This document shows, piece by piece, positions 1-34,522 of a DNA stretch of 34,522 bases. This DNA is from Thiohalobacter sp. (lineage in GTDB: Bacteria; Pseudomonadota; Gammaproteobacteria; DSM-19610), in NCBI GenBank assembly GCA_026984515.1, contig JALSRZ010000166.1, forward strand, positions 1 to 34,522, in the 5' to 3' direction. A program made the translations under genes and the position numbers. Positions within the stretch are counted from its first letter, which is position 1. Every line of letters begins with the position of its first letter. The notes under the pieces are model-generated. The model worked only from the letters and a program-made list of their open reading frames with translations. It was not told the DNA's origin and searched no databases.

Positions 1-1954
1 TATCGCCCACATTGGCCCCGGCACGCAGGTAGTACTGGCGTACCAGGCCGTTGAAATTGATGGGTGCCGCCGTACCCGCATAGACCTGGTAATCGGTGAC
101 TTCCGGCACCTCCGCCAGGTATGCAGCCAGTTCAGTAAGCACCCGGTTGGTCTGTTCCAGTGAACTGCCCTCGGGCATATCCACGATCACCTGGAATTCC
201 GACTTGTCGTCAAAAGGCAGCATTTTAAGGATTACCAGCTTTACCGCGGCCAGGCCCACCGAACCCGCAATCAGCAACAGCACCGCCACCAGCATCAGGT
301 AACGTGCGCGCCGGCCCCGGTCACCGCCCAGGAACGGCTGCAGCAGGCGTTGAAAAAAACGCTGCAGCGCGCTGTCCGTGAGCGAATCCGGCTGCTCGTC
401 GTGTGCATCGGCGGATAACAGTTTCAGCGCCATCCAGGGCGTCACCACCAGCGCTACCGCCAGCGAAATCAGCATGCCCATGCTGGCGTTAATGGGTATG
501 GGACTCATGTAGGGTCCCATCAGGCCGGTCACAAATGCCATGGGCAACAGCGCCGCGATCACCGTAAAGGTCGCCAGTATGGTCGGGCCACCGACTTCAT
601 CCACCGCCCTCGGGATGGCCTGCACCAGGTTGGCATCCCCCATCTGCATATGCCGGTGAATGTTTTCCACCACTACCACGGCATCATCAACCAGTATGCC
701 GATTGAAAAGATCAGTGCGAACAGGGATACCCGGTTGAGCGTGAAACCCCACGCCCAGGACGCAAACAGGGTGATGGCCAGGGTAATGACCACCGCGGTT
801 CCCACGATGATCGCCTCGCGCCAGCCGAGACTCAGTATCACCAGCAGCACCACGGCGGAGGTAGCAAATATCAGTTTCCTGATCAGGGTGCCGGCCTTCT
901 CGTCTGCCGTCACGCCGTAGTTACGCGTAACCGTGGTATGGACGCCCTCCGGGATAAAGATGCCCTCCAGGTCCTGCAAACGCTCGATGACCTGATCGGC
1001 GATCTGCACCGCATTGGTCCCCGCCTGTTTGGCAATAGCCAGCGTAACCGCCGGGTGTTCGCCCGCCACTGCAGCCGACGGTGCTGCGGCCACACCGCTG
1101 CCAAACCAGACATACTGCTCGGGCTGGTCCGGGCCGCGCCGGATATCGGCCACGTCGCGCAGGTACACCGGGTTGCCCTTGTGCAGGCCGACCACCAGTT
1201 CAGCCACTTCTGCGGCGCGCCGGAACAGGGTCCCCGCCTTGACCTCTATCGCACGGTTGTCCGTGACCAGCTGACCGGCCTCGCTGGACTGGTTGGCCTG
1301 TTGCAGAGCGCTGCGAAGATCGGTCAGCGACAACCCGAATCCCGCCAGGCGCTGCGGGTCGAGCAGGACGTGCACCACCGGTTCCGGCCCGCCGATGGTA
1401 TAGATGTCACGCGTGCCAGTCACCCGTTTCAATTCCGCTTCCAGGGTATGCGCCACGCTCCTGAGTTCAGCCGCGCCACGCTTCGGATCCTCGGTCCACA
1501 GGGTCACCGCCACAACCGGCACGTCATCGATACCCTTGGGCTTGACCAGCGGCTGCCCGACCCCGGTGCCTGCCGGCAGCCAGTCCTGGTTGGAATAGAG
1601 CCGGTTGTACAAACGAACAATGGACTCGGTGCGCGCCTCGCCGACCTCGAACTCTACGGTGAGAATGCACAGTCCCGGGCGGGACACCGAATAGATGTGT
1701 TTAACCCCCTCGATTTCCGACAACACCTGCTCGGCCGAGGTAGCCACCAGCCGCTCGACCTCGCGCGCCGAAGCCCCCGGGAACGGAATAAACACGTTGG
1801 CAAAGGTGACATCGATCTGGGGTTCTTCTTCACGCGGTGTCACCAGCACGGCAAAAATACCCAGCAACAGCCCCAGCAGCGCCAGTAGCGGTGTGATCTC
1901 GGTCTGCAGGAATTTTCTGGCAATCGCGCCGGAGAAGCCCGGCGCTTCACTCAT
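1..1954 (-). CDS. RND efflux transporter permease subunit (3' end cut by window edge)
   Basis: Inner-membrane proton-driven RND pump subunit, which would work with the adaptor encoded just upstream. The start ATG (1954-1952) lies inside the end of the adaptor gene, overlapping it by 8 bases, so translation is probably coupled. About 651 codons are present of the usual roughly 1030. The reading begins MSEAPGFSGAIARKFLQ, followed by a first membrane helix rich in L/G (TPLLALLGLLLGIFAVLV) and a periplasmic porter region with the PGASAREVERLV type motif near residue 55. A second membrane block carries the family's proton-relay helix, SIGILVDDAVVVVENIHRHM, with the Asp pair. A short second porter half then begins and the window ends. 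The substrate cannot be told. The divergence of the N-terminus from AcrB and the short adaptor suggest a metal/organic-type or uncharacterised HAE subfamily; that is inference. Confidence 0.93.
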   Translation of the reverse strand, partial: MSEAPGFSGAIARKFLQTEITPLLALLGLLLGIFAVLVTPREEEPQIDVTFANVFIPFPGASAREVERLVATSAEQVLSEIEGVKHIYSVSRPGLCILTVEFEVGEARTESIVRLYNRLYSNQDWLPAGTGVGQPLVKPKGIDDVPVVAVTLWTEDPKRGAAELRSVAHTLEAELKRVTGTRDIYTIGGPEPVVHVLLDPQRLAGFGLSLTDLRSALQQANQSSEAGQLVTDNRAIEVKAGTLFRRAAEVAELVVGLHKGNPVYLRDVADIRRGPDQPEQYVWFGSGVAAAPSAAVAGEHPAVTLAIAKQAGTNAVQIADQVIERLQDLEGIFIPEGVHTTVTRNYGVTADEKAGTLIRKLIFATSAVVLLVILSLGWREAIIVGTAVVITLAITLFASWAWGFTLNRVSLFALIFSIGILVDDAVVVVENIHRHMQMGDANLVQAIPRAVDEVGGPTILATFTVIAALLPMAFVTGLMGPYMSPIPINASMGMLISLAVALVVTPWMALKLLSADAHDEQPDSLTDSALQRFFQRLLQPFLGGDRGRRARYLMLVAVLLLIAGSVGLAAVKLVILKMLPFDDKSEFQVIVDMPEGSSLEQTNRVLTELAAYLAEVPEVTDYQVYAGTAAPINFNGLVRQYYLRAGANVGD

Positions 1955-2993
1955 GATGCGGACCCCGCTGCTTCAGCGCGATACCGGCCACCACCGGGTC
2001 CAGGGCGATGCGCTCACCCTGCTCCAGTCCCGCCAGCACCTCGGTCAGCTTACCCTCCACCTCGCGCCCGGCGCGTACCTGGCGGAAGTGCAGCGTCCCG
2101 TCAGCCGACTGTACATAGACCCCGGTCACTTCGCTACGATGCACGACCGCCTGGCTGGGCACCACCAGGTGCCGGGTCTTCCCGACGGCAAATGCAACCT
2201 TGACCAGCATGCCGGGAAACAGGCCGTGCTGGCCCGGCGGCAGCTGGACACGCACGGTAAACGAGTGACTTTCCGGGTCCGCGTAGGGAAACAGGGTCAT
2301 GTCATCGCTTGCCAGCCACGCGCCGTTATCGGGCAGTTGCACCCTGCTGTGCTGCGTGGCGCGAATGCGCTGCGCATAGTGGGCCGGCACCTGGACCTGG
2401 ATGCGCAGCTTTTCCAGCGACAGGCCGGTACCCAGTTTGGTGCCGATCTGCACCTGTTCGCCGACTTCCACGAACCGCTCCACCATGACACCTGCGAACG
2501 GCGCATGGACCACGGTGTACTCCCACTGTTCCCGCGCCTCCTTGGCAGTCGCCCTCGCCAGTTCCAGCTGGGCACGCGCGGATTTGAGGTTGGCCTCTGA
2601 CTTGTCCAGCCGGGACTTGCTGACCGCGTTCTCTTTGATCAGGCGCTGGTTACGACGGTAGCTCGACTCGGCTTCGGTCAGCACCGCCTGTGCCTTCGCC
2701 TCGTTGGCAATAGCCTTGTCCAGGCGCGCCTTCTGCTTGGTGTCATCGATGCGCAGCACCACCGCACCCTTGGGCACGTAGTCGTTGACATCGAACGGCA
2801 ACTCGATGATCTCGCCCGCGGTCTGTGCAGACAACGTGGACCTGTGTACCGCCTCGACCACACCGTCGAAGCGCTGTTCATCGGCCAGCACCTGGTAGCG
2901 AACATCCGTGAAACGAAGTTCCGGTGTAACGGCCGCGGCAGGCAGTGAAACAAGCAGCGCCGCTGCCAGCGCAAATATCCGAACCTGTGACAC
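1947..2993 (-). CDS. RND efflux periplasmic adaptor (membrane fusion protein)
   Basis: Periplasmic adaptor that would link the RND permease (overlapping downstream gene) to an outer-membrane channel. It has 348 residues. The N-terminus (VRIFALAAALLVSLPAAAV) is a signal peptide with likely cleavage after AAA. Then come a beta-barrel/lipoyl half (AGEIIELPFDVNDYVPKGAV, near residues 60-80), an alpha-helical hairpin (about 85-150, KARLDKAIANEAKAQAVLTE), the second lipoyl half (VVHAPFAGVMVERFVEVGEQ) and a C-terminal barrel/membrane-proximal part. The start codon is GTG (2993-2991): an in-frame TGA lies immediately upstream and no other start precedes the signal peptide, so the choice is firm. A GGGG stretch lies several bases before it. 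No outer-membrane partner is encoded next to this pair inside the window. Confidence 0.92.
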   Translation of the reverse strand: MSQVRIFALAAALLVSLPAAAVTPELRFTDVRYQVLADEQRFDGVVEAVHRSTLSAQTAGEIIELPFDVNDYVPKGAVVLRIDDTKQKARLDKAIANEAKAQAVLTEAESSYRRNQRLIKENAVSKSRLDKSEANLKSARAQLELARATAKEAREQWEYTVVHAPFAGVMVERFVEVGEQVQIGTKLGTGLSLEKLRIQVQVPAHYAQRIRATQHSRVQLPDNGAWLASDDMTLFPYADPESHSFTVRVQLPPGQHGLFPGMLVKVAFAVGKTRHLVVPSQAVVHRSEVTGVYVQSADGTLHFRQVRAGREVEGKLTEVLAGLEQGERIALDPVVAGIALKQRGPHHE

Positions 2994-3123
2994 CCTTCAC
3001 CCCGCCATCAATGTCGAGTAAACCACCCCATTATCAGGCTTGAGGCCAAAATCTCAACACGGCAGACAAGCGGCTAAAGCCCCGACTTCCTGCGTGGGAA
3101 CTGCGCCCGGAATGACGACCTGT
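2994..3123. other. Intergenic spacer with a CCGGAATGACG repeat fragment
   Basis: 130 bases between the octapeptide-repeat gene and the RND adaptor, both on the minus strand. It holds a small palindrome-like GGCTAAAGCC (3072-3081) and the fragment CCGGAATGACG at 3107-3117. That fragment matches one arm of the palindromes at 26676-26702 and 33797-33906, so it is probably a decayed copy of a dispersed repeat. No convincing terminator with a T-run is visible. Confidence 0.4.
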
Positions 3124-3456
3124 TTACCAGCCCGGGTAACCACCCCAGCCGTAACCCGGGTATGTGCCGTAACCGTAGCCCGGGTAGCTACCCCAGCCAT
3201 AGCCCGGATACCCGCCCCAGCCATAACCGGGATAAGCGCCATACCCGTAACCCGGGTAACCGCCCCAGCCATAGCCTGGATAGCCACCCCAGGGGCCGCC
3301 GTAACCGTAGCCCGGGTAGCCACCCCAGGGGCCGTCATAATAGTCATCGTCAAACCAGTTCCACGGCATCCAGCTGCCACCCCAGAACGCCTGGGCAGAC
3401 GACATGGGCAAGAACACCACCAGCAGTGCAGCAAACACTGTTTTCCTGAGTTTCAT
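3124..3456 (-). CDS. Secreted Gly/Tyr/Trp/Pro octapeptide-repeat protein, sulfur globule protein-like
   Basis: 110-residue protein that begins with a clear signal peptide (MKLRKTVFAALLVVFLPMSS, cleavage after AQA-23). The mature part is almost only G, Y, W, P: a head FWGGSWMPWNWFDDDYYDGP, then repeated octads of the form GxYPGYG(W/Y) covering residues 45-110, with x = G, A, S or T. It has no cysteine and almost no charge after residue 40. This composition matches structural sulfur globule proteins of Chromatiaceae, which coat periplasmic sulfur deposits; the assignment rests on composition and architecture, not on catalytic residues. I chose ATG 3456-3454 because GGAGG sits 9 bases upstream and the signal peptide starts there. 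A longer reading up to 3612 lacks these signs. Alternative: a general cell-envelope or biofilm matrix repeat protein. Confidence 0.75.
   Translation of the reverse strand: MKLRKTVFAALLVVFLPMSSAQAFWGGSWMPWNWFDDDYYDGPWGGYPGYGYGGPWGGYPGYGWGGYPGYGYGAYPGYGWGGYPGYGWGSYPGYGYGTYPGYGWGGYPGW
3127..3324 (-). repeat. 24-base coding tandem repeat (octapeptide units)
   Basis: In-frame repeat array inside the secreted protein gene: residues 45-52, a 4-residue spacer GGPW (53-56), then six full octads at 57-64, 65-72, 73-80, 81-88, 89-96 and 97-104, and a final truncated GGYPGW. The last residue of successive units is Y, W, Y, W, W, Y, W. The repeat is visible at DNA level (CCGGGTAGCCACCCCA-like blocks on the plus strand) but with many silent changes, which indicates selection on the protein sequence. 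Such arrays commonly vary in copy number between strains. Confidence 0.9.
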
Positions 3457-3491
3457 ATCCTGATCCCTCCGACTTATACTGAGTTCACCGG

Positions 3492-3511
3492 CGCGCAGGA
3501 GTGCCTGCGCG
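3492..3511. repeat. GC-rich hairpin in leader of the repeat-protein gene
   Basis: Perfect 8-base stem CGCGCAGG / CCTGCGCG with loop AGTG, lying 36-55 bases upstream of the start codon at 3456 on the minus strand. It has no following T-run towards the gene, so it is not a classic terminator. If transcription starts upstream of it, it would be a 5' stabilising or regulatory stem. Its role is inferred from position only. Confidence 0.5.
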
Positions 3512-3689
3512 GCTCCCGCAGCCTTGATAAGCCCTGATGAATCAACCAGGGTCCCCCTAAATGTAAAACAAACAGCGATCAGCGCAATCACCCGAGGCTG
3601 AAATTCCGACATCTATTGACCCCGGTCAACCGCTACCACAGCGATCAGCCCGGTCAACGCCACACAGAGCGCGCTATACTCCAGGTATC

Positions 3690-4667
3690 ATGGTATCCAG
3701 CGTAAAAACAGGGGAAAACCCCGATATTGTCCGCCAACTGGAAAACCGCCTCGGACGTTTACACGCCCGCCAGCGACTGGGAATCGAAAACGATCACGAG
3801 ACACGCATCTTCGGGCAGGGACTCAATTTTTTTCATGTCGAGAACTGGTATTCGCTGCAGTCCGCCATCCGCATTACGCTCAAGCTGACCGGCCTGTACT
3901 GGCGTGGACACCGGAATACCGCCCGCATCCAGGTTCGCCACAACCACATTCACCTGCCGGCGTTACCGGCCGAATTCGATGGCTATACGATCCTGCATCT
4001 CAGCGACCTGCACGTGGACATAAACCCCGGCGCCATGCACCGGCTGATCGAACTGCTGCACGAAATCGAGTACGACCTGTGTGTGCTGACCGGTGATTAC
4101 CGTGGCCAGACCTTTGGCCCGATCGAAGAAACCCTGGCGGGCATGGCGCGGATCCGCACCCACCTGGAAGACCCCGTCTACGCGGTGCTGGGAAACCACG
4201 ACACCATACGCATGGTGCCGGGCATGGAAGACATGGGCATCCGCATGCTGCTCAATGAATCGGAAACCATCTGCCGCGACAACGCACGAATCCGCCTCGC
4301 CGGCATCGATGACGCCCATTATTTCCGGGTCGACAACATGGAAAAGGCCATCGCCGACGCAGAGCGGGATGAATGCACCATCCTGCTGTCCCATACCCCC
4401 GAAATCTTCCGCCAGGCGGCACACGCTGACTTCAACCTGCTGCTGGCCGGCCACACCCACGGCGGACAGATCTGCCTGCCCGGCGGCATTCCGATTACCC
4501 TTGATTCGGTGTTACCCCGGCACATGGGCTCCGGTGCCTGGCGCTACCGGAACATGCTGGGCTACACCTCAACCGGCGTAGGCTCATCGGTGGTCACCGT
4601 GCGCTACAACTGCCCGCCGGAAATCACGCTGCACCACCTGCAGAAGAAGGAAGATTCCGCATGCTAG
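3690..4667 (+). CDS. Metallophosphoesterase (YaeI/YkuE-like)
   Basis: Calcineurin-type binuclear metal phosphoesterase of 325 residues. All family motifs are present in order: SDLHVD (D106, H108), GDYRG (D136), GNHD (N169, H170), LSHTPE (H235) and GHTHGGQ (H255, H257). Family members of this kind act at the inner membrane on lipid or cyclic phosphoesters; the substrate here is unknown. Unlike YkuE, the N-terminus has no obvious signal or membrane helix; instead there are about 95 residues of leader with a possibly amphipathic stretch (NWYSLQSAIRITLKLTGLYW). The gene converges with the CDP-archaeol-synthase-like gene and the two share 4 bases at their stops. The start at ATG 3690 has AGG 5-7 bases upstream. 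Confidence 0.9.
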   Translation: MVSSVKTGENPDIVRQLENRLGRLHARQRLGIENDHETRIFGQGLNFFHVENWYSLQSAIRITLKLTGLYWRGHRNTARIQVRHNHIHLPALPAEFDGYTILHLSDLHVDINPGAMHRLIELLHEIEYDLCVLTGDYRGQTFGPIEETLAGMARIRTHLEDPVYAVLGNHDTIRMVPGMEDMGIRMLLNESETICRDNARIRLAGIDDAHYFRVDNMEKAIADAERDECTILLSHTPEIFRQAAHADFNLLLAGHTHGGQICLPGGIPITLDSVLPRHMGSGAWRYRNMLGYTSTGVGSSVVTVRYNCPPEITLHHLQKKEDSAC

Positions 4668-5170
4668 TATGGCTGATCGCGGATGCCCAGCCGGTAGAAC
4701 AGCGGTGATAACACCACTTCGCTGAAAAAAAACACCCCCACCACGAGCGCCGCCTCGAATACCGTCAGGTCCAGCGATGACTGGCAGGCCAGCACCGGGA
4801 ACAGCGACTCCGGCAACTGGTCCAGCCCTGTCGCACGACTGCTGGGCGGCTTCTTCAGGCGCCGCTTGATAAAACTGGAGAACAGATCGCCCAGCATCGA
4901 GGTGCTGCCGACCAGCAGCCCCGGCTCCCAGCCCAGCCCGAGTGCAACACCACCCAGCGTGGTGGCCAGCAAGGCGCCCAGCAGACCGCGCAGGGTCTTG
5001 GACGAGCCCAGCAGCGGCTGAGCGTCAAAAAACCGGACTCCGCCGTCCAGCGGCCAGGCACAACAGGACCCCAGCAGCTTTTTCAGCAGCACCGGGGTTC
5101 CGTTTGCCAGCGTCAGCAGTACCAGCAGCTTGAGAATCAGCACCGGCTCAGCCACTTTCATGGCGCACAT
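4664..5170 (-). CDS. CDP-archaeol synthase-like membrane protein (CarS/DUF46 family)
   Basis: 168-residue polytopic membrane protein. The order of motifs fits the CarS/DUF46 family, whose archaeal members transfer CTP to archaetidic acid: ANGTPVLLKKL (residues about 22-32), PLDGGVRFFDAQPLLGSSKT (about 40-59), a glycine-rich helix, then GDLFSSFIKRRLKKPP and LDQLPESLFP in the place of the family's GDxxxSxxKRR...LDQ signature. Bacterial homologues exist and probably act on an ordinary phosphatidate-like lipid or a polyprenyl phosphate; that is inference. Two starts are possible, ATG 5170 and ATG 5161; neither has a good ribosome site. It is divergent from the ParA-type gene, with 77 bases between. 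Confidence 0.75.
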   Translation of the reverse strand: MCAMKVAEPVLILKLLVLLTLANGTPVLLKKLLGSCCAWPLDGGVRFFDAQPLLGSSKTLRGLLGALLATTLGGVALGLGWEPGLLVGSTSMLGDLFSSFIKRRLKKPPSSRATGLDQLPESLFPVLACQSSLDLTVFEAALVVGVFFFSEVVLSPLFYRLGIRDQPY

Positions 5171-5196
5171 TCATTGCATAAAGATACGTGGGTTCG

Positions 5197-5205
5197 TGCT
5201 AGAAT
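5197..5205 (+). promoter_or_regulatory. Possible extended -10 promoter for the ParA-type gene
   Basis: TGCTAGAAT, an extended -10 (TGn plus TAGAAT), lies 43 bases before the start of the ParA-type gene. A TTGCAT at 5174-5179 is 20 bases from it, too far for a good -35, which fits the dependence on the TGn extension. Sequence match only. Confidence 0.4.
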
Positions 5206-5247
5206 CCTATCCCTTTAAAACCTGCCCTTTCGAGGACCCGATTCGCC

Positions 5248-5946
5248 ATGTTGCGCATTGCGGTAATGAACACCAAGGGCGGCTGTGGCAAGACCACGGT
5301 CGCCACCAACCTGGCCAGCTACTGCGCTTCCCGGGGTTGCGGCACGGTGTTGCGGGATTATGACCGGCAGGCCTCCTCGACACGCTGGCTCAAGGCGCGC
5401 AGCGGCGGCTACGCCTTCATTCACGGCATTGCCGCCTTCGAACCGCCACGCGAAGGTACCACGCGCGCCTGGCAGATGCAGATACCCGCGGGCACGCGCT
5501 ATGTCATCACCGATACCCCGGCCGGCTATTCAGAGTTCGACATCGAGGACCGCGTGGCCGAAGCCGATGTCATTCTCATCCCGGTGCTGCCCTCCTCCAT
5601 CGATATCAGCTCCACCGCTGATTTCATCCGTGACCTGTTGCTGGTCGGCAAGGCACGCGCGCTCAACAAGCGCCTGGCGATCATTTCCAACCGCACCCGC
5701 ATCCATACAAAGGCGCTCGAAAAACTGGACCGCTTTTTACAGAGCCTGGACATTCCCGTGATCGCCCGCCTGCGGGATACCCAGCACTACGTCAATGCCG
5801 CCGAAAAAGGCATCGGGGTACACGAACTGCAGGAGCGCGATGCGCAGAAAGACACTGCCGCCTGGCGCGAACTGCTGGACTGGCTTGAGGACGTACAGGA
5901 CAGCCCCGAAATCCCGCAGGAAACGTTGCGCACCAGTTCCGGGTAA
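5248..5946 (+). CDS. Orphan ParA/MinD-type ATPase
   Basis: 232-residue deviant-Walker P-loop ATPase. The start of the protein gives the motif KGGCGKTT with the signature lysine K10 and the P-loop lysine K15. The next motif reads LRDYDRQAS (D37, D39), where replicon ParA proteins have DxDPQ; the switch II region is ITDTPAGYSEFD (D89). No helix-turn-helix precedes the ATPase domain, and no parB-like gene or binding-site array is seen in the window. Such orphan ParA proteins position cargo (chemoreceptors, carboxysomes, flagella) or plasmid remnants; the cargo here is unknown. GAGGA lies 15-11 bases before the ATG. It faces the pqi operon tail to tail. Confidence 0.85.
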   Translation: MLRIAVMNTKGGCGKTTVATNLASYCASRGCGTVLRDYDRQASSTRWLKARSGGYAFIHGIAAFEPPREGTTRAWQMQIPAGTRYVITDTPAGYSEFDIEDRVAEADVILIPVLPSSIDISSTADFIRDLLLVGKARALNKRLAIISNRTRIHTKALEKLDRFLQSLDIPVIARLRDTQHYVNAAEKGIGVHELQERDAQKDTAAWRELLDWLEDVQDSPEIPQETLRTSSG

Positions 5947-5986
5947 GCTGCCAGCCTCCCCTTTGCATGATGAAAACTGATCGGTG

Positions 5987-6036
5987 ACCGTCCGCGTTCG
6001 TCTTTCAACACCGGAATAACGGGAATGTCGGACGGT
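5987..6036. repeat. Long imperfect hairpin between convergent genes
   Basis: ACCGTCCG (5987-5994) pairs with CGGACGGT (6029-6036), and inside it CGTTC (5995-5999) can pair with GAATG (6023-6027) across a one-base bulge. The hairpin sits between the stops of the ParA-type gene and pqiC. It could end transcription from both sides, but no T-run follows on either strand. Confidence 0.4.
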
Positions 6037-6072
6037 GGGAAGTGGCCGGCAACCGGGGTGGCACGGGTGGTT

Positions 6073-6094
6073 CGCAGGCAAGCCCGCTCCTGCG
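6073..6094. repeat. REP-like palindrome remnant
   Basis: CGCAGG (6073-6078) and CCTGCG (6089-6094) flank CAAGCCCGCT. The sequence GTTCGCAGGCAAGCCCGCT resembles the GGTTCGCGGGCAAGCCCGCTCC type of REP element known from pseudomonads; this is a resemblance from memory. It lies in the convergent spacer, as REP elements typically do. Confidence 0.4.
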
Positions 6095-6128
6095 TTACTG
6101 GTTCGTCCGGGTGGACCTAGGTTGGCCG

Positions 6129-6743
6129 TTACTGACAACCCGGTGTGCTGCCGGCGATCCGCTCGGCGATCTCCTGACTCAGGCTTGCAACGGCGTGACT
6201 CATGGCGCTGACATACTCCGGGTAACCCGGACCTGCCGGGGTTTCTTCAAAGCGGAAATGGTGCGCGGTGAGTTCACAGCGCTGCTCACCGTCGAGCAGG
6301 CGCCAGACACCTTCAAACCTGGCCACCTTTCCTGTTTCGCCGTCAAAGCGAAACACCTGCACAGTGACCTGGAAATCCGGGCGATCACTGCTGGACCAGG
6401 GGTGCGTCAGGATACGGTCGCTATGCAGGCGACTCATCAGGTCCTGCGCCAGCACCCGGGTCAGGTCCCGGTTCAGGTCGCCGCCCCAGCGGTCGAACTC
6501 CGACAGGTCGAGACGATTGGGTTCGGGGCGTGTAACGATTTGCGGACGATCGAATATGTCAGGCAGGGTAATCGGCCCCAATCCGACACTCAGTGATGCG
6601 CTTGCTGTACTGTGACCGGTAACCGGTGTTCCGGGTTCGGCACTCAGTACATAGAAGTCGGCGGGTCGCGAAGCTCCCCCGATACTGCAACCGGCCTGCA
6701 ACAACACCAGCATGACTATTAACAGGTGATTTGTTTTCATCAT
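6129..6743 (-). CDS. pqiC: PqiC-type outer-membrane lipoprotein
   Basis: 204-residue ABC-type transport auxiliary lipoprotein family member (DUF330). The signal sequence ends in a lipobox LLQAGC with C19. The mature part starts SIGGASRPADFYVLSAEP, which carries the family's typical YxL near the N-terminus, followed by LSVGLGPITLPDIFDRPQIV, also typical. In E. coli PqiC forms an outer-membrane ring that docks the periplasmic PqiB needle. It is the last gene of the pqi operon, 10 bases after pqiB. The start ATG 6743 (followed by a second ATG) has GAGGA 7 bases upstream. Function is taken from the family and operon context. Confidence 0.88.
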   Translation of the reverse strand: MMKTNHLLIVMLVLLQAGCSIGGASRPADFYVLSAEPGTPVTGHSTASASLSVGLGPITLPDIFDRPQIVTRPEPNRLDLSEFDRWGGDLNRDLTRVLAQDLMSRLHSDRILTHPWSSSDRPDFQVTVQVFRFDGETGKVARFEGVWRLLDGEQRCELTAHHFRFEETPAGPGYPEYVSAMSHAVASLSQEIAERIAGSTPGCQ

Positions 6744-6753
6744 GTTCGTGTCC

Positions 6754-8394
6754 TCAGGGTGTGCCCTTGCCTTTGATCAATGCTTCCGGATGTCGTTCCA
6801 GGTACTCTGCCATCACCCGCAACGAACGCGCTGCGGCACTGAATTCCTTCAGGGTGTCCTGCAACTGGCTCCCGATTTCACCATCGGACGAAGCACTGGC
6901 TTCCAGCGTCGCCATAGCCCGGTTTGCCGTCCGCAATGTTTTCTGCAGTTCGTCCGACAGCTCCGGAACGTCCTCTTCCAGCGAGGCAGCCAGCGCGGAG
7001 GTCGACACCATCAATTCGTTGAGATTGGTCAGGGTACCCTGCAGGTCAGCCTTTTCCAGGCGGCCCAGGATCTTGTTGATACTGGCAACGATACCTTCCA
7101 GCGTGTTCGGCAGGGTCGGGATTTCCGGGTAACGGCCATCGGTAAGCATCTCTGCGGGTGGCGCATCCGGGAACAGACCGATCTCCACAAACAACTGCCC
7201 GGTAAGCAGACTGCCGGTTTGCAAACGCGCACGCAGGCCGCGCTTTACCAGCTCCGCGACTCTCTTCACAGGGTCTTTTTCAAACCGGCTCTTTTCCCGC
7301 TGTCCGCTATCCGCCTGGTCGATATCCCGGTATGCCTCGGTGCGTTGCGGTTCCAGGTCGATCACGACCACCGGACCGACAATGCCCTTGTGCATGGGGT
7401 CAGCACCCAGGTCGATCGACTTGACCGTGCCCACGCGGATGCCGCGATACTCCACCGGTGCCCCGACACTCAGACCTCGCACCGTGCCATCAAACCTCAG
7501 CACAAAGGTCGCAGTCTGCGTGATGGGTCGCTCCAGCGCCTTGCTGCGGTTTTCATACAGGGTAAATACCGTATTCTCCGTGGCGATCGGCGTATCCAGA
7601 AACTCGGGCAACGTCTCGAAAGCAACGCCGCCGCTCAACAATGACATCAGGGATTCCATCTCGAATTTTGCACCCGATGCATCCATGGAGATGCTCACAC
7701 CGCCCACGTTCCAGAAATAGGTGCCGGTGTGTACATACTTGTCGTAGGGGGCCTGTACAAAAACGCCGATATCGACATAACTGTAATCATCCGCCAGCTT
7801 GTAGTCGGTAATCTCGCCGATGTCGAACTGCCGAAAATACACCGGGGCACCGATGGAGATAGACCCCAGGGAGTCGGCCCGCAGCCGGAAACGCGTGCCT
7901 TCCTTGTCGATGGTGACAATCGGCGGCTTTTCCAGCCCGGTAAACGCTTTCTGCGCTTGCCCTTCCCTGTTTGGCTCAAAAGCGATATAGGCACCACTCA
8001 GCAAGGTACTCAGGCCGGAAACGCCGCCCGCTCCAACACGTGGCTTGACCACCCAGAAGCGGCTTTTATCCGTCAGGTACTCTTCTGTACCCGCCAGCAT
8101 GGTAATGCTCAACTGCACGGCTTTCAGGTCTTCCGTAAAATCCACCCTGTTAACCGTGCCCACCGTAACATCCCGGAATTTTACCTGCGTCTTGCCTTCC
8201 TCTATGCCCTCTGCCGTGTGGAAGGTAACCGTGATCTCCGGACCTTTTTCGGATTCGGTCTTGTAGAACAGCCAGCCACCAACCAGCAGCGCCACCAGCG
8301 GCAACAGCCACACGACCGGGAAGCCCTTGCTCTCCGCGTCCACGATTGCGTCAGGCACTTCCTCGAAATCACCTGGCTGGCTTGGCGTCGTCAT
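6754..8394 (-). CDS. pqiB: PqiB-type MCE protein
   Basis: 546-residue protein with one N-terminal membrane helix (VVWLLPLVALLVGGWLFYKT, about residues 28-47) and three MCE/MlaD domains, the first starting near GPEITVTFHTAEGIEEGKTQ, the second near FRLRADSLGSISIGAPVYFR and the third near TATFVLRFDGTVRGLSVGAP. A long helical tail (about 450-546) would form the needle that spans the periplasm. Length and domain number match E. coli PqiB (546 residues) rather than seven-MCE YebT. The family moves lipids between the membranes. It overlaps the preceding pqiA gene by one base (TAATG), so the two are probably coupled. Confidence 0.93.
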   Translation of the reverse strand: MTTPSQPGDFEEVPDAIVDAESKGFPVVWLLPLVALLVGGWLFYKTESEKGPEITVTFHTAEGIEEGKTQVKFRDVTVGTVNRVDFTEDLKAVQLSITMLAGTEEYLTDKSRFWVVKPRVGAGGVSGLSTLLSGAYIAFEPNREGQAQKAFTGLEKPPIVTIDKEGTRFRLRADSLGSISIGAPVYFRQFDIGEITDYKLADDYSYVDIGVFVQAPYDKYVHTGTYFWNVGGVSISMDASGAKFEMESLMSLLSGGVAFETLPEFLDTPIATENTVFTLYENRSKALERPITQTATFVLRFDGTVRGLSVGAPVEYRGIRVGTVKSIDLGADPMHKGIVGPVVVIDLEPQRTEAYRDIDQADSGQREKSRFEKDPVKRVAELVKRGLRARLQTGSLLTGQLFVEIGLFPDAPPAEMLTDGRYPEIPTLPNTLEGIVASINKILGRLEKADLQGTLTNLNELMVSTSALAASLEEDVPELSDELQKTLRTANRAMATLEASASSDGEIGSQLQDTLKEFSAAARSLRVMAEYLERHPEALIKGKGTP

Positions 8395-9002
8395 TACTGT
8401 TCTCCCTGGTAATCCCAGATCAGCCGCGGGTCAAAATTCATGGCCGAAAACATGGTCAGTATAACCACCGCGGAAAATGCAATGGCGCCTGCTCCCGGTT
8501 CAATGGTCGCCACCGTCCCCACGTTGACCAGTGCCGCCAGCAGTGCCACCACAAAAATATCGACCATCGACCAGCGCCCGACCAGCTCCACCACCCGGTA
8601 CAGGCGGGTGCGCTGTTGTCTGTACCGCGTTGACTTGCGCTGCACGGTAATCAGCAGGTAGAGAAGCGCCAGCATTTTCAGCAGCGGCACCAGCACGCTG
8701 GCGACAAACACGATCAGCGCCAGCGGCCAGTCCCCGTGCACGAACAGGTAGATCACACCACTCAGGATAGTATCCGACTGTGACTTTCCGAACGAAACGA
8801 CCGTCATCACCGGGTACAGGTTGGCCGGCAGGTAGGCGATCATGGCGGCAAGCAGGAATGCCCAGGTCTGGCTGAGGCTGGCCGGTTTACGCAGGTGCAT
8901 GGGGGAGCTGCAGCGCGGACAGTGGGTATGACCGGCTGTCGGCAGGTGTAACAGCAACCCGCAGGTATGACAGCTCGCCAGACCGGCGTCTATGGCCCTC
9001 AT
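8394..9002 (-). CDS. pqiA: PqiA-type membrane protein, second half-unit
   Basis: 202-residue PqiA-domain protein: a zinc-ribbon-like N-terminus (CHTCGLLL at about 12-19 and CPRCSSPM at about 28-36) followed by four predicted membrane helices (AFLLAAMIAYLPANLYPVMT, LALIVFVASVLVPLLKMLAL, and so on). In E. coli PqiA contains two such units in one chain of about 417 residues; here this is the second unit as a separate protein. It overlaps the upstream unit by 4 bases (ATGA). It would form the inner-membrane part of the PqiABC lipid transport system. Confidence 0.9.
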   Translation of the reverse strand: MRAIDAGLASCHTCGLLLHLPTAGHTHCPRCSSPMHLRKPASLSQTWAFLLAAMIAYLPANLYPVMTVVSFGKSQSDTILSGVIYLFVHGDWPLALIVFVASVLVPLLKMLALLYLLITVQRKSTRYRQQRTRLYRVVELVGRWSMVDIFVVALLAALVNVGTVATIEPGAGAIAFSAVVILTMFSAMNFDPRLIWDYQGEQ

Positions 9003-9643
9003 TGGTGTTTTCTACCCGGAACACCCAGCATATGCCACAACAGGTGCCTGTCAAACGAGGAACTCGCAGCCGCGAATACCAGGATCAGGCCCACGAACGC
9101 ATACAGGGAATTCCCGGTATGCATGGTCGCCATGTTGCCCAGTTTGACGAAAGCCACCAGTACGCCCAGCATGAACACGTCCAGCATCACCCAGGGCTCG
9201 AGGTGACCGATCCAGGCCAGCAACAGGCGCACGGCGGGCCACGACTGCCGTAAACGCACCGACAGCATCACGTACAGGCCGCTTGACATCATCAACGCAG
9301 GCGCCAGGATACTGGTCAGGAATACGACGACTGCCAGCTCCCCCATACCGGCGTTATACATCGCCCGAGAAGCGCCAAACAGGGTACAGACTTCCTTTCG
9401 CCCCCCGATCTCCAGGGTCAGGAACGGGAACATATTGGCCAGCAACAGCAAAATCAACGCCGTGATGTACAAGGCGATGGGGCGACCCAGACCACCCCGG
9501 GGGTTACGCGCCAGTACTGCACCACAGACGTGGCAACGCGCGGTCGCACCGGGCGCCAGCCCGGGTACACGATGCAGCTCATCGCATTCGTGGCAGGCGG
9601 CCATCTCGGCAAGCGCAGTGGCAGCGTGTTCAGGCATGCTCAT
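8999..9643 (-). CDS. pqiA: PqiA-type membrane protein, first half-unit
   Basis: 214-residue PqiA-domain protein, first gene of the pqi operon. Two CxxC pairs (CHECDELH, CHVCGAVL) make a zinc-ribbon-like head, followed by four membrane helices, the first being IALYITALILLLLANMFPFL with the NMFPF motif typical of the family. It is followed with a 4-base overlap by a second unit of the same family. The ATG at 9643 has no strong ribosome site; a later ATG two codons downstream is possible. It is divergent from the solute-binding protein gene with 114 bases between. Confidence 0.9.
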   Translation of the reverse strand: MSMPEHAATALAEMAACHECDELHRVPGLAPGATARCHVCGAVLARNPRGGLGRPIALYITALILLLLANMFPFLTLEIGGRKEVCTLFGASRAMYNAGMGELAVVVFLTSILAPALMMSSGLYVMLSVRLRQSWPAVRLLLAWIGHLEPWVMLDVFMLGVLVAFVKLGNMATMHTGNSLYAFVGLILVFAAASSSFDRHLLWHMLGVPGRKHQ

Positions 9644-9693
9644 TGCAGCCGATTATCCATGCTTTCCAGGGCACATACCAGCCCCGCCGGAAA

Positions 9694-9722
9694 CTGATAT
9701 TTAACCGGCGAAGCGGTATAGT
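9694..9722 (+). promoter_or_regulatory. Possible sigma70 promoter for the solute-binding protein gene
   Basis: CTGATA (9694-9699) and TATAGT (9717-9722) with a 17-base spacer, 35 bases before the ATG at 9758. Four of six -35 and five of six -10 positions match consensus. Recognised by sequence only. Confidence 0.45.
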
Positions 9723-9757
9723 TACGCTGAACCGACGCGCCCCTTACCGGAGGAAGA

Positions 9758-10543
9758 ATGAAACATCCTGTCAAGCTGATCACCGCCCTGCTGCTGTTAC
9801 TGGCAACGGTTGCCGGGCCTGTTGCTGCAGAAAACCTGAATGTGGTCTACAGCGGCAAATGGCCTCCCTATGCCGATGCCAGCCTGCCGCAGCAGGGTCT
9901 GGGCGTCGACCTGGTTACCACGGCCTTGCAGCGCGCCGGTTACCAGACCATTCTGCAGATCGACTCGCTGGACCGGATACTGGAAGGTGGCAAGCTCGGG
10001 GTGTACGACGTGTTTGCCACGCCCTGGTACAGCGATGAACGCAACGAGTACCTGGATTACAGCAAACCGTATCTCCAGTCCTATATCCGCTTCGTGAAGA
10101 AGAAAGGCTCCGATATCGAATTCAACAGCTTCAGCGACCTGAACGGCCTGCTGATCGGCGTGGTGCAGGACTATGCCTACGACGAGGAGTTCAACCATTC
10201 ACGCAAGCTGACCCGGATCAGCGAACGCAACCTGATCCAGAACCTGCTCAAGCTGAAGCAGGGCCGCCTCGATCTTGCCGTGGATGATGAACTGGTACTG
10301 CTGTACGAGATCAACCAGTATATGCCGAACAGCCGGAACGACTTTGTCATCCTTCCCAAGCCGCTGGCGGTACGCGGTATCCACATCGGCGTCAGCCGGG
10401 AGAACCCCCACCACGCCGCGATCGTGGCCGCCTTCGACAAGGCGATCGATGCCATGAAAAAAGACGGCAGCTACGACAAGATTCTGCAGAAACATTTCGC
10501 CTATATAAAGAAACCTGCCGGCAAACCGGCTCAGAACGAGTAA
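9758..10543 (+). CDS. Periplasmic solute-binding protein (family 3)
   Basis: 261-residue protein with a signal peptide (VKLITALLLLLATVAGPVAA, cleavage near residue 24) and an amino-acid-type type-II binding fold: VVYSGKWPPYA at the N-terminus, GLGVDLVTTALQRAGY, then FATPWYSDERNEYLDYSKPY in the place of the ligand-lobe signature, and a C-terminal lobe ending in KDGSYDKILQKHF. The GKWPPYA start and lack of nearby permease genes suggest a stand-alone sensor or scavenging protein rather than an ABC importer part; the ligand is unknown. GGAGGAAGA is directly before the ATG. Its stop overlaps the end of the convergent ExeA-like gene by 13 bases. Confidence 0.88.
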   Translation: MKHPVKLITALLLLLATVAGPVAAENLNVVYSGKWPPYADASLPQQGLGVDLVTTALQRAGYQTILQIDSLDRILEGGKLGVYDVFATPWYSDERNEYLDYSKPYLQSYIRFVKKKGSDIEFNSFSDLNGLLIGVVQDYAYDEEFNHSRKLTRISERNLIQNLLKLKQGRLDLAVDDELVLLYEINQYMPNSRNDFVILPKPLAVRGIHIGVSRENPHHAAIVAAFDKAIDAMKKDGSYDKILQKHFAYIKKPAGKPAQNE

Positions 10544-12930
10544 TCGTCGTCCGGGGTATCGCTGCCCGCAGCTGTATTGTCCGGGGTTTTGAAAATTGTC
10601 TTTAGCCAGGACATCAAGCCGTTCTTTTTCGGCTCCGGCTCCACTTTGTCGGCGGCCGGCGGTGCCGCCTCCGGTGCAGCCGCCACCACGGGTGGCGCAT
10701 CCGCCCGGGACCGCAGCGCCAGCAAACGGGTGTCGCCCGGCATGACACGAAGTCCCCGCGCTATATACCGCCTGGCCCTGGCGCGGTCCTTTTGCTGCAA
10801 CGCACGATTACCCAGCGTAATGTAGCGCTCCACGATCTGGTCGAGACCGAACAGTGCCGCGCGGTTGCCCGGCTCCAGTTCCAGCACCTGTTGATAGTAC
10901 TGGTAGGCGTTATTGTCCGCCGGGATCAGCAAGCGATAGTCACGCACGGCGCGTTGCCCCAGGGAAAGCAACTCGATGATGCGGTCTTCACGCAACCGGG
11001 GTGCGGAGCTGCGATCTTCCGGCGCTGCGGCCGGCAGGCTGACTTCGGGTTCGACTACCCGCTCCTGCGGACCCGCCGGTGTAACCGCCGCCAACACCAC
11101 GGGAGCTTCCGGTTCCGGTTCCTGCGCCGGTGCAGGCGCAGCGGTGGCGACCTCTTCTCCTACCGGTACCAGCGGATCCCCCGGCACCCGGTCTACCGGA
11201 ACCATTGCGCCCGAACCAGACTGCGACGGCTCACTTGCCGGGGATGAACGTGTATCTGCAGCCGGCGTTGCGCCGGCATCGCCGGCGATCTCCACGACTG
11301 GCTCAGAAACCGTCGGCGCCGGGGTATAGGGGATACGCGGGACCGATTCTTCGCTATGGGCATCGGGTTTATCACGCTCGACATCTTCCGCTTTTGCAAG
11401 CAGCAGCGGATCGCTACCGGGTTCAGCGGGAGAAACCGTACCCGCTTCTCCCGGATCGATCGCTACCGCTGCAACGGCCCGTTGCGCCGGCCTTTGCTGC
11501 ATGGCACTGTACTGGCCGGCCGGCTTGTCAGCAGCCGAATCCAGCAGCAGGGTCAGCACCAGGGCCGTTCCCGCCAGGGTGCCCAGCGCCAGCACCGGCC
11601 GGCCGCTCAGCAGCGGTTGCTGCGCCAGCAGGCGCTTCACTGCACCCGGGAAGTGCTGCAGCCAGTCCTTCGCCTGCTGGCAGACCGGGCCTGCAAACAG
11701 GGCGGACAGGCGCTTGCCCAGGTGATCGGCTGCGTCGACCAGGTACGATTGTGCACGCCTGTACCACGGTGAAGGAGTTGATTCCCAGGCGGGAATGCGT
11801 ACTTGCCCGGCAGGCCGACGCTGACGGGGTTGCGTGGCACCCGGTCCGGATGCTTCAGGTGGCCGGTGTTCGGGCGGCAGGTTTCCGTATTCCGCCCGCG
11901 CATCGCCCGTTCCCATGGCTTCCCTGGCCCCGCCGGCAACCGTTCTCTGCGTATATTCGACTGCGTTTGCTTCCTCGACGGCAGCTTTCGGTAATTCAGT
12001 AACCGATGCCGGTGTACGCGGTTCAGCATGCAATGCCAGGTCTGAGACAGACAGCGTGCCGTCTTCCAGACCGGCCGACACGGTATCTTCACTGCTGTCA
12101 CTGTTCAACGGGGCCAGGCGCTCTTCCTGCATGGTGCCGGCGACCTCGAGGACGTCGCGTTCACCCAGTGTGTGCTTCTTCTCCATGAAGCCATCCAGTA
12201 ACAGCCTTGTGCAGATCTTGTTGATATGCCTGGGAACACCCTGGCTGAATCGGTAAATAGCCAACAACGCCTCCCCGCTCACCGCGGGATCGCCCTGCCA
12301 GTCGGCCTTGCGCAAACGGTACTCCATGTAGTCCCGGGTATCGGTCAGGCTCAGCGGGTCGAGGTGGCAGGCGCCGATCACGCGCTGCTGGAACTGCTCC
12401 ATCGCCGGCTCGCGCATCAGGTCACGCAATCGTTCCTGACCGACCAGGAACAGCTGCAGTAGTGGACGTGAGTCCATCTGCATGTCCGCCAGCAGCCGCA
12501 GTTCCTCGAGTGCCGGGCAGGAAAGCCCCTGGGCTTCATCGATTATCAGCAGCACCCGTTTACCGGCGCCGATCTGCTCGACAAAGAAGCGCCGAAGACG
12601 CACCAGCACCGTTGCCTTGTCCAGCCCCTCCACGTCCAGGCCATAGGCGTACGCCACCACCCGCATCAGGTCGGAGGCCTCCACATTGGCCGTGGCCACG
12701 CGGGCGGCAACCACCTCTGAATGTTCCAGCTCGTTCAGGAACACCTGCGCCAGCGTGGTCTTGCCGATACCCGGCCGGCCGGTAACCATGATGAAGCCTT
12801 CGCCCAGTTTCAGCGCGTACTGGAGGTAGGCGTAGGCCTGTTCATGACCGGGGTGCCGGAAACAGAACCTGGGATCCGGCGTCAACCTGAACGGGTTGTC
12901 ACTCAGATGGTAGAAAGCTTCGAACATCAT
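10531..12930 (-). CDS. ExeA/GspA-like AAA+ ATPase with extended C-terminus
   Basis: 799 residues. Residues 1-270 are the ExeA-type ATPase: FYHLSDNPFRLTPDPRF at the start, Walker A VTGRPGIGKTTLAQ (51-59 core), Walker B LLIIDEAQ (D131, E132) and PLLQLFLVGQERL. A low-complexity Pro/Ala/Glu region follows, then a membrane helix near 445-462 (LALGTLAGTALVLTLLLD), another acidic Pro-rich linker presumably in the periplasm, and a tail with TPR-like helices (YQYYQQVLELEPGNRAALF). ExeA works with a peptidoglycan-binding partner to assemble the type II secretion secretin; MshM is a relative. The partner and secretion genes are not in this window. The start is ATG 12930: AGGGGA lies 5 bases upstream and the family's conserved N-terminus begins there; a longer reading to 13059 has no support. 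Confidence 0.85.
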   Translation of the reverse strand: MMFEAFYHLSDNPFRLTPDPRFCFRHPGHEQAYAYLQYALKLGEGFIMVTGRPGIGKTTLAQVFLNELEHSEVVAARVATANVEASDLMRVVAYAYGLDVEGLDKATVLVRLRRFFVEQIGAGKRVLLIIDEAQGLSCPALEELRLLADMQMDSRPLLQLFLVGQERLRDLMREPAMEQFQQRVIGACHLDPLSLTDTRDYMEYRLRKADWQGDPAVSGEALLAIYRFSQGVPRHINKICTRLLLDGFMEKKHTLGERDVLEVAGTMQEERLAPLNSDSSEDTVSAGLEDGTLSVSDLALHAEPRTPASVTELPKAAVEEANAVEYTQRTVAGGAREAMGTGDARAEYGNLPPEHRPPEASGPGATQPRQRRPAGQVRIPAWESTPSPWYRRAQSYLVDAADHLGKRLSALFAGPVCQQAKDWLQHFPGAVKRLLAQQPLLSGRPVLALGTLAGTALVLTLLLDSAADKPAGQYSAMQQRPAQRAVAAVAIDPGEAGTVSPAEPGSDPLLLAKAEDVERDKPDAHSEESVPRIPYTPAPTVSEPVVEIAGDAGATPAADTRSSPASEPSQSGSGAMVPVDRVPGDPLVPVGEEVATAAPAPAQEPEPEAPVVLAAVTPAGPQERVVEPEVSLPAAAPEDRSSAPRLREDRIIELLSLGQRAVRDYRLLIPADNNAYQYYQQVLELEPGNRAALFGLDQIVERYITLGNRALQQKDRARARRYIARGLRVMPGDTRLLALRSRADAPPVVAAAPEAAPPAADKVEPEPKKNGLMSWLKTIFKTPDNTAAGSDTPDDDYSF

Positions 12931-12991
12931 GCATTCCCCTGTACGTACACTCGTTTTTGTTTGAACTTCTTTAATGGGGTTCTGACTGACA

Positions 12992-13000
12992 AGTGTAGCA
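12992..13000 (-). promoter_or_regulatory. Possible extended -10 for the ExeA-like gene
   Basis: On the minus strand TGCTACACT, an extended -10 hexamer, sits 62 bases before the chosen start. No good -35 is visible. The 243 bases from here to the sucA stop hold no gene I can support. Confidence 0.3.
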
Positions 13001-13173
13001 TATTCAACATCATCACTGGACCGTATGATGATGTCTGTTCGGGTTGCGTGCAGCACCACACCGGCGACCGGTCCGGGGCTGTCTCCAGGGTAGCAATGGA
13101 GCGGGATGAAAGATCGATTAATTAGTATCTTACGAAGCCCAGGTAAGGCGACGAAGGTCGAGACCGCCCTGTT

Positions 13174-15966
13174 TCAGGATTCTCCGCTGACGCCGAGTGC
13201 TGCGGCCACGAGCGCGCGCTGTTGCGCCTGGTGTACTTTCAGGCTGCCCGCCGCGGACGAGGCCTGCCCAGGTCGACTGACACACTCCAGTTCGACCTGC
13301 GCACCCAGCGCCTGCAGCAGGTGGTGCTTCTGGCTGTACCAGGCGCCCTGGTTGCGCGGTTCTTCCTGGCACCAGACCGCCTGCCGGAGCGCGGGATACT
13401 GTTGCAGTTGCTGCGCCAGCGCTTCAGACGGAAACGGGTATAACTGCTCGATACGCAGGATGGCGGTGTCTTCGATACCCAGGCTGCGGCGCTGCTCGAC
13501 CAGGTCATAGTAGACCTTGCCCATACAGAGCACCAGGCGCGTAACCCGACTCGCATCGAGCGCATCCACCTCGCCGAGCACGGGATAAAACCGGCCTTCA
13601 CAAATCTCGTTAACCGTGCTCAGTGCCGCGGGATGACGCAACATGCTCTTCGGCGTGATTACGATCAGCGGTTTCCGGAAGCGCCGCAACATCTGCCGGC
13701 GTAACATGTGAAATACCTGCGCGGGTGTCGACGGCACGCACACCTGCATGTTGATCTGCGAGCAAAGCTGCAGGTAGCGCTCAATGCGCGCGGAACTGTG
13801 TTCGGGTCCCTGCCCCTCGTAGCCATGCGGCAGGTACATCACCAGCCCGGACAGACGACCCCATTTCTGCTCTCCGGAACTGATGAACTGGTCGATGACC
13901 ACCTGTGCGGTATTGGCGAAATCGCCGAACTGTGATTCCCAGATCACCAGCGCATCCGGCTCCGTGGTCGCGTAGCCATATTCGAAGGCCAGCACGGCTT
14001 CTTCCGATAACAGCGAATCGACCACCACAAAGCGGGCCTGCGTATCGGACAGGTTCTTCAGGGGCACGAAACTGTGACCGTCTTCCTGATCGTACAGCAC
14101 GGCATGGCGGTGAAAGAAGGTACCCCGGCTGCTGTCCTGGCCGGAAAGCCGGACGGCATAGCCCTGCTCCAGTAACGAGGCATAGGCCAGCGTTTCACAA
14201 AATCCCCAGTCGAGAAGCTGTTGGCCGCGCACCATGTTCCGGCGCGCCGTCATTACACGCGCGACACGGCTGTGCACCTGCAGTTCTGCCGGCACACAGG
14301 TTATACGTTCACCCAGATCCCGAAAGGTGGCTGTATCGATCGCGGTAGACACCGGCTCGTCCCAGCGTCCACCGACAAAACGTTTCCAGTCGATGGGGTG
14401 TCTGGGGCTAAGACCGGCACCATCCAGCAGGTGCGGCACTACCGGACCGCCCTGCTCCAGGCGCCGGCGGGCGGTCTGTACCAGCACTTCGGCGTCCGTA
14501 GCGGCAAGCACCCGCTGTTCCAGTAAACGCTGTGCATAGCGCTCGCGCGTAGTCGGCAGGGCGCGGATCCGGCGGTACATCAGTGGCTGTGTCACCGCCG
14601 GCTCGTCCGCCTCGTTATGCCCATGGCGCCGGTAGCAAACCAGGTCGATCACCACGTCCTTGTGAAACTGCCTGCGGTAGTCGAAGGCCAGACGGGCAAC
14701 ACGCACCACGGCTTCCGGATCATCGCCGTTGACATGAAACACGGGGACATTGATCATTCTCGACACATCACTGCAGTAGAAAGTCGAGCGTGCATCCCGC
14801 TCGATATTGGTAGTGAAGCCGATCTGGTTATTGATAATGATATGCAGCGTGCCACGCGTCTTGTAGCCGCGTGTCTCGGACAGGTTGAAGGTCTCCGTAA
14901 CCACGCCCTGGCCGGCAAACGCCGCGTCCCCGTGAATGACTAGCGGCAGCACCCGTTCGCCGGGCTGATCCTGCCAGCGGTCCTGGCGGGCCCGCACGGC
15001 CCCTTCGACCACCGGCCCGACAATTTCCAGGTGCGATGGATTGAAAGCCATGGCCAGGTGGATCGGCCCGCCGGGGGTATTCATGTCTGACGCGAATCCC
15101 TGGTGGTATTTTACATCCCCCGAACGATTGGCATCCAGGTCCTGTTCCTCGAATTCCCGGCACAGCCGCTCGGGTGATTTCCCGAGGATATTCACCAGCA
15201 CGTTCAGGCGCCCGCGGTGCGCCATGCCAAACACGATTTCCCGCACGCCTGCCGCGCCCGTGTACTGGATCAGGTCGTCGAGCAGTGGGATCAGGCTCTC
15301 CGCGCCCTCGAGTGAGAAACGTTTCTGACCGGAGTACCGGGTATGCAGGTGGCGCTCCAGCACCTCCGCCGCAGTCAGTCGTTCGAGCAGGCGCACACGC
15401 TGACCGTCATCGAAACCGGGAACCATACGGGTATCCTCAAGGCGGCGCTGCAACCAGCGCTTTTCCTCGATACCGGGGATATGCATGTATTCCACCCCTA
15501 CGCTGCCGCAATAGGTCTGCTGCAACTGCCGCAGGATTGCAGCAAGGGTCATGCGGGCAGGCGCCGTCAGGGAACCGGTATGGAAACGGGTATCCAGGTC
15601 CGCCTCGCTGAGCTGGTGGTAGGCCAGCGAAAGTTCCTGCAGGTCCGTTTCCGCTGCTTCCGCGAGTGGATTGGTACGCGCCTGCAAGTGACCGAGAAAC
15701 CGGTAGGCATTGATGAGCTGCAGGACGCGTGCCGACTTTGCACTGTTCCCGTCCGTAACCGGGGGCTGATGCGCAGGCGGTCCGCCAGCGCCATCGCGCT
15801 CCAGCGCGGCGAAGTAGTCACGCCACTGCGCGGACAGAGCGGCGGGATTATCCAGGTAGGCAAGGTAGAGCTGTTCCAGGTAGGCCGAGTTTTCCGCGCA
15901 CAGCGCTGACTCACCAGGCGGGAACCGCCTGGACAGGGTGGTGCCCGGTCGCCGGTTTTTGCTCAT
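13174..15966 (-). CDS. sucA: 2-oxoglutarate dehydrogenase E1 component
   Basis: 930 residues, the usual length. Thiamine-diphosphate-dependent decarboxylase of the 2-oxoglutarate dehydrogenase complex (TCA cycle). Seen: SAYLEQLYLAYLDNPAALSA at the N-terminus (E2-contact region), GMAHRGRLNVLVNILGK near 246, VIHGDAAFAGQGVVTETFNL near 342-361 (TPP site), YRRHGHNEADEPAVTQPLMY, and the C-terminal QEEPRNQGAWY. The three parts are intact. No sucB or lpd follows: 243 bases downstream begins the ExeA-like gene. The protein could work with an E2 encoded elsewhere, or the organism could use it as a stand-alone 2-oxoglutarate decarboxylase; the sequence cannot decide. Confidence 0.96.
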   Translation of the reverse strand: MSKNRRPGTTLSRRFPPGESALCAENSAYLEQLYLAYLDNPAALSAQWRDYFAALERDGAGGPPAHQPPVTDGNSAKSARVLQLINAYRFLGHLQARTNPLAEAAETDLQELSLAYHQLSEADLDTRFHTGSLTAPARMTLAAILRQLQQTYCGSVGVEYMHIPGIEEKRWLQRRLEDTRMVPGFDDGQRVRLLERLTAAEVLERHLHTRYSGQKRFSLEGAESLIPLLDDLIQYTGAAGVREIVFGMAHRGRLNVLVNILGKSPERLCREFEEQDLDANRSGDVKYHQGFASDMNTPGGPIHLAMAFNPSHLEIVGPVVEGAVRARQDRWQDQPGERVLPLVIHGDAAFAGQGVVTETFNLSETRGYKTRGTLHIIINNQIGFTTNIERDARSTFYCSDVSRMINVPVFHVNGDDPEAVVRVARLAFDYRRQFHKDVVIDLVCYRRHGHNEADEPAVTQPLMYRRIRALPTTRERYAQRLLEQRVLAATDAEVLVQTARRRLEQGGPVVPHLLDGAGLSPRHPIDWKRFVGGRWDEPVSTAIDTATFRDLGERITCVPAELQVHSRVARVMTARRNMVRGQQLLDWGFCETLAYASLLEQGYAVRLSGQDSSRGTFFHRHAVLYDQEDGHSFVPLKNLSDTQARFVVVDSLLSEEAVLAFEYGYATTEPDALVIWESQFGDFANTAQVVIDQFISSGEQKWGRLSGLVMYLPHGYEGQGPEHSSARIERYLQLCSQINMQVCVPSTPAQVFHMLRRQMLRRFRKPLIVITPKSMLRHPAALSTVNEICEGRFYPVLGEVDALDASRVTRLVLCMGKVYYDLVEQRRSLGIEDTAILRIEQLYPFPSEALAQQLQQYPALRQAVWCQEEPRNQGAWYSQKHHLLQALGAQVELECVSRPGQASSAAGSLKVHQAQQRALVAAALGVSGES

Positions 15967-16131
15967 TAGGACGTTTTCACTCCGTATTCCTGTGAAATAC
16001 GTACAGAGACTGTTACGGCGAGAAACGGCCAGACTGAACCATTCCCCTGCTCCCGACCCGGCATTTCACCGGTCAAATCAGCAGCTTCGGCAGTCTGCCC
16101 GGTGCAGTAGAAGGATGGTGAGAGTTGCGGA

Positions 16132-17211
16132 CTAACCGCCCGGCTGACCGGAAACGGTTGCGGATACCTCGCTCCCCTCCTTCAGCCAGGTTATAAACAG
16201 CGTATATCCCAGCACCATCACCACCGCGCCTACGAACAGGCCGATAATCCCGGAAAGCATCATGCCACCGATGGCACCGATAAAAATAATCGCCATCGGC
16301 GCATCCACACCCTTGGCCAGCAGGATCGGTTTCAACACATTGTTGAGCAGGCCCACGGCGATATTCCAGACCAGGAAAGCAACGGCCACGCCGGTACTGG
16401 ACACGGAAAATACATAGATGGACAGCGGGACCAGGATAATCAGGATATCGATCTGGACAATCGCGAGTATCAGGCAGACAAAGGCCAGCACACCGGCCGC
16501 CGGTATATCCATGACTATAAAGCCCAGGCCGGCCAGGGTCGACTGGATCACCGCGATACCCAGGATGCCCGTCACCACGCTTTTGACAGTCGCCAGCGAC
16601 AGTTCCGTCAGTTCAGGACCGCGATTCCCGGCAAGCCGGCTGAAGATCGAGACCACGGCCTGTTTGGCCCCCTGTGCCGATACCAGGAAGATCCCGGCAA
16701 TGATGATCGAAAAGACAAAAACAAGGATACCCAGCCCGGCCCCGGCCGCGGTTGCGATCAGCCACCTGGACAGGCTTTTCAACTGGGCATCGAAGCGACC
16801 CAGTGCCGCCCTGGGGTCCTGTGCCGCCTGCGTCCATAGTTTATCGAGTTTGGGACCGATCAGCGGCCACTCTTCCACTCCTTCCACCGGCGGCGGGATC
16901 CTGAGTTCATCATTTTTAATCTGCTGTGACAGGGTCTGTGCATTGTCGATCATCGCGCCGGACAGGATCATGGTCGGCGTAAGCAGGATCACCAGCATGG
17001 CGAGGGTCAGCAGGGTGGACGTCCAGCCCGGACTCATGCCGGTTTTGTTTTTCAACCATTCATACACCGGGTAGATGCCGATGGCGATAATCCCCGCCCA
17101 GACAATGGGGCCAATAAAGGGGGCGGCAATCTGGAAACACCAGAGCGCCAGCAGCGCAATCAAACCGATCTGGATCGCGGCTTCTATCAGGGTGGTACGG
17201 TCTGTCGTCAT
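16132..17211 (-). CDS. AI-2E family permease (PF01594)
   Basis: 359-residue polytopic inner-membrane protein: IQIGLIALLALWCFQIAAPF, IVWAGIIAIGIYPVYEWLKN, then the long periplasmic region and the conserved C-terminal block (VAFLVWNIAVGLLNNVLKPI, followed by LLAKGVDAPMAIIFIGAIGG). The NNxLKPxxL...MPxxxIFxGxxGG type signature is diagnostic of the AI-2 exporter / TqsA family, which includes Na+/H+ antiporters and putative signal exporters; the substrate is unknown. The start ATG 17211 has GAGGA 8 bases upstream. It is divergent from the efflux-pump operon, with 179 bases between. Confidence 0.9.
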   Translation of the reverse strand: MTTDRTTLIEAAIQIGLIALLALWCFQIAAPFIGPIVWAGIIAIGIYPVYEWLKNKTGMSPGWTSTLLTLAMLVILLTPTMILSGAMIDNAQTLSQQIKNDELRIPPPVEGVEEWPLIGPKLDKLWTQAAQDPRAALGRFDAQLKSLSRWLIATAAGAGLGILVFVFSIIIAGIFLVSAQGAKQAVVSIFSRLAGNRGPELTELSLATVKSVVTGILGIAVIQSTLAGLGFIVMDIPAAGVLAFVCLILAIVQIDILIILVPLSIYVFSVSSTGVAVAFLVWNIAVGLLNNVLKPILLAKGVDAPMAIIFIGAIGGMMLSGIIGLFVGAVVMVLGYTLFITWLKEGSEVSATVSGQPGG

Positions 17212-17390
17212 CTGCTCGTCCTCGTTCAGTTCTTTATCGGTGTTCCCGCTTGCGGCGCGGCGATATGGACATCGGCCGGGTCCACCACGGCAGCGACGCT
17301 ACCATACCAACGGCTCTGCTGACCACTTTACTCCGATTCTTCCCATTCACAGTCGATTGTAGCAGAGCAGGTACGATACACTGGCGCACC

Positions 17391-18962
17391 ATGAGGCGCC
17401 GGCGCACACGATCGACAAAATGGATACCCCTGCTGGTTTGCGCTGCGCTCACAGGCGGCTGCGCCATGGTCGGCCCGGATTTCGAACCACCCGACGCCAC
17501 GCTGCCCGAAACCTGGAACCAGGATGAAGCGCAGGGCATTTCCCGACGCTCGGCCGACGATGCCCGCTGGTGGCGGGTATTCAATGACCCGGTCCTCGAC
17601 ACCCTGGTCCGGACCGCCCGGGCACAGAACCTCGACCTGCAGATTGCCGGCCTGCGGGTACTGGAAGCCCGTGCCAGGCTGGGTATCGTCACCGGCAGCC
17701 TGTACCCGCAGAGCCAGACCCTGCCCGGCAATTACAGTTACAACCGCGGCGAGAAAACGCGCTTCACCAGCCGCTACTTCAACCAGGCCGGGGTCGGTTT
17801 CGACGCCGGCTGGGAGCTGGATTTCTGGGGCAAGTTCCGGCGCGGGATCGAATCCGCCGATGCCAGCCTGGTCGCCAACATCGCCGGCTACGACGACGTG
17901 CTGGTGACCCTGACAGCGGAAGTCGCCAGGAACTACGTACTGATCCGGACCCTGGAAGAACGCATCCGCCTGGCGCGTGAAAACATCGTCATTCAACAGC
18001 GTTCCCTCGAACTGACCCGCAACCAGTTCGAGACCGGTTCGGTTACCGAACTGGACATGCAGCAGGCCACCACACAGTTGCGCAACACCCAGGCGCTGGT
18101 CCCCAATCTGCTGATCTCGCTGGAGCAGGCCCAGCACGCGCTGAGCATCCTGATGGGCATGCCGCCCCAGGACCTGCGGGCCATGCTGGGCAACGCCACC
18201 CACATCCCTACCGCACCGGCGGAGGTCGCCGTGGGCATACCCGCAGACCTGCTGCGCCGGCGACCGGACATCCGCCAGGCGGAACTGCAGGCCGCCGCCC
18301 AGTCCGCGCAGATCGGCATTGCCGATGCAGAATTGCTGCCGAGTTTCACCCTGTTCGGCTCCATCGGCTGGAACGTCAACGATGCGGGGCGGGACAGCCT
18401 CGGCGAGCTGTTCGAATCCAGCAGCCTGCGCTTCTCGACGGGGCCGGCGTTCCAGTGGAAGATCCTGAACTACGGTCGGCTGAAAAACCAGGTGCGGGTC
18501 CAGGATGCCCGCTTCCAGCAACTGCTGAGCAATTACGAAAACCGTGTGCTGAGTGCCGCCGGCGAAGTCAAGGACGCCATGAGCGGTTTCCTGCATTCAA
18601 AAGTGGAGACCGAATACCGCAAGCAGAGTGTAGAGGCCGCAAAACGCGCGGCCGATCTTTCCATGCTGCAGTACACGGAAGGTGTCAGCCTCTACCAGAG
18701 CGTGCTGGACGCCACCCGTTCCCTGGCCTCGCAACAGGACGCCTGGGCCCAGACCCGGGGCAATATCGCCATCAACCTGATTGCCCTGTATAAAGCGCTG
18801 GGTGGCGGCTGGGAAGTGCACAGGGCGCAGGACTTTGTGCCGGAAGACGTACGCCGGGAAATGGAACAGAGAACAGACTGGGGCGAGTTACTGGAGACTG
18901 GCAACGAGCGTCCCCCGGATCCCGGTCCTGACCGGGACCTGTGGCGAAAGCCGGACTGGTAG
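17391..18962 (+). CDS. Outer-membrane efflux lipoprotein (NodT/OprM type)
   Basis: 523 residues. The N-terminus is a lipoprotein signal with lipobox LTGGC (C24) followed by AMVGPDFEPPDATLPETW, the standard NodT opening. It continues with ARWWRVFNDPVLDTLVRTA, LEARARLGIVTGSLYPQ, LRRRPDIRQAELQAAAQSAQ and a GxGWLVDL-type region near 120, all typical of trimeric TolC-like channels. It begins a compact plus-strand set with the DUF1656, HlyD and FUSC genes and would be the exit duct. The start ATG 17391 is chosen because the lipoprotein signal starts there; an earlier ATG at 17250 would add 47 unrelated residues. Confidence 0.92.
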   Translation: MRRRRTRSTKWIPLLVCAALTGGCAMVGPDFEPPDATLPETWNQDEAQGISRRSADDARWWRVFNDPVLDTLVRTARAQNLDLQIAGLRVLEARARLGIVTGSLYPQSQTLPGNYSYNRGEKTRFTSRYFNQAGVGFDAGWELDFWGKFRRGIESADASLVANIAGYDDVLVTLTAEVARNYVLIRTLEERIRLARENIVIQQRSLELTRNQFETGSVTELDMQQATTQLRNTQALVPNLLISLEQAQHALSILMGMPPQDLRAMLGNATHIPTAPAEVAVGIPADLLRRRPDIRQAELQAAAQSAQIGIADAELLPSFTLFGSIGWNVNDAGRDSLGELFESSSLRFSTGPAFQWKILNYGRLKNQVRVQDARFQQLLSNYENRVLSAAGEVKDAMSGFLHSKVETEYRKQSVEAAKRAADLSMLQYTEGVSLYQSVLDATRSLASQQDAWAQTRGNIAINLIALYKALGGGWEVHRAQDFVPEDVRREMEQRTDWGELLETGNERPPDPGPDRDLWRKPDW

Positions 18963-18974
18963 AATAGCGCTTCG

Positions 18975-19193
18975 ATGAGCACAGCCGGCATACCCATGGA
19001 AATATCCATTGGCGGGATCTACTTCCCGCCGATCCTGTTTGCCATTCTGCTGGCGCTGCTGCTGGCCGGTGTCATTGCCAGACTGCTGAACCGCTTCAAC
19101 CTGACGCGTTTTATCTGGCATCCACCGCTGTTCTTTGTGGCCCTGACCGTGATCTGCACCTGGCTTGTGGATCGCTTTGTCCTTCCCGTATAA
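18975..19193 (+). CDS. DUF1656 (AaeX-like) small membrane protein
   Basis: 72 residues with two membrane helices (FPPILFAILLALLLAGVIAR and PPLFFVALTVICTWLVDRF). It matches the DUF1656 pattern: E-x-G-x-x-FPP-x-L near the start and WHPPLF before the second helix. The family always sits with HlyD and FUSC partners, as here; its role is unknown, probably as a small pump component. A second ATG at 18996 (MEISIGGIYFPP) fits family length better; neither has a clear ribosome site. The gap to the next gene is 10 bases. Confidence 0.88.
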   Translation: MSTAGIPMEISIGGIYFPPILFAILLALLLAGVIARLLNRFNLTRFIWHPPLFFVALTVICTWLVDRFVLPV

Positions 19194-19203
19194 AGGCACA
19201 TAC

Positions 19204-20085
19204 ATGAATAAAGGAAAAAGCGGGTTCATACGATATATCGTCACCCTCGGCGTAGTCATTGCCGCCGGTTTCGTGCTGGCCGGCCTGTTTCGCGATTACC
19301 TGCTCTACCCCTGGACCCGGGACGGTCACGTGCGCGCACAGATTATCAGGATTACGCCGCGGGTCGGCGGTCCTATCGTTGAGCTGCCGATTCATGACAA
19401 CCAGGCTGTAAAAAAGGGCGACCTGCTGTTCAGGATCGACCCCCGCACCTACGACCTGGCCGTCGAGCAGGCTGAAGCCAGACTCAAGCAGGCCAGGGCC
19501 ACGAAACTGGTTAAGGAAGACCGGGCCACCCGCGCAAGAACGCTGCACAGCAGGGACCGCGGGGCGATTTCCGAACAGGCCCTGGTGCGCAAGGACAATG
19601 ACCTGCTGGTTGCGGTGGCCAACGTGGACGTCGCCGAGGCCAACCTGCACGCAGCGCAACTGGACAGGGAGTTTACCGAGGTGCGGGCGCCGGTGGACGG
19701 CTACGTCACCAACCTGTTACTGCGCTATGGCAGTCAGACTGTCGCCAACCAGCCGGCACTGGCGCTGGTCGATACCGGCAGCTTCTGGGTGCACGGTTTT
19801 TTCAAGGAAACACAGATACGCAATATCCGGCGGGGTAATCGGGCCGTCATTCAGCTGATGGCCTACCCCGACACACCGCTGGATGGTGTGGTGGAAAGCA
19901 TGGGCTGGGGCATCGCCCAGCAGGACGGCGCCCCGGACGCCGACCTGCTGCCCGCCATCAACCCGAGTTTCGACTGGATCCGCCTGGCACAGCGCATCCC
20001 GGTGCGTATCCGGCTGACGCACATCCCCACCGGGGTGGAACTGCGTGCCGGCACCACGGCGTCTGTGTTCGTGATCACCGAGTAG
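19204..20085 (+). CDS. HlyD/AaeA-type membrane fusion protein
   Basis: 293 residues. One N-terminal membrane helix (YIVTLGVVIAAGFVLAGLF, about 11-29) then DGHVRAQIIRITPRVGGPIV, the typical AaeA/EmrA opening, the lipoyl half VELPIHDNQAVKKGDLLFRI, a helical hairpin, TEVRAPVDGYVTNLLLRYGS, and a beta-barrel end. It would link the FUSC permease to the outer-membrane channel. The start ATG 19204 was chosen because the helix and family start follow; an upstream ATG at 19165 overlaps the DUF1656 gene by 29 bases. The stop is 8 bases from the next gene. Confidence 0.92.
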   Translation: MNKGKSGFIRYIVTLGVVIAAGFVLAGLFRDYLLYPWTRDGHVRAQIIRITPRVGGPIVELPIHDNQAVKKGDLLFRIDPRTYDLAVEQAEARLKQARATKLVKEDRATRARTLHSRDRGAISEQALVRKDNDLLVAVANVDVAEANLHAAQLDREFTEVRAPVDGYVTNLLLRYGSQTVANQPALALVDTGSFWVHGFFKETQIRNIRRGNRAVIQLMAYPDTPLDGVVESMGWGIAQQDGAPDADLLPAINPSFDWIRLAQRIPVRIRLTHIPTGVELRAGTTASVFVITE

Positions 20086-20093
20086 GCACAGCC

Positions 20094-22289
20094 ATGTCCC
20101 GCAAGGTGCAGTCGCAGGAAGCGTTCAAGCTGGCGCTCAGCCTGACGCTGTTCTACTGGCTGGCACTCTACATGGACTGGAACCTGCCCAAGTTCGGCGC
20201 ACTCGCCATTGTCGTCACCAGCCTGTCCAGCAGCGGCGCCAGTTTCAACAAGGGTGTGATGCGGGTGGCGGGTACCGGCGCCGGGGCACTGGCCGGTTTT
20301 GTACTGCTGTCCTGGTTTGCACAGTCACCGCTCGGGATGCTGCTGGCGGTAGCGGTATACCTGCTATTCATCGCCTACTTCCTGCAGACCAGCCGCCAGG
20401 CAGATACCTGGTTCAATGCCGGTTTCCTGGCCGTGGCCGTGTGGTCGTCCAGTTACATGAAAGTAGACACTGCCTTTCACTTTGCCACTGACCGCTTCCT
20501 GGAGACCGCAGCCGGTGTGCTGCTGTTCACCCTGGTCAGCGCGCTGCTCTGGCCGCGCACCTCGCGCGGCGCGCTGCAACAGCAGGGGCAATCACTGTGG
20601 GAAGATCTGCAGAAACTGTGCGGACTGTACCGGCAGCAACTGACGGAAAGCACAGTGGATGCCCGGGCTGCCGGGCTGCGCAGCCGGCTGGCCGGGAACT
20701 ACCAGCAACTGCTGGGCACACTGGAAGCGGCCTATTACGATACCCCCGGGGTGCGGGCGCAGAAACACAACTGGGAACGGCTGTGCGTCAACCTGCGCAG
20801 GTTCAGCAACACCTGCGAGCTGTGGCGGGAAAGTATCAGCGACTGCCGCACGCTCGATCTGTATGCACTGCTGCCCGAACTCGCTTGCGCGCTCGACACG
20901 CTGCAGCGACGCCTGCAACAGGGTGGTGAACTGTGGCAACTGCTGTCATCCGCAGCCGGTGAAACGGACGCACCCGCCCCACCCCTGCCGACCGACGCGG
21001 GACTGGATATCGCCCCACAGGCCGGTGCGCAACTGGCCCACTTTGAACGCGCGGCACTGATGAACTTTATCACCCAGCTACGTATGCTCGATCACACCAG
21101 CCGCGACCTGCTGCTGACCCTGCACATGCTGGCCCGTCCCGGAAGCACGGAGCAGCGGGGGGCACAGCAGGCACTGGAAGATCCCTTCCAGCCATCCGCA
21201 TGGAACCCGGAGCGCCTGCTCAAGGCCACCTTCCCGGCACTGTGCTGGATTAGCGGCTATCTTTTCTGGATTTACGTCGAACCACCGGGTGGACCGGGCG
21301 TCCCCATGATCGCCACGGCCTTCGGTCTGATGATGCTGATGACACCGGCCAGGCTGCCGGCCCTGCTACTGGCGCTGCTGCTCAGTATGTTTATCGCAGT
21401 GGCCCCCATCTACATGTTCGTCATACCGGCGCTGGATTCCGGCTTCGGGCTGCTGGCGCTCGTTTTTATCTACTCCTTTGTGTTCGCCTGGCTGGGCGGC
21501 ATCTCACCGGTACTGAAACTGGGACCGCTGACCATGTTTGTGATGATGGTCGACATCAACAACGACCAGGTGTACTCGTTCATCCTGCTGGTCACGGCCG
21601 GTCTGGTCATGCTGCTGGGGGTCAGCATCGTGGTGGTGGTGCACCGGCTGTTGAGCCCCATGCACCCGGAAAAGATCCTGCTGCGCAATGTGCGCCGGTT
21701 TTGCAACGGCTGCGCCCGTATCGTCAGCGAATTCCAGCCCGCCTCACCGCGGCGGCGCAAGCGGCAACGCCAATTGAAAAAGCGTGTTTTCGAAAACACC
21801 ATCCTGCCGGTCGCCGCGCAACTACCGGCGCTGGAAAAGAACCTGGATTACACACAGTTCCCCGACAACGATGCAGAGAAGGTACAGGGTCTGGTAGACG
21901 GGCTGCAGTCCATACGTTACCGCCTGCAGAGCCTGGAGACCATCTACAACCGTGTAGCCGAGGAATCCCCCGACCTGCTACAGTCCCTGACGCCGGTAAA
22001 CGACCAGTGGCGGCAACGCGTACAACAGGTATTCCGAAACTGGGGACGCCTGGAAACAAGGGCTGCGCTGCCCGGGTCATGGGTCGACGCGAGCGCTTTT
22101 CCCCGACAGGTGGAACAGCACCTCGCAGCAACAGGTCCGGGGGGGACTGCCGGTACGATCGCGACACGTGACCTGCAGAATCTCTATGCCCTTGCAGGCA
22201 GCACCCGGAGCCTGCTGGATGCCATGCAGGAACTCGCTGCCAGCATGCGGCAGATCAACTGGGAGCAGTGGGCGGTGGCCCGCTTTTAA
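20094..22289 (+). CDS. FUSC/AaeB-type permease
   Basis: 731-residue inner-membrane protein of the aromatic-acid exporter (FUSC, PF04632) family. It has the usual two repeats of about six membrane helices: the first from LALSLTLFYWLALYMDWNLP to ETAAGVLLFTLVSALLWPR (about 15-150), the second from LLKATFPALCWISGYLFWIY to VTAGLVMLLGVSIVVVVHRL (about 375-520). Each is followed by a long cytoplasmic domain, the first with GEQPxxPP-like loops, the second with KKRVFENTILPVAAQLPALE. AaeB exports hydroxybenzoates and other carboxylic acids. Together with the three preceding genes it makes a complete three-membrane pump. The next gene, pta, begins 16 bases after the stop. Confidence 0.9.
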   Translation: MSRKVQSQEAFKLALSLTLFYWLALYMDWNLPKFGALAIVVTSLSSSGASFNKGVMRVAGTGAGALAGFVLLSWFAQSPLGMLLAVAVYLLFIAYFLQTSRQADTWFNAGFLAVAVWSSSYMKVDTAFHFATDRFLETAAGVLLFTLVSALLWPRTSRGALQQQGQSLWEDLQKLCGLYRQQLTESTVDARAAGLRSRLAGNYQQLLGTLEAAYYDTPGVRAQKHNWERLCVNLRRFSNTCELWRESISDCRTLDLYALLPELACALDTLQRRLQQGGELWQLLSSAAGETDAPAPPLPTDAGLDIAPQAGAQLAHFERAALMNFITQLRMLDHTSRDLLLTLHMLARPGSTEQRGAQQALEDPFQPSAWNPERLLKATFPALCWISGYLFWIYVEPPGGPGVPMIATAFGLMMLMTPARLPALLLALLLSMFIAVAPIYMFVIPALDSGFGLLALVFIYSFVFAWLGGISPVLKLGPLTMFVMMVDINNDQVYSFILLVTAGLVMLLGVSIVVVVHRLLSPMHPEKILLRNVRRFCNGCARIVSEFQPASPRRRKRQRQLKKRVFENTILPVAAQLPALEKNLDYTQFPDNDAEKVQGLVDGLQSIRYRLQSLETIYNRVAEESPDLLQSLTPVNDQWRQRVQQVFRNWGRLETRAALPGSWVDASAFPRQVEQHLAATGPGGTAGTIATRDLQNLYALAGSTRSLLDAMQELAASMRQINWEQWAVARF

Positions 22290-22305
22290 GCAACAGGGGA
22301 AACCG

Positions 22306-24402
22306 ATGCGACAGAATGTATACATCAGCGGCGCGGAACGGGGCAGCGGCAAATCCGTCATTGTACTGGCGATGATGGACTACTTTAGCGGGCACAACGG
22401 CAACGTGGGGTTTTTCAGGCCGGTCACGCGCGTGGACGCCCGGCACGACCCGCTCATTCACCTGGTCATGGAACGGTATTCCATCGACGCCCCCTGCGAA
22501 GATCTGTACGGGTGTAGCAGTGACACGGCACGCGAACTGATTGCGGCGGGCCGTTACGACGAACTGCTGAAGCGAGTGCTGGAAAAGTACCGGCGCCTGC
22601 AGGCACGCCATGACCGGGTACTCTGTGCAGGCACGGACTATTCCGGAGGCTACGCTGCCCTGGAGTTTGATTTCAACGCGGACGTGGCCAATAACCTGGG
22701 CTGTTCCATCCTGCCCGTGGTACGCGGCAGCGGGCGCAGCGTCGCCGGGATACGGGATGCCACCGGCGGCTTCCTGCAGTCCCTGCGCGAGCGGCACTGT
22801 GACATCCTGGCGACCGTCATCAACCGGGTAGCCCACTCGCAGGTCGGGGAACTGCGGGCCGGCTTCGCGCAAGGGGCTGCAAACCATCCTGCCGTGTACC
22901 TGGTGCCAGAAGAGCCGGCACTGTCCAGGCCCACGGTCGGCGACATTGCGCACAGTCTCGACGCACGTGTACTCCAGGGTGACACGGACACGCTGAACCG
23001 GGAAATCACCCAATACACAGTAGCCGCCATGCAGGTACCGGATTTTCTCGATCACCTCGTGGAAGGCAGCCTGGTGATCACACCCGGTGACCGTGCCGAC
23101 ATCATCCTTGCCTGCCTCATGTCCTACCCTTCCAGTGCCTGCCCGCAGATCGCCGGCCTGCTGCTGAGCGGCGGGCTGGACCCTGCGCCCCAGCTGCAGA
23201 AACTGCTCGACGGACTGGACAAGCCGCCTTTCGCCGTGCTGGGTACGGGTGGCGATACCTTCACCACCGCCATGCAGGTAAACCAGGTCAGGAGCGTGCT
23301 GACGCCGGATAACGAACACCGGCTTGCCACGGCACTGGGCCTGGTGGAAGCCAGTGTACCCTTGCCGGCGCTGGCAAAATCGCTGGCCGGTGAGCGCGGC
23401 AAGCGCGTGACACCACTCATGTTCGAGTACGAACTGGTCCAGCGTGCCCGTACCGACCTTCAGCACATTGTACTGCCCGAAGGCGGCGAGGAGCGCATCC
23501 TGCGCGCGGCTGAGCTGCTCAGCTTGCGCAGCGTGGCAAAACTGACCCTGCTGGGAGAACGCGACACGATACAGCAGAAAATCCAGGCGCTGGGCCTGCG
23601 CCTGGAGAGCGTCGAAGTCGTCGACCCCCGGCAGTCGTCCCTGCGCAAACAGTACGCCGATACCTACTACGAACTGCGTCGTCACAAGGGCATATCGCAC
23701 GACATGGCCTATGACAGCATGGCCGATGTCAGTTATTTCGGCACCATGATGGTCCATCACGGACAGGCGGACGGCATGGTGTCGGGCGCGGTACACACCA
23801 CGCAGCACACCATCCGCCCGGCTTTTGAAATCATCAAAACCCGGCCCGGCACCGCCATCGTCTCCAGTGTGTTTTTCATGTGCCTGGAAGACCGTGTGCT
23901 GGTCTACGGCGACTGCGCGGTCAACCCGGACCCGGACGCACAGCAACTGGCGGATATCGCACTCAGCTCGGCCGACACGGCGCGCCTGTTTGGCGTCGAG
24001 CCGCGCATCGCCATGCTGTCCTACTCCACCGGCGCATCCGGCAAGGGCAGCGCCGTCGACAAGGTGCGCGAAGCGACGCAACTCGCCAGGGAACTGCGCA
24101 GCGACCTGATGATCGAAGGGCCGATCCAGTATGATGCAGCCATCGATGCCGGCGTCGCCAGGACCAAACTGCCCGACAGCCAGGTGGCCGGCAGCGCGAC
24201 CGTGTTTATATTCCCCGACCTCAACACCGGCAACAATACCTACAAGGCCGTGCAGCGCTCGGCCGGTGCGGCGGCTATCGGGCCGGTTCTGCAGGGCCTG
24301 AACAAGCCGGTGAATGACCTGAGCCGCGGCTGTACGGTCACCGATATCGTCAACACCGTGGCCATTACCGCCGTGCAGGCACAAACCGGCAACGCATCAT
24401 GA
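22306..24402 (+). CDS. pta: Phosphate acetyltransferase (long form)
   Basis: 698 residues. Catalyses acetyl-CoA + phosphate <-> acetyl phosphate + CoA. Three parts: an N-terminal BioD-like P-loop domain (NVYISGAERGSGKSVIVLAM, about 4-23), a DRTGG domain (about 210-320), and the catalytic PTA_PTB domain from about residue 375 (LPEGGEERILRAAELLSLRS; TMMVHHGQADGMVSGAVHTT; YSTGASGKGSAVDKVREATQ; IEGPIQYDAAIDAGVARTKL; FPDLNTGNNTYKAVQRSAGA). The long form is the E. coli type. Start ATG 22306 has AGGGGAAA before it and starts the conserved N-terminus; a frame open back to 22168 overlaps the FUSC gene. The end overlaps ackA by 4 bases (ATGA). Confidence 0.96.
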   Translation: MRQNVYISGAERGSGKSVIVLAMMDYFSGHNGNVGFFRPVTRVDARHDPLIHLVMERYSIDAPCEDLYGCSSDTARELIAAGRYDELLKRVLEKYRRLQARHDRVLCAGTDYSGGYAALEFDFNADVANNLGCSILPVVRGSGRSVAGIRDATGGFLQSLRERHCDILATVINRVAHSQVGELRAGFAQGAANHPAVYLVPEEPALSRPTVGDIAHSLDARVLQGDTDTLNREITQYTVAAMQVPDFLDHLVEGSLVITPGDRADIILACLMSYPSSACPQIAGLLLSGGLDPAPQLQKLLDGLDKPPFAVLGTGGDTFTTAMQVNQVRSVLTPDNEHRLATALGLVEASVPLPALAKSLAGERGKRVTPLMFEYELVQRARTDLQHIVLPEGGEERILRAAELLSLRSVAKLTLLGERDTIQQKIQALGLRLESVEVVDPRQSSLRKQYADTYYELRRHKGISHDMAYDSMADVSYFGTMMVHHGQADGMVSGAVHTTQHTIRPAFEIIKTRPGTAIVSSVFFMCLEDRVLVYGDCAVNPDPDAQQLADIALSSADTARLFGVEPRIAMLSYSTGASGKGSAVDKVREATQLARELRSDLMIEGPIQYDAAIDAGVARTKLPDSQVAGSATVFIFPDLNTGNNTYKAVQRSAGAAAIGPVLQGLNKPVNDLSRGCTVTDIVNTVAITAVQAQTGNAS

Positions 24403-25604
24403 CCAGGATACTGGTAATCAACTCGGGCAGCTCTTCCATCAAGTACCAGCTTTTCGATATGGATGCAGGGCAGGTGCTCGCCTCCGGTGCCGTCGAGCGT
24501 ATCGGTGAAGCGGAAAGCCTGCTCCGGCACCGGTCCCACGGTGGCGACAATACCGGCGAGCGCTGCCACAATCACCACATTGCCGATCACCGGGAAGGTC
24601 TGGCGCAGATCGGCGCCCTGCTGCGCGAATCCGGTACGCTCACCGAACTGTCACAGCTTGCGGCCATCGGGCACCGGGTGGTGCACGGTGGTGAACATTT
24701 CCGCGAGCCCGTACTGATCGATGCGAGCGTTGTCGAGCGGATTCAGGACATGATCCCGCTGGCGCCGCTGCATAACCCGGCCAACCTCATGGGGATCGAA
24801 GTCGCCCTGCAGCAGGCGCCGGAAACACCACAGGTCGCAGTATTCGACACCGCCTTCCACCAGTCCATCCCGGAACCCGCCTGGCGCTACGCCCTGCCCG
24901 ACCGCCTGTACCGCGAACAGCGGGTGCGTCGTTATGGTTTCCACGGCACCTCGCATGCCTACGTGGCCAGGCAGGCCGCTGCCATGCTGGGCAAGCCCCA
25001 CGAGTCGACACGGCTCATCACCCTGCACCTGGGCAATGGTGCCAGCGCAGCGGCCATCGCCGGGGGAAACAGCATCGATACCTCCATGGGCATGACACCG
25101 CTCGAGGGCCTGATCATGGGAACCCGCTGTGGCGACATAGACCCGGCCATCCCCTTCTACCTGTCCCGTGCCACCGGCATGGATTACCCTGAAATCGAGT
25201 CCCTCCTCAACCGCGACAGCGGTCTCAGGGGCATCTGCGGAGCCAACGACATGCGCGAGATACACCGCCTCGCCGACGCGGGGGACTCACAGGCACAGCT
25301 CGCACTGGATATGTATTGCTACCGTATAAAAAAGTATATCGGCGCCTATTATGCCGCACTGGGCTCGCTGGATGCCGTGGTGTTTACCGGAGGCATCGGC
25401 GAAAACGACGCCCGGGTGCGTGCGCAATGCTGTGCCGGAATGGAAGCACTGGGCATCGAACCCGATGCCGGGAAAAATACCGCCGGCAACGGTGCTTTCA
25501 GCATGCACAGCAGCCGTTCGCAGGTCAGCCTGCTGGTAATCCCGACCAATGAAGAACTCGAGATCGCTCGCCAGACCATGCACTGCATCCGGCACAGCGG
25601 GTGA
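24399..25604 (+). CDS. ackA: Acetate kinase
   Basis: 401 residues, standard length. Makes ATP and acetate from acetyl phosphate and ADP (reversible). All motifs seen: ILVINSGSSSIKYQLFD at the N-terminus, GHRVVHGGEHF, PLAPLHNPANLMGIEVA, VFDTAFHQSIPE, RRYGFHGTSHAYV, ITLHLGNGASAAAI, MGMTPLEGLIMGTRCGDIDP and VVFTGGIGENDARVR. It overlaps pta by 4 bases, so the two are translated together, and is followed after 4 bases by the unrecognised gene. It would drain acetyl phosphate made by Pta or by the phosphoketolase coded in the opposite direction. Confidence 0.97.
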   Translation: MTRILVINSGSSSIKYQLFDMDAGQVLASGAVERIGEAESLLRHRSHGGDNTGERCHNHHIADHREGLAQIGALLRESGTLTELSQLAAIGHRVVHGGEHFREPVLIDASVVERIQDMIPLAPLHNPANLMGIEVALQQAPETPQVAVFDTAFHQSIPEPAWRYALPDRLYREQRVRRYGFHGTSHAYVARQAAAMLGKPHESTRLITLHLGNGASAAAIAGGNSIDTSMGMTPLEGLIMGTRCGDIDPAIPFYLSRATGMDYPEIESLLNRDSGLRGICGANDMREIHRLADAGDSQAQLALDMYCYRIKKYIGAYYAALGSLDAVVFTGGIGENDARVRAQCCAGMEALGIEPDAGKNTAGNGAFSMHSSRSQVSLLVIPTNEELEIARQTMHCIRHSG

Positions 25605-25608
25605 GTTC

Positions 25609-26610
25609 ATGGGCCTGCTGCAGGAATGGCTGTCCAGCCTCGAAAAAAAACGCCGGCAGCTCAGGCTCGACAGGGCGGCCGCGCGCGCCAGGGAACGCAG
25701 GCTTCACGATGCCATCGAGCACGTGGTCGATGAAATCAATCCCGGACTCCGCGCGTTGGGCAGCTACCGGAAAAAACTGCGGCCCTGTGTCGAGCACACC
25801 CTGGACTACTGCGCCAGCCTGGTAAGCGACCTGCCGATCAGTGTTGAAGTCAGCAGCAGGAACTGGGGACGGGAACCCGCGGTCAAGGCATTCTTTTCCA
25901 CGGCCAGTGAAGTGCAACAGGTCTTCAGCCGGAGCCGGGAAATACGCGACTTCTTTGACCACCACCTGGAGGCCGAATACTGCCACGCGCTGTTGAGCAT
26001 GGAACGCAGGGAACGCACCACGCTGGGCATGGAAATGCACGGGGACATGATCAGGCGGGACGTGCGCCAGACCACGGTGAGCTTTACCGATCACCGCGTG
26101 CTCACCCCCTCTGCAGACGAACAGGAACTGAAAGAGAAACTGCGAAAACGTGCGTTTGAAAGCCTGGTCGCTTACACGCTGGAAAGAATCAGCGAGCTGG
26201 TTGCCGCGCGCCATCTGGCGGAAGAACAACGGCAACTGCTGAACATGCGCCGCAAGATCGATCGACTGAAAGGCAACAGTTTCGAACCACTGCTACGCAC
26301 CACGGAGAGCACAGAAGAACAGGCGCCCGGGCCGGTCCTGTATGCACAGCAAAGGGCCGCCCTCAGCACCCTGAACGACTATATCGACCGCATCGCCGAC
26401 GTTCTGTGCCGGCCGGAAGACTGGCTGCGGGTATACCGCGTGCCCCTGCACCTGGACAAAATGAATATCAAACTGGACGCCGCCTCCGATACGGAAGGCT
26501 ATACCCTGCAGCTGACCGAAGCGACCCTCGGCGAACAGCTGAAACGCACCCTGTTTATCGCCCGCTTCCCGCGCGACGAACTGCTGCCTGAACAGGACTT
26601 CCTGGCATAA
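25609..26610 (+). CDS. Unrecognised charged protein, last gene of the pta-ackA unit
   Basis: 333 residues. I do not recognise a family. It has no signal peptide or membrane helix. Residues 1-45 are highly basic and helical (LSSLEKKRRQLRLDRAAARA), suggesting a coiled coil. Residues about 60-150 are mixed, with FFDHHLEAEYCHALLSMERR; 150-215 hold RRDVRQTTVSFTDHRVLTPS; 180-240 is another strongly helical charged stretch ending RQLLNMRRKIDRLKG; the C-terminal third has WLRVYRVPLHLDKMNIKLDA and ends EATLGEQLKRTLFIARF. The gene begins 4 bases after ackA, so it is almost surely co-expressed with pta and ackA. An earlier ATG at 25549 lies inside ackA; the 25609 start is the better fit to gene spacing. 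Confidence 0.85.
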   Translation: MGLLQEWLSSLEKKRRQLRLDRAAARARERRLHDAIEHVVDEINPGLRALGSYRKKLRPCVEHTLDYCASLVSDLPISVEVSSRNWGREPAVKAFFSTASEVQQVFSRSREIRDFFDHHLEAEYCHALLSMERRERTTLGMEMHGDMIRRDVRQTTVSFTDHRVLTPSADEQELKEKLRKRAFESLVAYTLERISELVAARHLAEEQRQLLNMRRKIDRLKGNSFEPLLRTTESTEEQAPGPVLYAQQRAALSTLNDYIDRIADVLCRPEDWLRVYRVPLHLDKMNIKLDAASDTEGYTLQLTEATLGEQLKRTLFIARFPRDELLPEQDFLA

Positions 26611-26675
26611 CAAACCTCCGCCAGGCTACTACTCACCGGCGGGCAGCGTATGCAGACCGGCGGTTCCCGGTCAAC

Positions 26676-26702
26676 CCGTCATTCCGGCATACGGGATGAC
26701 GG
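26676..26702. terminator. Palindrome between convergent genes (possible bidirectional terminator)
   Basis: CCGTCATTCCG (26676-26686), loop GCATA (26687-26691), CGGGATGACGG (26692-26702): an 11-base stem with one T-G wobble. It lies between the stop of the unrecognised gene (26610) and that of the phosphoketolase gene (26722). It has no T-run, so the terminator reading depends on position; the sequence is also a copy of the CGTCATTCCGG palindrome found at 33797-33906. Confidence 0.5.
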
Positions 26703-26721
26703 TAAATGAATCAGGGCTTCC

Positions 26722-29115
26722 TCAATAGGGCCATCTCCAGTCCCGCGCCTCGGGCTGGTCGACACCGTACTCGTGCGCGTAGTTGCGGCACTCGATCTGC
26801 ATGTCGCGCAGGCGTTCCTTGATATGAGCGCCGGCCACCTGCAGGCGCGGCACGCGGTCGATGACATCGATCGCCAGGCTGAAACGGTCGATCTGGTTCT
26901 CGATGGCCAGTTCCAGCGGCGTATTGATACTGCCCTTTTCCTTGTAACCACGCACGTGCAGGTGCTTCTGGTTGGTGCGACGGTAGGCCAGGCGGTGGAT
27001 CAGCCAGGGATAGCCGTGAAAGTTGAAAATGATCGGCCGGTCGCGGGTAAACAGGCTGTCGAAGTCACGATCCGACAAACCGTGCGGGTGCTCGTCCGCC
27101 GACTGCATGCGGAACAGGTCGACTACATTGATGAAACGAATCTTCAGATCATCGAAGTGCTCGCGCAGCAGTGCAGTCGCCGCCAGTGCTTCCTGGGTGG
27201 GAATGTCACCGCAACCCGCCATCACCACGTCCGGTTCGCAACCCTGGTCATTACTGGCCCACTCCCAGATACCGATACCCTTGGTGCAGTGCTTGATGGC
27301 CGCATCCATATCCAGGTATTGCAGGTGCATCTGCTTGTCTGCAACGATGACATTGATGTCATCGCGGCTGCGCAGGCAATGGTCGGCTACCGACAGCAAG
27401 GTATTGACATCCGGCGGCAGGTAGATGCGCGTTACTTGCGGGTTTTTATTGACTACCACGTCGAGGAAGCCGGGGTCCTGGTGAGTAAAACCGTTGTGGT
27501 CCTGGCGCCAGACCGTGGAGGTAATCAACAGGTTCAGGGAAGAGACCGGCGCCCGCCAGGGAATCTCCTCGCAGATGGCCAGCCACTTGGCGTGCTGGTT
27601 GTACATGGAGTCGATGACGTGCACAAAGGCTTCATAAGTGGCAAAGAAACCGTGCCGCCCGCTCAGCAGGTAACCTTCCAGCCAGCCTTCCAGGGTGTGT
27701 TCGGACAGCATCTCCAGCACCCGGCCGTCGGGTGACAGCTCGCCTCCATCCTCGTCTTCCGGCAAGTATTCGGCCAGCCACAGTTTTTTACTCACCTCGT
27801 AGATGGCCTGCAGCTTGTTGGAGGTATTCTCGTCCGGCCCGAAGACACGGAAGTTATCCATGTTCCTGCGCATGATGTCGCGCAGGAACTCCCCCAGTGG
27901 CGGTGTGTTGGCGATTTCCTGCCGGGCCGGTTCCGGCACCTCCACCGCGTAGTCGCGAAAGTCCGGCATGCGCAACGCCTTGCGCAGCAGGCCGCCATTG
28001 GCGTGTGGGTTGGCGCTCATGCGCCGCTCGCCGACCGGCGCCATGGCGCGCAGTTCCGGGAGTAGTTTGCCGGATTCGTCGAACAGTTCCTCCGGGCGGT
28101 AACTCTTCAGCCAGTCTTCCAGCATCTGCAGGTGCTGCGGGTTATCGCGTATGCCCGACAGGGGCACCTGGTGCGCGCGCCAGAAGCCTTCCACCCGCTT
28201 GCCGTCGACTTGCTTCGGTCCGGTCCAGCCCTTGGGCGTGCGCAGCACGATCATCGGCCAGTGCGCACGCGTCGCCCGGCCGCTTTCCCGTGCCTGACCC
28301 TGAATAGCACGAATCTCCGCCAGGCACCGGTCCATGGTGGCCGCCATACGCTGGTGCAGGACCTGGGGATCATCACCTTCCACGAAGCAGGGCTTCCATC
28401 CATACCCCTGTAACAGGGATTCCAGCTCCCCGTGCGGGATGCGTGACAGGATGGTAGGGTTGTTGATCTTGTACCCGTTGAGATGCAGGATCGGCAGCAC
28501 CGCGCCGTCGCGGATCGGGTTGAGAAACTTGTTCGAATGCCAGGAGGTCGCCAGCGGGCCGGTTTCCGCCTCACCATCCCCCACCGCAACGGCCACCAGC
28601 AGGTCGGGGTTGTCGAATGCAGCACCAAAGGCGTGCGATATACTGTAACCGAGTTCCCCGCCCTCGTGGATCGAGCCGGGCGTTTCCGGGGTACAGTGGC
28701 TGCCTATGCCGCCGGGGAAGGAAAACTGTTTGAAGAAATGGTGCATACCGTCCACATCTTCGCTCTTGTCCGGGTAAATCTCTGAATAGGTCCCCTCCAG
28801 GTACACCGGCGCCAGCACCCCGGGTGCTCCGTGACCAGGTCCGGCCAGGAAGATGGCATTCAGGTCCTCCTTGACAATCAGGCGGTTCAGGTGGGTATAC
28901 ATAAAGGCGAGACCCGGGCTCGCACCCCAGTGACCCAGCAAACGGCGCTTGATGTGTTCAATCTGCAGCGGCTCCCTGAGCAACGGGTTTTCCTGCAGGT
29001 AGATCATGCCCGCCGCGAGGTAGTTGCAGGCACGCCAGTAGGCATCGATTCTGGCAAGCACTTCGGGCGACAAGGGGTTATCGATGGTTTCCATTTCGGA
29101 CGCGGTTACAGACAT
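26722..29115 (-). CDS. xfp: Xylulose-5-phosphate/fructose-6-phosphate phosphoketolase
   Basis: 797 residues, usual length. TPP-dependent enzyme that splits xylulose 5-phosphate or fructose 6-phosphate with phosphate into acetyl phosphate plus glyceraldehyde 3-phosphate or erythrose 4-phosphate. Seen: [82 protein letters not shown] site [14 protein letters not shown] (179-192), [33 protein letters not shown], and the C-terminal [17 protein letters not shown]. Start ATG 29115 has AAGGAG 9 bases upstream; a longer reading to 29163 lacks support. It converges with the pump-pta-ackA unit and supplies that unit's substrate, acetyl phosphate. Confidence 0.96.
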
Positions 29116-29207
29116 GGCGGGATTCTCCTTGAATAAAACGTCATGCGGTACAGGACAGTGCACCGATATAGCCGGAACGTTCCTGCCCCGGGATTGCAGC
29201 TTTCACC

Positions 29208-29213
29208 AGTATA
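29208..29213 (-). promoter_or_regulatory. Possible -10 of the phosphoketolase promoter
   Basis: TATACT on the minus strand, 93 bases before the start codon. The expected -35 region is poor, so this is a weak call. The remainder of the 190-base spacer shows no gene. Confidence 0.3.
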
Positions 29214-29305
29214 GTCGCTGAACATCGGCAGCCTCAGTGGACAGCCCTGGCAAGCAGGCGCAGCGACCGGGATGTTCGAGGCTCCCGACCTGCAATGGTT
29301 CCCGC

Positions 29306-30052
29306 TCAGTAGATCCTTTTTTCCTTCTCGGTCACCAGCGGCCGTCCGCGCAGCAGCCTTCTGCCCCGCTTCAGCAGCTGCTTGCGCGGGTTCACGTCCT
29401 GGAACACGACCAGGAAGGCCTTGCGGAACGCGCCCTCGGCACACTGGATCTCGCGCACGCCGTGCCAGGAGTTGCCCTTGCGGCCGAAGATCAGGCTGTG
29501 GTTGTCCATGGTCTCCGCACTGATTTCCTCATCGAAATCCTCGAACGCCGGGCTGGAATCCGTCCTGAAACGGCCGTGGTCATCCAGAATCAGGGTCTGA
29601 CCGCCCCAGGCCGGGTCCCAGTCCTGCTCTGAATTCATGTAAAAGATATGCGACCCGAGCTTGCCGCGGGAATCACAGTGCGGTGATACCGTGCAACCGT
29701 TCGGCGTGTAATGCCAGTGGAAACGGAAACGAACGTGCCGGTATCCGAGCAGATCCTTTATAAATGCCCGGTACAGGTCACTGCGCAATTCGTCGACAAA
29801 GGCCTGCCAGGGGGCCGGCAGCGCCAGCCCGTCCTCGTACTCCAGCACGTAGCGGTTGTGACTTTGCTGTCCGTACTTGCGTTGCTTGCCGAAAAAGGTA
29901 GTAAACAGGGAGATATCCGGCATATTCGCCAGCAATTCCTCAAACCCCGTTGCCGTCAGCATACCCTGCGGATTGATCCAGGGATAAGGCTTCCGGTTAC
30001 GGAATACCTGCGTGTTAATGGAGCGGATCATTTCCTCGTTCAGATAGCGCAT
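29306..30052 (-). CDS. 2-oxoglutarate/Fe(II) dioxygenase-like protein
   Basis: 248 residues with the double-stranded beta-helix oxygenase pattern: SPHCDSRGKLGSHIFYMN gives HxD (H125, D127), NSWHGVREI gives the distal His (H197), and R210 (FRKAFLVVF) would hold 2-oxoglutarate. W149-GGQTLILDD matches the WGG-L region typical of prolyl-hydroxylase-like members. The substrate is unknown; related proteins act on peptidyl residues, on sugars or on secondary metabolites. The start ATG 30052 has GAGG 10 bases upstream. The tail (about 222-248) is basic: RKQLLKRGRRLLRGRP. It is upstream of and in the same direction as the phosphoketolase gene (190-base spacer), so the link may be only partial. Confidence 0.82.
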   Translation of the reverse strand: MRYLNEEMIRSINTQVFRNRKPYPWINPQGMLTATGFEELLANMPDISLFTTFFGKQRKYGQQSHNRYVLEYEDGLALPAPWQAFVDELRSDLYRAFIKDLLGYRHVRFRFHWHYTPNGCTVSPHCDSRGKLGSHIFYMNSEQDWDPAWGGQTLILDDHGRFRTDSSPAFEDFDEEISAETMDNHSLIFGRKGNSWHGVREIQCAEGAFRKAFLVVFQDVNPRKQLLKRGRRLLRGRPLVTEKEKRIY

Positions 30053-30405
30053 AAAACAGCGACCTCAACACAGCTTTTTCAAAGAAACCGGAACCGGACC
30101 TGGAAAGCGCCTCCGTCTCGCAGCCCGCCTCAACTCCGCAGAAAATGAGCGGGTTGAACGGGAACACCTGTCATTAAAAGGAATCCCGGCCAGGCGATTT
30201 CCGAATGATCCGGTTATGAAGCACCAAAGTATCGGAATTCGATAGTATGCGCAAACTGCAGGACAGTACAGCTCTTACTCGTCAACATGGCTCCCGTATA
30301 CGTTCCGTCAAAATATCGGACAGGCACCCAGGTGGTCGCACCCGTTCGGCGCGAATTTGTCTGGCGCGCGGGTGCCGGGCTCATGTGATGCATTACATCC
30401 CAACA

Positions 30406-30639
30406 CACTGCTGTCCCGTTAACCCGCCAACCACGTGACTGAAACATAAGCGGCAGGTACGTTTTGAGCCAGGTAAGGCTATCCGGACATGGAACCGGTA
30501 TCACCCGGTCAGGACACGCAGAACCTGCCATCCCTGGCCGCTCGACTGCCGCATCCCTGCGGCAGACGGTCCTGACCGGGTGATACCGGTCCCATGTCCT
30601 CACCTGCAGGCTCGCTCCAACGTTAACGGGACAGCAGTG
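30406..30639. mobile_element. 234-base MITE-like element with 18-base terminal inverted repeats
   Basis: The ends CACTGCTGTCCCGTTAAC (30406-30423) and its exact reverse complement (30622-30639) are perfect 18-base inverted repeats. They are flanked by a direct 9-base copy, ATCCCAACA, at 30397-30405 and 30640-30648, the sign of a transposition event. The element has no room for a transposase, so it must have been moved by an enzyme coded elsewhere. Inside it is a second long palindrome (30485-30515 with 30569-30599, one mismatch in 31) around an 8-base hairpin. The TIR start CACTGCTGTCC resembles ends I associate with IS4-like transposases; that is memory, not evidence. Confidence 0.9.
30485..30599. 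repeat. Nested palindrome inside the MITE-like element
   Basis: The arms 30485-30515 and 30569-30599 are 31 bases long with one mismatch; the inner loop holds CTGCCGCA (30546-30553), TCCC, TGCGGCAG (30558-30565), a perfect 8-base hairpin. If transcribed the element would make a very stable branched RNA; if single-stranded it would form a cruciform. Confidence 0.9.
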
Positions 30640-30906
30640 ATCCCAACAAAAAGTTTTATATCGCCGCTGACCGGTATCCGGTGTTTCGTAATCAGGTAAT
30701 GTACGATCGGACCACCAACGGTCCACTTCTCTACCACCGCATCACGCAGATTCCGCCATGCCCCCTGCAAATCCGATCACACGGTTTTCTCGTAGCTTAT
30801 CGATTCTTTTTCAAATACCATAATGCCAATTATTTTGTACTGAGTTCCCGTAAGATCATCTCCCTGTAGCGAATTTTCACCTTACCACCAACAACACACC
30901 CCAAAC

Positions 30907-33699
30907 ATGACAACATCCAGAAAACGCACCCGGAAAACCCCAAAGCGCCCACGGTTCACGGGCTGGTCAACCAGTGACGCCGACGAGATCGAACGCCGCC
31001 GGCTGCGTGGCCGTGAAGAGGCGATTCGCATTGCCCCCCTGGACCGGGCCGATGCGTTCTACGGCGCTTTCCTGGCCCACTCCAGTGGTGGAAATACTTA
31101 CCGTGTCGAAATACGTTCGCTCACAGAACACATCAACAGCTGCGACTGCCCGGATCACCGTGTCAATGGCCTGGGCACCTGCAAGCATATCGAGGCAACA
31201 CTGCTGCGACTCCAGCAACGGCGCAAACGCCTGTTCCAGAAAGCGGCCGGGACGGGCAACCCCGACATCGAAATCTTTCTGGATCGACGCAGCAACCAGG
31301 CACGTATACTCTGGCCGAAAACCAGCCGTCAACGTTCCAGGATCCGCAGCCTGCTGACCCCGTTCTTTGACGAAGAGGGCAACCTGACCGGCAATCCGCT
31401 CGACAAGCTGCCGGCACTGGAACGCGCCATCGCCGCCTCGCCCGCCAACATCCGGCGGCGCATCCGCCTATCGAACGAATTACAGCCCTGGCTCGAAATC
31501 CAGGACCGGCGTGCGGAACAGATCCGCGCCCGCCAGCACTTCGAAGCCACCGTGGCGTCGGGTAAAGAAAACCTGGATGCTGTCGTCAAAATGCCGCTCT
31601 ACGCCTACCAACAGGAAGGCATGCTGCACCTGGCCTTCACCGGCCGCGCACTGCTGGCGGACGAAATGGGTCTGGGCAAAACGGTGCAGGCCGTGGCCGC
31701 CTGCGCCCTGCTGCACCGCCTGCACGGAATCCGGCGCGTACTGGTGGTCGCGCCTGCTTCCCTGAAAGCCGAGTGGGAAGAACAGATCGCCAAATTTTCT
31801 GACCTGCCCTCGCTGATTATCCAGGGAACGCGCGCGCAACGCCTGCGCCAATACGAACAGTCGACGTTTTTTTACCTCGCCAACTATGAACAAATCCGAC
31901 CCGATGTAAAAGAAATCAATCAGATCCTGGCGCCGGACGTGATCATTCTCGACGAGGCCCAGCGCATCAAAAACTGGCAGACCAAAACCGCCACGGCAGT
32001 CAAGCAACTGAGCAGCCGCTACGCTTTCGTACTCACCGGTACCCCGGTGGAAAACCGTATCGACGAGATCTACTCCATCGCCCAGTTCCTGGATCCGCAT
32101 CTGTTCGGGCCGCTGTTCCGCTTTAACCGCGACTTCTACCAACTGGATGAACGCGGCCACGCCGTCGGTTACAAAAACCTGGACAAACTGCACGAACGCT
32201 TGCGCCCGCTGATGCTGCGCCGACGCAAGGCCGACGTCGAGGGACAGCTGCCGGGCCGTACCGTGAAGAACTATTTCGTCGCCATGCATCCGGAACAGCG
32301 CCTGCGTTACGACGAGTACAAGACACGGGTCGCCCGTCTTACTCAACTCGCCAAAAAACGCCCCCTGAAAAAAGAGGAAATGGAACGACTGCAACGCAAT
32401 CTGGCCTGTATGCGTATGCTCTGCGATACCCCGTATATTCTTGACCCGGCCTGCCGCATCTCCCCCAAGCTCAAGGAACTGGGCAACATACTCCAGGAGT
32501 TGATGGCTGACGGCGAGCATAAAATTATTATCTTTTCTGAATGGGAACGCATGCTGAAACTGGTCAGGAAGCAGGCCAAAGGCATGGGGCTGGGCTATGC
32601 CTGGCATACAGGAACGGTTCCCCAGCCAAAACGCCGCACCGAAATCCGCCGCTTCAAGGATGACCCCGAATGCCGCCTGTTCCTCTCCACCGACTCCGGC
32701 GCCGTGGGACTGAATCTTCAGGTCGCCGACGTAGTAATCAACCTGGATCTGCCCTGGAATCCTGCAAAGCTTGAGCAACGCATCGCCCGCGCCTGGCGCA
32801 AACACCAGAAGCGGCCGGTGCAGGTAATCAACCTGGTGTGCGAGCGCTCCATCGAGCAGCGCATGCTGTCTCTGCTGGAGCAAAAGCGTTCCCTGGCCGA
32901 GGGCGTGGTGGACGGCAAGGGAAAAAGCGAGATGGGCCTGCCTTCCGGCCGCGCCGCCTTCCTGGAGCGGATCGACAGCCTGATGGCCGATGGCGCGACA
33001 AAGCAACCCGCGCCGCCGGCAGACCCGCTGCAGCAACTGCGGGACCAGCTCCTGAATCAGTGGCGTGAGCGCCTGCAATTGCTGGAACTGCATGGCGAAG
33101 GAGAACAGCAAACCCTGCTGGTCGTCACCGACCGGGTGGACGATCCCTTGCGTGACAAATTCACCCGGCAACTCCATCAGCATCTCCCCAACCCGACGCC
33201 CCGACTGGAGTTGATGGATCGCGCGGCTTACCAGACTCTGCAACGCCTGATCGAGGCCGGCGTACTGAGCGCCAATACGGCCAGCGTCAAAACCCTGTAC
33301 TGCGCCTCGACTCCAGACACGCCACAAGATGACGGCCGGGCAAAACGGCTGGCCGAGGCACAAGAACACCTTGCAAAGGGTGAACACAAACAGCGCATGG
33401 CGAAGGTGCTGGCCGAAGGCGGCTTTGTGGCCGAAGCCCTGGCCCCTATGCGGGAAGCCGTAGAAACCGCCTTGCAGGCCCTGGCCATACGCTGGGACTG
33501 GAAAACAGAAGCACCGATCCCCATCGACCTTATCGACGCCAAACTGGTAAAGAAAGGCATGATGCCGGACGAAATCCTGTCGCTTGTCACCCACCTCAGG
33601 GCCGACCCGGCGGAAAGGGATGAAAAGCAGGCAACACGATGGCTCTTGCAGGGCGATTCCTTGATGGAGCATGTCGGCGCGCACCTGGAACAAACATAA
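30907..33699 (+). CDS. SWIM zinc-finger SNF2-family helicase-like ATPase
   Basis: 930 residues. Basic N-terminus (TTSRKRTRKTPKRPR), then a SWIM zinc finger: C79-D-C81, ten residues, C92-K-H94. The SNF2 ATPase begins near 233: motif I DEMGLGKTVQA (K258), motif II DEAQ (349-352), motif III LTGTPVENR, IV near IIFSEWERMLKL, V STDSGAVGLNLQVAD. Motif VI reads RAWRKHQ (628-634), where most SNF2 proteins have RAxRxGQ: the glycine is replaced by histidine. After residue 650 comes a 280-residue C-terminal part with charged helices (AEAQEHLAKGEHKQRMAKVL). SNF2 proteins translocate on duplex DNA; the role here is unknown. The gene lies alone, converging with jetD-like sequence. No Shine-Dalgarno site is visible before the ATG, and no earlier in-frame start exists nearby. 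Confidence 0.9.
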   Translation: MTTSRKRTRKTPKRPRFTGWSTSDADEIERRRLRGREEAIRIAPLDRADAFYGAFLAHSSGGNTYRVEIRSLTEHINSCDCPDHRVNGLGTCKHIEATLLRLQQRRKRLFQKAAGTGNPDIEIFLDRRSNQARILWPKTSRQRSRIRSLLTPFFDEEGNLTGNPLDKLPALERAIAASPANIRRRIRLSNELQPWLEIQDRRAEQIRARQHFEATVASGKENLDAVVKMPLYAYQQEGMLHLAFTGRALLADEMGLGKTVQAVAACALLHRLHGIRRVLVVAPASLKAEWEEQIAKFSDLPSLIIQGTRAQRLRQYEQSTFFYLANYEQIRPDVKEINQILAPDVIILDEAQRIKNWQTKTATAVKQLSSRYAFVLTGTPVENRIDEIYSIAQFLDPHLFGPLFRFNRDFYQLDERGHAVGYKNLDKLHERLRPLMLRRRKADVEGQLPGRTVKNYFVAMHPEQRLRYDEYKTRVARLTQLAKKRPLKKEEMERLQRNLACMRMLCDTPYILDPACRISPKLKELGNILQELMADGEHKIIIFSEWERMLKLVRKQAKGMGLGYAWHTGTVPQPKRRTEIRRFKDDPECRLFLSTDSGAVGLNLQVADVVINLDLPWNPAKLEQRIARAWRKHQKRPVQVINLVCERSIEQRMLSLLEQKRSLAEGVVDGKGKSEMGLPSGRAAFLERIDSLMADGATKQPAPPADPLQQLRDQLLNQWRERLQLLELHGEGEQQTLLVVTDRVDDPLRDKFTRQLHQHLPNPTPRLELMDRAAYQTLQRLIEAGVLSANTASVKTLYCASTPDTPQDDGRAKRLAEAQEHLAKGEHKQRMAKVLAEGGFVAEALAPMREAVETALQALAIRWDWKTEAPIPIDLIDAKLVKKGMMPDEILSLVTHLRADPAERDEKQATRWLLQGDSLMEHVGAHLEQT

Positions 33700-33796
33700 A
33701 CAGCCCGCATTTCTCACCGGGTTCCGTAGCGAGAAGGTGATAGCCGGAGCTGGATTTGCACTACGCATCCCTTCAAAAGTCCCGCACGGTATTTAG

Positions 33797-33906
33797 GGAA
33801 ACTCCGATTAATTCGTCATACCGGCGGAGGCCGGTATCCACGTCGTTGAAACCGCTGGATTCCGGCCTGCGCCGGAATGACGGAAAACGAATTAACCAGA
33901 GGTTCC
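33797..33906. mobile_element. 110-base palindromic MITE-like element with TTAG duplication
   Basis: The ends GGAAACTCCGATTAATTCG and the reverse complement of CGAATTAACCAGAGGTTCC match at 16 of 19 places. TTAG flanks both sides (33793-33796 and 33907-33910), a YTAR-type 4-base duplication as made by IS5-group transposases. The interior is a second inverted repeat: CGTCATACCGGCGGAGGCCGG against its reverse-complement copy near 33862-33882. The whole is a near-palindrome that would fold into one long stem. It lies 14 bases past the jetD-like stop and between two convergent genes. Confidence 0.8.
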
Positions 33907-33921
33907 TTAGAGAAGACACCC

Positions 33922-34522
33922 CTAAGCGGTGTCGACCTTATCCCCACTTCCCAGTGCAGCCAGTGTGGCCTCGACCCAGCCAAAGCCGATGTGCTCCTGT
34001 TCCAGGCGCAAATTTGGGCTCAGGCGGTTGTCTCTCAGATCGTTGTACAACGCGCATTCCTCCACATTCAGACGGGGCAAGTCGCGTAACGTCTGTTTAT
34101 CTTCCACGCCCCACTGGGCCTCGAAGGCATGCAGGGTAGCGCGGTCCATCAGCAGGGAACGCGCCTGTGGAAGGCTGGTGCGCAATTGATCGAGGATGGC
34201 AAAACCGTGGGTATCGATATCACCCCAGTAAAATACCTGACAACGCCTCAGCCAGGTGGCTTGCCCCAGGGCTTCGAAGCCATAACCGGCACCGAAGATC
34301 AGCAGGCTGTCCGGCACCTGCGGAAAGGCCAGAAAATTGATCTCGTTTTCGGTGATGAAAACGCGCGAGACCCCGGGCGCCAGGCGGGCGAAGCTTGCAG
34401 CGTCCAGCGTAATATCCGCATCCCCGCCCCCTGGCAACAGCGCATGCGCGGGATCGAGCGCACGCAGGCGGATATGCCGGGGCTTGTCACGAAATCCGTA
34501 ACGCCTGGCAAAACCCGACACG
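33922..34522 (-). CDS. jetD: JetD-like Wadjet nuclease subunit, C-terminal part (5' end cut by window edge)
   Basis: About 199 codons of the DUF2220 C-terminal half of JetD, the topoisomerase VI-like nuclease of the Wadjet anti-plasmid system, in which it cuts DNA that the SMC-like JetABC motor has extruded. The Toprim core is visible: the glutamate motif FITENEINFLAF (E58, E60 of the partial reading) and the acidic pair YWGDIDTHGF (D101, D103). The tail LPRLNVEECALYNDLRDNRL is typical. The first codon in the window reads GTG, but full JetD is about 400 residues, so this is not the start. On the minus strand jetA, jetB and jetC would lie to the right, outside the window. JetD is usually the last gene, which fits its end here. 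Confidence 0.85.
   Translation of the reverse strand, partial: VSGFARRYGFRDKPRHIRLRALDPAHALLPGGGDADITLDAASFARLAPGVSRVFITENEINFLAFPQVPDSLLIFGAGYGFEALGQATWLRRCQVFYWGDIDTHGFAILDQLRTSLPQARSLLMDRATLHAFEAQWGVEDKQTLRDLPRLNVEECALYNDLRDNRLSPNLRLEQEHIGFGWVEATLAALGSGDKVDTA

Follow-up and report, generated by a model that had tools for sequence, protein, structure and literature searches.

An uncharacterized 333-aa protein encoded at 25609..26610 (+ strand) of the window, by which we mean the whole 34,522-nt stretch of DNA that we analyzed, belongs to a bacterial protein family that we call FAM. The family is real and uncharacterized, and the copies of Pfam and NCBIfam that we searched do not cover it. 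FAM is recurrently encoded beside makers and users of acetyl phosphate (Pta, AckA, and sometimes Xfp) and beside PPK2, the polyphosphate kinase 2 that uses polyphosphate. On the strength of this genome context, we tentatively favor a reading in which FAM serves energy-reserve modules for starvation or low oxygen (acetyl phosphate, polyphosphate, and glycogen or PHA) as a non-catalytic accessory or adaptor. The tie to energy-reserve genes is statistically supported and lineage-dependent; FAM is a new family of an ordinary kind, probably accessory proteins. Little is understood of how bacteria, in starvation or anoxia, change over between oxidative ATP supply and the reserve phosphates acetyl phosphate and polyphosphate, and a probably non-catalytic protein that unrelated lineages encode next to both AckA and PPK2 is a concrete, testable candidate for that control. 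Members exist in culturable Cupriavidus and other Burkholderiales.

The FAM gene runs on the + strand from an ATG at 25609 to a TAA at 26610 (333 codons). As the original prediction stated, it starts 4 bases after ackA and converges with the phosphoketolase gene. Directly 5' lies ackA (acetate kinase, 24399..25604, + strand; PF00871, Acetate_kinase, E 1.7e-146), whose stop codon ends at 25604, leaving the 4-nt gap. ackA in turn overlaps by 4 nt with pta (22306..24402, + strand), which encodes a phosphate acetyltransferase of the AAA_26-DRTGG-PTA_PTB type (PF01515, E 2.7e-131; PF07085; PF13500); we picked the pta start at 22306 by eye inside the ORF 22168-24402. On the other side, xfp (phosphoketolase, 26722..29115, - strand; PF09364, XFP_N, E 1.7e-176; PF03894; PF09363) ends at 26722, 111 nt from the end of the FAM gene. 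A start at another in-frame ATG, position 25549 within ackA, would yield 353 aa. We preferred 25609 because the homologue in the nearest relative, a Gammaproteobacteria MAG (L001, 78% identity), also has its ATG 4 nt after its ackA; gene order and convergent xfp are shared with the window as well. Between these two loci, the Nei-Gojobori dN/dS ratio was 0.28 for FAM and 0.16 for ackA. The FAM protein is thus under purifying selection, and this ratio, together with intact homologues of similar length in many genomes, rules out a chance ORF. We found no sigma-70-like promoters in 22000-26800, a search that was uninformative. By eye, HlyD-like and FUSC-type (aromatic acid exporter-like) proteins are encoded directly 5' of pta (19165-22289), and a 248-aa protein resembling 2OG-Fe(II) oxygenases is encoded 5' of xfp, on the same strand as xfp (29306-30052). 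Both are kept in L001, the latter at 10126-10872.

We found no known family for the protein, as the original prediction had also held. The window protein had nothing above 13.5 bits in Pfam, no match in NCBIfam, and no meaningful match among PDB sequences. The few matches of the family to Pfam, NCBIfam, PHROGs, and PADLOC were weak, scattered, and largely of coiled-coil type, and did not identify it. PDB sequence matches of the FAM profile, likewise set aside, were to coiled coils, the arms of seryl-tRNA synthetases, and a short segment of a cysteine desulfurase. A PHA phasin identity was also rejected, with no phasin family among the Pfam and NCBIfam matches listed for FAM.

AlphaFold2 models of the window protein and of the homologue at locus L054 were confident (mean pLDDT 89.3 and 94.0, respectively) and agreed on the order of elements: a helical N-terminal part, a two-strand hairpin (approximately 20 residues each), a long helical arm, and three further strands. 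The long charged helical segments described earlier correspond to helices 2-43 and 171-222 of the window model, but that description missed a five-stranded beta part made of residues 124-168 and 273-321. The long beta hairpin (codons 124-168, 25978..26112, + strand) holds the most conserved residues (G140, D151, V152, Q154, F159, and H162), and the long helix (codons 171-222, 26119..26274, + strand) forms the coiled-coil arm in the model and draws the generic coiled-coil matches. Foldseek searches of the models against PDB and BFVD returned nothing below E 0.08; the best PDB values for the two models, used as whole-model queries, were 0.30 and 0.094. VIA-align reached best Z scores of 4.8 and 7.3, almost wholly in the coiled-coil arm. 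We do not claim a new fold, because the searches used whole models and not the beta part alone.

The first 17 codons (MGLLQEWLSSLEKKRRQ; 25609..25659, + strand) encode an amphipathic stretch within helix 2-43, with 11-mer hydrophobic moments of 0.64-0.72, and several homologues also have an amphipathic N-terminus. We infer from it a candidate membrane or surface contact. The protein had been described as lacking a membrane part. Indeed, no hydrophobic membrane segment is evident by eye, but the amphipathic N-terminus would allow peripheral membrane contact. The net charge is approximately zero, which leaves the idea of a strongly basic polyphosphate binder unsupported.

FAM is patchily distributed. 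We searched 369 genomes from the class (GTDB Gammaproteobacteria, Burkholderiales included) and obtained matches in 21, approximately 5% of those sampled; in one of them (G034), the match is a short broken stretch. In a phylum-wide sample, convincing matches were confined to the class; we discarded weak extra matches, which mostly cover only a seryl-tRNA-synthetase-like coiled-coil stretch. Ten of 20 genomes in the window's order carry FAM, as do 14/23 in the order of genome G360 and 35/40 in the order of genome G068, where two to four copies per genome are usual. Elsewhere it is rare (1/197 genomes in the order of G685). Some members sit on megaplasmids, in Cupriavidus, Paraburkholderia, Caballeronia, and Eleftheria, and phage records gave no match. 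Since many FAM-bearing genomes have two to four copies, single copies may differ in role.

We compared the surroundings of 49 FAM loci (the discovery set, from which the window itself was excluded) with 40 arbitrarily placed 20-kb regions from FAM-bearing genomes, a comparison in which loci from related genera count as only partly independent. Within approximately 10 kb, AckA was present at 8/49 loci versus 0/40 controls, PPK2 at 8/49 versus 1/40, Xfp at 3/49 versus 0/40, and any of the three at 13/49 versus 1/40 (one-sided Fisher p 0.0015). Unbiased clustering of all neighbor proteins in this set placed PPK2 first (six genera) and SulP second (five), with pta in three genera. The same scan of a new set of 40 further FAM loci from two orders (those of G068 and G360), with controls drawn from other genomes than the new set, found Pta near 7/40 loci versus 0/40 controls, AckA near 4/40, and PPK2 near 4/40 versus 1/40, the PPK2 difference alone not being significant; Pta, AckA, or PPK2 was near 10/40 versus 1/40 (p 0.0035). 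At one further locus (L184), a PTA_PTB protein detected by Pfam only, and additional to the 7/40, is encoded 44 nt upstream of FAM. Pooled, 23/89 loci have pta, ackA, xfp, or PPK2 within approximately 10 kb, versus 1/40 controls (p 0.0007), and 66/89 have none of these markers. The association is lineage-dependent, because all ten positive loci of the new set come from the G068 order (10/21). At the 19 loci from the G360 order, none of them positive, Lon-Usp, CYTH, or CNNM-like neighbors take the place of the markers.

The original prediction had proposed a tie to the acetyl-phosphate genes, with a survey to ask whether ackA or xfp lies nearby more often than by chance and homologues lying mostly elsewhere counting against it. 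Enrichment was found in a subset of loci, and most copies do lie away from pta, ackA, and xfp. With PPK2 as the neighbor found in more genera than any other in the unbiased clustering, the theme extends beyond acetyl phosphate to reserves of high-energy phosphate and carbon.

Among the key ARRANGEMENTS, type (i), pta-ackA-FAM, is that of the window's subfamily: the window, L001/L102, L103, where it converges with glgP-xfp, and L104, where a contig end leaves the ackA side only. A member of a different subfamily lies 3' of ackA at L106 (G761), across a gap of 235 nt. Type (ii), pta-ackA-fabI-FAM, usually with DUF3141 and sometimes with SulP or PPK2, is found at L063 (Caballeronia), L172, and L191, the full order at L063 being PPK2-SulP-DUF3141-pta-ackA-fabI-FAM. 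Loci L169 and L178 are also of this type, with less certain gene borders, and Cupriavidus oxalaticus (L059) has the same gene set in a different order. Taken broadly, the island pta-ackA-(fabI)-FAM, often with DUF3141, SulP, or PPK2, occurs in Burkholderiales and in unrelated orders. In type (iii), PPK2 lies immediately 5' of FAM on the same strand, at distances of approximately 25 nt (L049 and L117), 37 nt (L109), 9 nt (L084), and 53 nt (L168); L049/L117 (G342/G763) are distant members counted as ackA-linked as well as PPK2-adjacent. Type (iv) is SixA-CHAD-Ppx-8 nt-FAM (L054), and type (v) is FAM-xfp-glgP-glgX (L051).

A 50-row maximum-likelihood tree places the ackA-linked members on four branches apart from one another: the window's subfamily, L106, G342/G763, and Burkholderiales. 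The FAM-ackA association has either arisen repeatedly or is old and often lost; either history favors function over accident. The PPK2-linked L109 and L049/L117 group together in a single clade, so their linkage may have arisen only once, and the position of L084, a long branch, is uncertain. At the genome level, PPK2 was present in 19/20 FAM-bearing genomes versus 192/349 others (55%; p 1.6e-4), a comparison that leaves genome size and phylogeny uncontrolled and is weakened because PPK2 is common and FAM-bearing genomes are possibly just larger. XFP_N was present in 9/20 versus 79/349 (p 0.027, rising to 0.053 when the window's genome is left out; same uncontrolled comparison). We dropped the idea of a dedicated phosphoketolase partner, because 11/20 FAM-bearing genomes have no xfp and the co-occurrence is weak.

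Several known systems invite comparison. Relative to the proteins of the Pta-AckA pathway, FAM is encoded immediately after pta-ackA in the window, but it matches neither family and is missing from some pta-ackA clusters. CHAD domains bind polyphosphate (PMC6537752). CHAD proteins (PF05235) are encoded near polyphosphate enzymes, and the FAM member at L054 lies directly 3' of a CHAD-Ppx pair. However, FAM is not a CHAD protein: PF05235 gave no match to the window protein at E up to 10 and was absent among the 25 commonest Pfam families listed for 26 FAM members at E up to 0.1; the FAM model is mixed alpha/beta with five strands, whereas CHAD is an all-helical domain with conserved histidines. 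The sole well-conserved histidine of FAM is H162 (81%). The low-oxygen-activated (lxa) locus of Burkholderia cenocepacia is reported to comprise 50 genes, including pta, phbB, usp, and phosphofructokinase, to combine a phosphate acetyl/butyryl transferase, a PHB reductase, universal stress proteins, and uncharacterized proteins, and to be needed for anoxic persistence (PMC6127331). By gene content as described there, it resembles the pta-ackA-fabI-DUF3141 islands that hold some Burkholderiales FAM members, and the window's cluster contains pta and ackA but differs from lxa in having phosphoketolase.

This resemblance to lxa (PMC6127331) also speaks for a different explanation that we regard as possible, if rather doubtful: FAM could be a general stress-island protein, carried along in anoxia or starvation islands (Usp, Lon, DUF3141, SulP, fabI, and pta-ackA) while working on another target (the envelope, proteostasis, or nucleic acid, for example), so that shared regulation alone would link it to acetyl phosphate. 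LonB-Usp neighbors at three g267 loci and at L034, and OmpA, redoxin, and further neighbors at other loci, are in keeping with this. In several unrelated lineages, however, FAM directly adjoins ackA, fabI, pta, or PPK2 on the same strand and across a short gap, an arrangement tighter than loose island membership needs. It is improbable that FAM came to lie 3' of ackA by accident, as a mobile or duplicated accessory gene amid neighbors of no functional meaning. Its patchy spread, its paralogues, and its many contexts would suit such a history, but the enrichment recurs in the discovery set and in a separate sample, and the slot 3' of ackA is filled by two different subfamilies in one genus.

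The conserved residues bear on whether FAM could catalyze a step of acetyl-phosphate or polyphosphate metabolism at an active site not yet described, which we consider very unlikely. Polar positions with conservation do cluster in the beta hairpin (E135, D146, D151, Q154, and H162), joined by R48, K56, and K175, but all vary to some degree, unlike a catalytic site, and enough to make a classical active site unlikely; only F96, G140, and V152 are invariant in alignment A1, and only the F96 column in the 47-row set. Highly improbable, in our judgment, is a DNA- or RNA-associated regulator of the adjoining genes. The basic stretches of the coiled-coil arm and weak generic matches to SMC/Rad50 and seryl-tRNA synthetase arms point that way, but those matches are limited to the coiled coil, and we found no convincing match to a known nucleic-acid-binding domain.

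We return to the accessory or adaptor reading. The original prediction offered a regulator, scaffold, or acceptor of the pathway as possible roles; a scaffold or regulator fits better than an enzyme because there is no conserved set of catalytic-type residues. The adaptor reading is further favored by the pta-ackA-FAM position, the distant islands, the enrichment in both samples, PPK2 adjacency and co-occurrence, the SixA-CHAD-Ppx-FAM locus, the four ackA-linked branches, and the confident models. It is weakened by the 66/89 loci without markers, including all 19 in the order of G360, by a net charge unexpected for a polyphosphate binder, and by the window's own genus, where half of the ackA clusters examined are without FAM (for example, xfp-ackA or glgX-pta-ackA), so the FAM protein is optional. 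As a mechanism, the helical arm and beta domain could dock a phosphotransfer enzyme (Pta, AckA, Xfp, or PPK2) or a phosphate polymer, the amphipathic N-terminus perhaps holding FAM at a membrane or granule surface, and such docking would localize or tune ATP regeneration. In the window, AckA or Pta, presumably translated from the transcript that also carries FAM, would be the partner. A bolder version, that in many Gammaproteobacteria (Burkholderiales among them) FAM is an undescribed adaptor family coupling polyphosphate- and acetyl-phosphate-driven ATP regeneration to a membrane or granule surface, seems unlikely to us.

Other genes also recur beside FAM. A small protein of approximately 93-97 aa (MPHSSDHDPGLIQVLVERLNTQRLPCALDLKKKVDGG...), with no Pfam match, adjoins it in several genera, mostly convergent on the opposite strand (L033:10430-10720, L038:10611-10901, L111:752-1033, L195:8934-9212, L201:4446-4724, and L204:2171-2455). 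In the order of G068, members of one subfamily regularly have an HNH endonuclease gene (approximately 200 codons) as a partner, often a few nt upstream (L036, L037, L174, L176, L180, L182, L183, L190, and L193). A conserved protein of approximately 150 aa (MSxKTKxxTDLAAxIKSLKGYLLEKGHRxERGPxYEGQ...) is encoded 3' of FAM at L048, L169, L172, L184, and L191, the L172 copy having no Pfam match. Finally, four loci of one genus (L034, L194, L205, and L206) share a stable neighborhood of a LonB-type protease, a universal stress protein, FAM, and a cytochrome b561-like cluster, the cytochrome being assigned by eye.
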